Shown piece by piece: positions 1 to 64,000 of a stretch of 64,000 bases of DNA (position 1 is the stretch's first letter; each line of letters starts with the position of its first letter). This DNA is from Bacillota bacterium (GTDB lineage Bacteria > Bacillota > SHA-98 > UBA4971): positions 126,116 through 190,115 of the forward strand of contig DUSX01000018.1 in the NCBI GenBank assembly GCA_012842395.1, written 5' to 3'. The notes below the pieces were generated by a model. It saw only the letters and a list, made by a program, of their open reading frames with translations, ran no database searches and was not told the DNA's origin. The translations under genes and the position numbers were made by a program.

Positions 1-153
1 CCGGTGCTGCCCTCCGGGGACGGCGCGCTTGCGGCGCGCCTCGTTCGAATTCGGCGCGCGAGACGGCCGAATTCTCTACGCCGCGTCGTGCAAGCACCGG
101 CAACCCTAGCGCCGTCAAGAAAGGAGACGAAAACTCATGACGCCATACTTAGC
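1..153 (+). repeat. Dispersed structured repeat, copy 1 (cut by window edge)
   Basis: First of four clear copies of one intergenic element; the others start near 37816 and 41064 (plus) and 28140 (minus). Visible here are a GC hairpin (GGCGCGC-ttgc-GGCGCGCC type), an inner inverted repeat with arms around AATTCGGC and GCCGAATT, an outer pairing CCGGTGC (1-7) with GCACCGG (95-101), and the conserved tail caagaaaggagacgaaaac followed by an ATG and gccatacttag. The copy lies just beyond the 3' end of prsW, which points toward it. The 5' part is outside the window. Function is unknown; see findings. Confidence 0.85.
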
Positions 154-177
154 AGCTAGGCCTCGCGGCAGGCCTAC

Positions 178-1107
178 TCACGGGACGCGGCCGTCTGCCT
201 CGCTCGGTCCGGAGACCTCGCCTCCCGGTTCGTCCTCGCAGGTTTCCACCGGCGTGGACCCCTCGAGCGCCTCCTGGCCGGGCTGGCCGGGCGCCATTCC
301 GGGGGCGCGCGCCGGAGTCGCGGCGCCGGCATGGGGTTCCGTCCTCATGCGGTCTGCCGGGGGCGCCTCGCCGGGAGCGTCGGCGTGGGAGGGCCTGGCT
401 GCGGCGGCCACAGTCTGTGGGGGTCGGACCGGCGATAACCTGCGCGCCTGAACGATTTTCCGGCTGAGGTAGGCGTAGGTCGCGAGGACCATGAAGACGC
501 CGAAGGCTGGTGGGACTATCCCGCTCATTATGAGGAAATCGTATCCTCCATGTAAGGTGATTGCGGTACCTAGGCCCCTGGCGACGAGGGCGGTCGCATG
601 CGGGGCGTCGAACTTCGCCCGCCCGAGGTAGTATCCCACTATCCCCGAGAACGAGGCATGGGCGAGGTCCGTTATGAAAGCCCTCACTATCCCGACGGCA
701 AGACCATAAGTTGTGGCATAGAAGAGGTTTTCGGTGGCCGCGAACCCGAGCCCCGCCGCCACGGCGTACACGACCCCGTCCATCACCTCGTTGAACTGGG
801 CGCTGTCGTAGGCCGCCACCTTCACTGCGACGAACTTCGAGACTTCCTCGACGACGCCCACCACCAGCACCGAGACTACGAGGAGAGCTGCAAGGTCCTG
901 GGCGCCCGCGGTTATGACTCTGCGGAACGGCGCCTCGAGAAAGGCGGCCGGGAAAACCGACAGAACGCCGTACAGAAATGCCTTGGCCACAAGTGCCTTC
1001 GGCTCGGGTTCTGCCCGATCCTTGCGGTAGAAAAACCAGACCCAAAGAAATCCGGGAGCGAGGGATACGAGTGCGAGCACCACGAGATCTGGAGTGGCCG
1101 GGGCCAT
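178..1107 (-). CDS. prsW: PrsW family intramembrane metalloprotease
   Basis: 309 aa polytopic membrane protein. PrsW-type proteases cut membrane-bound substrates such as anti-sigma factors. Visible motifs are the glutamate pair EEVSK (about residues 87-91), the conserved FNEVMDGVVYAVAAGLGF stretch with ATEN (about 105-127), and histidines in LAHASF (about 150) and LHGGYDF (about 186) that would complete the metal site. The last 80 or so residues are a Pro/Ala/Gly-rich tail with no recognisable domain. I prefer the ATG at 1107 because GGAAGGTGA sits about 5 bases upstream; a GTG nine bases earlier is possible. It stands alone, divergent from the DUF2905 gene. Family is clear; the substrate here is unknown. 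Confidence 0.88.
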   Translation of the reverse strand: MAPATPDLVVLALVSLAPGFLWVWFFYRKDRAEPEPKALVAKAFLYGVLSVFPAAFLEAPFRRVITAGAQDLAALLVVSVLVVGVVEEVSKFVAVKVAAYDSAQFNEVMDGVVYAVAAGLGFAATENLFYATTYGLAVGIVRAFITDLAHASFSGIVGYYLGRAKFDAPHATALVARGLGTAITLHGGYDFLIMSGIVPPAFGVFMVLATYAYLSRKIVQARRLSPVRPPQTVAAAARPSHADAPGEAPPADRMRTEPHAGAATPARAPGMAPGQPGQEALEGSTPVETCEDEPGGEVSGPSEADGRVP

Positions 1108-1207
1108 TCGCGTCACCTTCCGGGGCCGGATATTCGTTGCCGCCCATAAGTCTTCCCAGAGTCGGCGTGCGCCAATCTACAGAGCCGGGCGGATGGAGAC
1201 GGACGCG

Positions 1208-1238
1208 TTGCCCGCTAGGCGCGCCAGTGTGCTATAAT
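1208..1238 (+). promoter_or_regulatory. Candidate sigma-A promoter of the DUF2905 gene
   Basis: A perfect -10 hexamer TATAAT (1233-1238) lies about 40 bases before the TTG start of the next gene. The best -35 is TTGCCC (1208-1213) with a long 19-base spacer, so the -10 is convincing and the -35 is weak. Confidence 0.5.
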
Positions 1239-1276
1239 AGGGCCGGACCAATCAGCGGACGGCGGGGTGATCGTGC

Positions 1277-1501
1277 TTGGACGGGCTGAGCTCGCTCGGA
1301 AAGATGCTCATGATGCTTGGAGGTTTGCTGCTGGTCTTCGGGGCGATCCTTACCTTTGCCGATAAGCTTCCAGGCATAGGCAGGCTGCCCGGGGACATCC
1401 TGATCCGACGAGGGAACTTCACGTTCTACTTTCCGATTGCCACGAGCATCTTGCTGAGCGTGTTGCTCACGGTTCTCCTGGCGCTTTTCTCTCGCAGATG
1501 A
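1277..1501 (+). CDS. DUF2905 family small membrane protein
   Basis: 74 aa with two hydrophobic segments (about residues 8-25 and 48-70). The middle carries the family signature PGDILIRRGNFTFYFPI followed by a TSILLS-like helix. DUF2905 proteins are widespread small membrane proteins of unknown function. The start is a TTG, chosen because GGGGTGAT lies 6 bases upstream and no in-frame ATG or GTG precedes it. It has its own candidate promoter and is separated from recO by 260 bases in which I see no gene. Confidence 0.85.
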   Translation: MDGLSSLGKMLMMLGGLLLVFGAILTFADKLPGIGRLPGDILIRRGNFTFYFPIATSILLSVLLTVLLALFSRR

Positions 1502-1761
1502 CGATGACAAGCGGTTAGTAGGGCCGGGCTCGCCGCTGGGATTCCTGCGTTGAAGCGCGAAAGCGTCGGGAAGGTGTATCGCGAAAGCCCGGGCCGGGAC
1601 GCCGCCCGCCCGCGCAACGCGACCAACCCGGTGGGTGGCTGCTGAAAATGCGATACCGGAGGCGGGTGACGCAACCTTGTGCGGGAGCGTGGGCCGCATA
1701 TGCCGGGGAGAGCGCGGGAACTCTATGCACGATGGGGATGTGATTCCCTGGAGGTAGCGCC

Positions 1762-2571
1762 ATGGCGCTCTACAGGACTGAGGGGATCGTCCTCAGAACC
1801 AGGAACCTAGGAGAGGCGGACAGGATCGTCACGTTCTACTCGCCCACGAGGGGTAAGGTACGGGCGGTCGCCCGGGGCGCTAGGAGGCCCCGGAGCAGGT
1901 TCGTCAGCAGCACGCAGATGTTTGCTCATGCTGACTTCCTGGTGTTTCCTGGTAAGTCTCTTGACAGCATAAGCCAGGTTGAGGTGAAGACGTCTTTCCC
2001 ACGCCTGCACGAGGATCTCATCAAGCTGGCTTTCGCGAGTTATATCGCGGAGCTCCTTGATGCCATGGTCGAGGAGGGCGGGGAAGGCACGGATAACGCC
2101 GGGAATGAGGCGGTCTTCGGTCTTTTGGCTGCGTACCTCCGTGCGCTGTCGGAGGCTAATGACCCTGAGATGCTCACGCGGGCTTTCGAGTTGAAGCTCT
2201 CATCGCTCCTTGGGTACAAGCCCGTTCTTGACTCGTGTGCGCGGTGCGGCACGCGCGATCTTGGCGCCGAAGTCGGGTTTGCGCCCGATGCGGGCGGTGT
2301 GGTTTGCCAAGACTGCCTTAAGCACTCCGGTTTGGGCACCGGAGGCGTCAGGATCTCGCGGGGCGCGGTCGAGGTCATGAAGAGACTGCTTGTGCTTGAG
2401 CTGGATAAGGTCTCGCGGCTCGGGGCTGGCCCCGGCATGAGGGCGGAGATAGAAAGGGCGATGAGGGTGCACCTCGACTTCAGGCTGGATCGGAGACTTC
2501 AGTCGCTTGACTTCCTTGCAGCGGTGAAAGCCGCGCAGGACGGGGGCCGCAAGGCTGCGACCATCCAGTAG
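1762..2571 (+). CDS. recO: DNA repair protein RecO
   Basis: 269 aa, usual length for RecO. RecO binds single-stranded DNA and with RecR and RecF helps load RecA at gaps. The N-terminal OB-fold is recognisable (MALYRTEGIVLRTRNLGEAD, then FYSPTRGK and VARGARRP). A C-terminal zinc site has Cys159, Cys162, Cys182 and Cys185 in CARC and CQDC. The ATG has a good GGAGGT ribosome binding site. It starts the recO - glycyl-tRNA synthetase - dnaG - rpoD gene order common in Firmicutes. The DUF4342 gene follows closely and is probably cotranscribed. Confidence 0.95.
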   Translation: MALYRTEGIVLRTRNLGEADRIVTFYSPTRGKVRAVARGARRPRSRFVSSTQMFAHADFLVFPGKSLDSISQVEVKTSFPRLHEDLIKLAFASYIAELLDAMVEEGGEGTDNAGNEAVFGLLAAYLRALSEANDPEMLTRAFELKLSSLLGYKPVLDSCARCGTRDLGAEVGFAPDAGGVVCQDCLKHSGLGTGGVRISRGAVEVMKRLLVLELDKVSRLGAGPGMRAEIERAMRVHLDFRLDRRLQSLDFLAAVKAAQDGGRKAATIQ

Positions 2572-2635
2572 GTTGGTGGAAGCGGCACTCGCCTTCGTGC
2601 CCTCATCTAGCGGCGCCAAAACGGGGGGACAAGGT

Positions 2636-3037
2636 ATGCAGATCGATCTCGAGAAAGTGGACATCATCCGAGAGCGGACAGGGCTTTCATACCGCGACGC
2701 CGTGGGCTACCTTGAGAGAGCTGAGGGCGACGTGGTGAAGGCCCTCGTTTTGATCGAGGAAGACAAACAGGCCGGTCGGGCTGAGTTCGCGGACAAAGGG
2801 CAGGAGCTCTTGGACAAGATCAAATACGTGATACGTCGCGGCAACGAGACCAAGATAAAGGTGGAACGCGACGGGAAAACCATGGTCGAGATCCCCGTGA
2901 CCGCGGGTGTCATCGGAACTGCGATAGCGCCTCAGCTCGCGCTGGTGGGCGCGGTGACGGCGCTTGCGACCGGGTGCTCCATCTCGGTCGAAGACGCCGG
3001 CGGACGCGCGGAAGACGGGCAAGAGCAGGCGCAGTGA
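2636..3037 (+). CDS. UBA-like / DUF4342 domain protein
   Basis: 133 aa. Residues 1-45 (MQIDLEKVDIIRERTGLSY, then DAVGYLERAEGDVVKALVLI) look like a UBA/TS-N-type three-helix fold. The rest is the DUF4342 pattern with a basic segment (IKYVIRRGNETKIKVERDGK), EIPVTAGV, and a hydrophobic stretch suggesting membrane association. Function is unknown. I chose the ATG at 2636, with GGGGGGACAAGG just upstream, over an in-frame TTG at 2573, because homology-like sequence begins there. It lies directly after recO on the same strand. Confidence 0.8.
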   Translation: MQIDLEKVDIIRERTGLSYRDAVGYLERAEGDVVKALVLIEEDKQAGRAEFADKGQELLDKIKYVIRRGNETKIKVERDGKTMVEIPVTAGVIGTAIAPQLALVGAVTALATGCSISVEDAGGRAEDGQEQAQ

Positions 3038-3083
3038 CCTCGCATGGGGTGCGGATCGCCGGCTCGAGTTGTCGAGGTCAGGA

Positions 3084-3112
3084 TTGACACGCCGGGGCAT
3101 CTCTGGTATATT
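3084..3112 (+). promoter_or_regulatory. Sigma-A promoter of the glycine T-box operon
   Basis: TTGACA at 3084-3089, a 17-base spacer and TATATT at 3107-3112. This near-consensus promoter would start transcription near 3119, immediately before the T-box leader. Confidence 0.85.
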
Positions 3113-3119
3113 GGGGACA

Positions 3120-3375
3120 AAATGATCACAGTCCGGCGATGACGAAGAAAGATTACCCGCAGCGCCGGCCGGGGGAGAGCCAGCCAAGGTGAAGGCCGGC
3201 ACCGCCGCCACGGGGAATGGCGCCTTCAGAGCCGGGGTGTTCTTCTAGAGGAGTGGGCTCATCGCTGCGGGGCCCTGCCCGTTTGGGTATGTGCGCGATG
3301 GGCCAATCAGGGTGGAACCGCGGGAGCGACCTCTCGTCCCTGGATGTTGCGTCGAGGGCGGGAGGTTTCTTTGTG
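3120..3375 (+). promoter_or_regulatory. T-box leader (glycine) with intrinsic terminator
   Basis: The T-box core AGGGTGGAACCGCGGG is at 3309-3324. It is followed by a terminator hairpin: ACCTCTCGTCCCT (3329-3341) pairs with AGGGCGGGAGGT (3355-3366), then a T-rich tract (3366-3372). T-boxes sense uncharged tRNA through a specifier codon in stem I and an NCCA-binding bulge in the T-box. The leader begins with GAAGAAAG near 3140. A likely specifier is GGC (Gly) at 3219-3221, in the context GAATGGC, matching the downstream glycyl-tRNA synthetase genes; the specifier assignment is inference. The first gene behind it is a SpoIIM-family membrane protein, not glyQ. Confidence 0.88.
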
Positions 3376-3388
3376 GGAGGGGAACGCG

Positions 3389-4033
3389 TTGCGGGCACCG
3401 AGGCTTCTTACGCGCGTCCCGAAGATCCTTGGCGCAAGCAGGCGCTACATATTCTTTACAAGCGTTCTCTTCCTTACCGGCGTGGTCTTCGGATACGTGG
3501 TCTTTCGCCGGCACCCAGTCGACTCCTCATGGTTAGCCACGCTCCTTGACCAGAAGTTCGGGCCGATGGCCCAGGCTATGTCGACAATGAGCGTGAGCGG
3601 CATGGCCGGCATGGTTTTCTGGAACAACCTCAAGGCCGCGGGGCTTCTCGTTGCAGGTGGCGTTGTATTTGGAGTCCTCCCGATGGTCATGGTCTTTCTC
3701 AATGGGCTCTTGATAGGGATGGTTTCCGGGGACGTGACGCGTCAGGGGTTCGGGCTCATCCCGTTCATCCTCATCGGGGTGCTGCCGCATGGGCTGTTTG
3801 AGATACCCGGCTATATCATCGGCGGCACTCTGGGCATAAGGCTCGGGTTCAATATCCTCGGGTACCAGCGGGGACGGCGGGAGGGGCGCAGCGTGCGGGC
3901 GATCCTGGTTGACACGCTCTTGGTGCTGCTCGTGATAGTGGTTCCGCTCCTTATGGTGGGTTCGCTCATTGAGGTGACGGTCACGCGTCACCTGGTTGAG
4001 TGGGTCATGGGCGATGCACTGCGGTGGCACTGA
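3389..4033 (+). CDS. Stage II sporulation protein M (DUF95) family membrane protein
   Basis: 214 aa with about five membrane helices. The family core is visible: [26 protein letters not shown], then [20 protein letters not shown] and a GTLGIRLG helix. B. subtilis SpoIIM is part of the engulfment machinery, but this family also includes non-sporulation paralogs, so I do not assign the symbol. An in-frame ATG at 3344 lies in the loop of the T-box terminator and cannot be the regulated start. The TTG at 3389, with GGGAGGGGAA just upstream, sits after the terminator. The gene lies between the T-box and glyQ, so it should be induced on glycine starvation. Confidence 0.8.
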
Positions 4034-4152
4034 TAGCAGGCGCGCGTCCGTGCGTCGTAATGCAGTTATGCGGGTTCGCGCCGGGACGGGTAGCCAGGAG
4101 CCCTCTGGAATGGCCGTCCGGCCGCGACGGGCGGCAGTGTGGGGGTGGACAC

Positions 4153-5079
4153 GTGACATTCCAGGAGATGATCCGAAAGCTTGAAGAATACTGGTCGGCG
4201 CAGGGATGCGTGATCCAGCAGCCCTATGACGTCGAGGTCGGGGCGGGTACCATGGCCCCGGCCACATTCCTGCGGGCCCTCGGGCCGGAACCATGGAAGG
4301 TGGCCTACGTGCAGCCTTCAAGGCGGCCTGCGGACGCCAGGTACGGCGAGAATCCAAACCGCGTGTTCTTGCATCACCAGTACCAAGTGATCCTAAAGCC
4401 GTCTCCTGAAGACGTGGTGGACATGTACCTCGGCAGCCTCACTGACGCGCTCGGGATCGATCCGGTGGAGCACGACATAAGGTTCGTGGAGGACAACTGG
4501 GAGGCTCCGACCCTGGGCGCGTGGGGGACAGGCTGGGAAGTGTGGCTCGACGGGATGGAGATCACTCAGTTTACATACTTCCAGCAGGTGGGCGGCATTG
4601 ACACACGTCCCGTTTCGGCGGAGATCACTTACGGCCTCGAGCGGCTCTGCATGTACCTCCAGGACGTGGACAACGTGTTCGACCTTGTGTGGACTTCTGG
4701 CATCACTTACGGGGAGATCCAGCACCAGTTCGAGGTGGAGCACTCGAGATACGGATTCGAGCTCGCGGATGTGCGTGCCCTTAACCTTCTTTTCGACACC
4801 TATGAAGCTGAGGCCAAGCGCGGGCTCGACGAGGGCGTGGTGCTCCCAGCGTATGATTATGTCCTCAAGTGCTCCCACATCTTCAACCTTCTTGACTCCC
4901 GCGGCGCCCTTGGGGTGAGCGAGCGAACGGCGTTCATCGCGCGGGTGAGAGCCCTCGCCAAGGCGTGCGCTGAGGCATACGTCCGGAGGCGGGAAAGCCT
5001 TGGTTTTCCGCTCATGACGGCGTTTCGGGGCGGCTCGAAGGGCGCGGTGAGCGCGACGCAGGGCGCGCAGGAGCAGTGA
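4153..5079 (+). CDS. glyQ: Glycyl-tRNA synthetase alpha subunit
   Basis: 308 aa, normal length. GlyQ carries the class II catalytic core of the alpha2beta2 bacterial glycyl-tRNA synthetase, charging tRNA-Gly in the cytoplasm. Hallmarks are [18 protein letters not shown] at the start, [32 protein letters not shown], and the TYFQQVGGI and [12 protein letters not shown] motifs. The start is a GTG at 4153, preceded by GGGGGTGGA. It is 14 bases from glyS, in an operon under the upstream T-box. Confidence 0.97.
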
Positions 5080-5092
5080 GGGGGTGATTCGG

Positions 5093-7246
5093 ATGAGCAT
5101 GGAGAGCCAGACGCCTCGCACGTCCCACCTTGGGGACGCCGTGAGGGACGCCGTGCTTGAGATAGGCACCGAAGAGATCCCGGCGAGGTTCATGCCTGAC
5201 GCGCTCGAGCAGATCGAGCGCGAAGGGGGAAGGCTCCTTTCAGAGGAACGTGTTGCCCACGGAACCGTGAGGGCTTTCGGCACACCGCGCAGGCTCGTGT
5301 TGTACGTCGAGGGGGTTGCGCCGATCGGGCCGCCCATGGTCCGTGAGACCAAGGGACCGGCGTACAACGTGGCTTTCGACGCCGCCGGAAATCCCACTCG
5401 TGCCGCCGAGGGATTTGCGCGGTCGCGAGGCGTCCGAGTGCAGGACCTGATTGTCAAGGAGGAGCCCAAGGGCAGATTCGTGTACGCGGTGTCACGAGAG
5501 CCTGGACGTCCGGCCAAAGAGGCGCTCGCGTCGGCGTTCCTTCGGCTCGTGACAACCTTGAGCTTTCCGAAGTCAATGAGATGGAGCGACCGGGAGTTTC
5601 GATTCGCAAGGCCGATCCGATGGATATTGGCGCTCTTCGGGGACGAGGTGGTCCCATTTGAGGTGGACGGGATAAGAGCCGGCAGATTGTCCTCCGGCCA
5701 CAGGTTCTTAACCACGGGCGTGCTGGAGGTCGCGAAGGCCGAAGACTATATCGAGGTCCTGCGCAGAGCGTATTGTATGGTGGACCACCGAGAGCGGCGG
5801 CACGTCATATCAAAGGGGGCCAGGGAGGCGGCGGAGGCCGTGGGCGGGAGGGTCGTCGAAGACCCGGGCCTGCTGGAGGAGCTCACGTTTCTCGCCGAGC
5901 ATCCTGTCCCGTTCGTGGGCCGCTTCGACCCGGACATGCTTCGCTTGCCCAGGGAGGTCATCGTCACCCCCATGCGCGATCATCAGCGCTACTTTCCGGT
6001 TGAGGACGGGGCCGGAAGGCTCATGCCCGCCTTCGTTGCTGTTCGCGACGGTCTCCCGTCGCGGCTGGATGCGGTGCGAAGGGGGAACGAGCGGGTGCTG
6101 GCCGCGAGGCTTGAGGACGCCAAGTTCTTCTATGAGGAAGACACAAAGGCTCCGCTTGAGAGATGCATTGGGGGCCTTGCGGGAGTTGTCTTTCACGAAG
6201 AGCTGGGCACCATGCTTGACAAGACCAGCCGCATTGAGGAGCTGGCGGTCGATATCGCAGACAGGCTTGGCCTCCCTTCGGATGCGCGTGCTGTGGTCGC
6301 TCGGGCCGCGAGGCTGTGCAAGGCCGACCTTGTGACACACATGGTTAAGGAGTTTCCCGAGCTGCAAGGGATCATGGGGGCCGAGTACGCCCGGGTGGGC
6401 GGAGAAGAGGAAGGCGTGGCCCGCGCGATATTTGAGCATTACCTTCCGAGATTCGCTGGAGATGACCTCCCCGAGAGCAAGCCGGGGATAGCCCTGGCGC
6501 TCGCCGACAAGATGGACACTCTGGCGGGGTTCTTCGGCATCGGCATCCGGCCGTCCGGCTCTGAAGATCCGTTTGCCCTCAGGCGGCAGGTTGCGGGTGT
6601 TGTGAGCATCCTTCTGGAGCGGAAAGTGCGGGTCTCGGCATCCTGGCTTGCGTTACGGTCCGCGTCACTGTTTGAGAGAGCCGGCGTTCTTAAGCTCCCG
6701 CCGGAGGAGGTGAGCGAGGCGATCCTGGATTTCATGCGACAACGCCTGCGGCTAAGCCTCATTGACCGCGGCATACGCTACGACCTGGTCGATGCTGCGC
6801 TTGGGGCCGGCTTCGACGATGTGCCGGACGCGCTTGCCCGCGCAGAAGCCCTAGCGTCTGCGAGCGGCACTGAAGAGTTCGGCCGGGCGGTCACGAGCTA
6901 TACAAGGGCCTCCCGGATCGCAGGGGCCGCCGACCGCGGCGAGGTGAGCGAGTCCGTTCTGTGTGAACCGGCTGAAAGGGCGCTTTTCGCGGCGTACCTG
7001 GACGCCCGAGACAGGGTCGAGGCCAGGGTGCGAGAGGGCGACTATACAGGTGCTCTCGCGGCCATGGCTGCGCTGGCTGGTCCGATAGACGATTTCTTCC
7101 GCGAGGTTCTCGTGATGGCGGAGGACGAGTCACTCAGGAGGAACAGGTTGGCGCTGCTAGCACGCGTGGCAGGGCTTTCTCGAGGAATCGCTGACCTCTC
7201 CAAGGTCGTCCAGGCTGACGCCGCAGAGGGGTCCACGAGCAGGTAG
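5093..7246 (+). CDS. glyS: Glycyl-tRNA synthetase beta subunit
   Basis: 717 aa. GlyS contributes tRNA recognition and HD-type and anticodon-binding-like domains to the heterotetramer. Recognisable blocks are VLEIGTEEIPARFMP at the N-terminus, TKGPAYN, FPKSMRW, FARPIRWILAL, HPVPFVGRFD, TPMRDHQRYFPV, and a C-terminal helical region ending FFREVLVMAEDESLRRNRL. I chose the ATG at 5093 because GAGGGGGTGAT ends about 5 bases before it; an in-frame GTG at 5084 overlaps that ribosome binding site. Confidence 0.97.
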   Translation: MSMESQTPRTSHLGDAVRDAVLEIGTEEIPARFMPDALEQIEREGGRLLSEERVAHGTVRAFGTPRRLVLYVEGVAPIGPPMVRETKGPAYNVAFDAAGNPTRAAEGFARSRGVRVQDLIVKEEPKGRFVYAVSREPGRPAKEALASAFLRLVTTLSFPKSMRWSDREFRFARPIRWILALFGDEVVPFEVDGIRAGRLSSGHRFLTTGVLEVAKAEDYIEVLRRAYCMVDHRERRHVISKGAREAAEAVGGRVVEDPGLLEELTFLAEHPVPFVGRFDPDMLRLPREVIVTPMRDHQRYFPVEDGAGRLMPAFVAVRDGLPSRLDAVRRGNERVLAARLEDAKFFYEEDTKAPLERCIGGLAGVVFHEELGTMLDKTSRIEELAVDIADRLGLPSDARAVVARAARLCKADLVTHMVKEFPELQGIMGAEYARVGGEEEGVARAIFEHYLPRFAGDDLPESKPGIALALADKMDTLAGFFGIGIRPSGSEDPFALRRQVAGVVSILLERKVRVSASWLALRSASLFERAGVLKLPPEEVSEAILDFMRQRLRLSLIDRGIRYDLVDAALGAGFDDVPDALARAEALASASGTEEFGRAVTSYTRASRIAGAADRGEVSESVLCEPAERALFAAYLDARDRVEARVREGDYTGALAAMAALAGPIDDFFREVLVMAEDESLRRNRLALLARVAGLSRGIADLSKVVQADAAEGSTSR

Positions 7247-7364
7247 AATGATGCGATCTGCGGGCCCGTCCGTCGTGCAAGTCCTGGCGGGAGACGAGCC
7301 GGAGGGCGGCGCTCGTGCCATACCACACGATCGAGAGTCACGAACGAAGGAGGTTGAACCATTC

Positions 7365-10070
7365 ATGGCCAAAAAGTACGTCTACTTTTTCGGCAATGGC
7401 AAGGCTGAGGGCGGCAAGGACATGCGAAACCTTCTTGGCGGCAAAGGTGCGGGCTTATCCGAGATGACGAACCTTGGCATACCTGTCCCGCCCGGGTTCA
7501 CCATCACGACCGAGGTGTGCTCGTTTTACTATGAGAAAGACAAGCAGTACCCGCCTGAGCTCACCGAGCAGGTTCAGGAGAACCTCAGGAAGCTCGAGGA
7601 TGCGATGGGCCTCAAGTTCGGCGACCCTGAGCGGCCGCTCCTCGTATCGGTTAGGTCGGGGGCCAGGGTGTCGATGCCTGGCATGATGGACACGGTGCTC
7701 AACCTGGGGCTCAACGACGAGACAGTCAAGGGTCTCATCAAGCTCACGGGGAACGAGCGCTTTGCCTATGACGCGTACCGCAGGTTCGTCCAGATGTTCG
7801 GCAACGTGGTCCTGGGCGTGCCCCATGATGACTTCGAAGAGATCCTCGAGGCGAAGAAGAAGGAGCTCGGGGTGCGTCTGGATACCGAGCTCGACGCGGC
7901 AGCCCTCAAGGATGTGGTGAAGTCCTTCAAAGCACGCATCCGCGAGAAAAAGGGGATCGACTTCCCCGATGATCCCATGAAACAACTGGAAATGGCACGC
8001 GACGCCGTGTTCGGTTCCTGGAACAACCCGCGCGCCATAACCTACCGTAAGATCCACAATATACCAGGCAACTGGGGCACTGCCGTTAACGTCCAGGCGA
8101 TGGTGTTCGGGAACATGGGCGAGAACTCCGGGACGGGGGTTGCCTTCACTAGGGACCCCGCGACCGGCGAAAAGAAGTACTACGGCGAGTATCTGAAGAA
8201 CGCGCAAGGCGAGGACGTGGTGGCTGGCATTAGGACCCCGAAACCCATCGCCGAGCTCGAGAAGGAAATGCCGGAGGTCTACAAGCAGCTTTGCGGGATC
8301 TTCGAGAAGCTGGAGCGGCATTACCGGGACATGCAGGACGTGGAGTTCACGATCCAGGAAGGCAAGCTCTTCATGCTGCAGACGCGTGCCGGGAAGCGCA
8401 CGGCGGCAGCTGCCGTCAAGATCGCCGTGGACATGGTCAAGGAGGGCCTCATAACGAAGGAAGAAGCCGTCATGCGCGTTGAGCCCGCGCAGCTCGACAC
8501 GCTCCTGCACAAGATGATCGATCCCAAGGCCAAGGTGCAGGTCATCGCGACTGGGGTGGCCGCCTCCCCGGGCGCCGCGGTAGGCGCGGTGGTATTCAAC
8601 GCTGACGATGCGGCGTCGCGCGGCGCGGCAGGAGAGAAGGTCATCCTGGTCAGAAAGGAGACGTCGCCCGATGACATCCACGGCATGGCTGCTGCCCAGG
8701 GCATTCTGACGAGCAGGGGCGGCAAGACCAGCCACGCGGCGGTTGTCGCGCGTGGCATGGGGACGCCTGCGGTCACGGGTTGCGAGGCCATCACCGTTGT
8801 CGAGGCGGAGAAGCTCTTCCGCGTGGGGGACGTGGTGGTGAAAGAGGGCGATATCATAACCCTCGACGGCACCAACGGGAGGGTCATTCTCGGCCAGGCG
8901 CCGCTGGTGGACCCGACCATAGGCGGGGACTTTGCGACGCTCATGGAGTGGGCTGACGAGATAAAGAGCCTCGGCGTGAGAGCTAACGCCGATACCCCCC
9001 ACGATGCCGAGGCGGCGCTCAAGTTCGGTGCGAAGGGCATCGGGCTGTGTCGAACTGAGCACATGTTCTTCGGTGAGGAGCGCGTGCCAGTGGTGCAGGA
9101 AATGATCCTGGCTGAGACCACAGAGGCGAGGCGTGCGGCGCTCGACAAGTTGCTGCCGTTCCAGGTGGAGGACTTCCGCGGGATCCTTAAGGCCATGGCC
9201 GGCTATCCCGTGATCATCCGGCTCCTCGACCCGCCGCTCCATGAGTTCCTGCCCAGCCATGAGCAGCTGCTCGTGGAGGTCACGAAGATGAGGCTTCAGG
9301 GCGGTGATCCGGACGAGCTCAAGAAGAAGGAGGCGCTCCTCGCGCGCGTCGAGAAGCTCCGTGAAATCAACCCCATGCTCGGTCACAGGGGATGCCGGCT
9401 CGGCGTGACCTATCCCGAGATCAACGAGATGCAGGCGAGGGCCATTTTCGAGGCTGCTTGCCAGCTGACCAAGGAAGGGTACAAGGTCTACCCAGAGGTC
9501 ATGATCCCCGTTGTAGGGCATGTGAGGGAGATCGAGATAGCCCGCGAGGTCGTAGACCGGGTCGCCAAGGAGACCATGGAGAAACACGGCGTGAAGATCG
9601 AGTACATGGTTGGCACGATGATCGAGCTTCCGAGGGCCGCTCTCACTGCTGATGAGATCGCTAAGGAAGCCCAGTTCTTCTCCTTCGGCACCAACGACCT
9701 CACCCAGACGACCTTCGGTTTCTCGCGGGACGATGCCGAGGGCAAATTCCTGCCGTACTATCTCGAGCATAACGTGCTGGAGCACAACCCATTCGAGATC
9801 CTCGACAGGAAGGGCGTCGGCGAACTAATCAAGATAGCCGTCGAGCGGGGGAAGCGGACCAGGCCCGAGCTTGAGGTGGGCATCTGCGGAGAACACGGAG
9901 GAGAGCCTTCGTCTGTCGAGTTCTGCCACGACGTCGGCCTCGACTATGTGAGCTGCTCACCGTTCCGCGTTCCCATCGCTAGGCTCGCGGCGGCCCAGGC
10001 TGAAATAAGGAATCCTCGCAAGGCCAAGGGCAGGGCGGCCGGTCGAACCGAGGAATACACCACCGCGTAG
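7365..10070 (+). CDS. ppdK: Pyruvate, phosphate dikinase
   Basis: 901 aa. Interconverts pyruvate + ATP + Pi and PEP + AMP + PPi. Domain order is an N-terminal ATP-grasp region (VYFFGNGKAEG, LLGGKGAGLSEM, VSVRSGARVSMPGMMDT), a swivelling phosphohistidine domain with SRGGKTSHAAVVARG (catalytic His457), and a PEP-binding TIM barrel (RTEHMFF, EVMIPVVG, SFGTNDLTQTTFG) with active-site Cys841 in GICGEHGG. The start is an ATG with AAGGAGG 9 bases upstream. It follows glyS by 118 bases on the same strand. The PPi-linked enzyme fits an anaerobe. The companion PPDK regulatory kinase often found nearby is not in this window. Confidence 0.97.
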   Translation: MAKKYVYFFGNGKAEGGKDMRNLLGGKGAGLSEMTNLGIPVPPGFTITTEVCSFYYEKDKQYPPELTEQVQENLRKLEDAMGLKFGDPERPLLVSVRSGARVSMPGMMDTVLNLGLNDETVKGLIKLTGNERFAYDAYRRFVQMFGNVVLGVPHDDFEEILEAKKKELGVRLDTELDAAALKDVVKSFKARIREKKGIDFPDDPMKQLEMARDAVFGSWNNPRAITYRKIHNIPGNWGTAVNVQAMVFGNMGENSGTGVAFTRDPATGEKKYYGEYLKNAQGEDVVAGIRTPKPIAELEKEMPEVYKQLCGIFEKLERHYRDMQDVEFTIQEGKLFMLQTRAGKRTAAAAVKIAVDMVKEGLITKEEAVMRVEPAQLDTLLHKMIDPKAKVQVIATGVAASPGAAVGAVVFNADDAASRGAAGEKVILVRKETSPDDIHGMAAAQGILTSRGGKTSHAAVVARGMGTPAVTGCEAITVVEAEKLFRVGDVVVKEGDIITLDGTNGRVILGQAPLVDPTIGGDFATLMEWADEIKSLGVRANADTPHDAEAALKFGAKGIGLCRTEHMFFGEERVPVVQEMILAETTEARRAALDKLLPFQVEDFRGILKAMAGYPVIIRLLDPPLHEFLPSHEQLLVEVTKMRLQGGDPDELKKKEALLARVEKLREINPMLGHRGCRLGVTYPEINEMQARAIFEAACQLTKEGYKVYPEVMIPVVGHVREIEIAREVVDRVAKETMEKHGVKIEYMVGTMIELPRAALTADEIAKEAQFFSFGTNDLTQTTFGFSRDDAEGKFLPYYLEHNVLEHNPFEILDRKGVGELIKIAVERGKRTRPELEVGICGEHGGEPSSVEFCHDVGLDYVSCSPFRVPIARLAAAQAEIRNPRKAKGRAAGRTEEYTTA

Positions 10071-10225
10071 CCGGGAACTCCTCGCGCGGTGGGGCCGGCG
10101 CCACATGAGGGTGGCTGCGACCTGCGACACGCCGTTGCGGCGCGGTAGCGGATCCGGCGCCGCGGAGAGGGCGCGGCCCCAGTAGGCAGGGAGTGCTCGG
10201 AAAGAACGTCGTGAACAGCGGATCG

Positions 10226-10278
10226 TGCCCCCGCGAGCGCGTGCGCGAAGAGCGTGCGCCGAGATGCTCGCGGGGGCA
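10226..10278 (+). terminator. Hairpin after ppdK, possible terminator
   Basis: TGCCCCCGCGAG (10226-10237) pairs perfectly over 12 bp with CTCGCGGGGGCA (10267-10278), enclosing a 29-base GC-rich loop. There is no U-run, so factor-independent termination is not assured. Confidence 0.45.
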
Positions 10279-10322
10279 TTCGCGATTCTGGCTACCGCAT
10301 TGCCGCGAGGCACGGGCGTCGT

Positions 10323-10362
10323 TGCATGTGCATGTGCATCTGCATCCGCATCGGTATCTGCA
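10323..10362. repeat. Degenerate hexanucleotide tract (TGCATN-like)
   Basis: Six consecutive imperfect hexamers of the type TGCATG / TGCATC, decaying to CGCATC and GGTATC. It lies in non-coding DNA between a hairpin and a promoter-like sequence. Read as codons one frame gives alternating Cys-Met/Cys-Ile, but I see no gene. Confidence 0.6.
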
Positions 10363-10393
10363 GCGGGCCGTGCGGTTGTCGCACGGGACTGAA

Positions 10394-10423
10394 TTGTCAG
10401 GCATATACTGCTTCAAGTATGAT
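10394..10423 (+). promoter_or_regulatory. Candidate promoter of dnaG-rpoD
   Basis: TTGTCA (10394-10399), an 18-base spacer and TATGAT (10418-10423), followed by further TATACT-like sequence. It would give a leader of about 280 bases before dnaG. Confidence 0.5.
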
Positions 10424-10711
10424 ATACTATCAGATATGCGAACATGTGGTCTGGTGGAGCGTCAATTCGGGTGCGAAATCTTGACCCCAAGGCAGGATTC
10501 TGACGAGATCCGTCGAATCCTGTGTGACAGTCTTCGCCCACTTCGACGCCATATGACGAGAGCGCCGCTGCCCGCACGCCCAGGCAATAGCGAGATGCCT
10601 TTCTGCGGCGAGTGAAGCCTGGCAAAAAAGGAAAAACGCCTGTAGTGGCGAAAGAGGAACTACGAGAGACGTGTCTCGTTAATCTGTGGTGTGGCAAGGA
10701 GAACGGGCGCA

Positions 10712-12643
10712 ATGCGCGGTTACAGCGAAGACGTTCTTAACGAGGTCCGTGCGAAGAGCGATATTGTTGAGGTGATATCCGGATATGTCGCGCTGAAGCA
10801 GGCTGGTAAAACTTACAAGGCTTTGTGCCCGTTTCACGCGGAAAAGACGCCGTCGTTCGTGGTCTCTCCAGAGAAGCAGCTCTTCCACTGTTTCGGGTGC
10901 GGTGCGGGCGGTGATGTCTTCAGTTTCGTGATGAAAGCAGAGAATGTGGACTTCGCCGAAGCGGTCAGGATCCTTGCTGACAGGGCTGGCGTCGCCCTCG
11001 TGGCGTCATCGAAGGAGGCCCGGGAAGCGCAGGAGCGGCGGGCGGCCGTGTACGAGGCGAACGAAGCCGCGTGCGAGTATTTCCAGGAGGTGCTTGCGGG
11101 AAATCCAGAAGCCGAGAGTGCGCGGGCCTATCTAAGAAAACGCGGCCTTTCAGAGGAGACCGTAAAGAGGTTCAGGCTTGGGTTTGCCCCGCCATCTTGG
11201 GATGCTCTCTTGAGGGCTCTCACCAGGAAGAAGATCGCGAGAGAGGTCCTTCTCGACGCCGGGCTGGTCATCCCAGGGAAGGAGCCCGGCAGCTGTTACG
11301 ACAGGTTCAGGGCAAGGCTGATGTTCCCGATAAGCGACCCGTCGGGGAAAGTGATAGGTTTTGGGGGACGAGTCATCGACGATTCCGCTCCCAAGTACCT
11401 GAATTCTCCGGAGACCGTGTTGTTCAAGAAAGGAAGAAACTTGTACGCGCTTCACCTCGCCAAAGAGGCGATGCGTAGGGAGTCTGCGGCCGTTGTTGTG
11501 GAGGGCTACATGGACGCCATCACTGCGCATCAGCACGGTTTCGCTCATGTCGTCGCCTCGCTTGGCACGGCCCTCACCGAGGAGCAGGCGAGGACTCTCC
11601 GGCGCTATGTGCCGGCCGTGGTGATCGCGTACGACGCCGACGCGGCGGGCGCGGCTGCAACCCTGCGGGGCATGGAGATTCTGGCAGGGGCGGGTCTCGA
11701 GGTGCGGGTGGCGACCTTGCCCGCCGGGGAAGACCCTGACGCCACGCTCAGAAGAGGCGGGGACGCAGCCTTCGCGAAGGTGCTCGCGGACGCGACGCCG
11801 CTCATAGATTACAGGCTGTACGTGGCCATCTCGAGCGCGGACCATGGAACGACTGAGGGAAAAGTGCGGGCCGCGCGGGAGGCCGCACGTGTGCTTGCCA
11901 GTGTGAAAAGCGCCGTCGAGCGCAGCGAGTACACGCGCAAAGCTGCATCCTGGTTGGGGATAGACCCCGATGCCCTCGGCAAGGATGTAGAGGCGCTCGC
12001 GAGGGCCTCAGGCCTTCGTATGAGAAGACCCGGCCCGGGCGCTGCGTCCGGAGGAACGGGGAGGGCGTCTTTCGGTCTCGAGACTCTGGAGGGAGATGCG
12101 GATAGAAACGCCGGAAGCAGGCATACTAAGTCAAAGGATGATATTGCCAGATCAGGCGAGATGATGAAAGTCCTGGAAGCCGAGAAGGTCCTTCTCAGGC
12201 TCATGGCCGAAAACAGAAAGGTCCAAGCCGCGGTGCTCTCGGAGGTCGGGAGCGACGGTTTCCACGACCCTAGGCACCAGAGGATAGCGCGGGCGGTGGT
12301 GGAACAGACGGCCGATTTGGGGGGCGAAGATGAGGATCGACCCGCCGTTGAGCCATCGAGAGTCATGGCTGTGCTCGAGGATGACGAGACCCGCAGGTAT
12401 GCCGCGGGTGTGTTCCTCGAACAGGCCGGGGACGACCATGGCGACGCGACGAGAATTGCCGACGATTGCCTCAATGTGCTGCGCGAGCATGCCATCAGAG
12501 AGAGGATCCGTGAGATCGAGCGCGAACTTGCCTCCGTCGGTGGAGTGGGGCGTGCGGAGAGGGAGCGGGAGCTTCTCGCGGAGCTCGGAAGCCTGAGGGC
12601 GAGGCTTTCAAGGGAATTCCAGCCCTTCTCGGGGATCGGCTAG
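10712..12643 (+). CDS. dnaG: DNA primase
   Basis: 643 aa. Makes RNA primers at the replication fork. The N-terminal CHC2 zinc finger is intact (Cys39, His42, Cys60, Cys63 in [12 protein letters not shown] and [12 protein letters not shown]). The core has RLMFPISD and GFGGRVID, then the TOPRIM motifs VVEGYMDAI and YDADAAG. A C-terminal DnaB-interacting region follows a low-complexity linker. I chose the ATG at 10712, with AAGGAGA 9 bases upstream; an in-frame GTG at 10691 is less likely. The next gene is rpoD, 109 bases on, the usual macromolecular-synthesis arrangement. Confidence 0.96.
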
Positions 12644-12752
12644 AGGGCGAGACCTTGTCCGAACGTGCCGCAGTGCTTGGGCGGCGGCCGCTGTATCGAG
12701 ATTCAACTGGCACGACCGGCGGCGTATCCGGCGGCTGGGATGGAAAGGGGGG

Positions 12753-13895
12753 ATGACGATGACGAAGCCTGGGCAGCCTGACGTGCCCGAGCTCAAAGAG
12801 CTTATCGAACGTGGCAAGAGAAAGGGCATGCTGACATACAGGGAGATAATGGACGCGCTCCAGAACGTCGAGCTTTCTACCGAACAAATCGACGACATAT
12901 ACGAGGCTCTCGGCCAGATGGGCATAGACGTCCTGCCGGAGCCCGGGGATGGAGAAGCGGCGGACATAGCCGAAGAGGGCATTGTCCCTGAGGGGCCGGA
13001 CGGGGCAGACGGAGACGCGGTGCCTCACGAGGAAGTGGACCTTGACCTTTCCATTCCCGAGGGCATCAGCGTGGACGACCCAGTCAGGATGTACCTCAAG
13101 GAGATCGGCAGGGTTCCTCTTCTCACGGCCGAGGAGGAGGTAGAGCTGGCTAAACGGATCGAAAAGGGCGACGAACAGGCGAAGCGCAGGCTCGCCGAGG
13201 CAAACCTCCGGCTTGTGGTCAGCATCGCCAAGCGTTACGTCGGTCGCGGTATGCTTTTCCTCGACCTCATACAAGAAGGGAACCTTGGCCTTTTGAAGGC
13301 TGTCGAGAAATTCGATTATCGCAAAGGGTACAAGTTCAGCACCTACGCGACCTGGTGGATTCGGCAGGCCATAACGCGGGCCATAGCCGATCAAGCAAGG
13401 ACGATACGGATTCCCGTCCACATGGTGGAGACCATCAACAAGCTGGTGAGAGTGCAAAGGCAGCTCGTACAGGAGTACGGCCGGGAGCCGACCATAGAGG
13501 AAACGGCGAAGGCCATGGACATGAGCGAGGACAAGGTTAGGGAGATCATGAAGGTAGCGCAGGAGCCTGTGTCCCTCGAGACGCCGATTGGTGAGGAAGA
13601 GGACAGCCATCTGGGGGATTTCATCGAGGACGAGGATGTGATGGCCCCCGCGGATGCGGTCTCCTTCCATCTTCTCAAAGAGCAGCTTGAGGATGTGCTC
13701 GACACGCTGTCTCCGAGGGAGGAGAAGGTGCTTCGACTGCGTTTCGGCCTCGACGACGGCCGGTCGCGCACCCTGGAGGAGGTCGGACAGGTTTTCGGCG
13801 TGACCCGTGAGAGGATCCGACAGATCGAGGCAAAGGCCCTGAGGAAGCTGAGGCATCCGAGCCGAAGCAAGAAGCTCAAGGATTACCTTGAGTAA
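12753..13895 (+). CDS. rpoD: Primary RNA polymerase sigma factor (RpoD/SigA)
   Basis: 380 aa, the size of Firmicute SigA. Region 1.1 is short and acidic. Region 1.2 is [17 protein letters not shown]. Region 2 holds the -10 recognition helix ([17 protein letters not shown]). Region 3 starts at [12 protein letters not shown]. Region 4.2 is the -35 helix-turn-helix ([19 protein letters not shown]) before the terminal KALRKLRHP. The ATG follows AAAGGGGGG closely. Near-consensus TTGACA/TATAAT promoters elsewhere in the window agree with this sigma factor. Confidence 0.97.
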
Positions 13896-13944
13896 ACCCC
13901 GGAGCGGGATGGAGGCAGCGTGCGGATTTCGCGACGCTGGCCTC

Positions 13945-13973
13945 TTGACCGACCGGGGTCGCTTGTGTATAAT
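13945..13973 (+). promoter_or_regulatory. Sigma-A promoter of the tRNA pair
   Basis: TTGACC (13945-13950), a 17-base spacer and TATAAT (13968-13973), 23 bases before the first tRNA. Confidence 0.88.
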
Positions 13974-13996
13974 TGCTGGTGTAAGTGAAGTTTTGT

Positions 13997-14071
13997 TCCC
14001 TGGTAGCTCAATGGCAGAGCGGCCGGCTGTTAACCGGTAGGTTGCAGGTTCGAGTCCTGCCCAGGGAGCCA
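13997..14071 (+). tRNA. tRNA-Asn (GTT)
   Basis: A 75-base cloverleaf with CCA encoded. The acceptor TCCCTGG pairs with CCAGGGA, the T arm GCAGG-TTCGAGT-CCTGC is intact, and the anticodon loop CTGTTAA places GTT at positions 34-36. The discriminator base is G. It is first in a two-tRNA unit with its own promoter. Confidence 0.96.
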
Positions 14072-14077
14072 GAATTC

Positions 14078-14152
14078 GGGCCTATAGCTCAGCGGTAGAG
14101 CAACCGGCTCATAACCGGTCGGTCCCTGGTTCGAACCCAGGTGGGCCCACCA
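14078..14152 (+). tRNA. tRNA-Met (CAT)
   Basis: A 75-base cloverleaf with CCA encoded, 6 bases after tRNA-Asn. The acceptor GGGCCTA pairs with TGGGCCC (one G-T pair), the T arm CCTGG-TTCGAAC-CCAGG is intact, and the anticodon loop CTCATAA gives CAT. The first acceptor pair is G-C, so it looks like an elongator rather than an initiator. A tRNA-Ile with lysidine-modified CAT cannot be excluded by eye. Confidence 0.92.
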
Positions 14153-14524
14153 GGATTTCAAAGCGGGCGATGTTCGCCCGCTTTCCACATCTCGCGGTGG
14201 CGCTAGCACTCGCGTGCCGCGATGCCGCGATGCGGCGAGGACATGAGAGCCTGCGCGGACCGTTCCAGCCGCGTGTGGAGCACGATGACGGCGTCCCAGG
14301 AAGATGAGAGGGCGGGGGCCCCCGTGACCGCCACGCACTGACTGGAACCTTGTGGGCCCTTGGCCGTCGTGCAGGAACTGAAAGGCTGTTGTAGAAATAA
14401 CTATAGTACTGGAAAAGCAAAGCCCGCGCCTGCCGGGGCCTTGTTCGCTGGCAGAAATGCTCCGGCATCGGGGTCTTGAGGCCAAGTGGGAACGGCAGAC
14501 CGGAGGAGAAAGGGGCCCAGAAGG
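14153..14524. other. 372-base gene-free stretch after the tRNA pair
   Basis: It begins with the tRNA terminator hairpin (14160-14184). The remainder up to the zinc-ribbon gene shows no supportable gene. An AT-rich patch around 14390-14410 (TATAGT at about 14400) could hold a promoter for the following genes, but no good -35 is present. Confidence 0.5.
14160..14184 (+). terminator. Terminator of the tRNA pair
   Basis: AAAGCGGGCGA (14160-14170), a 3-base loop and TCGCCCGCTTT (14174-14184) form a perfect 11-bp stem ending in Ts, directly downstream of tRNA-Met. Confidence 0.85.
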
Positions 14525-14707
14525 ATGGTCGTGAAGTGCGAGATATGCGGCAAGGTCATCCCAAAGGCAAGGCTCGAGATTCTGCCGACGACGAAGAGAT
14601 GCGTCGAGTGCGCGCAGAAGAACGGCACGGACGTGCAGGCCAAGCGCACCGAGGTGGGCATGGACATTGAAACGTATAAGGACCTGCTGGGGGCGATAAG
14701 AAGCTAG
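14525..14707 (+). CDS. Small C4 zinc-finger protein
   Basis: 60 aa. Two CxxC pairs, CEICGKVIPKARLEILP and TTKRCVECAQ, form a C4 zinc ribbon resembling the C-terminal finger of TraR/DksA proteins. Such small proteins are common in Clostridia and have no assigned role. I used the ATG at 14525, just before the homologous segment; AAAGGGG lies about 12 bases upstream. It precedes a larger zinc-ribbon coiled-coil protein by 60 bases on the same strand, which suggests a shared operon. Confidence 0.75.
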   Translation: MVVKCEICGKVIPKARLEILPTTKRCVECAQKNGTDVQAKRTEVGMDIETYKDLLGAIRS

Positions 14708-14766
14708 TGTGCCGCCGCGCATGATGTCGCTCCCTTCAGGGTTTGCATGATAACGCGAAGGGAATA

Positions 14767-15486
14767 ATGTCAATGACCGAGATACAGTTGCTCCTTGAGC
14801 TCCAGCACCTGGACATGCAGATACGGCAGCTGGAAAAGGCGCTTGTAGAGTTGCCTGTCCGGAAGGAGATCGAAAACCTTGAGGCGGCTCTAGAGACGTT
14901 GCGCGCAAGCCTCTCCGACGTGAACGCGAGGCTTGCGCGTATTCGTAAGGAGCAGAAAGAGGCCGAGTGGAACCTCAGGGAAACGATACAGGCGATTGAG
15001 TCCATCTCCGGAAAGCTCTATGGGGGCGCAGTCACGAATCCCAGGGAGATCGAGGGGATGCAGGGCAAACTCAGGATGCTGGAAGGAAGCAAGGCTCAGC
15101 TGGAGGACCGCATTATCGCCCACATGGAGGAGGTCGAGACCCTCGAGTCCAAGGTGGAGAGCCTGAGCCGTGAGGTCGCAGAGACCGCATCGAAGCTGGA
15201 CGTATTGAACAATGCCTGCGCTGCCAAGGTGTCGGAGATCGAGGCGGAGATATCCGATGCGTGCGGGCGGCGTGAGTCCCTGGCCGCCAGGATATCACCG
15301 AGCATCCTCGCCAGGTATGAGCAGCTCACGAAGGACAAGGGGGGCCTGGCGGTAGTCCCGGTCAAGGATGGGATCTGCGGCGGATGCCATGTGGTCCTGC
15401 CAACGTTCATCGTGGCGCGATGTAGGCCCAACGACCAAGTCGTGAAGTGCGAAAGCTGCGGCAGGATCCTGTGCTGGATTGAGTGA
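14767..15486 (+). CDS. Coiled-coil protein with C-terminal zinc ribbon (COG1579 type)
   Basis: 239 aa. Residues 5-170 are strongly heptad-like (LLLELQHLDMQIRQLEKAL, many Glu/Leu/Lys repeats), forming a long coiled coil. The C-terminus has a zinc ribbon with CGGC and CESC pairs (ICGGCHVVLPTF, VKCESCGRILCW). This matches the conserved COG1579 family, proposed to bind nucleic acid, with no defined activity. I chose the ATG at 14767, after CGAAGGGA. The RNase HI gene follows within 135 bases. Confidence 0.85.
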   Translation: MSMTEIQLLLELQHLDMQIRQLEKALVELPVRKEIENLEAALETLRASLSDVNARLARIRKEQKEAEWNLRETIQAIESISGKLYGGAVTNPREIEGMQGKLRMLEGSKAQLEDRIIAHMEEVETLESKVESLSREVAETASKLDVLNNACAAKVSEIEAEISDACGRRESLAARISPSILARYEQLTKDKGGLAVVPVKDGICGGCHVVLPTFIVARCRPNDQVVKCESCGRILCWIE

Positions 15487-15617
15487 GCCGTGGCCGCGGA
15501 AATGATTCCCGTCAGGGCGCCTCGTTCGGAGCGCCATCCCAGAACGCAACAGCGGTAAGTGGGCAAGTACTAGGAGTGGGGCAGGGACTAACACGTCCTG
15601 TCATTAGGGGGAGCATA

Positions 15618-16091
15618 GTGGGCGATCATTCGGGGACAGAGACTAGTGTAGCTGGTGAGCTCGTGATATACACCGACGGCGCGTCCCGGGGAAATCCAGG
15701 CCCCGCGGGCATCGGGGCGGTTATCCTCGACGAGACCGAACGAGTCGTTGCCGAGATAAGTCGGGGGATCGGCATTGCTACCAACAACGAGGCAGAGTAT
15801 CTCGCTCTTGCGGAGGCGCTTGAGAAGGCACGGAGCCTCGGGGCGCGGAGGGTGCGCGTTTACGTTGACAGCGAGCTTGTGGCTAGACAGCTCTGCGGTG
15901 AGTACGCCGTGCGGTCCGACCGATTACGGCCTCTCATCGCGAGGGTGCAGGCGCTTCGCAGGGGGTTCGACGCGTGTCCGGTGAGGCACGTGAGGCGGGC
16001 CATGAATGCGCGAGCCGACGAGCTTGCAAACATGGGTATCGACGCCGCGTCGGTAACGCGGGCGGAGGAGCTGGAAGGACCGCGGCCATAG
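15618..16091 (+). CDS. Ribonuclease HI family protein
   Basis: 157 aa. Cleaves RNA in RNA-DNA hybrids. The catalytic acids are present: Asp20 in YTDGASRGNPGP, Glu60 in NNEAEYLAL, Asp84 in VYVDSEL, and a fourth Asp in NARADELAN. There is no hybrid-binding extension, so it matches the short reverse-transcriptase-like bacterial RNase HI group. The start is a GTG at 15618, with GGGGGA 5 bases upstream; earlier in-frame codons overlap the preceding gene. rnpB lies downstream. Confidence 0.92.
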   Translation: MGDHSGTETSVAGELVIYTDGASRGNPGPAGIGAVILDETERVVAEISRGIGIATNNEAEYLALAEALEKARSLGARRVRVYVDSELVARQLCGEYAVRSDRLRPLIARVQALRRGFDACPVRHVRRAMNARADELANMGIDAASVTRAEELEGPRP

Positions 16092-16422
16092 CGTGGTGCG
16101 GGGTCGAAGTCGAAGGTGAGTCCAGGCGCGCGCGCCGGCGTTCGTGCGGCGCGGCCAGAGACTTGAGAGCTGTGCATTGGATGTCCGAGGCGGTTCCGGT
16201 GAGGGCGGACGGCGGACGCGAGGTCGGGGGACCGAGCGGGGCAGGTCTGCGGGCTTTGCAGATTTGACATGTGGGCCGGCACGTGCTATTATGACGTTCA
16301 GCGAGGCCGGCATGCGAGTACATTTGCGCCGCTCACCGCGCGGCCTCGCGAGAAGACAGGACAATGACCAAAAAGCAAGATCCCCGTTCTCTTGGGCGGG
16401 CGATCATGCGCATCATGTCGAG
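16092..16422. other. 331-base stretch between the RNase HI gene and rnpB
   Basis: No gene is supported. It contains the promoter at 16264-16292, then about 125 bases before the RNase P RNA. That leader holds a strong hairpin (GCGAGGCCG near 16299 with CGGCCTCGC near 16340) and a second one around 16376-16405. It may be a processed 5' leader of rnpB. Confidence 0.5.
16264..16292 (+). promoter_or_regulatory. Sigma-A promoter upstream of rnpB
   Basis: TTGACA (16264-16269), a 17-base spacer and TATTAT (16287-16292). The match is near-consensus. Start would be near 16299, unusually far (about 125 bases) from the RNase P RNA. Confidence 0.82.
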
Positions 16423-16806
<384 letters not shown>

Positions 16807-16818
16807 CCTGGTCCAAAA

Positions 16819-16848
16819 TGAGCGCTTCTGGCGAAAGAGAAGCGCTCA
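16819..16848 (+). terminator. Hairpin downstream of rnpB
   Basis: TGAGCGCTTCT (16819-16829) pairs perfectly with AGAAGCGCTCA (16838-16848). The 11-bp stem is placed like the rnpB terminator; the following CTTGCT is a weak U-tract. Confidence 0.65.
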
Positions 16849-16934
16849 CTTGCTATCAGTCGGTCTCTTGATGAGTTCACGATCGTGGCCCGCTGATTCT
16901 CGAGGCCCGAAAAACCAGACGAGGGGAGGACTAG

Positions 16935-17504
16935 ATGACCATGAGAAACGACATGGTGCGAGGACTTGCCTACGGAGCCGTCTTCGTTGCGCTGGGGATA
17001 GTGTTTCCGATATTCTTCCACGCTGTCGGAGCTGGCAAGGTCTTTCTTCCCATGCACATTCCGGTGCTTCTAGCTGGCTTTCTCACGGGTCCTCTCGTTG
17101 GTGCGGTCGTCGGATTCATTACGCCCATTCTTTCTGCTTTGTTGACCGGCATGCCTCCCTTGATGCCACCGATGGCCCAGACCATGATGGTGGAGCTGGC
17201 CGTGTACGGCTTCCTCAGTGGGTTGCTGTACAAGGTTCTGAAGCAAAACGTGATAGTGGCTCTCGTAGGCGCCATGGTCGGCGGGCGTCTCGTTTACGGC
17301 GTGCTTTCTGCATACCTCCTGCCCCTCTTCGGGTTCGAACGCGTGCCGGTGCTTTACCCTTTGACAGCTGGGATCGTAGGGAGTCTTCCGGGGATCGTGC
17401 TGCAGCTCGTTTTCATCCCGGCCGTTGTGTACCTCGCCAAGAAAACGGTGAGGGCGAGGGCCGAGAGCGCCTCCTGCGCAAAGCAGGGCGACGGGGCGCG
17501 CTGA
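16935..17504 (+). CDS. ECF transporter S component (substrate unknown)
   Basis: 189 aa with about six membrane helices and no ATPase domain. The N-terminal helix and the segment FFHAVGAGKVFLPMHIPV with LLAGFLTGPL resemble the ECF S-component fold, including the alanine/glycine-rich helix 1 that docks on EcfT. S components bind a vitamin or metal and use a shared EcfA-A'-T module, which is not in this window. Substrate cannot be read from sequence. The ATG has a strong GGGGAGGA upstream. It is isolated between rnpB and a terminator-like hairpin. Confidence 0.75.
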   Translation: MTMRNDMVRGLAYGAVFVALGIVFPIFFHAVGAGKVFLPMHIPVLLAGFLTGPLVGAVVGFITPILSALLTGMPPLMPPMAQTMMVELAVYGFLSGLLYKVLKQNVIVALVGAMVGGRLVYGVLSAYLLPLFGFERVPVLYPLTAGIVGSLPGIVLQLVFIPAVVYLAKKTVRARAESASCAKQGDGAR

Positions 17505-17534
17505 GAGACGGGAACGAATCGTGACGCGAGTCGT

Positions 17535-17576
17535 GGCCTGCCGGGGCGCCTTGGTCCCGGCGGCGGCCGGCAGGCC
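17535..17576 (+). terminator. Terminator-like hairpin after the ECF S-component gene
   Basis: GGCCTGCCGG (17535-17544) pairs with CCGGCAGGCC (17567-17576). It is followed by CTCATCTTTCC, a weak U-tract. Confidence 0.55.
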
Positions 17577-17786
17577 CTCATCTTTCCGTGTTTGCAGCTA
17601 ACCGTCTGGGTGCGGCTGGTGAGCTTCAAGGAACTGGCGCTCAATCGGCTGGGTCCCGCTTAATGAACGCGTGTCGGGAAAAGGCGGGCGGCTGTCAGTC
17701 GGCGACGGCGCGGCACGGGGCGGAGGTCGATCACGACCTGCACCACCTGCGGCACGCCGGCTCGGCAGATGCCGGCGGATGCCGTG

Positions 17787-18884
17787 TCACTCGCCGATTC
17801 CCCAAGCACGGCCGGGCCTGATGTGCCGCGTGATCCTTCCCACAGCGGCGATGCGTTCCTCGGCAAGCCTGTCGGCAGCCTTGTATGTTGGGATGCCGTC
17901 GCGCCGCGATATCTCGACTACCTTGAGCATCGTGTCGTAGATGCCGGCGGCTTTGCGCAGAGCCCGCTCTCGGTTGTACCCGAACAGCCCGTCCGCGACG
18001 TTGATCACGCCACCAGCGTTAATGATGTAGTCAGGAGCATAGAGGATTCCCATGTCTTGCAGCGCGTCGCCGTGACGATCCTCTTGCAGTTGGTTGTTGG
18101 CGGAGCCTCCGACGATCTTGCATTTGAGCCTGGGGATGGTCTCGTCGTTCAGGACGGCGCCGAGTGCACACGGGGCGAAGATATCGCACTCGACGTCGAA
18201 TATGGCGTCGGGCTCCACAGCCTGCGCCCCGAGATCACGTACGGCCCTTTCGACCTTGTCAGGGAATATATCTGTTACGATGAGCCTTGCGCCATCGTCG
18301 CGAAGGTGTTTACCTAGGTGATAGCCCACGCTTCCTACCCCTTGGATGGCCACGGTGAGACCTCTGAGCGAGTCGCTGCCGAAAACGATCTTGGCACAGG
18401 CAGCAAGACCTCGCCAGACGCCGTACGCGGTCACCGGACCGGGGTCGCCGCTTCCTCCGGACGCGCTGGAAGAACCGCCGACCCACCTGGTCTCGCATCT
18501 AATGGTCTCAACATCGTCCACCGTGATGCCGACATCCTCGCCTGTGATAAACCTGCCGCCGAGAGTGTCCACGAACCGACCGAATGCCCTGAAAAGCTCC
18601 TCGGACTTGTCCCTTCTCGGGTCGCCTATGATGACGGCCTTGCCGCCACCGAAATTCAAGCCCGCTGCAGCGTTCTTGTAAGTCATCCCGCGAGCAAGGC
18701 GGAGCGCGTCGACGATCGCCTCCTCTTCGGTGTTGTACGGCCACATGCGTGTGCCACCCAAGGCCGGGCCGAGAGTGGTGTCGTGGATGACGATTATCGC
18801 CCGCAAGCCGGCCGATGCGTCGCTGCAGAAGAGGACCTGCTCGTAGCCGTGTTTCCTCATCGCGTCAAACAGGTTCACCATCAT
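17787..18884 (-). CDS. Leucine dehydrogenase
   Basis: 365 aa. NAD-dependent oxidative deamination of branched-chain amino acids (reversible), linking leucine, valine and isoleucine to their 2-oxo acids. It closely follows the Bacillus leucine dehydrogenase pattern: [41 protein letters not shown] (catalytic Lys70 and Lys82), [27 protein letters not shown], the Rossmann motif GVGSVGYH, and [18 protein letters not shown]. The start is an ATG at 18884 with AAGGAGG just upstream. It stands alone, convergent with the ECF gene and divergent from the SOS cassette. Confidence 0.93.
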
Positions 18885-19136
18885 ACCTCCTTGTTCTGGA
18901 GTTTCCGCAGGGAAGCTTTGGAGTGAGGGCTGCCGACGGCGGAATCTATCCGCCAGCACGGCGCTTTGACAAAGGCTCTTTCCCCCTTTCGCATGGACTT
19001 CAGTGTAACCCTTGTGGCCCCTGAGGTGTGCGCGTGGGTCGTTTTGTGTCTTGCGTCGTTGGCGTTGTCGCCACTTAGTTGTTGGACACATCGGTATGAA
19101 TTCCTTCTGTACCAAGGGGATATGGCAGGATTTGTC

Positions 19137-19166
19137 TTGACAGGAAGGGTAGCGACCCAATATACT
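19137..19166 (+). promoter_or_regulatory. Sigma-A promoter of the SOS mutagenesis cassette
   Basis: TTGACA (19137-19142), an 18-base spacer and TATACT (19161-19166). A LexA box begins 8 bases after the -10, over the predicted start site. Confidence 0.85.
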
Positions 19167-19173
19167 ATTAATG

Positions 19174-19187
19174 CGAACACACGTTCG
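19174..19187. promoter_or_regulatory. LexA (SOS) box
   Basis: CGAACACACGTTCG matches the Bacillus-type LexA/DinR operator CGAAC-N4-GTTCG exactly and as a perfect inverted repeat. Its position over the transcription start predicts repression until DNA damage. lexA is not in this window. Confidence 0.92.
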
Positions 19188-19216
19188 TCATAAGTACTTG
19201 ATGTCTTTGAGGAGCT

Positions 19217-20686
19217 GTGAAGATGAGACCCGCGTCGACGGTGGTAGCCCACGTCTGGGTGCCTGGTTTCTATGCGAAGGCTGAGGCCATGTTGAACTCA
19301 CGCCCGAAGGAGGTGCCCGTGGTGATAGTTGGGGAAGATAAGAAAGTCATGGATATATCGCCTGGGGCAAGAAGAAAGGGCGTGAAGCTTGGAATGTCTC
19401 TTTCCGTGGTGCGGCTCATGTGCCCGGAGGCCGTCGAGGTGAATTATGTCCCTGAAAGATACGATAGCCTTGCCAGCAGTGTGTGGGAGGCATGCGCACG
19501 CCATAGCTTGGCCGTCGAGCCTTTGGCCCAGCATGAGGCCTTTATCGACCTTTCGGGATGTGCCGATGTGCTGGATGCGATCGAAAGATTATCCCAAAGC
19601 ATAAGGGCGGTCGTTAACAGCTGCCCAGCGTTTGGGGTGGCGCGTTGTAAACTAGTGGCGCGGGTGGCTTCAGGGGTGCTTGAGGAGTCGAGGAGGGTCA
19701 TATATGGCAAAACGCTTGGAAGTCCTTGCCCTCGCCGGCCAGGATCCTATCCTCATCTTGAAGGAGAAGGCCAAGCCGGGCGGTTGACGCCCAATTCGGC
19801 ACGAGGGCCTAGGAACGCGTTGATCGTTATCGGGAAGGAGAAAGAATTCCTCGCCCCTATGCCCGTGGGCGTGCTTTGGCCCCTTGATGAGGGTGTGATC
19901 GAGCGGCTCCGGCGCCTCGGCATGTGGCGGGTCTGCGATGTGCTGGCGATGGGAAGATCGGCTCTAATTGAAGTGTTGGGTGAGCCAGGGCACGTCGTTT
20001 ACGAGCTCTGCCTTGGCATAGATCGGTCGAAGGTGATCCCCGTTTATCCAAAAGAGACGGTAACCTTCAGAAAGGTTTTCGAGGACGAAGTGTCTGATAG
20101 GTCCATTTTGGAACACGTGGTCGAGATGGGTGCCGCCTTCATCGAACAAAGGCTGAACGCCTATGGCGCGATAGCCCGCCGGTGGCGCATCTTACTAGAG
20201 CTCAGCGGCAAAGGTAGCGCGGGCCAGATGGGCCAGATGGTTTACGAGCAACGCCTTTCGAGGCCTTCCAGGTTCTACGGTAGCTGCCTGGAAATATGCA
20301 GAGGGCTCCTACGAGCGGTGCTGGCAGCGCCCGACGAGGCGGCACGATTGCGATCGCAACATGGGCCGCTCCGTTCCGTGAGGGCGCTATCTCTCATAGC
20401 GGCTGATCTCGAGCCCACGACAACGACGTTACGGGTGAGCATGTTCGAGCCACATACAGCTGTTGATCGTGATCAAGTCGTTGAAGCGGTAATGACTCGG
20501 GTGAGAGAGAAGTTCGGGGCGAAGAGTCTTTTCCCGGCGAGCCTGCTTGAATGCGACAGAAGAGATAGGCTTCTGGCGGCCTGGGAGGCTTGTTTGCACT
20601 ATGAGGAGGGTAAACAGGTCGCTTCAGGTAGTGATGCGAAGAGACCGACGTCCGGAGAGATTCTACTGGAACCAGAAATGGCTTAG
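19217..20686 (+). CDS. ImuB-like Y-family polymerase homolog, catalytic acids lost
   Basis: 489 aa. The Y-family fold is recognisable (KVMDISPGARRKGVKLGM for the little-finger-facing palm, RCKLVARVASGV, FLAPMPVGVLWPL). The active site is not intact: the usual HVDMDxFFA is HVWVPGFYA (Trp14 and Pro16 in place of the metal-binding Asp residues), and SxDEAF is AQHEAF (His106, with Glu107 kept). This is the ImuB pattern, a non-catalytic partner linking the error-prone polymerase to the beta clamp. About 40 residues before FLAPMPV (near 170-210) look like an unusual insertion. It is first in a LexA-controlled cassette with a DUF6504 gene and a DnaE2-like gene. No imuA is seen. Confidence 0.82.
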   Translation: MKMRPASTVVAHVWVPGFYAKAEAMLNSRPKEVPVVIVGEDKKVMDISPGARRKGVKLGMSLSVVRLMCPEAVEVNYVPERYDSLASSVWEACARHSLAVEPLAQHEAFIDLSGCADVLDAIERLSQSIRAVVNSCPAFGVARCKLVARVASGVLEESRRVIYGKTLGSPCPRRPGSYPHLEGEGQAGRLTPNSARGPRNALIVIGKEKEFLAPMPVGVLWPLDEGVIERLRRLGMWRVCDVLAMGRSALIEVLGEPGHVVYELCLGIDRSKVIPVYPKETVTFRKVFEDEVSDRSILEHVVEMGAAFIEQRLNAYGAIARRWRILLELSGKGSAGQMGQMVYEQRLSRPSRFYGSCLEICRGLLRAVLAAPDEAARLRSQHGPLRSVRALSLIAADLEPTTTTLRVSMFEPHTAVDRDQVVEAVMTRVREKFGAKSLFPASLLECDRRDRLLAAWEACLHYEEGKQVASGSDAKRPTSGEILLEPEMA

Positions 20687-20846
20687 AGTGATCTCCATCG
20701 TTGACGAGTGGTGTGAGACGGGCGAATGGTGGCGGGGGGAAGGGGAAAGGCATGTTTTCACCGTGCTCACAGATAATCACGGACTATACGAGCTCTGCTG
20801 CGATGGGCACGGCGACGCCTGGCGGCTCACGAAGATATTCGACTAA
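20601..20846 (+). CDS. DUF6504 family small protein of the SOS cassette
   Basis: About 81 aa. The core RFYWNQKWLRVISIVDEW, then ERHVFTVLTDNHGLYELCCD and a terminal WRLTKIFD, matches small proteins or C-terminal domains that accompany ImuB/DnaE2 cassettes (DUF6504). Function is unknown. It overlaps the end of the ImuB-like gene by 86 bases in another frame, implying translational coupling. The start could be the ATG at 20601 (GGGAGG 12 bases upstream) or the in-frame ATG at 20634. Confidence 0.72.
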   Translation: MRRVNRSLQVVMRRDRRPERFYWNQKWLRVISIVDEWCETGEWWRGEGERHVFTVLTDNHGLYELCCDGHGDAWRLTKIFD

Positions 20847-21168
20847 GCAGATCGCCATGAGCGGCCATGAGCGATCGTCATGAGCCCGTGTTGTTCTTCG
20901 ATGTCTGAGTTCCGCCCAGGGTCGCCTATAGATACCCAAGCCCGAGCCCAGAAACTGTGTTCGGCTTGGATGGCATGCACGCAGAGTGCGCTTACGGTGC
21001 GCTTGGAGATCGTTTTGACTTCAACTTCAGCATGCTGTTTCCCTGAAAAGGCCGTTTGAGATAGCTCTACCCCGTTTACGTAACGTCGTCGTTGCTTTCT
21101 ATAAACGATGGCGAAATCCTAGGACGACATGATCTCAGATACAGTCTGCTGATGGAGCCTGGATCGCC
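20847..21168. other. 322-base gene-free stretch inside the SOS cassette
   Basis: No gene is supported. The start contains three near-copies of CATGAGC within 35 bases. A modest AT-rich patch around 21040-21110 could hold an internal promoter, but I find no convincing hexamer pair and no second LexA box. The DnaE2-like gene may be read through from the upstream SOS promoter. Confidence 0.5.
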
Positions 21169-24100
21169 ATGGGGAAGTTCGTGCATCTCCACGTGCATTC
21201 GCATTTTTCATTCCTCGATGGCGCATCGAGCGTCGAGTCTATAGTGAAAAACGCGGCGGAGCTCGGCATGGAGGCCGTTGCCATAACAGACCACGATAAT
21301 CTTTGTGCGGCGGCAAGGCTAACCCGAGCTGCGCAGCGGCATGGGATAAAACCAATCCATGGCGCCGAGGTCACGCTCGAGGATGGGAGTCACCTGGTGC
21401 TCCTGGCAGAAGATCCCGAGGGCTACTCCAACATCTGTGCGATCCTTACCGAGGCTCATATGTCGAGAGATTGGGAAAGGGCCCTCGTGGGCGACGGCAT
21501 GACGCCGTTATCTGGGGAGCGGGCCGTGACGGAGTTCACAAAACGACGCCTCGCACCAAGGGCGTCCCTGTCTTTGCTTGAAGAGCATCATAAAGGGATC
21601 ATAGCGCTTTCCGGGTGCCTTGCGCGGGGGGCCATCCCAGTCCTCGTTCGCACGGGCAAATACAGCCAGGCCCTTGAACTCACTAGGCGTCTCGCGGGGA
21701 TTTTCGGGCGACCTGGATTCTACATCGAACTTCAGAACCTCGCTCTCCCGGGAAGCGACCAGCTCATCTCACGTCTTGTCGAGCTTGCCGACAGGGTGGG
21801 GGTCAGGGTTGTGGCGACCAATGATGTCCACTACTGCAAGAAATCTGAGTTTGCGGTCCACGATGTCCTCACCTGTATCCGCACGCTGACGCGCCTCGAC
21901 GACGTTCATCCCGAACGAAAGCTCAACGCCGAGAACTACTTGAAATCCGTTGACGAAATGATCGCCCTCTTTCATCGCTATCCGGATGCGATAGCGACCG
22001 CCGCAGAGGTTGCCGATAGGTGTTCACCCGGGCTTTTGCTAGACCAGAAGCTCTTCCCGGATTTCGCCCCTCCACGAGGAGCGGGGACGTCCGCCGAGTA
22101 TCTTCGGCACCTTGTATACGAGGGAGCCTCGTCGCGCTACGGCATCATCAACCCTGCGGTAAAGTCCAGGCTCGACCATGAGCTCGAGATCATATGTACC
22201 CTTGGATACGAGGACTATTTCCTCATGGTATGGGATGTGGTGAACTTCGCGCGACAAGAAGGGATCAGGTTCTCGGGCAGGGGTTCGGCCGCGGACTCTG
22301 CCGTGGCGTATTGCCTCTTCATAACGAGCGTGGATCCGATCTCCCGAGGCCTTCTTTTTGAGAGATTCCTCAGTCTCGAGCGGGCGCAGAAGCCTGACAT
22401 CGACATCGATTTCGATGCCAGGAGACGAGATGAGGTGCGGCACTATCTCCAACGCAAATACGGTCCCGAGCGCGTGGCCACGGTGTGCACCTTTAATACG
22501 TTTCAGGCTAGGTCTGCCGTGCGCGATGTAGGGAAGGCCATGGGGTTTCCCCCGGAAGACATAGACATGCTGGCCAAGCGCCTCCCTTACATATGCGCGG
22601 ATGAGATCAGGTCGGCTCTCGAGAAGTACCCTGAGCTTCGTGGAAGCGGTATCCCAGTCGAGAAGTACTCTTGTTTGTTCGAAATATGCGAGGCACTGGC
22701 AGGTGTGCCCCGTCACATCGGGACCCATCTGGGCGGGGTGGTGGCAAGCCGCGTGCCCCTCGTGAGACTGACCCCGCTGCAAATGGCAGCGCGCGGCGTG
22801 GTCATCACCCAGTTTGACAAGGACGACGTAGAGGAGATCGGCTTGATTAAGCTCGATCTTCTATCTCTTCGCATGCTCGCGGCGGTGGAGGACTCCGTGA
22901 GCCTGAGTGGCGTCGACTACCAACGCATCCCCCTCGAGGATAGTGCCACATACGAGATGCTGAACGCAGGAGAAACCATAGGCGCTTTCCAGCTGGAAAG
23001 CCCCGCGCAGCGAGCCCTCCAAGGGCGCCTTGGCGCGAGCACCATCGAGGATATCGTGGCAAGCGTGGCGCTCATCCGGCCCGGTCCCGTGCAGGGGAAT
23101 ATGGTGGAGCCGTTCGTGGCGAGGAGGCGAGGGCTTGAGGAGGTGACCTACGCCCATCCCGGCCTTGAGAAGATTCTTAAGAAGACGTATGGCGTGGTGC
23201 TCTACCAGGAGCAGGTGATCGAGATCGCGACGGCCATAGCCGGTTTTACACCGGGAGAATCCGATCGCTTGCGAAAGGTGATGACCCATTACCGCTCTAG
23301 AGCGGAAATGGATGAGATAGGAAGGGAATTCGTGAAAAAGGCGATGGAACATGGGACCTCCCGAGAAGTCGCCGAGACTGTGCTGTCATACATAGTTGCC
23401 TACGCCGGTTATGGCTTCTGTGAAGCTCACGCGGCGGCTTTTGCGGATACAGCCTACAAGACGTCGTACCTGTTGCGCCATTTTCCTGTGGAATTCTACA
23501 CGGCCGTCCTAAACAATCAGCCCATGGGCTTTTACCCGCCGAACACCATATGTGTGGAAGCCAGGCGACGCGGGATCAGGATCTTGCCGGTTGACATAAA
23601 CAAGAGCGCCGAGAGGTTCACGATCGAGGACGGCGCAATACGCGTGGGGCTTCTCAGAGTACGGGGTATGAGCGAGGAGACGGCAGCAAGGATAATTGCA
23701 CGCAGGGGACTGCGGGGGTATTCCTCCGTTGAGGATTTCTTCGCGCGGGTGCCACTAGACCGAGACCTCCTCGAAAACCTGGTCCTCTGCGGCGCATTCG
23801 ATTCCCTGTGCCCTAACCGCAGGGCTGTGCTTTGGGGGATCTCCCGGCTCTTGCAGGGGTCGGGAGGAATCGGTGACAGTGTCCTGAACCTCGAAGACTG
23901 TGGCCTTTCAGATATCGCAACTGATGGCACTGACAGCGCCATAGCCGGCGCTCACGGCGATGCTGATGCCAGTGATTGTTTTGGCGTCCGTCGTACATCA
24001 GATGCCTGGGTGCGGAACCAGCGTGCCCAAAGCGGCCGCTCTTTGTGCGAGCTCTGGGACATACCTGACTTTTCCGAGGTCGAGAAATTCAAGCACGAGT

Positions 24101-24468
24101 TCTACATACTGGGCCTTCATCCTACAAGGCACCCAATGGAGTTTTATCGGGATAGCCTGGCGAAAAAGGGGGTGCTCACGGCCGCCGCTGCGAAGAAGAT
24201 GGATTCCGGCGCGAGCGTACGAGTTGCTGGAGTGGTGGTCAGGCCGCATCGTCCCCCAACCCGAAGCGGGAGGGTCGTGGTTTTTTTCTCGCTCGAAGAC
24301 GAAACAGGCCTCATAGACGTAACCGTGTTCGAAGGCGTGTATAGGCGCTGTGGAGGCGCGATGTTCACAAGCCCGATCCTCGTCGTCGAGGGACGTGTGG
24401 AGCGACGGGGCAACGCTGTGAGCGTTACCTGCCGTCGCGTCCGAAAGGATCTCTTGTCCTCGTACTGA
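21169..24468 (+). CDS. DnaE-type DNA polymerase III alpha subunit, probable error-prone DnaE2/ImuC
   Basis: 1099 aa. The N-terminal PHP domain has HLHVHSHFSFLDGAS and ITDHDN. The C-family palm contains the catalytic PDIDIDFDARRRDEV (Asp410, 412, 414) and FSGRGSAADSAVAY. The fingers, helix-hairpin-helix and a C-terminal OB-fold (VRVAGVVVRPHRPP, VFFSLEDETGLIDVTVF) follow. It is shorter than a typical replicative DnaE and sits with an ImuB-like gene and a DUF6504 gene behind a LexA box, so the translesion (DnaE2) role is favoured. The ATG has GATGGAG upstream. A replicative DnaE cannot be strictly excluded from sequence alone. Confidence 0.85.
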   Translation: MGKFVHLHVHSHFSFLDGASSVESIVKNAAELGMEAVAITDHDNLCAAARLTRAAQRHGIKPIHGAEVTLEDGSHLVLLAEDPEGYSNICAILTEAHMSRDWERALVGDGMTPLSGERAVTEFTKRRLAPRASLSLLEEHHKGIIALSGCLARGAIPVLVRTGKYSQALELTRRLAGIFGRPGFYIELQNLALPGSDQLISRLVELADRVGVRVVATNDVHYCKKSEFAVHDVLTCIRTLTRLDDVHPERKLNAENYLKSVDEMIALFHRYPDAIATAAEVADRCSPGLLLDQKLFPDFAPPRGAGTSAEYLRHLVYEGASSRYGIINPAVKSRLDHELEIICTLGYEDYFLMVWDVVNFARQEGIRFSGRGSAADSAVAYCLFITSVDPISRGLLFERFLSLERAQKPDIDIDFDARRRDEVRHYLQRKYGPERVATVCTFNTFQARSAVRDVGKAMGFPPEDIDMLAKRLPYICADEIRSALEKYPELRGSGIPVEKYSCLFEICEALAGVPRHIGTHLGGVVASRVPLVRLTPLQMAARGVVITQFDKDDVEEIGLIKLDLLSLRMLAAVEDSVSLSGVDYQRIPLEDSATYEMLNAGETIGAFQLESPAQRALQGRLGASTIEDIVASVALIRPGPVQGNMVEPFVARRRGLEEVTYAHPGLEKILKKTYGVVLYQEQVIEIATAIAGFTPGESDRLRKVMTHYRSRAEMDEIGREFVKKAMEHGTSREVAETVLSYIVAYAGYGFCEAHAAAFADTAYKTSYLLRHFPVEFYTAVLNNQPMGFYPPNTICVEARRRGIRILPVDINKSAERFTIEDGAIRVGLLRVRGMSEETAARIIARRGLRGYSSVEDFFARVPLDRDLLENLVLCGAFDSLCPNRRAVLWGISRLLQGSGGIGDSVLNLEDCGLSDIATDGTDSAIAGAHGDADASDCFGVRRTSDAWVRNQRAQSGRSLCELWDIPDFSEVEKFKHEFYILGLHPTRHPMEFYRDSLAKKGVLTAAAAKKMDSGASVRVAGVVVRPHRPPTRSGRVVVFFSLEDETGLIDVTVFEGVYRRCGGAMFTSPILVVEGRVERRGNAVSVTCRRVRKDLLSSY

Positions 24469-24509
24469 CTGAACCGCCTTGTGGCCGCGTGTCTCGGCTC
24501 GGGCCGATG

Positions 24510-25427
24510 TCAAGCGGCCACGCTGTTCTGGTAGTCGTACACGATCCGCGAGATCTCAGCGATCGTGGCGAAGCCCTGATCGATGTCGGGAACATCCTTC
24601 GAGAGCACCACGAGGATGTACGGTCTATTAGCGAACACGATGCCCACATCGTTGGCTACGCCGGAAATGTCACCCTCTTTGTGCGCCACCGTCACCTGCG
24701 GCGGGAGCTTTCCCGGCAAGCCGACGTGGTAGATGGGGTGCGCCATGTCGTCCAGGAGGCGTGAGCCGAGGTCCGGATGAGACCGGTCGAAGTCGAGCAC
24801 GCCTTGGATGTACGCTGCCATGTCCTTGGCACACGTTATATTCTGACCGCCCGGGAACACCATCTCCCCGCCGAGTTCCCGCATGAACTCCGCGATATTG
24901 TCCTTTCCGAGGTGCCGGACGAGCATCCGGTAGGCCACGTTATCGCTTATCGTGATAGCCAGGTTCGCCAATGTCCGAAGGGAGTAACTATCCCCGTCTC
25001 TCGCCGCGAACTGGAGTATCCCGGCCCCATCCTGGTAGTCCGTGGCGCTGTTGTACACGACGCGGTCGTCCCAGCTCGCCTTGCCCTCCGCAACGAGACG
25101 GTTCAGGTAGAGCACAGCGGGGACTTTCACGGTGCTTGCCGCGGTGATGGGCTCGTATTCATTGATTCCGAAGCCCATCCCAGTTTTGAGGTCGCGGAAA
25201 TACACGCCGTATGTGGCGGGCTGCGACTTTATATAAGCCTCGAGCTCGGCCTTGAGTGGCGTGTAGTCTGGTCGCGCCTCGGACGAGCCTGCTTCTCTAC
25301 CCATACCGTTCCCGGCCGGGATGTCGTGGCGCGTCGACCCGCCCCAATAGAGCAGCGACCCGGCGCCCAGAAAAGCTATTGCGATAACAAGGCCGAGGGC
25401 GCGGTAGACGCGGTTTCTCATGGCCAT
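24510..25427 (-). CDS. Serine hydrolase of the class A beta-lactamase fold, membrane-anchored
   Basis: 305 aa. An N-terminal hydrophobic segment (residues 10-28) anchors or exports it. The catalytic motifs of the penicillin-binding/beta-lactamase fold are SxxK (Ser98-Thr-Val-Lys101) and SDN (161-163); the third box is KEG (250-252) in place of KTG. I cannot find the omega-loop ExxLN glutamate of true class A beta-lactamases, so hydrolysis of beta-lactams is doubtful; a cell-wall or esterase role is as likely. The ATG at 25427 has AAAGGAGG just upstream. It converges on the DnaE2-like gene. Confidence 0.82.
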   Translation of the reverse strand: MAMRNRVYRALGLVIAIAFLGAGSLLYWGGSTRHDIPAGNGMGREAGSSEARPDYTPLKAELEAYIKSQPATYGVYFRDLKTGMGFGINEYEPITAASTVKVPAVLYLNRLVAEGKASWDDRVVYNSATDYQDGAGILQFAARDGDSYSLRTLANLAITISDNVAYRMLVRHLGKDNIAEFMRELGGEMVFPGGQNITCAKDMAAYIQGVLDFDRSHPDLGSRLLDDMAHPIYHVGLPGKLPPQVTVAHKEGDISGVANDVGIVFANRPYILVVLSKDVPDIDQGFATIAEISRIVYDYQNSVAA

Positions 25428-25949
25428 CCTCCTTTCCCTGTGTTTCACCGCTTCATTATAGGACGCTCGAGGCACGATGGCCATGGTAGTTTGTGGGTCA
25501 CGATGCGAAATCCGCATTGATGCCAGCGTGATTAGAAGGAAAACTCCAAATCGCGTGGAACTACAACCCACGCTCGTACCGCGGTGAGGCGATCGTGCCA
25601 CAGAGGACCGCTGGGGGAGAGTGGGAGGCGGAGTCGCACAACCGGTGAGCCTGGCCCGGCAACTTTGCCCTGATCCGGAAGGAATCCACATGGTCGAGGC
25701 GAATAATCGTACGGGAGGTCATCGGCTGCGTCGCGTTGCCGTCACCCCATGGTATGACGTGCGGTCCGTCGATGGCCTACGTCGGTGGTCTGCAATGATG
25801 TGACGTCGAGTTATCGACTGAGGTTGAGAGGAGGTGGTGGGCAGGCACCAGAGCAACGCCTGCAAGTCTGCCTTGGGCTCCTGGATGGGTTGGGAGCAAA
25901 AGGGTTCCGGAGAACAACTTTGGGAAGGCAAGAAGGAGGCTAGGCTTCG
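25428..25949. other. 522-base gene-free stretch before the ABC importer
   Basis: It lies between the divergent serine hydrolase and solute-binding protein genes. I see no supportable gene. The last 130 bases are purine-rich and end in AAGGAGG before the importer start. No convincing promoter pair, riboswitch or T-box motif was recognised. Confidence 0.45.
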
Positions 25950-27830
25950 ATGAGAAGATTGTGGAGAGGAATCCTTGCCGGGTTGCTTTTCGTGTTCCTT
26001 GTTGCGGGAGTTGCTTCGACTGGGTTCGCGGCTCAGGGGAAGCTGTACGAGATGGCGATCTTCGCTGATCCCACCACTATCAACTTGTACTCGTCCCTGG
26101 GCCCGAGTTCGACCGTGTGGAACACGTTCGTTTCGAACAGCCAGTACTACACGTCCCTTTACGGGAACGCCGCTCCCACCTGGGCGTTCGTGCCGGCCGC
26201 AGCGGCCGACATGCCGAGCCCACTGAAACAGGAGACCATCGGCGGAAAGACCTACTACACGTCCATCGTCAAGATGCGCAAAGACATCAAGTGGAGCGAC
26301 AATACCCCGCTGACCGCTGATGACGTCGTGTTCAGCTACAACGCTGTGCTCGAAATGGATCCGAACAAGCTGGGCGGGAACTGGCCCAGCATCGTGGACC
26401 CGACCGTTCTGGAGCGCGTTGAGAAGGTCGACGACTACACGGTGAAGTTCATCCTCAAGGAGAAACCCGGGTTGTCCCAGTGGCAGTACGGACTCCTCCA
26501 AAACTACATCGTTAACAAGAAGTACTGGGAGCCCGTGTTCGAGAAGGCGAAGAAGGCGGCTGATCCCGTCAAGGAGCTCTTTGCCCACGAGCCCGAGAAC
26601 CAGCCCACAGCCGGTCCGTGGAAGTTCGGACATTGGGAGAAGGGCGCGTTCTGGCAGAACGTGCCTAACCCTGTGTACAGTGGCAAAGGTGAGGTCACCA
26701 CATTCTACGAGAACGGCGTAGTGACCATCGAGAACCCGAGGACCGGGTTCAAGTGGCAGAGCGGCAAGCCCGAGGGCAAGGTGCAGCTCAAGGTGACCGA
26801 CGGCCCCGACGCTACGGGTACGCTGTACAGGATATTCCAGAACCAGAGCGCTGCTGTGCTCTCGCTCACCAGCGGCCAGGTCGATTTCGTGCTGAACTCC
26901 CTGGGCCTGCAGCGCGGCTTCCAGGAGCAGTTGAAGAAGGCGCCCAACGTCGAGCTCATTGAGAACAGCGTGAACGGCTTCCGGTTCATGGCTTTCAACC
27001 TGCGGAAGTACCCCTTCAACATCAAGGAGTTCCGTCAGGCGGTCGCCACGCTCATCGACCGTGAGTACATCTGCGAGAAGGTGCTGCAGGGCATAGCGTT
27101 CCCGCAGTACTCGGTGGTGCCGCCCGGAAACGCGTACTGGTACAACAAAGACGTTCCTCAGTGGGGCAAGGGGCTCACTCGCTCCCAGAAGATAGCGGAA
27201 GCCGTGAAGCTCCTCAAGAAGGCCGGGTTCAAGTGGGAAGTCGAGCCTGAGGTGGACGTCGAGAAGGACAAGGTGCTGAAACGCGGTAAGGGGCTCATCA
27301 TGCCGGACGGCAAGAAGATGCCCGAATTCGAGTTCATGATCATGACCGCCGGGTACGATCCTCTCCGCTACACGTTCGGTTTGAACATCGCATCGTGGCT
27401 CAAAGAGGTCGGCATCCCGATTGAAGCCGTGCCCACTGACTTCAACGTGGTCAGCTCGAAGGTCTTCGACGAGCAGGACTTCGACGCGTTCATGATGGGC
27501 TGGAGCCTGACCCTGTATCCGGACCACATGAAGTATTTCTTCCACAGCGAACAGGCAGGGCTCGGCGGCTTCAACGCCGAGGGCTATAACAATCCGGAGT
27601 TCGACAAGCTCGCGGACGACTTCGTGAAGGAAGACGACATGGAGAAGGCCCGCGAGAAGGCGTTCAAGCTCCAGGAGATCCTCGCCGATGAGTTGCCTTA
27701 CATCGTGCTCTTCGACACGCCGATGCTCGAGGCGTATAGGTCCGACCGTCTGCAGTTCCCGTACACGAAGGTCCTGAGCGGCCTGCAGTACGTCGGGGGG
27801 CTCACGAGCTCGGTCAAGATGCTCGACTGA
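25950..27830 (+). CDS. ABC transporter substrate-binding protein, family 5 (peptide/nickel type)
   Basis: 626 aa. A Sec signal peptide occupies about residues 1-27 (MRRLWRGILAGLLFVFLVAG, then GFAAQG). No lipobox cysteine is present, unusual for a Gram-positive binding protein. The mature part has the SBP family 5 pattern: IKWSDNTPLTADDVVFSYNA, then FMAFNLRKYPF, IDREYI, and a C-terminal ADELPYIVLFDTP. It captures a peptide or other oligomeric solute outside the membrane. It is first of a five-gene importer operon and is followed by a strong hairpin (27880-27909). The ligand cannot be inferred. Confidence 0.9.
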   Translation: MRRLWRGILAGLLFVFLVAGVASTGFAAQGKLYEMAIFADPTTINLYSSLGPSSTVWNTFVSNSQYYTSLYGNAAPTWAFVPAAAADMPSPLKQETIGGKTYYTSIVKMRKDIKWSDNTPLTADDVVFSYNAVLEMDPNKLGGNWPSIVDPTVLERVEKVDDYTVKFILKEKPGLSQWQYGLLQNYIVNKKYWEPVFEKAKKAADPVKELFAHEPENQPTAGPWKFGHWEKGAFWQNVPNPVYSGKGEVTTFYENGVVTIENPRTGFKWQSGKPEGKVQLKVTDGPDATGTLYRIFQNQSAAVLSLTSGQVDFVLNSLGLQRGFQEQLKKAPNVELIENSVNGFRFMAFNLRKYPFNIKEFRQAVATLIDREYICEKVLQGIAFPQYSVVPPGNAYWYNKDVPQWGKGLTRSQKIAEAVKLLKKAGFKWEVEPEVDVEKDKVLKRGKGLIMPDGKKMPEFEFMIMTAGYDPLRYTFGLNIASWLKEVGIPIEAVPTDFNVVSSKVFDEQDFDAFMMGWSLTLYPDHMKYFFHSEQAGLGGFNAEGYNNPEFDKLADDFVKEDDMEKAREKAFKLQEILADELPYIVLFDTPMLEAYRSDRLQFPYTKVLSGLQYVGGLTSSVKMLD

Positions 27831-27879
27831 CGGCGGGAAGCCGCATCCCGGGCGTGAGTCGAACCGCGGCCTTTCACGC

Positions 27880-27909
27880 GAGCGGGCCTGGGGTGCCCCA
27901 GGCCCGCTC
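27880..27909 (+). terminator. Perfect hairpin after the binding-protein gene (attenuator or mRNA stabiliser)
   Basis: GAGCGGGCCTGGGG (27880-27893) and CCCCAGGCCCGCTC (27896-27909) are exactly complementary, with only TG between. The trailing sequence CCGGTTTATG is a poor U-run. Placed between binding protein and permease genes, it likely reduces downstream expression or protects the 5' transcript. Confidence 0.75.
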
Positions 27910-27940
27910 CGGTTTATGAGACCTCGCCGGAAGGGCCGCG

Positions 27941-28140
27941 TCTAGCTGTGGCGCCGTGAGTTTTCGCGTCTCCTCTTGAGCGTGCAAGAGTTGCCTGTCC
28001 TTGTACGAAGGGGTGCCGGGAATTCGGCCTGAGTGCCCGGCGAATTCGGACGAGGCGCACTGCAGGCGCGCTGTCCCCTGGAGGGTAAGGCCAACAACAG
28101 GGAACAAGGCTTGCGCCTGCGCGCTGAAAGGGAGGCCAAA
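27941..28140 (-). repeat. Dispersed structured repeat, copy 4 (inverted, diverged)
   Basis: Read on the minus strand it shows the same order as the other copies: CCCTCCAGGGGACAGCGCGC, a GC hairpin, inner inverted-repeat arms around GAATTCGCC and GGCCGAATTC, GTACAAGGACAGGCAAC, and the tail CAAGAGGAGACGCGAAAAC then GGCGCCA. The outer pair here appears as CCTGT/ACAGG where other copies have CGGTG/CACCG, a compensatory difference that favours a structured RNA or hairpin. Confidence 0.75.
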
Positions 28141-28184
28141 CTCGTCGTGGTCTTGAGAGGGGCAAATCTGTCGAGGATCGAGGG

Positions 28185-29369
28185 ATGGAGATGCGCCGAT
28201 ACATTTTGAGCAGGCTCGGACAGGTCATCCTTACGCTTCTGATATACATCACCCTGGTCTACTTCCTCCTCCAGGCCATGCCAGGTGACATCACCCAGAT
28301 GTACTTGGCAAATCCCAAAATCCCCCAGGCGGCTAGGGAGGAGCTTAAGAAACAGCTCGGGCTCGACCAGGGAGTGTTCATGCAGTATCTAACCTACCTG
28401 AAGAACTTCTTCCGGGGAGAGCTGGGGGTATCGTTCTCGCAATACCCGCGGCCCGTGTGGGACATCTTGATGGAGCGACTGCCCCGGACTTTCGTGCTCT
28501 TCCTCACCGCGAACGTGCTCTCTTTCTATGTTGGTTACGTGATGGGACGGGTCATCGCTTGGCGCCGTGGCAGAGTCGTGGACTATGCCGCGACGGTCGT
28601 CGGGATAACATTCTGGACCGCGTTCTACCCTCTATTGGCGCTCGTGCTCATTTGGGTCTTTGCCTATACTCTGAAGCTGCTGCCGCTCAACCAGTTCATA
28701 GAGCCCAAGCTATGGCAGGGCGCCCCATTCTCCGTGAACACGGTATTCGGCTACATGGTGTTCGGGGGAGGTGTGGTGGCAATAGGGCTTTTCCTCATCT
28801 TCTATGCCTTCCTGCGCGGTCTCAAGCGGACGCGCCGAAATGTCACGTTGGCCTGGCTCTCGGGATCGGCGCTCGTGGCGTTGGCCCTCCTCGTTGCGTG
28901 GCGACAAGGGGTGCTGGTCTATATCTGGGATATAGCTAACCACATGGTGCTCCCCGTATGCACTCTCACGCTCATCAGCTTCGCAGGCACTATGCTCCTC
29001 ATGCGTGACTCCATGCTTGAGACGGTGCAGGAGGACTATGTCATGGCCGCTCGCGCCAAGGGTCTTCCCGACAACGTTGTGAGGGACAGGTACGCCGCGC
29101 GAACCGCGATGCTGCCCACTGTGACAAGCCTCGTCCTCAGCCTGGCGAGCTCGATGAGCGGGGGCCTTGTCACCGAGACCATGTTCTCTTGGCCGGGGCT
29201 GGGCCAGGTGTTGTTCCATTCAGCGCTTGCGAACGACTACCCGCTTGCTACGGGAGCCCTCGCGTTCACCGGCGTGTTCCTGTTGATAGCGCACTTCGTT
29301 GCGGACATTCTCTACGCGGTTCTCGACCCGCGCATCACATACACGGGGCAGCCCGCGACAGAGGCTTAG
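28185..29369 (+). CDS. ABC transporter permease (DppB/OppB type)
   Basis: 394 aa integral membrane protein. The N-terminal YILSRLGQVILTLLIYIT helix and the family TQMYLANPKIPQ region match DppB-type permeases. The binding-protein-dependent transport signature (EDYVMAARAKGLPDNVV, with the EAA-loop glycine) is near residue 290. It has a longer central segment than usual (about 155-245) with extra membrane helices. The ATG at 28185 or the in-frame ATG at 28191 could start it. It pairs with the next gene as the importer's membrane channel. Confidence 0.92.
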   Translation: MEMRRYILSRLGQVILTLLIYITLVYFLLQAMPGDITQMYLANPKIPQAAREELKKQLGLDQGVFMQYLTYLKNFFRGELGVSFSQYPRPVWDILMERLPRTFVLFLTANVLSFYVGYVMGRVIAWRRGRVVDYAATVVGITFWTAFYPLLALVLIWVFAYTLKLLPLNQFIEPKLWQGAPFSVNTVFGYMVFGGGVVAIGLFLIFYAFLRGLKRTRRNVTLAWLSGSALVALALLVAWRQGVLVYIWDIANHMVLPVCTLTLISFAGTMLLMRDSMLETVQEDYVMAARAKGLPDNVVRDRYAARTAMLPTVTSLVLSLASSMSGGLVTETMFSWPGLGQVLFHSALANDYPLATGALAFTGVFLLIAHFVADILYAVLDPRITYTGQPATEA

Positions 29370-29399
29370 ATTGACGTGTGGCAAGGCAGGTGAGGCAAG

Positions 29400-30362
29400 A
29401 TGAGACAGTTTGCACCGAGCCCCCAAGCGGACACCGTGGCCCTCAGAGAACCCCTCTGGAAGATCAGATGGAAGCTCACCATGCGCGGGCTTTCGCAGAA
29501 CTGGGCCGTATTCAGAGAAAGCCGCATCGGCATGTTCGGGTTGGTCCTCATCGTGCTATTCGGCGTGTTTGGCGCCCTGTGGCCGATAATGATAAACACA
29601 GTGTGGGACCCCATGATCTACCACCCTGTGGTCGGGTTTGATCCGATGCTCGCTCATCCTTCCCCGCCGACCAGGGCACACCTCCTCGGCACAGATCCCA
29701 TTGGCCGGGATATCCTGGCCCAGCTCATGTTCAGTACAGGTCGGGAGTTCCTGCTGGGCGTGCTTTCAGCGGCGATCACAGTAGTGATTGGGACCGTCAT
29801 CGGCACTGTGGCCGCATACTACGGCGGGTTCACTGACACGTTCTTCATGAGAGTTGCCGACATAATGATGCTATTCCCATTCGTACCATTGCTCGTGGTC
29901 GTGGGCTCAATGGTGCGTCTGAGCTTCTTCCCGTTCGCCGTGATCCTCGGCGTTCTGGGAGGATTCGGAGGCATAACCATCATCCTCAAAGCACAAGCGC
30001 TGTCCGTGAAGGTAAGACCATACATCGACGCGGCCCGCGTGGCCGGCGGGAGCAGCTTTCACATAATCCGGGCGCACATCATACCCAACGTGCTCCCCCT
30101 TTCGTTCCTGTACATGATGTTCAACGTGACGTCAGCCATCCTGAGCGAAGCGACCCTGTCGTTCTTCGGCGTTTTGAACATCGACATGAGCTGGGGCATG
30201 ATGATCCACACCGCCGAGACCGCCGGCTACCTCTTTGACTTCGGCCGGTACTGGTGGCTGTGGTTACCTTCCGGGCTTGCGATCACGTTGTTTTGCGCGG
30301 CGTTCTACATGGTTGGTAGAGGGCTCGACGAAGTCGTGAACCCGCGGCTGAGAAAGAGGTGA
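29400..30362 (+). CDS. ABC transporter permease (DppC/OppC type)
   Basis: 320 aa, about six helices. It has the DppC N-terminal pattern WAVFRESRIGMFGLVLI and the TRAHLLGTDPIGRDILAQL segment (HxxGTDxxGRD), then the EAA loop around VRPYIDAARVAGGSSFHII. It is 30 bases after the DppB-type gene and 4 bases before the ATPase gene. It forms the second half of the channel. Confidence 0.93.
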   Translation: MRQFAPSPQADTVALREPLWKIRWKLTMRGLSQNWAVFRESRIGMFGLVLIVLFGVFGALWPIMINTVWDPMIYHPVVGFDPMLAHPSPPTRAHLLGTDPIGRDILAQLMFSTGREFLLGVLSAAITVVIGTVIGTVAAYYGGFTDTFFMRVADIMMLFPFVPLLVVVGSMVRLSFFPFAVILGVLGGFGGITIILKAQALSVKVRPYIDAARVAGGSSFHIIRAHIIPNVLPLSFLYMMFNVTSAILSEATLSFFGVLNIDMSWGMMIHTAETAGYLFDFGRYWWLWLPSGLAITLFCAAFYMVGRGLDEVVNPRLRKR

Positions 30363-30366
30363 TAGA

Positions 30367-31410
30367 ATGGACCCCCTGCTTCAATTGGATGATTTCACCA
30401 TGCATTACCGCACGAAGGCCGGCTGGGTGCAGGCGGTAGACGGTGTGACATTGTCCCTCGCCAAAGGGCAGGCCCTCGGCTTGGTCGGAGAGTCCGGGTG
30501 CGGCAAGACGTCCATCGCCATGTCTATAATGAAACTCCTTCCGTACAATTCCAAAGTAGTCAGGGGCCGGATCCTCTTCGAAGGCCGCGATGTCTACTCG
30601 ATGACCGACGAGGAAGTCCGAAGGATGAGATGGAAAGGCGTTGCCATGGTGTTCCAGGCCGCCATGAACTCCCTCAACCCTGTGTACCGCGTGGGGAATC
30701 AGATAGTCGAGGCCATAGTCACGCACGAGCCTGAGACCAGCGAAGAAGAGGCCTGGTCGAGGGTTGCGTCGTTATTCGAGCTCGTGGGTATCCCGAAAGA
30801 ACGCATGCACAACTATCCGCACGAATACAGCGGCGGGATGAAGCAGAGAGCTGTCATCGCCATGGCCCTCGCGTGCAATCCCAAGCTGATCATCGCAGAC
30901 GAGCCAACGACTGCCCTGGACGTCATAGTCCAGGACAGGATCCTGCGAGAGATGGACCAGATAAGGCGCAAAATCAACATGAGCATGATCTACATCTCTC
31001 ACGACGTCTCCGTCATAGCTGAGGTAAGCGACGTGGTGGCCGTGATGTACGCTGGCAAGCTCGTCGAGCTCGGCCGAGCGGATGATGTGTTCAAGCGTCC
31101 GCGTCATCCGTACACCTATTCCCTGATGAGGGCTTATCCCAGCATTCTCGGAGAGAAGCACGAGCTCGCCACGATCCCGGGGGAGCCGCCGAACCTTCTC
31201 GACCCTCCGCCCGGGTGCCGCTTCCACCCTCGGTGCGACCGGGCTACTTCAGAGTGCTCCGCGGCGGACCCAGTGTGGCGAGAGGTATATCCAGGGCACT
31301 ACTGCGCGTGTCACAACCCAGTCGAGGCCGACGGCAGATGGTCCGACGGAGGGCGCCTGGGCAAGGGGACGGATGGGGGTGAGGAGCTTGGCAGTTCCAG
31401 CAATGGCTGA
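30367..31410 (+). CDS. ABC transporter ATP-binding protein (DppD/OppD type)
   Basis: 347 aa. Walker A GESGCGKTS, signature YSGGMKQRAVIA, Walker B LIIADEPTTALD and the H-loop ISHD are intact. The C-terminal oligopeptide/dipeptide-transporter domain has the cysteine pattern CRFHPRC, then CSAAD and YCAC, which in some DppD/F proteins binds an Fe-S cluster. It has a charged glycine-rich tail. The gene overlaps the following ATPase gene by about 38 bases. Confidence 0.94.
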   Translation: MDPLLQLDDFTMHYRTKAGWVQAVDGVTLSLAKGQALGLVGESGCGKTSIAMSIMKLLPYNSKVVRGRILFEGRDVYSMTDEEVRRMRWKGVAMVFQAAMNSLNPVYRVGNQIVEAIVTHEPETSEEEAWSRVASLFELVGIPKERMHNYPHEYSGGMKQRAVIAMALACNPKLIIADEPTTALDVIVQDRILREMDQIRRKINMSMIYISHDVSVIAEVSDVVAVMYAGKLVELGRADDVFKRPRHPYTYSLMRAYPSILGEKHELATIPGEPPNLLDPPPGCRFHPRCDRATSECSAADPVWREVYPGHYCACHNPVEADGRWSDGGRLGKGTDGGEELGSSSNG

Positions 31411-32386
31411 GGCGACCGACACTATCTTGCGTGTGGAGCACCTATCGAAGCACTATCCTGTGTCGAGAGGCTTATTCCAGCGAGGGAAGCTGTTCCTTCA
31501 CGCCGTCGATGATGTAAGCTTCGAAGTGAAACGGCGCGAGGTGCTTGGGCTGGTCGGGGAATCGGGGTGCGGAAAGACGACGACGGGACGGATGATCGCC
31601 CGCCTCACGGTTCCAACCACCGGGCGCATCATCGTTGAGGGTGCCGATGTCTCGAAGCTGCAAGGAGCCGCGTCTAGCGAGTTCCGCAGGAAGGTGCAGA
31701 TGATCTTCCAAGACCCGTACGAGTCTCTGGACCCGAGGATGACCATATTCGACATCGTCGCCGAGCCCCTGAACGTCAACGGCGTGGGCAGCCTGGAGGA
31801 GCGAGAGGAGCGCGTGGCTGAGATGCTGAGCTTGGTCGGGATCTCGCCTCCGTCAGCTTTTCTCTTCAGGTTTCCTCACGAGCTGTCGGGCGGCCAACGG
31901 CAGCGTGTCGCGATCGCGAGGGCGCTCGTGATGGATCCTGCCTTCGTCGTAGCGGATGAGCCCACCTCCATGCTGGATGTCTCGATTCGCACGGGCGTCA
32001 TGAAGCTCCTTGCGCAGCTTCGCGAGGATCTCGGGATCAGCTATCTCTATATAACCCACGACCTCGCGGTTGCAAGATACCTCTGCGACAGGATCGCCGT
32101 GATGTACTTGGGCAAGATCGTTGAGATGGCAGGGGCCGAAGAGATCATCAAGGAGCCGCTGCATCCTTACACCAAGGCTCTCATATCGGCTGTTCCAGTG
32201 CCGGACCCGGCCGTGAGGAGGCCTGTCCCCACCATCAAGGGGGGAATCAGCAAGCCCATAAACCCGCCGCGCAGGTGCCGATTCTACGAGAGGTGTCCTG
32301 TGGCGAAAGACTCGTGCGCCGAGCAGGATCATCCGGCTCTGAAGGAGATATCCAAGGGTCACTTTGTTGCCTGCCACGACGTGTAG
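31373..32386 (+). CDS. ABC transporter ATP-binding protein (DppF/OppF type)
   Basis: About 337 aa. The N-terminal LSKHYPVSRGLFQRG segment is typical of DppF. Walker A GESGCGKTTTG, signature LSGGQRQRVAIA, Walker B FVVADEPTSMLD and the H-loop ITHD are intact. The C-terminal cysteine segment CRFYERCPVAKDSC matches the family. The start is ambiguous: ATG 31373, GTG 31379 (AAGGGGA 9 bases upstream) and ATG 31403 are in frame. It completes the importer; no accessory enzyme gene follows that would reveal the substrate. Confidence 0.93.
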   Translation: MGVRSLAVPAMAEATDTILRVEHLSKHYPVSRGLFQRGKLFLHAVDDVSFEVKRREVLGLVGESGCGKTTTGRMIARLTVPTTGRIIVEGADVSKLQGAASSEFRRKVQMIFQDPYESLDPRMTIFDIVAEPLNVNGVGSLEEREERVAEMLSLVGISPPSAFLFRFPHELSGGQRQRVAIARALVMDPAFVVADEPTSMLDVSIRTGVMKLLAQLREDLGISYLYITHDLAVARYLCDRIAVMYLGKIVEMAGAEEIIKEPLHPYTKALISAVPVPDPAVRRPVPTIKGGISKPINPPRRCRFYERCPVAKDSCAEQDHPALKEISKGHFVACHDV

Positions 32387-32534
32387 GCATTGGGTATTTG
32401 GCCAATGAACGGCCGAGTGAGAGGGGCGGGTCGGCCTTGCGGCTGCGATGACCGGGGCGTGTGGCGTGCGGTCGGCTCGCTTCCCAAGCGCAGGATACGC
32501 GAGCCGCAGGTCTACGAGTGCGAGGTGAGGGGCG

Positions 32535-33101
32535 GTGTTGTCTACCAGGAGGAGTCACGAACTGCGGGCCTGGACGACCCTCGCCGTCGCGTCCATCGCG
32601 GCCATCGTCCTTCTCGTGGCAACCGAGCGTCGGTACCTCGAGTACGTGGGGTGGACGCGCGAGGTGCGAGCCTCGCTCGAGGCTGCGAGTCTCAGACATA
32701 ACGGCGAAGCTGTCGTGCTGAACGCGGTGATCGCGCTGGAGGCGCCGGCGGTGGGGTTCAAGAGCACGGTGGAGCGGGTTGAGTTCACTTTAGACCAGGG
32801 TGGGAGGCGCCTTGGGTATTTCTTCACGCTTCCGGGCGACATGGTTGTGACTCCACCCGCGGACGTTGGAGCTCGCCCTGTGGCAGTAACCCGCATCACT
32901 GTCACCAAGGATGCGTCGCGGGAGCTTGCAGCGAGCGCGGCGGGCGCTGGCGGGGGGCCGCCACAACGGGCCGGCGAAGATGGTGAAAGCGCTGTGGCGC
33001 AGTTGGCCGGCGATGTCGTGCTGGTTGTCACCCTCCCGCGAGGAGAGAGACTGGTGCGCGTGCCGGTGGGAGGGGAGGTGGGGATGGAAAGTGGCGGGTG
33101 A
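32535..33101 (+). CDS. Uncharacterised protein with N-terminal membrane anchor
   Basis: 188 aa. One hydrophobic segment (residues 14-29, TLAVASIAAIVLLVA) precedes a beta-rich outer part: NGEAVVLNAVIALEAPAVGFKS, then VERVEFTLDQGG and PVAVTRITVTKD. The pattern resembles a LEA14/WHy-like immunoglobulin fold, but I cannot assign a family. The start is a GTG with GAGGTGAGGGG upstream. It overlaps the next small membrane-protein gene by 11 bases, so the two are a unit. Function is unknown. Confidence 0.65.
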   Translation: MLSTRRSHELRAWTTLAVASIAAIVLLVATERRYLEYVGWTREVRASLEAASLRHNGEAVVLNAVIALEAPAVGFKSTVERVEFTLDQGGRRLGYFFTLPGDMVVTPPADVGARPVAVTRITVTKDASRELAASAAGAGGGPPQRAGEDGESAVAQLAGDVVLVVTLPRGERLVRVPVGGEVGMESGG

Positions 33102-33537
33102 AGAGGTGCTGAGACGGTGCATGAGAGCCACCGTGGTTGCCGCACGTGCGGTTATCCTGGGTGGCGTGGGTTCGGTATGTCTGGCGTTGCTTCAGCTCGG
33201 GGACTTCACCCCTGTGCCTTCCGGGTGGAGCCTCGCCATCCCGGTGCTGGGCGGTGTGGCGCTGGGCCTGGCTGAGATGAGTGTGCACGAGCTCGTGGGG
33301 TGCGTGGCGTTTATGGTGGTGATGGCCCCAGCGCTGGCACCTCTTCTCGTTGCCTTTCCCGCCTCGGAGGTTGAAAGGAACGCTGTCGTGCGTGCTGCGC
33401 TTCGCAATTCGTTGGCGGCCGACGCTCTCCTGCTTCTCCCGTGCGTCCTGGCTGGGATCGTGCTTGGCAGGTGGGTCAAGGGCATTATCTCGTCTCGCCC
33501 GCAACCGATGCGTCACACGCCGCGACGAGCGGACTAG
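33091..33537 (+). CDS. Uncharacterised small membrane protein
   Basis: About 148 aa with three or four hydrophobic segments (VVAARAVILGGVGSVCLALL, SLAIPVLGGVALGLAEM, GCVAFMVVMAPALAPLLVA, LLLPCVLAGIVLGRW). I do not recognise a family. The GTG at 33091 overlaps the end of the preceding gene and has a GGGGAGGTGG upstream; an ATG at 33121 is an alternative. Together with the preceding protein it could form a membrane complex. Function is unknown. Confidence 0.55.
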   Translation: MAGEEVLRRCMRATVVAARAVILGGVGSVCLALLQLGDFTPVPSGWSLAIPVLGGVALGLAEMSVHELVGCVAFMVVMAPALAPLLVAFPASEVERNAVVRAALRNSLAADALLLLPCVLAGIVLGRWVKGIISSRPQPMRHTPRRAD

Positions 33538-33560
33538 CCTGCTTTCTCGGAGGGATCGAT

Positions 33561-34937
33561 GTGGAAGGATACGTTGACGATAAGCGCAAACAAGGCGAAC
33601 AGAAGCATTCGATGCCACGCCCTCTGCGCAGTGGTGAGGGGGTGCCTGCGGAGGCGCCCGCAACTCTCGTCGGCGCAAAACCCCAGGCATCCATCGTCGA
33701 GGATTTCGCGCGGTATGTGTCTCCGGGAAGGGTGGAGGTCTACCGGGCTCTCGGCTTCGACGCGGTTCCGGGCAAACGCGATGGAGTGTATGTCTGGGAC
33801 CTCTCCGGCAAACGGTACATAAACTGCCGGTCGAGCGGCGGCGTGTTCAACTTGGGCCACCGGCCCCCTGCCGTGGTGAATGCGCTGAGGGCCGCGCTCG
33901 ACGTGCTCGACATCGGCGACCACATGCTCCTCAGCGAACACCGAGCTAGGCTTGCTGCCAGGCTTGCCGAGCTCACGCCCGGCGACATAACGTACAGTTT
34001 CTTCACCCCTAGCGGCGGCGAGGCGTGCGACGTTGCCATCAAGCTGGCGAGGGGGTATACCAGGCGGCCTGGGATCGTCTCGGCGGTCGGCGGGTACCAC
34101 GGTCACACCGGGTTTGCGCTCTCGGCGGGCGACGCCCGTTTCAAGAGGCATTTCGAGCCGCTCATGCCGGGGTTCACACAGGTGCCGTTCGGGGACATCG
34201 ACGCCGTCGAACGCGCCGTGGACGAAACCACGGCGGCCGTGATATTCGAGACCATCCCCGCCACCGCCGGGATCATCATCCCTCCCGACGATTTCTATCC
34301 TGCGGTGAGGGAGATCTGCGACAGGAAAGGGGCCCTGCTGATCCTCGACGAGGTTCAGGCCGGGTTGGGCAGGACGGGGCGCCTTTGGGCGATCGATGAG
34401 TGGGGCGTGGTCCCGGACATCTTGGTCTTGGGAAAGGGGATGAGCGGCGGGATCTATCCGCTTTCCGCGGTATGCTATAGACAGCACGTTGACGAGTTCT
34501 TCAAGCAGAACCCGTTCGTGCATCTGACCTCGTTCGGCGGTGCAGACCTGGGGTGCGTTTGCGCGCTCGCGATGCTCGACGAGATCTGCCGTCCGGGATT
34601 CCTGGACCACGTGGAAGAGATGGGCGCACGTTTCGAGCAAGGATTCGCGCGGCTGAAGGAGAGACACCCGGAGAGCGTGGCGGGCTGGAGACGACGCGGC
34701 CTGATGATGGCCTTCGAGCTTACGGAGGACAGGCTTGGCCCCATGATGACGTATGCTCTCGGCAAGAACGGCGTGATCGCGGTGTTCTCGGATTTCCGGC
34801 CCAGGGCGATGCAGATAATGCCGCCGCTCATCATACAGCCGCCCGAGGTGGACGAGGTGCTCGACGCGATGGACCGAGCGCTCGAGCTCGTGGAGAACAT
34901 GGTGGCCGCAGGAGCCCCGACTCCCTACATTCCCTGA
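33561..34937 (+). CDS. Class III aminotransferase (PLP-dependent)
   Basis: 458 aa. The family uses PLP to transfer an omega or alpha amino group, with members for acetylornithine, 4-aminobutyrate, diamines or glutamate-1-semialdehyde. Visible are the cofactor region FFTPSGGEACDVAIKLAR, GGYHGHTGFALS, the acidic LLILDEVQAGLGRTGR, and the Schiff-base lysine Lys292 in VLGKGMSGG. The start is a GTG with GGAGGGA 5 bases upstream; residues before about 30 are not conserved. It is 52 bases ahead of a PEP-utilizing enzyme on the same strand. Substrate is not assigned. Confidence 0.88.
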   Translation: MEGYVDDKRKQGEQKHSMPRPLRSGEGVPAEAPATLVGAKPQASIVEDFARYVSPGRVEVYRALGFDAVPGKRDGVYVWDLSGKRYINCRSSGGVFNLGHRPPAVVNALRAALDVLDIGDHMLLSEHRARLAARLAELTPGDITYSFFTPSGGEACDVAIKLARGYTRRPGIVSAVGGYHGHTGFALSAGDARFKRHFEPLMPGFTQVPFGDIDAVERAVDETTAAVIFETIPATAGIIIPPDDFYPAVREICDRKGALLILDEVQAGLGRTGRLWAIDEWGVVPDILVLGKGMSGGIYPLSAVCYRQHVDEFFKQNPFVHLTSFGGADLGCVCALAMLDEICRPGFLDHVEEMGARFEQGFARLKERHPESVAGWRRRGLMMAFELTEDRLGPMMTYALGKNGVIAVFSDFRPRAMQIMPPLIIQPPEVDEVLDAMDRALELVENMVAAGAPTPYIP

Positions 34938-34989
34938 CTGAATCCAGGGCAGCCATACAGTAGGTCAACGCAGCGGAGGGACCACCCAG

Positions 34990-37815
34990 GTGGAGCCATA
35001 CGTCTTGAGGCTTGAAGACATCGGACCAGAGCACGACGCTCTCGTGGGCGGCAAGGCACGCAACCTTGCGAGGCTGTTGCGCGCGGGGCTCCCGGTGCCC
35101 CGTGGGTTTGTCGTCACGACAGCGGCCTATCTTCAGTGCGCCGCCGGGGAACGCGACAACGGGCCTGGGGGGCTGGCCGAGGCAGAGGCGGCCTCTGGCG
35201 GCTCTCGTGCTCGTTGCCCGGACACCACCACTCGCGCCGTCTGGGAGGAGGTTCGCCGGGCGTATGAGGAGCTTCTCTGCGCTCATCCTGGTGCGTCGTG
35301 CGCGGTGCGGTCCTCGGCCAGTGTGGAGGACGAGGTCGGGGCGTCGCACGCGGGGCAGTACGACACGGTGCTCGGGGTTCGAAGCTGGGAGGCGCTAGTC
35401 AAGGCCGTGCTCGCGTGCTGGAGGTCGCTCGACGGGGAGAGGACGCGCGCGTACTCGCCGAATCGGGAGACGCGACGCCGGGGCCGGGTGGAACGGGCTA
35501 TGGCCGTGGTTGTACAGCGCGAGGTGCCGGCGGATGTGAGCGGCGTCCTTTTCACCCTGAACCCGCAATCCGGCAGGGAGAACGAGATGCTGGTGGAGGC
35601 GACCTGGGGACTGGGTGAGGCGCTCGTCGCTGGGATAGCCACGCCCGATAGGTTCGTGGTGGACACGTGGGAGGAAAGGGTCATTGAGGCACGGGTGGGC
35701 GAGAAGAAGGTCATGGTGACGTCCGACGGGGATGCGCCGGTGCCGGTGCCCGAGGATATGCGCGCCCGTCGAACGCTGGACGATGCTGTTCTCCTGCGCA
35801 TTGCGCATTTCGGAGAAAGGATTCAAGAGGAGTACGGTCTCCCGCAAGATGTGGAGTGGGCGATGTCCGGGGGCCAGATCTTCATCCTCCAGGCGCGTCC
35901 GATGACGGCATTTTCTTTCGCGCCTGATTTCGGCGAGTGGACGTCGGCGAACTTCAGGGAGGTTATGCCCGGGTTCGCATCGTACTTGAGCCAGTCCCTG
36001 TCATTCCATCACGATTTCGCCCTGGCTACGGAGGAGGTCTTCAGACGCACGAGGCTTTACCGCCGGGAGGATGCGGGCACCACATGGGCTGCCACGTTTT
36101 TCGGACACGGCTACTGGAATGTGGGTGCGACCAAGCGGGTGGCCGCGCGGGTGCCGGGCTTCAAGGAGCGCGCCTTCGACAGGACCGTCGGGATCGTGCC
36201 ATCATATGAGGGGAACGGGGTTGTCACCCCATGGACCATAAAGACAGTGCTCGGCGCGCTTCCGTCGCTCTTCGCTCTGAAGAAACACTACCGGCTCGCG
36301 GTTGAGGAAGCCAAGCGGTTCATCTCGTGGTTCGAGGCCAACGAGCCCGAGTGGGACGCGATTGCTCCGGAACGACTCAACGACGCGGACCTCAGGTCGT
36401 GGGCCAAGTTTGCCGTCGATCTTCATTGGCAGACAAACCGGTGGGCCTTGATCATCTCCCTCCTCGGGACGCAGGCCCAGGATGATTTCCACGCCACGGT
36501 GGAGAGACTCAACAAGCACGCGCAGAAGGCGGGGAAGGCGATATCCGAGGCCCGTCTGCTGACTGGGATCTCTCAGATGGCCACGGCGAGGCCCCTCGCC
36601 GCTATCTGGGAGCTGGCCAGCTTCGCGCAGGCGAGGCCGCAAGTGGCGGATCTCCTGAAGTCGGCCTCGCCTCAGGCTCTATCGGAGATGTTTGTCAACT
36701 GGAGAGAGCAAACCACGAGCGAGCCACCCGACACAGATCCGGAATCATCAGGCCTGGACGAATTCTGGAAACGGTTTGCTGCGTGCATCGCGGAATTCCG
36801 CTACATGTCCGAGATCGACGAGGACCTGGCCGTTCCTCGGTGGGCCGAGGACACGGCCCTGCCGCTCTCGATGGTGCAAGCGTGTCTGTCTGGAGAGGTC
36901 GGGGAGGACCCGCGGCTCCAGTTAGCCCGGCAGGAGGAAGTGCGCAGGCGCGAGGAAGAAGCCGCAGCGGTCATGCTGAGATCGGCGGGCTGGATGGCGC
37001 CTCTCACGGGCACCGTCCGGGTCCGTGCCTTCCGCGCCCAACTGAACCTTGTGAGGCGCCTTGCATGGTGGCGCGAGGAGACCAGGGTTTACCTCAGTCG
37101 CGCAAGGTACCACACAAGGCGATTCCTGAAGGAGCAGGGGAAGCGTTGGGCCTCGCGCGGCGAGCTCGACGCGGCCGATGATGTTTTCTGGATGTCCAGG
37201 GCCGAGGTCCTCGGCCTCCTTGAAGGGTCTTGTGACTTCGAGACTGTGCGGAAGGCTGTCAGGAAAAGACGGCGCATCCCCGTGGCCTACAGGAACTTCA
37301 CGCCTCCGCCCGTGATCCAGCCTGGCCCCGTGCGCGTCCTCACCAAGCGTTCGCTAGGCAGGCGCGTGCATGCCAATGGCATGAGGGGCGGGGCCGAGGA
37401 AGATACCGTGGCGATGGCGTACCCGAGCCGTCAAAACGCGAAGACCGAAGAGACGACGGGAGGGGAGGGCGCGCGCGAGGTGTATACGGGCGTTGGCTGC
37501 TCGGCAGGGATAGCTCGTGGCCTCGCCAGGGTGATCCGTTCCCTGGACGAAGCGGCGACTCTAAGGAGGGGCGAGATCCTGGTGGCTCCCTTCGCGAACC
37601 CGGGCTGGATGCCCCTCTTCAACGTCGCATCCGCGGTCGTGCTGGAAGAAGGCGGGTTGCTGTCGCACAGCGCTGTGGTCGCCAGAGAATACGGCATCCC
37701 CGCGGTGCTTCAGGTGGAAGGGGCCACTGCGAAGCTCCGCACCGGCGACCTCGTAGTGGTTGACGGCGGGCGCGGCGTCGTCGAGGTCCTGGGCAGGGTT
37801 CAAGAAAAGAGCTGA
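34990..37815 (+). CDS. PEP-utilizing (PEP synthase / rifampicin phosphotransferase-like) enzyme
   Basis: 941 aa. The N-terminal 320 residues are the PPDK/PEP-synthase ATP-grasp domain (LVGGKARNLARLLRAGLPVPRGFVV, CAVRSSASVEDEVGASHAG, ATWGLGEALVAG, DVEWAMSGGQIFILQARP). About 320-800 is a helical domain opening with EWTSANFREVMPGF, similar to rifampicin phosphotransferases. The C-terminal 130 residues are the swivelling domain, with phospho-acceptor His893 in GGLLSHSAVVAREYGIPA. The PEP-binding barrel of true PEP synthase is absent. The acceptor substrate is therefore unknown; antibiotic inactivation is one possibility among several. The start is a GTG after GGAGGG. Confidence 0.85.
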   Translation: MEPYVLRLEDIGPEHDALVGGKARNLARLLRAGLPVPRGFVVTTAAYLQCAAGERDNGPGGLAEAEAASGGSRARCPDTTTRAVWEEVRRAYEELLCAHPGASCAVRSSASVEDEVGASHAGQYDTVLGVRSWEALVKAVLACWRSLDGERTRAYSPNRETRRRGRVERAMAVVVQREVPADVSGVLFTLNPQSGRENEMLVEATWGLGEALVAGIATPDRFVVDTWEERVIEARVGEKKVMVTSDGDAPVPVPEDMRARRTLDDAVLLRIAHFGERIQEEYGLPQDVEWAMSGGQIFILQARPMTAFSFAPDFGEWTSANFREVMPGFASYLSQSLSFHHDFALATEEVFRRTRLYRREDAGTTWAATFFGHGYWNVGATKRVAARVPGFKERAFDRTVGIVPSYEGNGVVTPWTIKTVLGALPSLFALKKHYRLAVEEAKRFISWFEANEPEWDAIAPERLNDADLRSWAKFAVDLHWQTNRWALIISLLGTQAQDDFHATVERLNKHAQKAGKAISEARLLTGISQMATARPLAAIWELASFAQARPQVADLLKSASPQALSEMFVNWREQTTSEPPDTDPESSGLDEFWKRFAACIAEFRYMSEIDEDLAVPRWAEDTALPLSMVQACLSGEVGEDPRLQLARQEEVRRREEEAAAVMLRSAGWMAPLTGTVRVRAFRAQLNLVRRLAWWREETRVYLSRARYHTRRFLKEQGKRWASRGELDAADDVFWMSRAEVLGLLEGSCDFETVRKAVRKRRRIPVAYRNFTPPPVIQPGPVRVLTKRSLGRRVHANGMRGGAEEDTVAMAYPSRQNAKTEETTGGEGAREVYTGVGCSAGIARGLARVIRSLDEAATLRRGEILVAPFANPGWMPLFNVASAVVLEEGGLLSHSAVVAREYGIPAVLQVEGATAKLRTGDLVVVDGGRGVVEVLGRVQEKS

Positions 37816-38022
37816 GTATATCGCCAGAAGTCCGGGCCGCTTTTCGGCGCGGAGGTCCTGTCCTGCTCGGGGCTGCCAGCGTTGCCCTCCCTCCGGGGAC
37901 GGCGCGCTTGCGGCGCGCGTCGTCCGAATTTGGCGCGCAAGATAGCCAAATTCTCCGCGCCCGGTCGCGCAAGCAGCACCGGTAGTAACCTCAGCGCCGT
38001 CAAGAAAGGAGACGAAAACCTA
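37816..38022 (+). repeat. Dispersed structured repeat, copy 2
   Basis: It begins immediately after the stop codon of the PEP-utilizing enzyme and ends before the 3' end of cysE, in a convergent gap. It has GGCCGCTTTTCGGCG near its start, CTCCGGGGACGGCGCGC, the GC hairpin, an inner inverted repeat around AATTTGGC and GCCAAATT, and the tail caagaaaggagacgaaaac. The EcoRI-like arms of other copies are changed on both sides here (AATTTGGC with GCCAAATT against AATTCGGC with GCCGAATT), a compensatory change. The ATG of other copies is lost (CCTATCG). Confidence 0.88.
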
Positions 38023-38085
38023 TCGAAGCCGCACGAAGTCCCGCGGCCTGCTCGCGGTTTTCCACCCTGCCGTCCGGTTTCTGCC

Positions 38086-38751
38086 CTACGATATGAGACG
38101 ACGAGCCTCCGAGTCCCTCTCGAGGCTTTCCAGCCTCTCCTCGAGCTCCTCTATCCGCCGGGTGAGAGCCTCAAGCGCCGCCTGGACAGGGTCCGGGAGG
38201 TTTTGGTGATCGAGGTCAATGCCTGGGACTCGCTTCCCGTACCTCGATACGACCTTTCCAGGCACACCCACAACCGTGGCGCCGGCTGGCACGGGCCGGA
38301 GCACCACCGCCCCGGCGCCGATCTTCGCCTCGTCGCCGACTTCGAACGATCCCAGAACCTTTGCTCCCGCCGCTATGACCACGCGGTTTCCTATGGTCGG
38401 GTGGCGCTTGCCTTTCTCCTTGCCGGTCCCGCCCAGGGTCACTCCCTGGTAGATCGTGACATCGTCGCCGATCTCAGCGGTCTCGCCTATCACAACGCCC
38501 ATGCCGTGGTCGATGAAAAGGCGGCGTCCGATGCGCGCTCCCGGGTGGATCTCTATCCCTGTCAGGAAGCGCACGGCGTGGGAGATGAGCCTCGCGATGA
38601 CGAACATCCTCCTCTGGTAGAAGAAGTGCGCGATCCTGTACCCTATGATGGCGTGGAGGCCGGGGTAGCACAGGATGACTTCGAGCACGTTCTTGGCTGC
38701 TGGATCGCGCTCGAATACCGCTTTGATGTCTTCTCTGATGCGCTCGAACAT
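38086..38751 (-). CDS. cysE: Serine O-acetyltransferase
   Basis: 221 aa, the short Firmicute type. Transfers acetyl from acetyl-CoA to L-serine, giving the substrate of CysK. The N-terminal [18 protein letters not shown] is followed by the left-handed beta-helix hexapeptides: [36 protein letters not shown], and [19 protein letters not shown]. The C-terminal 40 residues form a coiled-coil tail ([20 protein letters not shown]). The ATG follows AGGGAGC. It is divergent from cysK across 194 bases, so both steps of cysteine synthesis lie side by side. Confidence 0.95.
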
Positions 38752-38830
38752 TGAAAGCTCCCTCCAAGAGCCGTTCTTGGGTCGGTGGTTGTCCGCTGCA
38801 ATACCCTAGTAATTTAGTTGGGTTTGCTGT

Positions 38831-38839
38831 ATTATAACA
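38831..38839 (-). promoter_or_regulatory. Extended -10 promoter candidate for cysE
   Basis: On the minus strand this reads TGTTATAAT, an extended -10 (TGn-TATAAT) about 80 bases upstream of cysE. A -35 is not obvious. No T-box or S-box motif was recognised in the cysE-cysK gap. Confidence 0.5.
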
Positions 38840-38945
38840 CACGGGACCGCGGCGCGCTAGGGGATGGATGCTGGTACATTGGCACACAGGTACGCAGCTG
38901 GACGTCGACTGAGCGAGCCGCGTTTCCAGGCATTATTCGGGGAGA

Positions 38946-39872
38946 GTGAGCATCGTGGCAAGGATCGCCGGTAGCGTGCAGGACGTTGTCGGAAAGACAC
39001 CTCTCGTCAGGATCCGTCGGATCGCGGAGGGGGTGCGGGCGGAGATCGTGGCAAAGCTGGAGTTCATGAATCCAGGCGGGAGCGTTAAGGATCGGGCTGC
39101 CCTCGGGATGCTCGTCGCGGCCGAGAGAGATGGGAGACTCGGCCGGGGATCTGTGGTTGTGGAGCCGACGAGCGGCAACACAGGGATCGCTCTCGCAATG
39201 CTTTGTGCCTCGCGCGGCTTGCGGCTCATCGTGACAATGCCTGAATCCATGAGCGTCGAGAGGCGCAAGATCCTCGAGGCGTACGGTGCCGAGGTCGTGC
39301 TCACCCCGGCGCGCGATGGGATGGCTGGGGCCGTGCAACGGGCGCAAGAGATCGCAGGCTCTATTCCCGGTGCGTTCATGCCCCAGCAGTTCGCGAACCC
39401 CGCGAACGCCGAGGCACACCGCAGGACGACCGCGAGGGAGATCTGGGAGGACACAGACGGAAAGGTGGACGTGTTCGTGGCTGGCGTGGGGACTGGCGGC
39501 ACCATCACTGGCGTTGGAGAAGCCCTCAAGGCCAAGCGGCCCGATATTCGTGTCGTCGCCGTCGAGCCGCAGGAATCTCCCGTGCTGGAGGGCGGGCCAG
39601 CTGGAAGCCACGGAATCCAGGGCATCGGCGCAGGCTTTGTGCCGGACGTGTTCAAGCTGGAGGTCATTGACGAGATCGTCCCAGTGTCGACTGCGGAGGC
39701 GGTCTCGATGGCTCGGAGGCTCGCAAGAGAGGAGGGCATCCTCGCGGGCATATCATCTGGTGCCGCGCTCGCTGCGGCTCTCCGCGTGGCTCGGAGGCCG
39801 GAAAACGAGGGACATCTGGTGGTCGTGATGTTTCCGGACGGCGGTGAACGTTACCTCTCGACCGCGGGCTGA
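38946..39872 (+). CDS. cysK: Cysteine synthase (O-acetylserine sulfhydrylase)
   Basis: 308 aa. PLP enzyme joining O-acetylserine and sulfide to cysteine. Hallmarks are [23 protein letters not shown] with the PLP lysine Lys48, [12 protein letters not shown], the [13 protein letters not shown] phosphate-binding loop, and [13 protein letters not shown]. The start is a GTG at 38946 after GGGGAGA; an in-frame GTG at 38955 is possible. It is divergent from cysE. A GC hairpin (39905-39930) lies just after the gene. Confidence 0.95.
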
Positions 39873-40112
39873 CGGTCGCCTGGCCGAAGCCGGGGCGGGG
39901 CAGCCACGGCCGGACCGACTCGCGGCCGTGCGAGAAGGCACGTGGGGTTGGCGGCGGGCGCAAGGGATGCGGCTGGTAGCTGGGTAGCTGGTACGCCTCC
40001 AGTGTTCTGCGCATAATAGCCGTGGGACGGCAAGCTGCCGTGTCGGATGCGTCCCGGTGTGGCTGTGCGGGCGCGTCCCAACTCTAGTGTGCAGGATGGG
40101 AGGCTGAAGCAA

Positions 40113-41063
40113 GTGGCTGCCAAGAGAAAAAGGAGCATACTTTGGCTCGGGGTCGGCCTTCTCGTCGTGGCGCTCGTCGTCATAGGGGTGTCACGCGCTA
40201 GGAGGGCGGTCCTCGCGAAGGAGCCCACCATCAGAGTGTATCTGTCCGACGAGAACAGGGTCGAGGAGATGCCCATGGAAGAATACGTGGCTGCCGTGGT
40301 GGCAGGCGAGATGAAGAACTATTGGCCTAGGGAGGCCCTGGCGGCCCAGGCCATCGTAGCGCGCACGTTCGCCCTGAAGACGCTCGAGCAGATGCGCGGC
40401 AAAGGGCCCATGGGCTCCGACATACAGGCGGGGTTCAAGCAAGCTCAAGAATTCAAGCCGGAGAACGTAAACGACGCGATCAGAGCGGCGGTCCGCGAGA
40501 CGCGGGGCAAGGTCCTGACCCATGGCGGGGAGCTGATCGACGCGTGGTTCCACTCCAACGCCGGCGGCATCACGGCGCTTGCCAAGGAGGGTCTGAACCT
40601 TCGTGGTCCCGAGCCTCCTTACACGGTCGTAAAGAAGAGCCCTGACATGACGTCGGACGTTCCTGCCGAGGACCGCGTCTGGTCTGCCACCTTCACCACG
40701 GCTGAGGTTGAGGCCGCTCTGAACAAGATCGGCATTCCGGTCAAGGGCATAACAGGGATGTCCATAGCCAAACGCGGCCCCTCCGGACGGGCCCAGACGA
40801 TAACCATCCACCACTCGGGTGGGGACGTGACCATCGGTGGCAACGACCTCCGCGTGGCTCTCGACCCCATGCGTATGAGGTCCAACCTCATAACCAGCCT
40901 CGAGGTGCGTGATGGCCAGGTCCGTATGAGCGGAAAAGGTTTCGGCCACGGCGTGGGGATGAGCCAGTGGGGCGCCTACAACATGGCGAAGGCAGGACGA
41001 CGGCACGAGGAGATCTGCACTTACTACTTCAACGGCGTGAAGGTGGAAAAGCGCTGGGCGTAG
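40113..41063 (+). CDS. spoIID: SpoIID/LytB domain protein (stage II sporulation protein D)
   Basis: 316 aa. SpoIID is a membrane-anchored lytic transglycosylase that thins septal peptidoglycan during engulfment. A membrane helix (about residues 10-27) precedes the SpoIID domain: EEMPMEEYVAAVVAGEM, WPREALAAQAIVARTFAL, DAWFHSNAGGITA, and the C-terminal GKGFGHGVGMSQWGAYNMA. The catalytic glutamate is expected in the EEYVAAVVAGEM segment. The start is a GTG at 40113 with GGGAGGCTGA upstream. Length matches SpoIID rather than the longer LytB. No spoIIQ/spoIIIA neighbours are seen. Confidence 0.88.
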   Translation: MAAKRKRSILWLGVGLLVVALVVIGVSRARRAVLAKEPTIRVYLSDENRVEEMPMEEYVAAVVAGEMKNYWPREALAAQAIVARTFALKTLEQMRGKGPMGSDIQAGFKQAQEFKPENVNDAIRAAVRETRGKVLTHGGELIDAWFHSNAGGITALAKEGLNLRGPEPPYTVVKKSPDMTSDVPAEDRVWSATFTTAEVEAALNKIGIPVKGITGMSIAKRGPSGRAQTITIHHSGGDVTIGGNDLRVALDPMRMRSNLITSLEVRDGQVRMSGKGFGHGVGMSQWGAYNMAKAGRRHEEICTYYFNGVKVEKRWA

Positions 41064-41264
41064 CCCAAGGTGATCGCGCCACTTTTCGGCGGGGCGGTCC
41101 TGCCTAAGGCTATCGGTGTTGCCCTCCGGGGACGGCGCGCTTGCGGCGCGCCTCGTTCGAATTCGGCGGGCAGGCCTGCCGAATTCTCCACGCCCCGTCG
41201 TGCAAGCACCGGCAACCCTAACGCCGTCAAGAAAGGAGACGAAAACTTATGGCGCCATACTTAG
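41064..41264 (+). repeat. Dispersed structured repeat, copy 3 (reaches into copA start)
   Basis: It begins right after the spoIID stop. Order: CCACTTTTCGGCGGGGCGGT, GTTGCCCTCCGGGGACGG, the GGCGCGC hairpin, the near-perfect inner palindrome GAATTCGGC...GCCGAATTC (about 41160-41187), GTGCAAGCACCGGCAAC, and caagaaaggagacgaaaac. Its conserved end ATGGCGCCATACTTAG forms the first codons of the copA reading frame, with AAGGAG acting as ribosome binding site. Confidence 0.88.
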
Positions 41265-43654
41265 AGGGGTGCGGTACTGCCGCGTCTCGTACAGGGAACG
41301 TCGACGTGCACCTAGCGAAGGAGGCCGACCCTGAGGAACGCGCGTCCCGGACGGGCCAGGCACCTGAGGCGCGCGCCGTGCTCCGGGTTACTGGCATGAC
41401 GTGCGCTTCGTGCGTGGCCAGGGTGGAGCGCGCGCTCCGGCGTGCGCCCGGCGTTGTCGATGCGGTCGTGAACCTTGCCACCGAGAAGGTCACCGTGCAC
41501 TACGACCCATGCGAGACGTCCCCAGACGACCTCGTGAAAGCCGTGCGCGACGCGGGATACGAGGCCTTCGAGTTTCGGGAAGGCGACAGGCGGAGCGCAG
41601 GACAGGCGGTTGAGGAACGCGAGCGCGGGGCCGAGGTGAGGCGCGAGACAGCCGTCTTCGTCCTGGCCGCCGCGCTTTCGGTGCCACTCGTTTCGCTCAT
41701 GCTGTCCCATCTCCTGGGCGTGCGGTTGCCAGCGTTCGTTGCGAGCCCGCTCGTGCAGTTCGTCTTGGCCACGCCCGTGCAGTTCATCGCGGGGCGGCGG
41801 TTCTACACCGGCGCCGCTGCGGCTCTTGCCGCCCGCTCGCCCAACATGGACGTGCTCGTGGCCCTCGGCACCACGGCTGCGTATGGTTTCAGCGTGTACG
41901 AGACTTTCATCGGGCATGGCCACGTTTACTATGAGTCTTCGGCCGTGGTCATTACTCTCGTGCTTCTTGGCCGGCTGCTTGAGGCGAAGGCAAAGGGCAG
42001 AACCTCCGAGGCCATAAGAAAGCTTGCGCGCCTGGCACCTCGAGTCGCGCACGTGGTGCGCGATGGGGCCGAGACTGACGTTCCCACCGACGAGGTGACG
42101 GTGGGCGACGTCCTTGTCGTAAGGCCCGGCGAGAGGATACCCGTGGACGGGATCGTCCTAGAGGGCACGTCGGTCGTGGACGAGTCGATGCTCACGGGGG
42201 AGAGCATTCCCACGGAGAAGGGACCTGGGGATGAGGTCACGGGAGCCACTGTCAACGGGCACGGGTGGTTCAAGATCCGTGCGACCAGGGTCGGAAGGGA
42301 CACGGTGCTCTCTCAGATCGTGCGGATGGTGGAGGAGGCACAGGGGTCCAAGGCACCCATCCAGCGCCTCGCGGACGTCGTCGCAGGCTACTTCGTGCCG
42401 GTTGTGCTGGGTGTGGCCTTTCTTGCCCTCGTGGGGTGGCTCGTTGTAACGGGTGATCCCGGCCGCGCCCTATTTGCATTCACGGCGGTCCTGGTGATCG
42501 CGTGCCCCTGTGCTCTCGGGCTTGCGACGCCGACCGCCATCCTGGTCGGCACAGGGAGGGGAGCGGAGGCTGGCATCTTGATCCGCGGCGCCGAGCATCT
42601 TGAGAGGGCTCACAAGATAGACACGGTTGTATTTGACAAGACGGGCACCCTCACGAAGGGTGAGCCTGAGGTGGTGCGCGAGGTTCTCACGAGTGAAGCT
42701 CGAGCACTGCGAGAGATGGGAGCGACCGGGCCCGTGCCCAATTCGGGCTCGCAGGCTGACGTGCCGGCTGGGGCGCTTGTCGGGACCATGATGAGGCTCG
42801 CGGCCTCGGCCGAGTTGCGGTCCGAGCACCCGCTGGGCGCGGCAGTGGTGCGGCGGGCCCGAGGTCTCGGCATAGAGCCCACGGAGCCCGCCGAGTTCGA
42901 GGCGGTCCCGGGCAAGGGCGTCCGGGCCGTGGTGGGTGGTGTCGTCGTACGTGTCGGGACGCTGCGCTTCCTCAAGGAAGTTGGCGTGAGCGTGCCAGAA
43001 GACCTTGACGAGGCTCGCGAGTCCATGGAGGCTGAAGGGCAGACGGTCATGTTCGTTGCAGCGAACCAGCAGGCTGTTGGCGTCATGGGCGTGGCTGACA
43101 CCGTGAGAGAGGCTTCGCGCGAGGCGGTCGAGGCACTCCGGGCTCTCGGGGTCGACGTTGTGATGGTGACTGGCGATAACGAGCGCACGGCCCGGTCCAT
43201 CGCGCGGCAAGTAGGCATCGAGAGGGTGCTTGCCCAGGTGCTTCCGGGGGACAAGGCCAAGGAGATTGAGAGGCTTCGCGCGGAGGGAAGGGTCGTGGCA
43301 ATGGTCGGGGACGGGATCAATGATGCGCCTGCCCTCGCTGCTGCCGACGTGGGAATAGCGTTGGGAACCGGCACGGACATCGCGATGGAGGCCGCGGACA
43401 TCACCCTCATTCGAGGGGACATCCGGGCTGTAGCCGCGGCGATCCGCCTCAGCCGCCGCACGATGGCAACCATCCGCCAGAACCTCTTCTGGGCGTTCAT
43501 CTACAACGTGATCGGCATTCCCCTTGCCGCTCTTGGCTTTCTCTCACCTGTGATCGCGGGAACGGCCATGGCGTTCTCATCGGTGTCGGTTGTGACAAAC
43601 TCCCTGAGGCTGCGTCGCTTCGACCCGGCTCCGCTAGGAGGAGGCAAGGGCTGA
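41249..43654 (+). CDS. copA: Copper-translocating P-type ATPase
   Basis: 801 aa. A single N-terminal heavy-metal domain has MTCASC (Cys52, Cys55). The P1B ATPase core follows: CPC metal site in [15 protein letters not shown] (Cys419, Cys421), phosphorylated Asp463 in DKTGT, the HP motif in [10 protein letters not shown], and [20 protein letters not shown]. The CPC plus MTCASC pattern indicates Cu(I), most likely export. The annotated ATG and its AAGGAG ribosome binding site lie inside a dispersed repeat, and the first 40 residues are not conserved, so a later start is possible. Its 3' end overlaps the convergent dehydrogenase gene by 21 bases. No CopZ or CsoR gene is nearby. Confidence 0.93.
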
Positions 43655-44641
43655 GATTATGGCGTCCGCCATCTCGCCTGTCGTGGCGGTGCCACCAAGA
43701 TCCGGAGTGAGAACACGGCCTTCGGCCAGCACCTTTGTGACCGCCGCCTCAACCACCGCGGCTCCCTGAGCCTCTCCGAGGTGCCTCAACATCATTGCGC
43801 CAGAGAGGATGGTCGCAATGGGGTTTGCGATCCCCCGCCCAGCGATCCCGGGAGCGCTTCCGTGGACCGGCTCGAAGACCGCGATTCCGTCTCCTATGTT
43901 GGCTCCTGGGGCGAGGCCCAGCCCGCCCACGAGGCCCGAGGCAAGGTCGGAGACGATGTCCCCATACAGGTTCGGGAGGAGCAACACGTCGAAGCTTTCC
44001 GGAGCCATGACCAGTTGCATGCAGAGCGCGTCGATGATCCAGTCGTCGAACTGGATCTCAGGGTAATCGCGGGCCACCGCGCGCGCGCAGTCGAGGAAGA
44101 GCCCATCGCTGAACTTCATGATGTTGGCCTTATGGCCGCACGTCACCCGGTGGCGCCCCTCACGCCTCGCGAACTCCATCGCGGCCCGGGCGATGCGCTC
44201 CGAACCTCTACGCGTAATGATCTTGATGGTTTCCGCGGTATCCTCATCCACCCAGCGCTCCTTGCCAGCGTATACGTCCTCGGTGGCCTCGCGGAATATC
44301 ACTATGTCCACGTGTGGATACCGCGTGGGCACGGAGGGCAGGGTTCTGATGGGCCGGACGTTCGCGTAAAGGTCAAGGGCGATCCGAAGGCCCACGTTGA
44401 CGCTGCGGAACCCGGTCCCGACAGGGGTGGTCACGGGGCCCTTAAGCGCGACGCCGGTGCGTCTGATCGACTCGATGACCTCGTCCGGCAAGGGGGTGCC
44501 GCGGCGCGCCAGCACCTCCGCGCCCGCCTGAGCTTCCTCCCACTCGATCGAGACCCCCGTGGCCTCGATGACGCGTCTTGCGGCGAGAACTACCTCGGGA
44601 CCGATCCCATCCCCGGGTATGAGCGTCACTCTATGCGACAC
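43634..44641 (-). CDS. Isocitrate/isopropylmalate dehydrogenase family; isocitrate-type residues
   Basis: 335 aa. A beta-decarboxylating dehydrogenase: [58 protein letters not shown]. The substrate loop reads [10 protein letters not shown]: Ser80, Asn82 and Arg86 match the SxNxxLR signature of isocitrate dehydrogenases rather than the Leu-rich loop of isopropylmalate or the Arg loop of homoisocitrate enzymes. Gly-Ile after HGSAP, where NADP enzymes carry Lys-Tyr, suggests NAD. The start is a GTG with GGGAGGG 8 bases upstream. It is last in a four-gene minus-strand operon, giving 2-oxoglutarate if the assignment holds. Confidence 0.85.
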
Positions 44642-44689
44642 AGCGTGTCCCTCCCGCGAGGCGGTTCAACGGAATTGCAGGTACGTGCG

Positions 44690-45193
44690 TCACAGGCCGA
44701 GGTTGAACCCACCATGCTTGCGGATGTGCGCGGCGAGCCCTCCATCCTCGAAAATCCGCTGCATGAAGGGGGGGAGCGGCGACGCGCTCACCGTGACGCC
44801 CCGGGTGACGTTGACCACGGTACCTTGACCGAGGTCGACTTCGAGCTCGTCTCCGCTGGAGATGGCGCTTGTGTCGCACTCTACCACGGGCAGGCCGGTG
44901 TTGACCGCGTTTCTATAGAATAGCCTCGCGAAAGACACAGCTATGACCGCTCCCACCTTCGCGTGGATGAGCGCGAGCGGGGCCTGCTCCCGAGACGATC
45001 CGCACCCGAAATTCCTCCCGGCCACTACGAAGTCGCCGGGCTTTAGCCTCGTGGCGAACTCCGGGTCGAGATCCTCCATCACGTGCTTTGCCAGCTCGTC
45101 CATATCGAGCGTCTTGAACTTGTACTTCCCAGCGATTATGTAGTCGGTATTGATGTCGTCGCCGAACTTGTGGGCTTTTCCTCTCAGGACCAC
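44690..45193 (-). CDS. Aconitase/isopropylmalate isomerase family, small subunit
   Basis: 167 aa. The swivelling domain of LeuCD-type hydro-lyases: HKFGDDINTDYIIAGKYKF, then FVVAGRNFGCGSSREQAP and VIAVSFARLFYRNAVNTGLP. In this superfamily the residues after the NTD motif help set substrate; here YIIAGKYKFKT differs from the common bacterial LeuD pattern. With its partner it should isomerise citrate, homocitrate or isopropylmalate. The start is a GTG preceded by GGAGGTGAC. It is third in the operon, 67 bases after the large subunit. Confidence 0.88.
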   Translation of the reverse strand: MVLRGKAHKFGDDINTDYIIAGKYKFKTLDMDELAKHVMEDLDPEFATRLKPGDFVVAGRNFGCGSSREQAPLALIHAKVGAVIAVSFARLFYRNAVNTGLPVVECDTSAISSGDELEVDLGQGTVVNVTRGVTVSASPLPPFMQRIFEDGGLAAHIRKHGGFNLGL

Positions 45194-45259
45194 TTAGCCG
45201 TCACCTCCGCAAGAGCCCCGCCCCGGGCGGCCTCTCGTTCAACAGTCAACAGAAGGGCC

Positions 45260-46516
45260 TCATCCGAGGAACCTCCTCGGGTCCGTGATCCTTCCGACGA
45301 GCGCTGACGCGGCCACCGTCGCTGGGGAGGCGAGATAGATCTGGGCGGACGAGTTGCCCATCCTCCCTTTGAAATTGCGGTTGGCGGTGGATATGACAAC
45401 CTCGCCGTCGGCTGGCACTCCGGCGTGTGTGCCCACGCATGGGCCGCACCCTGGGGGAAGCACGGCCGCTCCCGCGTTGAGGAGGGTCTCCAACACCCCC
45501 TCACGGAGGGCTTCGACCAGGATGCGCCGCGAGGCCGGCGCAACTATGAGGCGCACCGAAGGGTTCACCCTCTTGCCTTTGAGGATCGCAGCGGCGACGC
45601 GCAAGTCCTCGAGCCGGCCGTTCGTGCATGTCCCGATGAAGGCCTCGTTGATCTCGACTCCCGAGAGCTCGTGGGCTTCACACACGTTGTCCACCTCGTG
45701 CGGCCGGGCTACCTGCGGCGCAAGATGCGAGACGTCGAACTCCCGCACGTCCGCGTAGCGGGCGTCTTCATCTGCGAAGACCGGGTGGAACTTCCTCTTC
45801 GAACGGCCGCGCACCCATGCGAGAACCTCGCCACTGGGCGCTATGATCCCGGCCTTGGCGCCCATCTCCACCGCCATGTTGCACAAGGTAAACCTGGCAT
45901 CCACCCCGAGGGCGTCCACGCCCTCTCCGGTGAACTCGCACGACATGTAAGTCGCGCCCGACGCCGAGATCTTGCCGGCGAGGTATAGCGCGAGGTCTTT
46001 GCTGTAGGTTCCCGAGGGAAGGTGGCCTCTGCATACTATCTTCATGCTCTCTGGCACCTTGAGCCACGTCTTGCCGGTGATGAGGGCCGCCGCGAGGTCG
46101 GTGGACCCCACGCCCGTCGAGAACGCGCCGAGGCCTCCATAGGTACAAGTGTGAGAGTCCGCTCCCACCACGAGGTCTCCCGGGGCAACGTGGCCACGCT
46201 CCGGGATGAGCTGGTGACAGACGCCCTCGCCCACATCGTAGAGGATTGAGCCCTGCTCGGCGGCGAAATCTCGCATCAGTTTATGGAGGTTTGCCGTGCC
46301 CTCGTTCGGGCTTGGGGCGCCATGATCTATCACCATGGCGACCTTCTCGGGGTCGAAAACCTTCTTCCCGCCCATCTCGCGGAATGCCTTGATGGCAAGA
46401 GGCGAGGTCCCATCCTGCCCCATCACGAAATCCACATCCGCGAGGACGATGTCCCCCGCGCGGGCATCGACGCCCGAATGGCTCGAGAGGATCTTCTCTG
46501 CGATGGTCTTGCCCAC
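45260..46516 (-). CDS. Aconitase/isopropylmalate isomerase family, large subunit
   Basis: 418 aa. The Fe-S half of a two-subunit hydro-lyase. It has GKTIAEKIL, VMVIDHGAPSP-like VAMVIDHGAPSP, VGADSHTCTYGGLGAF, GTCTNGRLEDL and PPGCGPCVGTHAG. The cysteines in TCTNG and GCGPC are the expected [4Fe-4S] ligands. The LeuC-like class is shared by isopropylmalate isomerase, homoaconitase and some anaerobic aconitases. Because the next dehydrogenase has isocitrate-type residues, aconitase activity is favoured. The start is a GTG with AGGAGGG upstream. Confidence 0.88.
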   Translation of the reverse strand: MGKTIAEKILSSHSGVDARAGDIVLADVDFVMGQDGTSPLAIKAFREMGGKKVFDPEKVAMVIDHGAPSPNEGTANLHKLMRDFAAEQGSILYDVGEGVCHQLIPERGHVAPGDLVVGADSHTCTYGGLGAFSTGVGSTDLAAALITGKTWLKVPESMKIVCRGHLPSGTYSKDLALYLAGKISASGATYMSCEFTGEGVDALGVDARFTLCNMAVEMGAKAGIIAPSGEVLAWVRGRSKRKFHPVFADEDARYADVREFDVSHLAPQVARPHEVDNVCEAHELSGVEINEAFIGTCTNGRLEDLRVAAAILKGKRVNPSVRLIVAPASRRILVEALREGVLETLLNAGAAVLPPGCGPCVGTHAGVPADGEVVISTANRNFKGRMGNSSAQIYLASPATVAASALVGRITDPRRFLG

Positions 46517-46642
46517 GCTTCTCTAACCCTCCTACGCGTTCAAACGTTTGCCGCGGTCGCTACGGCGCCGCCGCTGCGGCGCTGCCGCCTGGCCCGCGGC
46601 TCGGTAGAGCACTGTATGGGCACCACGAGCCACAAATCTGTC

Positions 46643-47794
46643 TTACTTGTGAGCCGATGATGTGTCCCTTTTCGCGTCTTCGTATATATATACAAGTTCC
46701 TTATCGAAGAGCGGCCGTTTGAGATTCACCGCAGTCGCGCGCACTGCGGGCAACATCGCTGCCGCCTCCTCGTCTGTGAGGTTTATGCCGTATTCAAGGA
46801 ATTTCGCCTTAAGCGCGTGCTTGCCTGAATGTTTGCCGATGATGATCTGTCGCTGCAAGCCCACTTCCTCCGGCGCGAAAACCTCATAAGTCTTGGGGTT
46901 CTTGAGGACTCCGTCTGCATGGATCCCAGACTCATGGGCGAAAGTGTTCGTGCCTACGATGGGCTTTCCTGGCGGGATCTCCCTTCCGGACGCCCTCGCC
47001 ACGTACTCGGAGATCTCCCTGAATCTTGTGGTCTTGACGCCGAGGTCTATGCCGTAGATGTGCTTGAGCGCCATCACGACCTCCTCGAGGGCCGCGTTCC
47101 CCGCGCGCTCGCCGAGGCCGTTCACGGTTACTCCGACATACCTGGCGCCTGCCCGCACTCCTGCAAGGGTGTTGGCGGTGGCCATGCCGAAGTCGTTGTG
47201 AGTGTGGGTCTCGATGTCGAGCCCGGTCTGCTCGTGGAGGGTCTTGATCTTCTCATACATGGTCAGTGGGTCCAGCAGCCCAACCGTGTCGCAGTAACGG
47301 AGCCTGTTGGCACCCGCTCCTTTCGCGGCCATCGCGAATTCGAGCAGAAACTCGGGGTCGGCGCGGCTCGCGTCCTCGGCGTTAACGGATATGTACAGCC
47401 CGTACTGAGCGGCGTACACCACCGCTTGGGTCATTGCATCGAGGACCTGCTGGCGCGTCATACGAAGCTTGTGGAAGATATGTATGTCAGACACGGAAAT
47501 GGATATGGCTACGGCGTCCACCCCGCAGTCGATCGATGCCTCGAGGTCGGAGATGACGGCTCTGTTCCACGCCATGATGCTCGCATTGAGTCCGGCATGG
47601 GCGATCGCTTTCACGGCCTCCTTTTCGTCCCCACCCATGGCCGGGATGCCAGCCTCGATCTGGTCCACCCCGATCTCATCCAGCATTCTCGCGATTCGCA
47701 GCTTCTCCGTCCGAGCAAACACGACGCCCGCTGTTTGCTCGCCATCACGCAACGTGGTGTCGACGATGAGGACCTTCTTCTCGCTCTCCTTCAT
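46643..47794 (-). CDS. Homocitrate synthase / Re-citrate synthase family protein
   Basis: 383 aa. A DRE-TIM acyl-CoA lyase: [10 protein letters not shown] at residues 11-20, the [10 protein letters not shown] segment, [18 protein letters not shown] with the metal-binding Hx[16 protein letters not shown], and [13 protein letters not shown]. It condenses acetyl-CoA with a 2-oxo acid. NifV homocitrate synthases and the Re-citrate synthases of strict anaerobes share this subfamily and cannot be told apart by eye. The operon (aconitase-type subunits plus a dehydrogenase with isocitrate residues) favours citrate. The ATG at 47794 has GGAGGAGGG 9 bases upstream. It is first of the operon. Confidence 0.88.
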
Positions 47795-48138
47795 TGCTTC
47801 TTCCCTCCTCCTTTTCGGGTAGAGACTGCATATATATGCATACTCTCTGTGGCACGCCCGGCAGCTCACCCCGGTGTTGTCCAGCTACCGGTGTCGCAGC
47901 CTCGGATATGCATGTATATGCTACTACACTACACTCTCCACCAGCTTCCTGTCAAGAGGAAATCTAGGTGGATTGCCATGAAGACGTTAAACATTTTCAA
48001 TTCAAACGTTATGCCCAGACTCGTCCGCAACGCGCGCGGTCAAGCCTTGAAACAGCAGGAGGGTACGCGGCACGCAAGGAGTATTAAAAAAGAATGTAGG
48101 TCAGGGTTGCGCCGCGACGGCGCCCAGGAGGGATCGCG
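47795..48138. other. 344-base divergent control region between the citrate-type operon and dehydratase genes
   Basis: Unusually AT-rich for this genome. It contains a perfect 14-base palindrome (47827-47840), a related imperfect one (47905-47921), and a minus-strand TTGACA (47950-47955) without a good -10. No gene is supported. Both flanking operons could be controlled from here. Confidence 0.6.
47827..47840. promoter_or_regulatory. AT-rich palindrome, possible operator
   Basis: TGCATATATATGCA is a perfect 14-base inverted repeat lying 13 bases from the ribosome binding site region of the minus-strand synthase gene. A related sequence, GATATGCATGTATATGC, is at 47905-47921. The regulator is unknown. 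Confidence 0.45.
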
Positions 48139-49353
48139 ATGGTCCTCGTGTCATGCAGCTACGTGCCGTTTGAGATCCCGCTAGCTCTCGGGATGCCTGT
48201 GAAAAGGGCAGTCTTCCGCGAGACCGGCGAGTGCTCGGACGCGTACCTGCCGCGCGACTTCTGTCCGTACGCGAGGGCTTTCATGCGTGACCACGGAAGG
48301 GACCATGTAGTCGCCATCGCAGGATCGTGCGACGCGATGCGGCGAGCGTATGACGCTCTGCGATACTTTAAGCTCGCCGGTGGCGTGTGCTTCGTGGACA
48401 TACCTAGGACGTCTACCAGTGCTTCCGAGGAATACTATGCCTCGGTTCTGAGGGATTTCGCCCTTGACCTGGCGCGTGCAGCGCGCGCGGGGGTGCCCGA
48501 CGCGGTTGCGCCCGCGGTGAACGTCGACGGGGATTCGTTTCGCAGGCGGCTCATCCATGCCGCAGGCTCAATGAACCTGCTCAGGTCGGAGCTTTCAGGC
48601 CTGTCGAGGCTGGTGGACGAGGGCCGGCTGTCAGCCGGCGAGGCTGCTAGCGCGGCGTTCCTGGCAAACGACGCGCTCGGCGCGGGCACGAACCAGTACC
48701 CGCACGAGGCTCCTGGCGGCTCCGAGAGCGGGCAGAGGGAAGCCCAGGCCGCGGAGGCGACCGACCTGGCTCGCGCCGCGGCGGCGGTCGCTCGCGCGCT
48801 GCACGCCATAAGGACCGCGGGAGACCCTGGGGCCGGACGGGCTGGCATGAGCCAATGTGAGTCGAGGAGCCGCCGCCACGGCCGGGGAAGGCCGCGCGTC
48901 GGAATCACCGGAACGTGCCTCCTGGAACGCGCACTGCTCGTGATGATCGAGCAGTCGGGGCTGGAGGTGGCCTTCGTGGATTCCTGCATCGGTCTTAGGT
49001 CTTTTGACTTTCGTGTCGAGATCGAGGCTGGCGCGGGCGACCCGTTCCGCGACCTGGCCCGGGCGTACCTGAGGAAGCCTCCGTGTCCGAGGATGTTTGC
49101 CGGCGACGCGAGGGCGCAGCGTCTCCGAGCTCTAGCCATTTCGCACAAGGTCCGCGGCATCGTGTACTTCGCGCCCAAGTTCTGTGATTATGCGTACTAC
49201 GATTTCGCTGATATGAAAAGACGCGTTGGAGAGGGGGACGGCGTGCCCATGCTGCTCTTGGAGACTGAATACGGTTCGGCAGGATCAGGCCAGATCCTCA
49301 CGCGCGTCACTGCGTTTAGGGAAATGCTGGAAGGCCGGCTGGAGCGAGGGTGA
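48139..49353 (+). CDS. 2-hydroxyacyl-CoA dehydratase family subunit (HgdB-like)
   Basis: 404 aa. The D-component family binds a [4Fe-4S] cluster in subunits of 2-hydroxyacyl-CoA dehydratases and benzoyl-CoA reductases. Conserved cysteines are in RETGECSDAYLPRDFCPYAR (Cys32, Cys42), IAGSCDAMRRAYD (Cys64) and FAPKFCDYAYYDF near the C-terminus. An Ala/Arg/Ser-rich linker (about 190-250) separates two Rossmann-like halves. The ATG has AGGAGGG 6 bases upstream. It overlaps the next gene by 4 bases (GTGA), so the two subunits are made together. Confidence 0.85.
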   Translation: MVLVSCSYVPFEIPLALGMPVKRAVFRETGECSDAYLPRDFCPYARAFMRDHGRDHVVAIAGSCDAMRRAYDALRYFKLAGGVCFVDIPRTSTSASEEYYASVLRDFALDLARAARAGVPDAVAPAVNVDGDSFRRRLIHAAGSMNLLRSELSGLSRLVDEGRLSAGEAASAAFLANDALGAGTNQYPHEAPGGSESGQREAQAAEATDLARAAAAVARALHAIRTAGDPGAGRAGMSQCESRSRRHGRGRPRVGITGTCLLERALLVMIEQSGLEVAFVDSCIGLRSFDFRVEIEAGAGDPFRDLARAYLRKPPCPRMFAGDARAQRLRALAISHKVRGIVYFAPKFCDYAYYDFADMKRRVGEGDGVPMLLLETEYGSAGSGQILTRVTAFREMLEGRLERG

Positions 49354-50732
49354 GGCGAATGGTTGGAGCACCGGCGTCGGGTCGGGCGCGAAACGGGGCG
49401 GCGGGCGGGTTCCGTGACGCTCGAGGCGGTGCGCGTGCGAGAGGCGCGGCGCGCCGACGTGTGCCGCAGCAGCCACGACGGGGATTCCTTCGTCCTGAGA
49501 CCTTGTTGCGCAACAAGTGGGCGTACAGGGCGGCTTCCGCGGCCCTCCCGTTGCTCCGGGCCCGCGGTGCCAAGGACTACCAGATCGCGGCCATAGAGTG
49601 CATGCTTTCCGACTTTGCCGACGCGTATCTCGGCAGGAAGCCGTGTGTGTTCACGAGCGCCTTCGTGCCCACCGAGCTCGTATACGGCCTCGGTGGCGTG
49701 CCCTTCTTGCCGGAGGCGGCGTCAGGCCTCGCAGCGGCGTTTGGGCTCGGTGCCGCAAGCCTCTCGGCGTGCGAGGCGCTCTGGTACTCGCCGGACCTTT
49801 GCAGCTTTCACCGCGCGGGCGTAGGAGGGGCAGCGGCCGGGTTTCTGCCGCGTCCCTCGGCCGTGGTGGTCACAGCCCACCTGTGCGACGGGGGCAAGAA
49901 GTCGCTTGCCCATCTCAGTGCGCTGGCCGGTTGTCCGTTCTACATCATCGACGTCCCGTTCGCCTCGTCGAACCGCGGGGAAAGGTGGGTCGCCTCGCAA
50001 GTCGAGTTCGTGGCGGAGGACCTGGCCCGGCGCGTCCCGGGGCTTTCCGTGGATGGGCTGCCTCGTGCGCTCGTCGCATCCAATGAGGCTCTCACAGAGT
50101 ACAGGGAGGTCTGTGCGCTCAGGAGAAACGTTCCGGCGCCGTGGCGCGGGTCGGAGGCGTTGAACTATGTCCTCTTGTTCCTGTGGTCGTGGGGGAGCCC
50201 ATTACTGGCGCCCTTCTATCGAGCCCTTCGAACGCACCTCGCGCGGACCATCGACACGCAGGGCTTCCCCGTTCAGAGCGAGCGTCATAGACTCCTCTGG
50301 CTCAACCTTAGGCCGTATTACCGTACCAAGCTGTTCGAACACCTCGAGCGCGATAGAGCCTCCTCGGTGGCCTTCGAGGAGTATAGCTTCGCGTACTGGC
50401 CGGCTATGGATCCGCGCGATCCTTTCGTGAGCCTCGCGCGTAAGATGACGTCCAATTTCGGCTGGGGCCCGATTGAGCGTCGGCTCGAAGTCATCGAGAA
50501 GCTCGTGGACGAGTACTCCATCGACGGGGTCGTGCAGTTCGCGCAATGGGGCTGCAGACAGTCGAATGGTGGTGCAGCCATCATCGGCAGCGAGCTCCGG
50601 AAGAAGGGAGTTCCCTTCCTCAATTTAGACGGGGATGGGGTTGACGACGGGTCTGGAATCGAGGCGCAGTCCATCACCAGGTTGGGGGCTTTCATAGAAC
50701 TGCTTGATGCGCGAAAGGTGGGTGAGAGATAG
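49350..50732 (+). CDS. 2-hydroxyacyl-CoA dehydratase family subunit (HgdA-like)
   Basis: 460 aa if the GTG overlapping the previous stop is used; an ATG lies 9 bases on. The first 45 residues are Arg/Gly/Ala-rich and not conserved, so the true start is uncertain. The family domain begins near AIECMLSDFADAYLG. Cluster-ligand candidates are in LSACEALWYSPDLCSF, TAHLCDGGKKS and FAQWGCRQSNGG. With the preceding subunit it would form the heterodimer that removes water from a 2-hydroxyacyl-CoA after one-electron activation. The substrate is not set by sequence. Confidence 0.83.
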   Translation: MRRMVGAPASGRARNGAAGGFRDARGGARARGAARRRVPQQPRRGFLRPETLLRNKWAYRAASAALPLLRARGAKDYQIAAIECMLSDFADAYLGRKPCVFTSAFVPTELVYGLGGVPFLPEAASGLAAAFGLGAASLSACEALWYSPDLCSFHRAGVGGAAAGFLPRPSAVVVTAHLCDGGKKSLAHLSALAGCPFYIIDVPFASSNRGERWVASQVEFVAEDLARRVPGLSVDGLPRALVASNEALTEYREVCALRRNVPAPWRGSEALNYVLLFLWSWGSPLLAPFYRALRTHLARTIDTQGFPVQSERHRLLWLNLRPYYRTKLFEHLERDRASSVAFEEYSFAYWPAMDPRDPFVSLARKMTSNFGWGPIERRLEVIEKLVDEYSIDGVVQFAQWGCRQSNGGAAIIGSELRKKGVPFLNLDGDGVDDGSGIEAQSITRLGAFIELLDARKVGER

Positions 50733-51541
50733 TGCTCGTGGCTGGAATAGATGTCGGCTCAACGACCACGAAAGCTGTCCTTCTGGACGGTCGCGCGATC
50801 GTTGGGGAACACGCGATGCCCACCGGCGTGGACCTCGCTCTTGCGGCCGAGCAGTGTCTCCACGCGGCGTGCAGCGCGGCCCGCGTGGCGCCGGAAGAGC
50901 TCGAGGCGCTCGTCGCGACCGGATACGGGAGGGACAGGGTGACCCGTGCTACAGCGAAGGTGACAGAGATAACCTGTCACGCCCGTGGCGCCCGTGCGCT
51001 CGTTCCGTGGGCTCGGGTCGTCGTGGACGTCGGGGGTCAGGACTCGAAGGTCATCCGGCTGGATGACGACGGCATGGTGGCCGACTTCGTCATGAACGAC
51101 AAGTGTGCCGCGGGCACCGGAAGGTTTCTGGAGGTGATGGCCGCGAGGCTAGGCATTGCTCTCGATGAGTTCGGACCGAGGTGGCGGAGGGCGAAGGAAG
51201 CTGCGCGGATCTCGAGCACATGCACGGTGTTCGCTGAATCAGAGGTCATAAGCCTCCTATCCCATGGCGTCCGCCCCGAGCCCATAGTCAAAGGACTTTG
51301 CGACGCAGTGGCGGCGAGGCTCGCCGGCATGGTCCACCGCGTAGGCCTGGGCGGCGGGCTCGTGATGACGGGTGGGGTCAGCCGGAACGAGGGAGTCAGG
51401 AGGTCCCTGGAGGAAAGGCTTCATGCGACCGTCACGGTTCCGGACGAGTCCCAGTTTGCCGGGGCGTACGGTGCCGCGTTGATCGCTTTGGACCTCAGCG
51501 ATGGGAGGGGCGGGGGGAAGGGAAAGCCCGATGCTCCCTGA
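50732..51541 (+). CDS. ATPase activator of 2-hydroxyacyl-CoA dehydratase (HgdC-like)
   Basis: 269 aa ASKHA-fold ATPase. It hydrolyses ATP to inject a low-potential electron into the dehydratase. Motifs are GIDVGSTTTKAVLL, VDVGGQDSKVI, KCAAGTGRFLE and SSTCTVFAESEVISLL; the two cysteines in the last two motifs hold the [4Fe-4S] cluster shared across the homodimer. GGLVMTGGVSRNEGV is the second phosphate loop. The start is a GTG overlapping the previous stop by one base, with an in-frame GTG at 50738. It completes a self-contained three-gene dehydratase system. Confidence 0.92.
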   Translation: MLVAGIDVGSTTTKAVLLDGRAIVGEHAMPTGVDLALAAEQCLHAACSAARVAPEELEALVATGYGRDRVTRATAKVTEITCHARGARALVPWARVVVDVGGQDSKVIRLDDDGMVADFVMNDKCAAGTGRFLEVMAARLGIALDEFGPRWRRAKEAARISSTCTVFAESEVISLLSHGVRPEPIVKGLCDAVAARLAGMVHRVGLGGGLVMTGGVSRNEGVRRSLEERLHATVTVPDESQFAGAYGAALIALDLSDGRGGGKGKPDAP

Positions 51542-51842
51542 GTCGAGGTGCGAAAACGCTCGCGATCATCGGGATGGGTTGCCGGTGATTGCACGAGGGG
51601 TGTCAAGATCCGGCCACTCGCCTGACGGGCCGGATCTTGGCGAAGGGAGCCCCGCTCGGGGACACCGCCGCGCTAGCTGGAACGTGGAACTTCAGATATT
51701 GGCCGCCCGTTCTATATAAGTGGTCTCCTCGCCACGCCCGTCTTGGACGTTGACGCACGCGGCGCCTTCGCCTATGACGGGCTTTTCGCCGGATTGTGGC
51801 GCATACAACGTGCTTGGAAGCAGAAAGGGGGAACGCGTTGCC
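51542..51842. other. 301-base gene-free stretch with a repeat relative
   Basis: It lies between the activator gene and the ABC operon. It carries a diverged relative of the dispersed repeat (about 51572-51660) with a perfect hairpin. A TATATA near 51712 could be the -10 of the ABC operon, with a poor -35 (TTCAGA). No gene is supported. Confidence 0.55.
51572..51660 (-). repeat. Possible diverged relative of the dispersed repeat (copy 5)
   Basis: GGTTGCCGGTGATTGCACGA then GGGGTGT matches the reverse complement of copy 3 (GGTTGCCGGTGCTTGCACGA, GGGGCGT). Where other copies have the AATTCGGC palindrome, this one has a different perfect stem: AAGATCCGGCC (51605-51615) with GGCCGGATCTT (51628-51638). 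The hairpin is conserved and the sequence is not. The flanking tail is barely recognisable. The stem also sits where a terminator for the activator gene would be. Confidence 0.5.
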
Positions 51843-52844
51843 GTGATCGAAGTGAAGAACCTCACCAAGATGTACGGCAGGGCAAGGGGCATCGAGGATC
51901 TGACGTTCTCGGTGGAGCAGGGCGAGATCCTCGGATTCCTCGGGCCGAACGGCGCCGGAAAGACCACGACCATGCGGATCATAACAGGGTACTTGGCGGC
52001 GACGTCCGGCACGGTCAGGGTCGCGGGGCGCGACGTGTTCGAGGATGCGATGGAGACGAGGAGAAGGATCGGGTATCTCCCTGAGAACCCGCCGCTTTAC
52101 CGCGAGATGACGGTCAAGAGCTACCTGCAGTTCGTGTGTGAGATCAAGGGCATTCCGAAATCCCAGCGGGCCGCGCAGGTTGTCAGGGCCGTGGAAGCGT
52201 GCGGCCTGGGACCGGTGTACGGTCGCGTCATTCAGAACGTCTCGCGCGGGTTCAAGCAAAGGGTCGGCCTCGCCCAGGCGCTCCTCGGAGACCCCGATGT
52301 CCTCATACTGGACGAGCCCACGGTGGGGCTGGACCCTAGGCAAATCATAGAGATCCGGCAGCTCATCCGCAGCCTCGGGGGGAAGCACACCGTGATACTG
52401 AGCTCACACATCCTCCCCGAGGTGAGCATGGTGTGCGGCCGAGTTGTGATCATCAACAACGGACGCCTGGTCGCCATCGACACGCCAGAGGGCCTTGCCC
52501 GCAGGCTGCGTGGCTCGCAGTGCCTCGCGGTGCGCGTGCGCGGGCCGCGAGACGCGGTCGCGTCCGAGGTGGGGGCGCTCGCGGGCGTGCGGTCGGTCTC
52601 GGTGGACGATTCCGAGCCGCAGAGAGATGCCGGTGGAACGCACAGGCGCGACGGAGAGGTGCTGCTGTCGGTGGAAACTGAGCTCTCGGCGGACGTCCGC
52701 GAGGCCCTGTTCTTTAAGATGGCGGAGCGCGGATGGCCGATCCTGGAAATGAGATTCGTGGACCTAAGCCTGGAGGACGTGTTCCTCAGGTTGACCACCG
52801 AAGAGAAACTGGAGGACTCGGCGGAGGTGGCGGCAGGTGCTTAA
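51843..52844 (+). CDS. ABC transporter ATP-binding protein (GldA-like)
   Basis: 333 aa. Walker A GPNGAGKTTTMR, signature VSRGFKQRVGLA, Walker B LILDEPTVGLDP and H-loop SSHI are intact. The C-terminal 110 residues form the regulatory extension seen in GldA/NatA-type exporters. The start is a GTG at 51843 with GGGGGAA 9 bases upstream. It overlaps the permease gene by 8 bases and heads a four-gene operon (ATPase, GldF-like permease, GldG-like protein, DUF4340 protein). The transported substrate is unknown. Confidence 0.92.
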   Translation: MIEVKNLTKMYGRARGIEDLTFSVEQGEILGFLGPNGAGKTTTMRIITGYLAATSGTVRVAGRDVFEDAMETRRRIGYLPENPPLYREMTVKSYLQFVCEIKGIPKSQRAAQVVRAVEACGLGPVYGRVIQNVSRGFKQRVGLAQALLGDPDVLILDEPTVGLDPRQIIEIRQLIRSLGGKHTVILSSHILPEVSMVCGRVVIINNGRLVAIDTPEGLARRLRGSQCLAVRVRGPRDAVASEVGALAGVRSVSVDDSEPQRDAGGTHRRDGEVLLSVETELSADVREALFFKMAERGWPILEMRFVDLSLEDVFLRLTTEEKLEDSAEVAAGA

Positions 52845-53550
52845 AACGTGGTCTATCTTCAAACGCGAGGTAGCAGCGTACTTTCTGTCCCCCATGGCGT
52901 ACGTCATGGGAGCGGTGTTCCTGGTGCTCTCCGGCTATTTCTTCTCGATCCTACTCTTCGCCACGAGGACCGCGACCATGGAGGGCACGTTCGGGAACAT
53001 GGCGGTCACGTTCATCTTTGTGGCACCCGTTCTCACTATGCGCCTCCTGGCTGAGGAGAAGAAACTCGGCACCGACGAGCTTCTCTTGACTTCCCCTGTG
53101 ACCATCACGTCTATCGTGGTCGGGAAATACCTCGCGAGCGTCTTCACATACCTTGTGTTCCTTGCGGCGACCCTCGTTTATCCAGCCATCCTCCGGCATT
53201 ATGGCAGCCCTGATATGGGCCCGATTTACTCTGGATACCTAGGCATGTTTCTTTTCGGGGCGGCATGCCTTGCGGCCGGCACCTTCGCTTCCGCGCTGAC
53301 AGAGAACCAGATGGTTGCCGGGGTGGTCGGGTTCGGCATCCTTCTGCTTTTCTGGATCCTGGGTTGGGTCAGCGCGGCGGTGACGGGCCCTGTCGGAGAC
53401 GCCATATCGGCGCTCTCCATATTGAACCACTTCGACGACTTCCAGAAAGGGATAATAGACCTGTCGCACACCGTGTACTACCTCAGCTTCGCGTTCACGT
53501 TCCTCTTTCTCGCCGTACGCACCATTGACTCGAGGAGGTGGAGCGCATGA
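52837..53550 (+). CDS. ABC-2 type permease (GldF-like)
   Basis: 237 aa with six membrane helices. The N-terminus (TWSIFKREVAAYFLSPMAYV) and the RLLAEEKKLGTDELLLTSP segment are typical of GldF/ABC-2 permeases. The start is a GTG overlapping the ATPase gene end, with GGAGGTGG upstream. Its stop overlaps the next ATG (ATGA). In gliding Bacteroidetes GldA/F/G are needed for motility, but homologs are widespread in non-gliding bacteria, so no motility role is inferred. Confidence 0.9.
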   Translation: MLKTWSIFKREVAAYFLSPMAYVMGAVFLVLSGYFFSILLFATRTATMEGTFGNMAVTFIFVAPVLTMRLLAEEKKLGTDELLLTSPVTITSIVVGKYLASVFTYLVFLAATLVYPAILRHYGSPDMGPIYSGYLGMFLFGAACLAAGTFASALTENQMVAGVVGFGILLLFWILGWVSAAVTGPVGDAISALSILNHFDDFQKGIIDLSHTVYYLSFAFTFLFLAVRTIDSRRWSA

Positions 53551-55088
53551 GATTGGCGATCCCTCGCGCGTGCCCGGTGCGCAGGCTCCTGCTGAGCCGC
53601 AAGGTGCGCTACGGATCCAACGCCGTGGTGCTCACATGCGCCGTGGTTGCTATAGTCCTCATGGTGAACTTCGTCGTCGGCCGGCATCCCGCCAAGGTCG
53701 ACCTCACCCAAAACAAGATGTACACCCTCTCGGAGGAAACGCGTCAGATCCTTCGGAAGATCGACAAAGACATCAAGATAACCGCGTTCTTTCCCGAAGG
53801 TGACTCCGTGGGAGGCATGGTGAAGGATCTCCTCAAGGAGTACACTCGGCTGTGTCCGAAGATTTCGGTGTCTTTCGTGGACCCGGACAAGAACCCGTCC
53901 CTTGCAAAACAGTACGAGATAACCGCGTACGGCACGTCAGTGGTGGAGTCGGGATCGAAGTCGCGCAAGGTCATGCAGTATGACCTCGTGGATTACGGCG
54001 ACGGTTCCCAAGCCCCAGGGTTTGCCGGGGAGCAAGCGTTCACGAGGGCCATAATCGGCGTGACCCAGGAGGAAGAGAAGTCCGTGTACTTCCTGGTCGG
54101 CCACGACGAGCGTGACCTCGTGCAGGACTACTGGCAAGCGCGATCATTCCTTGAGGGCGAGGGGTATACCACGAAGACGCTCAACCTCGCGACCGAAGGA
54201 AAAGTTCCCCAGGATGCCGCTCTACTAGTGATAGCAGGCCCGCAGAAAGACTTCGCGGACAAGGAAGTGGCGGCCATCCAGGATTACGTGAGCCACGGCG
54301 GCAGCGTGATGGTGCTGGCTGAGCCCTTGCGCGAGAAGGGGCAACTCAAGAATATCAAGGCGATGGTCGCCAGGTGGGGCGTGGGCATGAATGATGACGT
54401 GGTGATCGATCCTGCGAGTCATTACTTCCTCGACGCAGGCAGCCCCATTCCGGAAGTGGAGTATCATGACATCACCACGAAACTAGTCACAGAGAAACTC
54501 GGGTGCGTGTTGCCGAGAAGCCGGAGCCTGTACGAGATCACGGACAAGAGGGACCCGGGCGTCTCGGTGACGGCGCTTCTCAAGACGTCCGGTGAGTCGT
54601 GGGGAGAGACGGACCTCGCGGCCAAGCAGGTATCGTTCAACCAGAAAACGGACATCAAAGGGCCACTTGTTCTCGCATACGCAGTCGAGCGTGCGCTGGA
54701 GCCCAGCTCTGAGGCGAAGAATCAAAGCGGGAAGGAGGCCGGGGCCGAAGGCCAGGCAAGCGATGGAACCGGGACGCCCAGCGTGACGAACGCTTCCGGC
54801 ACGGGCGGCCCAGCCGGCAAGGCGAGGATGCTCGTGGTTGGAAACGCGAGCTTCCTCGATAACGACGTTGTGACGTTCCAAGGCAACATAGACTTCTTCA
54901 TGAATTCCGTGGGCTGGCTCGTGGGCAAGGAGGAGTCAATCACCATCAGGGCCAAGTCCCCGAGTTACAGCCAGGTGTACCTCACGGGCCAGCAGGCGAG
55001 CCTCGTGTTCTATAGCACGGTGGTCGGGCTCCCGCTGCTCTTCGTGTTGGTGGGCGGCGGTATCTGGCTGAGGAGGCGCAACCTATGA
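53547..55088 (+). CDS. GldG-like ABC accessory protein
   Basis: 513 aa. An N-terminal helix (about residues 28-45) leads into the outer domain with the family pattern KVDLTQNKMYTLSEETRQIL, ITAFFPEGD, LLKEYTRLCPKISVSFVDPDKNP. A glycine/serine-rich linker (about 385-425) precedes VVGNASFLDNDVV, and a second membrane helix is at the C-terminus. It is the GldG/ABC-type transport auxiliary type with an extracytoplasmic ThuA-like region. I used the ATG in the ATGA overlap, with GAGGAGG upstream. Its end overlaps the DUF4340 gene by 4 bases. Confidence 0.87.
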   Translation: MRLAIPRACPVRRLLLSRKVRYGSNAVVLTCAVVAIVLMVNFVVGRHPAKVDLTQNKMYTLSEETRQILRKIDKDIKITAFFPEGDSVGGMVKDLLKEYTRLCPKISVSFVDPDKNPSLAKQYEITAYGTSVVESGSKSRKVMQYDLVDYGDGSQAPGFAGEQAFTRAIIGVTQEEEKSVYFLVGHDERDLVQDYWQARSFLEGEGYTTKTLNLATEGKVPQDAALLVIAGPQKDFADKEVAAIQDYVSHGGSVMVLAEPLREKGQLKNIKAMVARWGVGMNDDVVIDPASHYFLDAGSPIPEVEYHDITTKLVTEKLGCVLPRSRSLYEITDKRDPGVSVTALLKTSGESWGETDLAAKQVSFNQKTDIKGPLVLAYAVERALEPSSEAKNQSGKEAGAEGQASDGTGTPSVTNASGTGGPAGKARMLVVGNASFLDNDVVTFQGNIDFFMNSVGWLVGKEESITIRAKSPSYSQVYLTGQQASLVFYSTVVGLPLLFVLVGGGIWLRRRNL

Positions 55089-56563
55089 GGAAGTTCGCGA
55101 GCACTCTCGTCGCCCTTGCAGTGTTGGTGGTGCTTGGCGCGTACGTCCTCTTCGTTGAAGGCGTGAAGCCGCCGGACAAGAACGCAGGCAACACCCTCGT
55201 GAACGTGCCGGCCGGAGACGTCAGCCGCGTTGCCGTGGAGCAGGCTTCTGGCCGGGTCGAGGTGGAGAGGACGACCGACAGCGCAGGCAAGGACAAATGG
55301 AAGATCACTTTCCCGAAGGCGGTCGCAGCGAGCGACACCGCGGTCAATGCCCTCGTTAAGGCAGCTAGTAAACTTGTGGGCGAGAAGAAAGTTGCGGAGA
55401 AAGTTGATGCCAACGGGCTCGAGGCTTTCGGGCTCGCATCGCCCTGGCTCAAGATGACTCTTCACACCAAGGAAGGAGAGAAGGCCGTCCTCGTGGGCGC
55501 CGAGACGCCCGTCGGGGGTGCGCGATACGCAAAGCTTGCCGACTCTGACACGGTGTACACGCTCTCGTCTGACACCGTGTCGGCTCTAGCCAAGGGCCTG
55601 GATGACCTCCGCGAACGCGAGATATTCGCGGTATCGACTGACTCGATAACCGCCCTCCGCCTCGTAAAGCCGGGCGCGACCGGGATAAAGCTTGAAAAGA
55701 ACAAGGGCGGCGCGGCTGGCGAGGATGAATGGCGGATCGCTGAGCCGTTCAGCGATGAGGCAGATAGATGGAAGGTAAGCGATCTCATATGGGATCTCAC
55801 CGGCCTTACGGTGAGCGAGTTCGTTGACGACGAAGGCAAGGACCTCGCGAGGTGGGGGCTCGACCGTCCGAGGCTCCGAGTGCAGGCTGATACCTCCGAG
55901 CGGCCTTCGACCTTCGAGCTTGTCGTGGGTTCCGAGGCGCCGGACGGCAAGGGCTTCTATGTGCGCACGTCGGACTCACCCTCGGTTTACCTGGTCAACC
56001 CCGCTACGTTCTCGCCGCTGGAGACCACGGCCGTTGACCTCGTGAACAAGAACCTCTTGTCGTGGAACGACGACGACCTTCTCCGCGTCACACTCACTGA
56101 GCAAGGGCGGTCCGTGGGCCTTCTGAAGGACGGCAAAGAGTGGCGGACGGCGCCTGCTAGCCTGACCACCGGGATGGCGGCACAGGCCCTGCCCGCACCT
56201 CCCGCGTCCGCCCCGCAGGCGCCCAAGGTCGTCAAGGAGGGCGAGAGCTGGCAAGTGAAGGCGTCCGAGAAGAGGTACTCGTCCGACGATATGTCGGGGC
56301 TCTGGTCGGCGGTGCGTGATGTGACCGTGGACAATGTGGTTGAGCACGCCGCCGCCGGGGCCGATGACGCGCGTTACGGCCTCGACAGGCCTCGCGCGAA
56401 GGTTGAGCTCGACCTCGGCGATGGGAAGGTACTCGAGCTCAAGATAGGAGCGAGAGCCTCTGGGGGAGGGTACTACGCCTCGGTGACGGGAAGACGCCTG
56501 GTGTACGTCGTCCAAGACGCGAAGGTGCAGGCGCTCGAAACGGCCATCGAGAAGTTCCTGTGA
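55085..56563 (+). CDS. DUF4340 domain protein of the ABC operon
   Basis: 492 aa. One N-terminal membrane helix (residues 5-25), then repeated DUF4340-like modules: WRIAEPFSDEADRWKVSDLI, LTGLTVSEFVDD, YGLDRPRAKVELDLGDGK, LELKIGARASGGGYYASV, with tandem WGLDRPR/YGLDRPR motifs. The protein is probably extracytoplasmic. DUF4340 proteins commonly follow gldG-like genes and have no known activity. The start overlaps gldG (ATGA). An alanine/proline-rich linker lies near residue 370. A terminator-like hairpin lies downstream at 56674. Confidence 0.87.
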   Translation: MRKFASTLVALAVLVVLGAYVLFVEGVKPPDKNAGNTLVNVPAGDVSRVAVEQASGRVEVERTTDSAGKDKWKITFPKAVAASDTAVNALVKAASKLVGEKKVAEKVDANGLEAFGLASPWLKMTLHTKEGEKAVLVGAETPVGGARYAKLADSDTVYTLSSDTVSALAKGLDDLREREIFAVSTDSITALRLVKPGATGIKLEKNKGGAAGEDEWRIAEPFSDEADRWKVSDLIWDLTGLTVSEFVDDEGKDLARWGLDRPRLRVQADTSERPSTFELVVGSEAPDGKGFYVRTSDSPSVYLVNPATFSPLETTAVDLVNKNLLSWNDDDLLRVTLTEQGRSVGLLKDGKEWRTAPASLTTGMAAQALPAPPASAPQAPKVVKEGESWQVKASEKRYSSDDMSGLWSAVRDVTVDNVVEHAAAGADDARYGLDRPRAKVELDLGDGKVLELKIGARASGGGYYASVTGRRLVYVVQDAKVQALETAIEKFL

Positions 56564-57018
56564 ACCTGGGGCGAACACGCCCCAGCCACGGTGAGGCTCG
56601 AACGTCGATCGTCGATGTCGCCGGTTTGAACTCGTTCATCGCCTGTGCGTGCAGATCATAGGCCCGAGATCATGGGCCCGCTGCCTCTCTGCGCAGCGGG
56701 CCCAACTTCTTAGCCCCTATGGAGGAATTCCCACGTCAGATGGTGAAGGAACAATGGCGGTTTACCGGGGCCAAAGCAGGTGGGCAGAGACTGTCCCAGC
56801 TCTTCCGACTATCTGAGCCCGTGTTGCACCCGCGGGCGGTGTCCGAAACGGGGCAGGCCTTGCCAAAACCCGTCCTATAAGCCAAGCGGCTGGGCTCTGA
56901 CAGCCGTCGCGCGATAACTGGCGACCAGGCAACCGTCGGAAATGCTGCGATGACTCGCGGCCCCTCACATAGGCTCATAGGCTTGTCACGGTCCGTCGGG
57001 CGATCGGGAGGTCATAGC
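56564..57018. other. 455-base gene-free stretch after the ABC operon
   Basis: It contains the operon terminator (56674-56703) and otherwise no supportable gene, tRNA or promoter that I could recognise. The final 20 bases hold the ribosome binding site of the MBL hydrolase. Confidence 0.5.
56674..56703 (+). terminator. Terminator of the gldA/F/G-DUF4340 operon
   Basis: GGGCCCGCTGC (56674-56684) pairs exactly with GCAGCGGGCCC (56693-56703) around an 8-base loop, followed by AACTTCTTAG. Confidence 0.7.
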
Positions 57019-57981
57019 ATGAGGCCCAAAGAACCAAAGGTGGGTGTTCTCGCACGCGCTCGCTCTCTCCTGGGGCTGCACCCCGTGACCCGTCTGAGGC
57101 GAGCAGGCCGTGGGAGCCGCGGGCTCGTGAGGTGTACCCTGGTCGTCCTGGCGCTCACGGTTCTCGCTGTCGAGGTTCCGTCGTTGCAGGCGCGTGCCGC
57201 CGGTATAGCGGGCGGGCCTGCGCGGCTTCGAGTTCATTTCATAGACGTCGGCCAGGGAGACGCCGTGCTCGTAGAGGCGCCTTCCGGCAAGACAATGCTC
57301 ATAGACGGCGGACCTCCCGAATCCTCCGATCGGCTTGTGGAGTACCTCAAGGTCCACGGCGTTTCCAAGCTTGACGTTGTGGTATCGACGCACCCGCACG
57401 CGGACCACATCGGAGGGCTCATCGAGGTGCTGCGCGAATTCAAGGTCGGCCTCGTGGTGGACTCGGGAAAGGTTCATACGACAGCCACATACGAGCGTTT
57501 CCTCTCGCTCATCGATGAGAAGGGCATCGACTTCCGCCTCGGAAGAGCGGGTGGGGACATCGATTTGGGGCCGGGCGTAGAGGCGCGGATCCTGAGCCCG
57601 GTTGAGCCGCTTCCCGAGAACATCAATGATTGCTCCGTGGTGATCAGGCTTCGGTATGGCACGACTAGCTTCCTTTTCACGGGCGACGCGGAGAGGGATG
57701 CGGAGGACGCCATGCTCCGGCGCGGGGTCGAGCTCGGCGCAACCGTTCTCAAGGTTGCGCATCACGGAAGCAGCACTTCGTCGAAGCCTTGGTTTCTCGA
57801 AGAGGTGAAGCCTGCTGTCGCGGTGATACTGGTCGGAGCCGGCAATCCGTTCGGCCATCCTCATCGGGTGACCCTGATGAACCTAGCGGAGCACACGGAC
57901 GAGATTTACCGGACCGACACGCACGGCGACGTGCTGGTGGTCACGGATGGGACCACGTTCCAGGTGAGCACCGCGCGCTAG
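57019..57981 (+). CDS. ComEC/Rec2-like MBL-fold hydrolase, exported
   Basis: 320 aa. A basic N-terminus and a hydrophobic segment (about 38-52) suggest export or anchoring. The metallo-beta-lactamase domain starts LRVHFIDVGQGDAVLVEAP and has HPHADHIGG (His125), FLFTGDAE and VAHHGSSTSS. This is the isolated MBL domain related to the C-terminus of ComEC, without the ComEC membrane channel, a common stand-alone protein in Firmicutes. The substrate is unknown; a nuclease or phosphodiesterase is likely. The ATG at 57019 has GGGAGGT upstream. Confidence 0.87.
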   Translation: MRPKEPKVGVLARARSLLGLHPVTRLRRAGRGSRGLVRCTLVVLALTVLAVEVPSLQARAAGIAGGPARLRVHFIDVGQGDAVLVEAPSGKTMLIDGGPPESSDRLVEYLKVHGVSKLDVVVSTHPHADHIGGLIEVLREFKVGLVVDSGKVHTTATYERFLSLIDEKGIDFRLGRAGGDIDLGPGVEARILSPVEPLPENINDCSVVIRLRYGTTSFLFTGDAERDAEDAMLRRGVELGATVLKVAHHGSSTSSKPWFLEEVKPAVAVILVGAGNPFGHPHRVTLMNLAEHTDEIYRTDTHGDVLVVTDGTTFQVSTAR

Positions 57982-58056
57982 ACTGCGGCGGCGAGGAGGA
58001 GTTCTGGTTTACTTGCGAAACATATATTACGATGCGCGAGGAAGGAAGGTGGCCGA

Positions 58057-59433
58057 ATGCTAGACCTGCTGAAGTCCGCCATGATGGGTGCGCCAGGGTA
58101 CACGGAGATCCGATATCACCGGCGTGTCCAAACCGCCATAGACGCCCGCAACGGCACGCTCAAGCGTGTGGAGCGACGTACCCTCGCTGGGGCTGGAGTC
58201 CGATGCCTGGTGGATGGGTGCTGGGGTTTCGTATCGACTACCGATGTGACTTTGGAGGGCCTGCGAAAGGCCGTTATCGAGGCATCGGACGCTGCGAGAG
58301 CCGGCGCCCGGCTCCGGCGCGACAAGGCCCGGCTTGCCCCGGCTCGCCTTGGCAAGGGCGAGTTCGTATATCAGGCTTGCGTCGATGAGCCAGGCATCGC
58401 CGAGAAGATCCAGGTTGTTCTGAAAGCGGAGCAACGAATGCGGGAGGCATCGCCCCTTGTCGTGGGGAGCATCGTGGTCTATACGGAGTACGCCGACGAG
58501 AAGTTCATTGTCACCTCAGATGGCGCAGAGGCGCACATTGTGGACCGCAAGCCAAGCTTCCACGTGTTCGCGACTGTGGGGCGGGGAGACGAGCGCGAAA
58601 CCGGTGCCAAGGCATGGGGGGTCACGGGCGGGTGGAATGACCTCATGAAGAAACGCGATCTTGACAAGATGGTCGACGAGGCCGTGGCACTTGCCGTGAG
58701 GAAGCTGGACGCAGGCTACGCCAAGGGCGGCCAATACACTGTGATACTCGATCCTCAGCTCGTTGGAGTGCTGTCCCACGAAGCCATTGGCCACACAGTG
58801 GAGGCTGATTTCGTGCAAAGCGGATCCGTGGTTAAGGGCAAGATCGGCGAGAAAGTCGCGTCCGACCTCGTGACCCTGGTTGATGACGGAACGATGCCCG
58901 GCGCTGCCGGGATGGTCCTTGTGGATGACGAAGGCGTGCTGGCGGAACGCACCGTGATCATCGAGAGAGGCGTCCTCCGAAACTACCTGCACAGTCGGGA
59001 GTCTGCGGCGGCCTTCGACACCGTGCCGCGGGGCAACGCACGCGCGTTCACGTACAGGGACGAGCCCATCATCCGCATGACCAACACGTTCATCCTTCCG
59101 GGTGACTCGAGGCTCGAGGACATGATCGCAGGGGTCGAACACGGGTTTTTCCTCAGAGAGATGGGCCAGGGGGGCCAGGCGGATTCGACGGCTGAATTCA
59201 TGTTCGGGGTCTCTGAGGCATACAGGATCGAGCACGGGCGGATCGGGGAGCTGGTAAAGGGGATCACCATTTCGGGCCAGGCCTTCGACGTGCTCAAGAG
59301 CGTCGACGCTGTGTCGAGCGACTTCGAGCTCGATCTAGGCAGCGGGCATTGCGGGAAGTGGCAGCCCGCCAAGGTCGATGCGGGCGGACCGTATCTACGG
59401 TGCCGGGTTACCATTGGAGGGCGGCACGAATGA
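58057..59433 (+). CDS. tldD: TldD family metalloprotease
   Basis: 458 aa. The TldD subunit carries the zinc site of the TldD/TldE protease: HEAIGHTVEADF gives HExxxH at residues 241-246. The GQAFDVLKSVDAV segment and the terminal KWQPAKVDAGGPYLRCR are typical. TldD/TldE degrades unfolded peptides or trims modified peptide precursors. The ATG has GAAGGTGG close by. It overlaps the tldE gene by 4 bases (ATGA), so the two subunits are co-translated. No peptide precursor gene is visible next to it. Confidence 0.94.
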   Translation: MLDLLKSAMMGAPGYTEIRYHRRVQTAIDARNGTLKRVERRTLAGAGVRCLVDGCWGFVSTTDVTLEGLRKAVIEASDAARAGARLRRDKARLAPARLGKGEFVYQACVDEPGIAEKIQVVLKAEQRMREASPLVVGSIVVYTEYADEKFIVTSDGAEAHIVDRKPSFHVFATVGRGDERETGAKAWGVTGGWNDLMKKRDLDKMVDEAVALAVRKLDAGYAKGGQYTVILDPQLVGVLSHEAIGHTVEADFVQSGSVVKGKIGEKVASDLVTLVDDGTMPGAAGMVLVDDEGVLAERTVIIERGVLRNYLHSRESAAAFDTVPRGNARAFTYRDEPIIRMTNTFILPGDSRLEDMIAGVEHGFFLREMGQGGQADSTAEFMFGVSEAYRIEHGRIGELVKGITISGQAFDVLKSVDAVSSDFELDLGSGHCGKWQPAKVDAGGPYLRCRVTIGGRHE

Positions 59434-60785
59434 GCGGGGAGGGACGCGTCATGAAAGGCCTTGAGATTTCTGAGGAACTGGTGCGGCGCGCGAAAGCCAT
59501 GGGAGCAGACGAGGCCGAGGTTTACTACCTCAAGGCCCGCAAGCTCGAGGCGGTGTTCGAAAAGAACGATCTTCAGGTCCCGAAGGGCGATAGCTATGAG
59601 GGAGTCGGTATACGCGTCATCCGCCGCTCAAGGCAGGGCTTTGCAGCCACCAACGTGCTTTGTGGCGAGACGCTGGATGACACACTCGCAGCCGCGCTCG
59701 CCATCGCGGAAGCGTCGCCCGTTGACCCCAACCACGTGTTGCCGGACCCTGCGGAGGCCAGGCCGGTGCCCGGGATTTACGACGAGGCTTCGGAACGCCT
59801 TGTCCTCGAGGACGTGCTCGATCTGGGGCGCAGGTTCGTCGAGGCCGCCAGGGCATACGACAGTCGCGTCACCATTGACTCCACCAGCTTCGCGGCGCAC
59901 ATCAGTGAGCGGGCCATCGCGAACTCGAAAGGCGTGCGCCTTTCGGAGAGGGCAAGCAGCTTCGTGTGCGTAGGTATGGCGTTTGCCCGCGACGGCGATG
60001 ACATCTCGTCGTTCGACGCCGAGTATTCGGGGTCCTGCGCGCTCGCAGGAATCGATCCCGAGGCTTGCGGTCGCCGCCTTGCCGATAAGGTGGTGAAGGC
60101 TCTCGGGGCGACTACCATCCCGAGCTTCAAGGGGAGCGTGATAGTTACGCCCTACGCGGGCGATGAGCTCATAGTTCAGCCCATAGCGTTCTCGTCGAGC
60201 GCCGAGAATGTGCAGAACGGAAGGTCTAAATGGGCCGGTAAGCTTGGGTCGACGGTGACCTCTCCGCTTCTCAGCGTGACAGACGACCCGCGGATCCCCG
60301 CGGCGCTCGGTTCCGCGTCGTTCGATCGCGAAGGCGTGCCACCTGAGCCGATAGAGCTTCTGAAGGACGGAGTGCTCGGGCACTATCTTTACAATTGCTA
60401 TACTGCGCGCAAGGACGGTGTGCGCTCCAACGGGCGCGCCACCGGAACCGATCAGACGACGCCTGGGATAGGGTCCACGAACTTCGTGGTCGCACCGGGC
60501 CAGACTTCCCTCGATGAGATGATCCGGGCCATCCCGAAGGGCCTCATAGTGAACAGGTTCTCGGGCAACCTTGACCCCGTGAGCGGCGATTTCTCCGGCG
60601 TGGTCAAGGGCGGCCATTACATTGAAAACGGGGAGATCGCAAAGCCGGTAAAGGAGGTTATGATTGCGGGAAACATCTACGAACTCTTCGCACACATAGT
60701 AGCCGTATCAAGAGAAGTGGTAACCATCGGCGAAATGAGGCTGCCCTATATACAGCTCGAGGGCGTGTCCGTCACGGGCAAGTGA
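59430..60785 (+). CDS. pmbA: TldE/PmbA family subunit
   Basis: 451 aa. Non-metal-binding partner of TldD. Recognisable are ADEAEVYYLKARKLEAVFEK, GIRVIRRSRQGFAATN, TSFAAHISERAIANSKG, and the C-terminal region NRFSGNLDPVSGDFSG with NGEIAKPVKEVMIAGN. I use the ATG that overlaps the tldD stop; the ATG at 59451, with GGGAGGG upstream, is equally possible. HExxxH is absent, as expected for TldE. Confidence 0.94.
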   Translation: MSGEGRVMKGLEISEELVRRAKAMGADEAEVYYLKARKLEAVFEKNDLQVPKGDSYEGVGIRVIRRSRQGFAATNVLCGETLDDTLAAALAIAEASPVDPNHVLPDPAEARPVPGIYDEASERLVLEDVLDLGRRFVEAARAYDSRVTIDSTSFAAHISERAIANSKGVRLSERASSFVCVGMAFARDGDDISSFDAEYSGSCALAGIDPEACGRRLADKVVKALGATTIPSFKGSVIVTPYAGDELIVQPIAFSSSAENVQNGRSKWAGKLGSTVTSPLLSVTDDPRIPAALGSASFDREGVPPEPIELLKDGVLGHYLYNCYTARKDGVRSNGRATGTDQTTPGIGSTNFVVAPGQTSLDEMIRAIPKGLIVNRFSGNLDPVSGDFSGVVKGGHYIENGEIAKPVKEVMIAGNIYELFAHIVAVSREVVTIGEMRLPYIQLEGVSVTGK

Positions 60786-60875
60786 ACGCGACTGCCCTTC
60801 CCAGAGCGCGGGCGGCGGCGAGTGATGACGCGCCACGATGGCACCGCCATATTGGGACGAATCGGAGGGAGTTGC

Positions 60876-61736
60876 ATGGGTTGTAACGGATTACGCGAGG
60901 TTAACGTGGCTGACGTGCGAGCCGCCATCAAGAAACTCTGTGTGAGCGCCAACTGCAACGTGCCGCGCGAGACAATAGCCGCACTCGAGCGTGCTTTGGA
61001 GAATGAGGAGTCTCCGGTGGGAAGGGAGATCCTCAAGCAGATCCTCGAGAATCACCGAATCGCACGGGATGAAGGGGTCCCCGCGTGCCAAGACACGGGG
61101 GTGGCGATGGTCTTCGTCGAAGTGGGTCAGGATGTGCATTTCGTTGGAGGCGACCTTTACGCCGCCATCAACGATGGTGTGAGGCAGGGCTACACCGAAG
61201 GATACCTCCGCAAGTCCATCGTAAACGACCCACTCTTCAGGAGGGTGAACACGGGGGACAACACGCCCGCCGTAGTCTACGTTGATATCGTTCCAGGCAC
61301 GCAGGTCAAGATAACGGTCGCGCCTAAAGGCGGGGGCGCGGAGAACATGAGCGGTGTCGCCATGTTGACTCCCGCGGCAGGCGTTGAGGGTGTGAAGCGG
61401 TTCGTTGTTGAACGCGTTGAGAAGGCAGGCTCCAATCCCTGCCCGCCAGTGGTCGTCGGGGTTGGGATCGGAGGGACGTTCGACCGGGTCGCGCTGCTTG
61501 CGAAGAGAGCTCTCTTGCGTCCGGTCGGCTCCCACAATCCTGACCCAATGTACGCGAAGCTCGAGGAAGAGCTTCTCACCGAGATCAACAAGCTCGGCAT
61601 TGGGCCGCAGGGGCTCGGCGGGAGGACGACGGCGCTTGCAGTGAACATCGAGTATGCGCCGTGCCACATCGCAAGCATGCCTGTGGCGGTGAACCTCAAC
61701 TGTCACGTCGGCCCGCACGAGACCATCGTGCTTTGA
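60876..61736 (+). CDS. Class I fumarate hydratase (or tartrate dehydratase) alpha subunit
   Basis: 286 aa. The Fe-S half of a two-subunit hydro-lyase converting fumarate and malate (or tartrate). Cluster ligand candidates are Cys71 in VPACQDTGVAMVF and cysteines in SNPCPPVVVGVGIGG and YAPCHIASMP. PKGGGAENMSGVAML is the alpha-subunit signature. I chose the ATG at 60876 with CGGAGGGA upstream. The beta subunit follows 43 bases later. The oxygen-sensitive class fits an anaerobe. Confidence 0.93.
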   Translation: MGCNGLREVNVADVRAAIKKLCVSANCNVPRETIAALERALENEESPVGREILKQILENHRIARDEGVPACQDTGVAMVFVEVGQDVHFVGGDLYAAINDGVRQGYTEGYLRKSIVNDPLFRRVNTGDNTPAVVYVDIVPGTQVKITVAPKGGGAENMSGVAMLTPAAGVEGVKRFVVERVEKAGSNPCPPVVVGVGIGGTFDRVALLAKRALLRPVGSHNPDPMYAKLEEELLTEINKLGIGPQGLGGRTTALAVNIEYAPCHIASMPVAVNLNCHVGPHETIVL

Positions 61737-61779
61737 GCGCCTAGGTGTTTTGAGAGGCTGGTTGAAGGAGGCAATATAG

Positions 61780-62331
61780 GTGGCAATCGAGATATTCACA
61801 CCGCTCACTGATGAGGTCGTTGCCCGGCTGAAGGCTGGCGACAACGTGAGGATTTCGGGAGTTTTGTATACAGCTCGGGACGCCGCGCACAAGAGACTTG
61901 TCGCGCTCATTGCCGAGGGGAAGCAGCTTCCGCTGGACATCCGGGGACAGATCATATACTATGTCGGTCCGGCGCCGGCCCGGCCCGGGCAGGCCATTGG
62001 TTCGGCGGGTCCGACGACGAGTTACAGGATGGACTCCTACGCTCCGATTCTGATGGAGCACGGGCTCAAGGGCATGATCGGCAAGGGAAGTCGCTCCCGG
62101 GACGTAAGGGACGCAATGATGAGGTTTAAGGCGGTGTACTTCGCCGCCATTGGCGGCGCAGGGGCGCTTCTTGCCAAGTGCGTGAAGGCATCAGAGCTCG
62201 TGGCGTACGAGGACCTCGGTCCCGAGGCAATAAGAAAGCTCACCGTGGAGGGCTTTCCGGCCGTTGTCGTGAATGACATATACGGGAACGACCTTTACGA
62301 AGAGGGCGTGCGCAAGTACCGTGTGAGCTGA
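61780..62331 (+). CDS. Class I fumarate hydratase (or tartrate dehydratase) beta subunit
   Basis: 183 aa. It has ITPLTDE-like IFTPLTDEVVARLKAGDNV, VRISGVLYTARDAAHKR, YYVGPAPARPG, GSAGPTTSYRMD, MIGKGSRS and FPAVVVNDIYGNDLY. It forms the enzyme with the preceding alpha subunit. The start is a GTG with GAAGGAGG about 9 bases upstream. Confidence 0.93.
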   Translation: MAIEIFTPLTDEVVARLKAGDNVRISGVLYTARDAAHKRLVALIAEGKQLPLDIRGQIIYYVGPAPARPGQAIGSAGPTTSYRMDSYAPILMEHGLKGMIGKGSRSRDVRDAMMRFKAVYFAAIGGAGALLAKCVKASELVAYEDLGPEAIRKLTVEGFPAVVVNDIYGNDLYEEGVRKYRVS

Positions 62332-62364
62332 GTGCGGCTGCCTCGGTCCGCTTGCGCTCCGTGA

Positions 62365-62440
62365 GGTGCAGGGTTGCCGGTGAACGCACGAACGGGGTCG
62401 GGATCCGGCCGCTGGAGCGATAGTCGATCCGGCGGCTGGG
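62365..62440 (-). repeat. Possible diverged relative of the dispersed repeat (copy 6)
   Basis: AGGGTTGCCGGTGAACGCACGA then CGGGG corresponds to the conserved block of the repeat in inverted orientation. The following GATCCGGCCG and GATCCGGCGG are direct rather than inverted copies, so the inner hairpin is degraded. Similarity is limited to about 30 bases. Confidence 0.4.
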
Positions 62441-62636
62441 TTTTGTTGGGCCATTCCGCCTGCACCGGCCGTGTCGTTTTGGACCGCGACGCTGGCAACC
62501 CTTTGCTTTACCGTGCGCATGCTCCGTCTGGCCCGCGATCGCCTATGGTGACGCAGCCCAGGCGCTTAAGTTGGGGATCGCCGCTTTGGGCAGAGATTCA
62601 CGCCATAAAACCATAGAAGGAGCGTGGTGCCCTGGG

Positions 62637-62666
62637 GGCGCCTTCTCGTGTGGCGCCTTCTCGTGC
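62637..62666. repeat. Tandem 15-base duplication
   Basis: GGCGCCTTCTCGTGT is followed at once by GGCGCCTTCTCGTGC, two units with one mismatch, about 30 bases before the mtnA start. Confidence 0.85.
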
Positions 62667-62693
62667 CCCACTGGGCGTTGCCCACAGGAGGAT

Positions 62694-63734
62694 GTGAATG
62701 TACAGATGTTGAAACCGATCGTATGGACCGGCACGGCCTTGGAACTTCTCGACCAGACTAAGCTGCCGCTGGAGAAGGATTACGTGAAGTGTGTGAGCTG
62801 CCGGGACGTGGCAGAGGCCATACGCACGATGAAGGTCCGAGGCGCGCCGGCCATCGGGGTAAGTGCTGCATATGGCATGGTGCTGGCGGCGCACGACGCG
62901 GACACGCACGACAAGGGCGCGTTCGTCGACCGGTTGAAGGCTGCTGCGCGCGACCTTGTACAGGCCAGGCCTACCGCGGTGAATCTGGCCTGGGCAGTGG
63001 GCAAGATGCTCGATGTGGCGTCGGCCTGTCCGGACTGGCGCGAAATCCCCGCGGCGATGGAGAGGGCAGCCTGTGCCATGGAGGCGGAGGATGTCGAGGC
63101 AAACCGGAGGATCGGCCGGAACGGGGCGGAGCTCCTCGGGAGCCCCGTCTCGGTGCTCACCCACTGCAACGCGGGCGCGCTTGCGACAGCGGGTTACGGG
63201 ACCGCGCTGGGCGTGGTGCGGGCGGCGTTCGAGGATGGCAAGCGGGTTCACGTATTCGCAGACGAGACTCGCCCGTATCTCCAGGGGGCGAGGCTTACCG
63301 CGTTCGAGCTCCTCGAGGACGGCATCCCAGTTACGCTCATCACGGACAGCATGGCGGGTTACGTCATGAGCCTTGGGAAGGTGGATTGCGTCATCGTCGG
63401 AGCCGATAGGATCGCGGCCAACGGGGATGTGGCGAACAAGATAGGCACGTACAGCCTGGCGGTGCTGGCCAAGGAGAATGGGATTCCATTCTATGTCGCC
63501 GCGCCGGTGTCCACGCTCGACCTGGAGTGCCCGACGGGGCGGGACATTCCCATAGAGGAGAGGGACCCGAGAGAGGTCACGCACGTGCTCGGGCAAAGGA
63601 TCGCACCCGAGGGGGTCGCTGTGTTCAACCCTGCCTTCGATGTGACCCCGTCTCGATACGTCTCGGCGATCATCACAGATAGAGGGGTGGCGCGTCCCCC
63701 CTATGAAACGAGCCTTCGAGCCCTCGTTGGTTGA
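62694..63734 (+). CDS. mtnA: S-methyl-5-thioribose-1-phosphate isomerase
   Basis: 346 aa. Interconverts methylthioribose-1-phosphate and methylthioribulose-1-phosphate in methionine salvage. It belongs to the eIF2B-alpha-like fold: RTMKVRGAPAIGVSAAYGM, THCNAGALAT with catalytic Cys158, FADETRPYLQGARLTAFEL, and VGADRIAANGDVANKIGT with catalytic Asp238. I chose the GTG at 62694, a few bases after CAGGAGG; the in-frame ATG at 62706 is an alternative. A phosphorylase-like gene follows. In some anaerobes MtnA homologs serve related 5-deoxyribose salvage, which cannot be excluded. Confidence 0.93.
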   Translation: MNVQMLKPIVWTGTALELLDQTKLPLEKDYVKCVSCRDVAEAIRTMKVRGAPAIGVSAAYGMVLAAHDADTHDKGAFVDRLKAAARDLVQARPTAVNLAWAVGKMLDVASACPDWREIPAAMERAACAMEAEDVEANRRIGRNGAELLGSPVSVLTHCNAGALATAGYGTALGVVRAAFEDGKRVHVFADETRPYLQGARLTAFELLEDGIPVTLITDSMAGYVMSLGKVDCVIVGADRIAANGDVANKIGTYSLAVLAKENGIPFYVAAPVSTLDLECPTGRDIPIEERDPREVTHVLGQRIAPEGVAVFNPAFDVTPSRYVSAIITDRGVARPPYETSLRALVG

Positions 63735-63847
63735 TTGGGGCTCTGAGAGTGTCCGGCGGCGCGGGCGTCGTCGGCAGGCTGGCGGGTATCGCGGGCGACC
63801 GCGCCAGTGCTGGTGAGACTCAGCCATCGGATTCGCGACGCGAGCGC

Positions 63848-63892
63848 CCGCTAGGGAAGAAGCCGCTGGGGAAGAACCCGTTGGGGAAGAGA
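63848..63892. repeat. Three tandem 15-base units
   Basis: CCGCTAGGGAAGAAG, CCGCTGGGGAAGAAC and CCGTTGGGGAAGAGA follow each other. They lie just before the ATG of the last gene and are in frame with it, encoding PLGK(K/N/R) three times if translated. Confidence 0.85.
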
Positions 63893-63904
63893 GTGGGGGT
63901 TGGA

Positions 63905-64000
63905 ATGGACGAGTCCAAGATGCTTCCCATACTCAAGGTCTATCCGAGACAAGTCTCTCACTACGTCGTGGTTTGTGGCGACCCGGCGAGAACCCAGACC
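63905..64000 (+). CDS. Phosphorylase-like protein, 5' end only
   Basis: Only the first 32 codons are in the window (MDESKMLPILKVYPRQVSHY, then VVVCGDPART). The segment VVCGDPART resembles the GDPxR loop that opens nucleoside phosphorylases (uridine/purine type). After mtnA, a methylthioadenosine or related nucleoside phosphorylase would fit, but this is inference. The ATG follows GGGGGTTGGA. An in-frame GTG at 63749 would add 52 residues including three PLGK(x) repeats. Confidence 0.6.
   Translation, partial: MDESKMLPILKVYPRQVSHYVVVCGDPARTQT

Follow-up and report, generated by a model that had tools for sequence, protein, structure and literature searches.

The locus lies in a window of 64,000 nucleotides (the whole stretch of DNA that was analysed) and comprises, all on the plus strand and in a confirmed order, a promoter, a LexA box and the genes for a dead Y-family polymerase homologue, for a DUF6504 protein and for the second DnaE of the genome. 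The promoter is of the sigma-70 type (TTGACA-18 nt-TATACT, positions 19137-19166, 11 of 12 consensus matches). It is the only promoter-like site found on the plus strand between 19000 and 24700, although this count is itself no evidence because two such sites were found on both strands together for 2.3 expected. The LexA box, CGAACACACGTTCG (19174-19187), is a perfect palindrome separated from the -10 hexamer by 7 nt and covering the expected transcription start, as stated in the original prediction. The DUF6504 protein and the DnaE-type polymerase (21169-24468) that it had placed downstream of the Y-family gene were both recovered. The likely start of the DUF6504 gene, the ATG at 20634, gives a 53-nt overlap with the Y-family gene; a longer open reading frame from 20547 corresponds to a mechanical call. 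The dnaE gene follows after a gap of 322 nt, in which the scan revealed no promoter-like site, no LexA box with at most one mismatch and a single terminator-like site (21080-21095); 10 terminator-like sites were found in the whole scanned region for 4.6 expected.

One perfect LexA box, taken by itself, is not significant; LexA-box sites with at most one mismatch in the window were two for 3.0 expected. The genome-wide count of the motif showed no enrichment either (four palindromic sites versus seven matches per strand for a reversed control pattern), so that the LexA argument rests on the place of the box and on its conservation. A box with at most one mismatch was present in 36 of 40 mutually related cassettes (window included) and was perfect in 12 of them, whereas 200 shuffles averaged 0.3 and never exceeded 2; genomes in which PolY is not beside the DUF6504-dnaE2 pair, as well as an Abditibacteriota plasmid, were omitted from this count. 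Similar sites also precede lexA, which sits elsewhere in the source genome, outside the cassette. LexA control of the three-gene cassette appears strongly supported by these sequence data. A 16-nt pattern for the LexA box, TCGAACANNTGTTCGA, matched at two places, both away from the promoter, and was replaced by CGAACNNNNGTTCG.

The Y-family homologue (iPolY or ImuY-like; 19217-20686, Pfam IMS, E-value 2.8e-19) carries both of the deviant motifs originally described. In the alignment with DinB from the same genome, motif 1 is HVWVPGFYA (19250-19276) instead of HIDMDAFFA, with Trp replacing the first catalytic Asp, and motif 3 is AQHEAF (19526-19543) instead of SIDEAF, with His replacing the catalytic Asp. 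The catalytic residues of these motifs are two Asp and the Glu of the DE pair; the claim that the catalytic acids are missing holds for both Asp, i.e., two of the three, but not for the Glu, which is kept. The active-site motif rule retained the genome's own DinB and none of the 41 cassette Y-homologue rows aligned. Together, these alignments support the view that the window homologue is a dead, ImuB-like protein. The AlphaFold model was weak (pLDDT 55.8) and was used for overall Y-family likeness only, its best Foldseek matches being Y-family structures. Concerning the start of the gene, ATG at 19223 (8 nt after AGGAG) seemed likelier by eye than GTG at 19217.

The tail of iPolY contains two further candidate motifs. 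The first one, LRVSMF (20429-20446), identified by eye in the alignments, resembles the clamp-binding motif that had been proposed as a check but is degenerate, with Arg where relatives have Gln (QVDMF, QLNLF, QLSLF). The second one, AVDRDQVVEAVMTRVREKFGAKSLFP (20459-20536), resembles the N-terminus of RecA. A profile of 18 iPolY tails, taken from the 41 PolYs for their clarity, matched a profile of 25 RecA N-termini at 88% with a score of 27.9, whereas 100 shuffles reached at most 33% and 19.3. The match fell to 50% against full RecA and to 4.7% when both proteins were full length, and many other PolYs exhibit a degenerate form of the motif, with RYPG instead of RFG.

The second gene (20634-20846) encodes a stand-alone protein of 70 amino acids (PF20114, E-value 1.9e-11) whose AlphaFold model is all-beta (pLDDT 90.5). 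Since Pfam gave no match for one proteobacterial ImuB, the relationship with ImuB-C was examined by profile comparison. The profile of 43 DUF6504 proteins matched that of nine ImuB at 96.2% (E-value 1.6e-9), up to the last ImuB residue, while 100 shuffles gave at most 1.7%. The ImuB-C of the imuY-imuB-C-dnaE2 cassette of Deinococcus deserti is itself annotated as DUF6504. Judging from these profiles, DUF6504 is the C-terminal domain of ImuB encoded as a separate gene, and what the original prediction had considered a new occupant of the cassette is thus a detached ImuB-C. The iPolY alignment did not match ImuB-C, so that the Y homologue has no fused copy of this domain. A search for PDB relatives of DUF6504 gave none that was convincing (best E-values of 0.42 by sequence and 0.36 by fold). 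tblastn with the DUF6504 protein against plasmids and phages found nothing and is too insensitive, as plasmids do carry DUF6504 genes.

The third gene encodes a DnaE2-type polymerase of 1099 amino acids. NCBIfam scores were 885.7 for the error-prone family (PRK05672) and 875.3 for DnaE (PRK05673), none of them over the subfamily cut-off. In our trees, the cassette DnaEs formed a clade of their own (support 100/99), distinct from DnaE1/DnaE3 (100/100), from the ImuA/ImuB-linked DnaE2 and from the Deinococcus DnaE2. The trees relied on included 30 of 63 and 28 of 68 collected rows, hand-chosen to span the groups, and, having no outgroup, do not prove a common DnaE2 ancestor with the ImuA/ImuB-linked clade. 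Support for the cassette clade was 45 in a first tree of 63 rows, in which the G023 row was in a wrong reading frame and formed a very long branch; this row was replaced before the trees that we relied on. The usual DnaE was also present in all 31 genomes searched, including the source genome. The cassette protein is thus a second copy lying outside the DnaE1/DnaE3 clade, and the sole-copy clustering with replicative DnaE named beforehand as contrary evidence was not observed; it would be a non-replicative extra polymerase. Its polymerase catalytic Asp residues are in place, the first two within PDIDIDF (22396-22404, aligned with E. coli D401/D403) and the third at 22855-22857 (D555), and no clamp motif was seen in the alignment where one usually lies.

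Close relatives of the cassette DnaE were recovered in 39 of the 159 phylum genomes sampled, and the adjacent stretch contained, by hand tally, DUF6504 in 36 and a PolY homologue in 33 of these. The gene order and the LexA box are conserved across families. In three genomes the dead PolY is located about 5 to 11 kb from DUF6504-dnaE2, and in genome G143 the cassette is split into two distant halves, with a LexA box on each. Two genomes (G115 and G077) keep DUF6504-dnaE2, and the only PolY found there was an active DinB, which suggests that the putative scaffold is not always needed. Their arrangement recalls the DnaE2-[ImuB-C] pairs, which are reported in Actinobacteria only in the passages of PMC12926913 that deal with them; the window has a dead Y homologue besides.

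We consider it quite probable that the locus serves damage-induced lesion bypass as a DnaE2 cassette with a split ImuB, of the same kind as imuY-imuB-C-dnaE2 (named DnaE2X-iPolY-ImuBC-RecA in PMC12926913). DNA damage would lead to RecA filaments and self-cleavage of LexA, the box at 19174 would be vacated and the three genes transcribed; the control is strongly supported by the sequence and the induction is predicted. The dead Y-family protein could act as a scaffold that takes over from ImuA, its RecA-like tail segment docking it onto RecA where the fork has stalled, with the weak clamp-binding-like motif alongside. The detached ImuB-C would join iPolY to the PHP face of DnaE2, a contact based on the AlphaFold models of the Mycobacterium tuberculosis complex presented in PMC12926913, and DnaE2 would then synthesise across the lesion. 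This last step is backed by genetics in D. deserti, whose cassette has the same composition: according to PMC8072749, UV mutagenesis is abolished there without ImuY or DnaE2, and is reduced in D. ficus. As the window DnaE2 falls in another clade than the Deinococcus DnaE2, its function is assigned from a distant homologue, and its role in SOS mutagenesis is a prediction.

The combination of a dead PolY, ImuB-C and DnaE2 without ImuA has already been published (portions of PMC3765255, PMC6511836, PMC8072749 and PMC12926913). The D. deserti operon resembles the window in the order of the Y homologue, DUF6504/ImuB-C and DnaE2, the lack of imuA and LexA control; it differs in having lexA as its first gene and in its DnaE2, which belongs to another clade and lacks all eight of the PHP ligands counted, whereas the window clade mostly keeps them. 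The Kyrpidia tusciae type, DnaE2X-iPolY-ImuBC-RecA, likened here by its published description (excerpts of PMC6511836 and PMC12926913), has the same composition, with no imuA and with a Y homologue that bears a RecA N-terminal motif; like the source organism, Kyrpidia belongs to the Firmicutes. Since DUF6504 corresponds to the detached ImuB tail domain, the cassette is largely ordinary: its kind has been described in Deinococcus and predicted for other bacteria.

The PHP metal site of the window DnaE2 (HHDHEHCDH, residues 8 to 221, 21190-21831) agrees with the published motif at nine of nine positions. For the counts we used the eight safely aligned ligands, the sixth position being aligned less safely. 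The median number kept was seven across 35 rows of the clade, against a median of one across seven ImuA/ImuB-linked rows and of zero across three Deinococcus/Thermus rows. This nearly intact site suggests that the damage-induced polymerase may proofread through its PHP domain and may be less error-prone than the tested DnaE2s. The same LexA-controlled cassette could then serve mainly accurate tolerance or gap filling instead of mutagenesis, a reading compatible with the split-ImuB one that we regard as possible, if rather unlikely: metal ligands alone are no proof of activity, and all nine positions are kept in only three of 35 clade members, with Asn instead of Asp at the eighth in 24 of 35 and Tyr at the sixth in the five genus relatives. 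More doubtful is the scenario in which the Firmicute DnaE2 kept a working PHP 3'-5' exonuclease as part of an earlier, self-editing and more accurate mutasome, the mutagenic ImuA-ImuB-DnaE2 and Deinococcus versions having arisen by loss of proofreading.

No imuA had been seen in the window, and none was detected in the source genome, where PF00154, NF033429 and a profile of seven plasmid ImuAs brought up RecA only. The profile was used because NF033429 is a poor detector of ImuA (over the cut-off in none of 14 control genomes). This result, together with the RecA-like motif of the dead polymerase, points to RecA as its likely partner, as proposed in published work. The ImuA-ImuB-DnaE2 mutasome of Caulobacter and M. 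tuberculosis (the latter likened by description only) shares with the window LexA-type control, a dead Y homologue, the ImuB-C domain and DnaE2; one difference is the PHP site, mostly kept here. That the locus is such a canonical mutasome, with ImuA elsewhere or missed, seems very improbable: a gene could have been lost from an assembly that is 98.28% complete in 61 contigs, or overlooked by NF033429, but the plasmid-ImuA profile met RecA alone, ImuB-C is a separate gene and the cassette DnaE lies outside the clade of five to seven ImuA/ImuB-linked DnaE2. We find it equally hard to believe that the cassette DnaE is an additional DnaE1-type polymerase for replication or repair, with ordinary fidelity and incidental neighbours, as the close NCBIfam scores and the DnaE1-like PHP site might suggest, given its separate clade, the usual DnaE besides it and the gene order and LexA box conserved across families.

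The split-ImuB cassette thus probably lets the cell copy across damaged DNA. Within one bacterial phylum, such split ImuB mutasomes are common and their LexA box is conserved; the Pfam family DUF6504 gains an identity as ImuB-C. A DnaE2 clade with a preserved PHP site makes the timing of proofreading loss in SOS polymerases testable at the bench.

The cassette opens with a near-consensus promoter followed by the palindrome CGAACACACGTTCG (19137-19187, from site scans). Then come the gene of the Y-family homologue (19217-20686, the ATG at 19223 being by eye the more likely start), that of the 70-aa DUF6504 protein (20634-20846), which starts inside the end of the Y-homologue gene, and, after a gap of 322 nt, the DnaE gene, dnaE2 (21169-24468). 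We found neither a promoter-like site nor a LexA box with at most one mismatch in this gap, which contains one terminator-like site (21080-21095). The cassette stands alone, since the upstream dehydrogenase gene (17787-19160) is divergent and the downstream beta-lactamase-like gene (Beta-lactamase2 family, E 1.4e-49; 24510-25691, minus strand) is convergent with dnaE2. The product of this last gene has a hydrophobic stretch at its N-terminus.

In the original prediction, the DUF6504 protein had been noted as a small protein taking a place in the cassette. Its sequence indicates that it is ImuB-C, the C-terminal domain of ImuB. The profile built from 43 DUF6504 proteins of the cassettes aligned with the last residues of nine proteobacterial ImuB (96.2%, E 1.6e-9; 95.7% in a repeat, with at most 1.7% in 100 column shuffles) and had no match in the rest of ImuB or in iPolY, the inactive Y homologue. 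In Deinococcus deserti, the 80-residue protein encoded between imuY and dnaE2 was named ImuB-C (PMC8072749); it is annotated as DUF6504 in RefSeq and scores over the Pfam cut-off for this family (30.0 versus 24.2 bits). AlphaFold models the DUF6504 protein with confidence (pLDDT 90.5) as an all-beta domain, for which no significant PDB match was found. A full-text search of one open-access collection gave no paper with the name DUF6504, so this identity may still be unpublished under the family's name.

The motifs HVWVPGFYA and AQHEAF of the Y homologue align with HIDMDAFFA and SIDEAF of the DinB from the same genome. The claim that the homologue lacks the catalytic acids thus holds for two of the three, but the Glu is kept. 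The catalytic motif rule is satisfied by this DinB and by none of 41 cassette rows, and the Y homologue is predicted to be catalytically dead. In fourteen of the 40 rows of the box-scan set, the first aligned residue is at model position 67 to 90, so that the first motif is absent altogether. By eye, the tail has a clamp-binding-like motif that is clear in relatives (QVDMF, QLNLF) but degenerate in the window (LRVSMF). The clamp-like motif is followed by a segment resembling the RecA N-terminus: the profile of 18 tails, selected among 41 PolYs for their clarity, matched that of 25 RecA N-termini at 88% over 26 columns (score 27.9), with at most 33% and a score of 19.3 in 100 shuffles. This putative RecA motif is supported, though not overwhelmingly, because the probability was 50% against full-length RecA and 4.7% full against full; the same difficulty was met in PMC6511836.

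The perfect LexA box announced at the cassette promoter is indeed present and conserved in relatives. A single perfect box means little, because the genome has fewer palindromic sites (4) than matches to the reversed control pattern (7 per strand). We scanned 460 nt around the Y-homologue start in 40 cassettes (the window, 9 genus or family relatives and 30 others of the phylum), which share kinship and hence are not 40 independent cases: a box with at most one mismatch occurred in 36, perfect in 12, and dinucleotide shuffles of the cassette starts (n = 200) gave a mean of 0.3 such cassettes and a maximum of 2. Three of the other four cassettes have two-mismatch sites; the remaining one (genome G082) has not even such a site in the scanned 460 nt. 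In genome G143, whose Y homologue lies about 7 kb from the DUF6504-dnaE2 pair, each half has its own box (L130:3128-3141 and L216:1421-1434). In the genome of the window, the lexA upstream region contains CAAACATATGTTCG and CAAACGGTTGTTCG, with one mismatch each, and CGAACATATGTTTC, with two. No site with at most one mismatch was found in the stretch examined before recA of the same genome (L014), and recA may therefore not belong to the SOS regulon in this organism. One listed ORF, which has a weak match to an RNase H-like family (RVT_3, E 4.7e-05), has a second perfect LexA-type box, CGAACACATGTTCG (L015:2162-2175; G000:C27:17161-17174), overlapping its 5' end. With promoter-like hexamers visible by eye upstream of the box, this ORF is a possible further SOS gene.

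Two DnaE proteins were found in the genome, one being that of the cassette; a counterpart of the other was present in each of the 31 genomes that were searched, this one included. No PolC scored over its cut-off in the genome. In a tree of 30 rows, the 15 cassette DnaEs grouped in a single clade (100/99), to which neither the 8 DnaE1/DnaE3 rows (100/100) nor the 5 ImuA/ImuB-linked DnaE2 rows (100/100) belonged. The phylogeny advised in the original prediction therefore places the cassette DnaE as a second copy outside the DnaE1/DnaE3 clade. In a second tree, which also took in rows from Deinococcus, Thermus, Thermomicrobium, and Rubrobacter, the cassette clade was kept (12 rows, 96/97) and the three Deinococcus/Thermus rows grouped with the Abditibacteriota row (100/100), not with the window; the branch ordering the groups was weak (60/98), and both trees were without outgroup.

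The three polymerase acids were kept in all 68 DnaE rows. The surprise of this polymerase is its apparently preserved PHP metal site. The window DnaE agrees with the published motif at each of its nine positions. Over the eight safely aligned positions, the cassette clade has a median of 7 ligands (35 rows, the lowest count, 4, being in a truncated row), the ImuA/B-linked DnaE2 1 (7 rows), Deinococcus/Thermus 0 (3 rows), and DnaE1 8 (16 rows). The trait is not unique to the clade, since the Thermomicrobium DnaE2 likewise keeps 7 of the eight. If all nine letters are strictly required, just 3 of the 35 clade members qualify: Asn replaces Asp at the eighth position in 24 of the 35. The sixth position, Tyr in the five genus relatives, is uncertain because His occurs at this position in only 2 of the 16 DnaE1 rows. 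DnaE2 is described in PMC12926913 as devoid of the PHP metal site with few exceptions, and a subgroup of Actinobacteria is excepted from this loss in PMC3919608.

A close relative of the cassette DnaE (E at most 1e-230) occurs in 39 of 159 genomes drawn from the phylum, own genome included; in the fetched stretch beside its gene, DUF6504 is present in 36 and the Y homologue in 33, once on the other strand (G158). Among the six genomes without an adjoining Y homologue, one is cut by the contig end (G031) and three have it about 5 to 11 kb away from dnaE2 (G143, G062, G124). G115 and G077 have the LexA box, DUF6504 and dnaE2 (L140 and L154), but the search of these two genomes turned up an active DinB and no dead Y homologue. 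Three of seven genomes of the sister genus in the same family show only DinB. Nine loci were found in named genomes: eight are in metagenome assemblies that bear the name Bacillota or Firmicutes bacterium, and the ninth, at 24% identity, is in Nocardioides bruguierae.

Related gene sets were also noticed on plasmids. On an Abditibacteriota plasmid (L066:1106-7177), lexA, a 78-aa gene, a dead PolY, DUF6504 and dnaE2 are consecutive, the PolY and DUF6504 genes being annotated as hypothetical. On a Thermomicrobium roseum plasmid (L234:1104-6569), the DnaE2 with 7 of 8 PHP ligands occurs together with a gene labelled recombinase A and an ImuB-like protein labelled hypothetical. On a Rubrobacter plasmid (L235:2986-6791), a 147-aa protein whose C-terminal end is DUF6504-like, just under Pfam's cut-off, directly precedes DnaE, and lexA is divergent. 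An extra small gene (234 nt) separates the ImuB-like gene from dnaE2 on a Gluconobacter plasmid (L094:4635-4868).

ImuB-C was defined in PMC3765255, where it was seen with DnaE2, inactive DinB being present or absent; the Kyrpidia operon was described in PMC6511836, where RecA was suggested to stand in for ImuA, and the DnaE2X type was named in PMC12926913. According to PMC8072749, D. deserti needs ImuY and DnaE2 for UV mutagenesis, whose level in D. ficus drops when they are missing. The window cassette is a further member of these published split-ImuB systems. What may be new is the equation of DUF6504 with ImuB-C, the strength of the support for LexA control, the preserved PHP site, and, in this phylum, the reduced DnaE2-ImuB-C pair, which is reported only from Actinobacteria in PMC12926913 and is represented here by G115 and G077.
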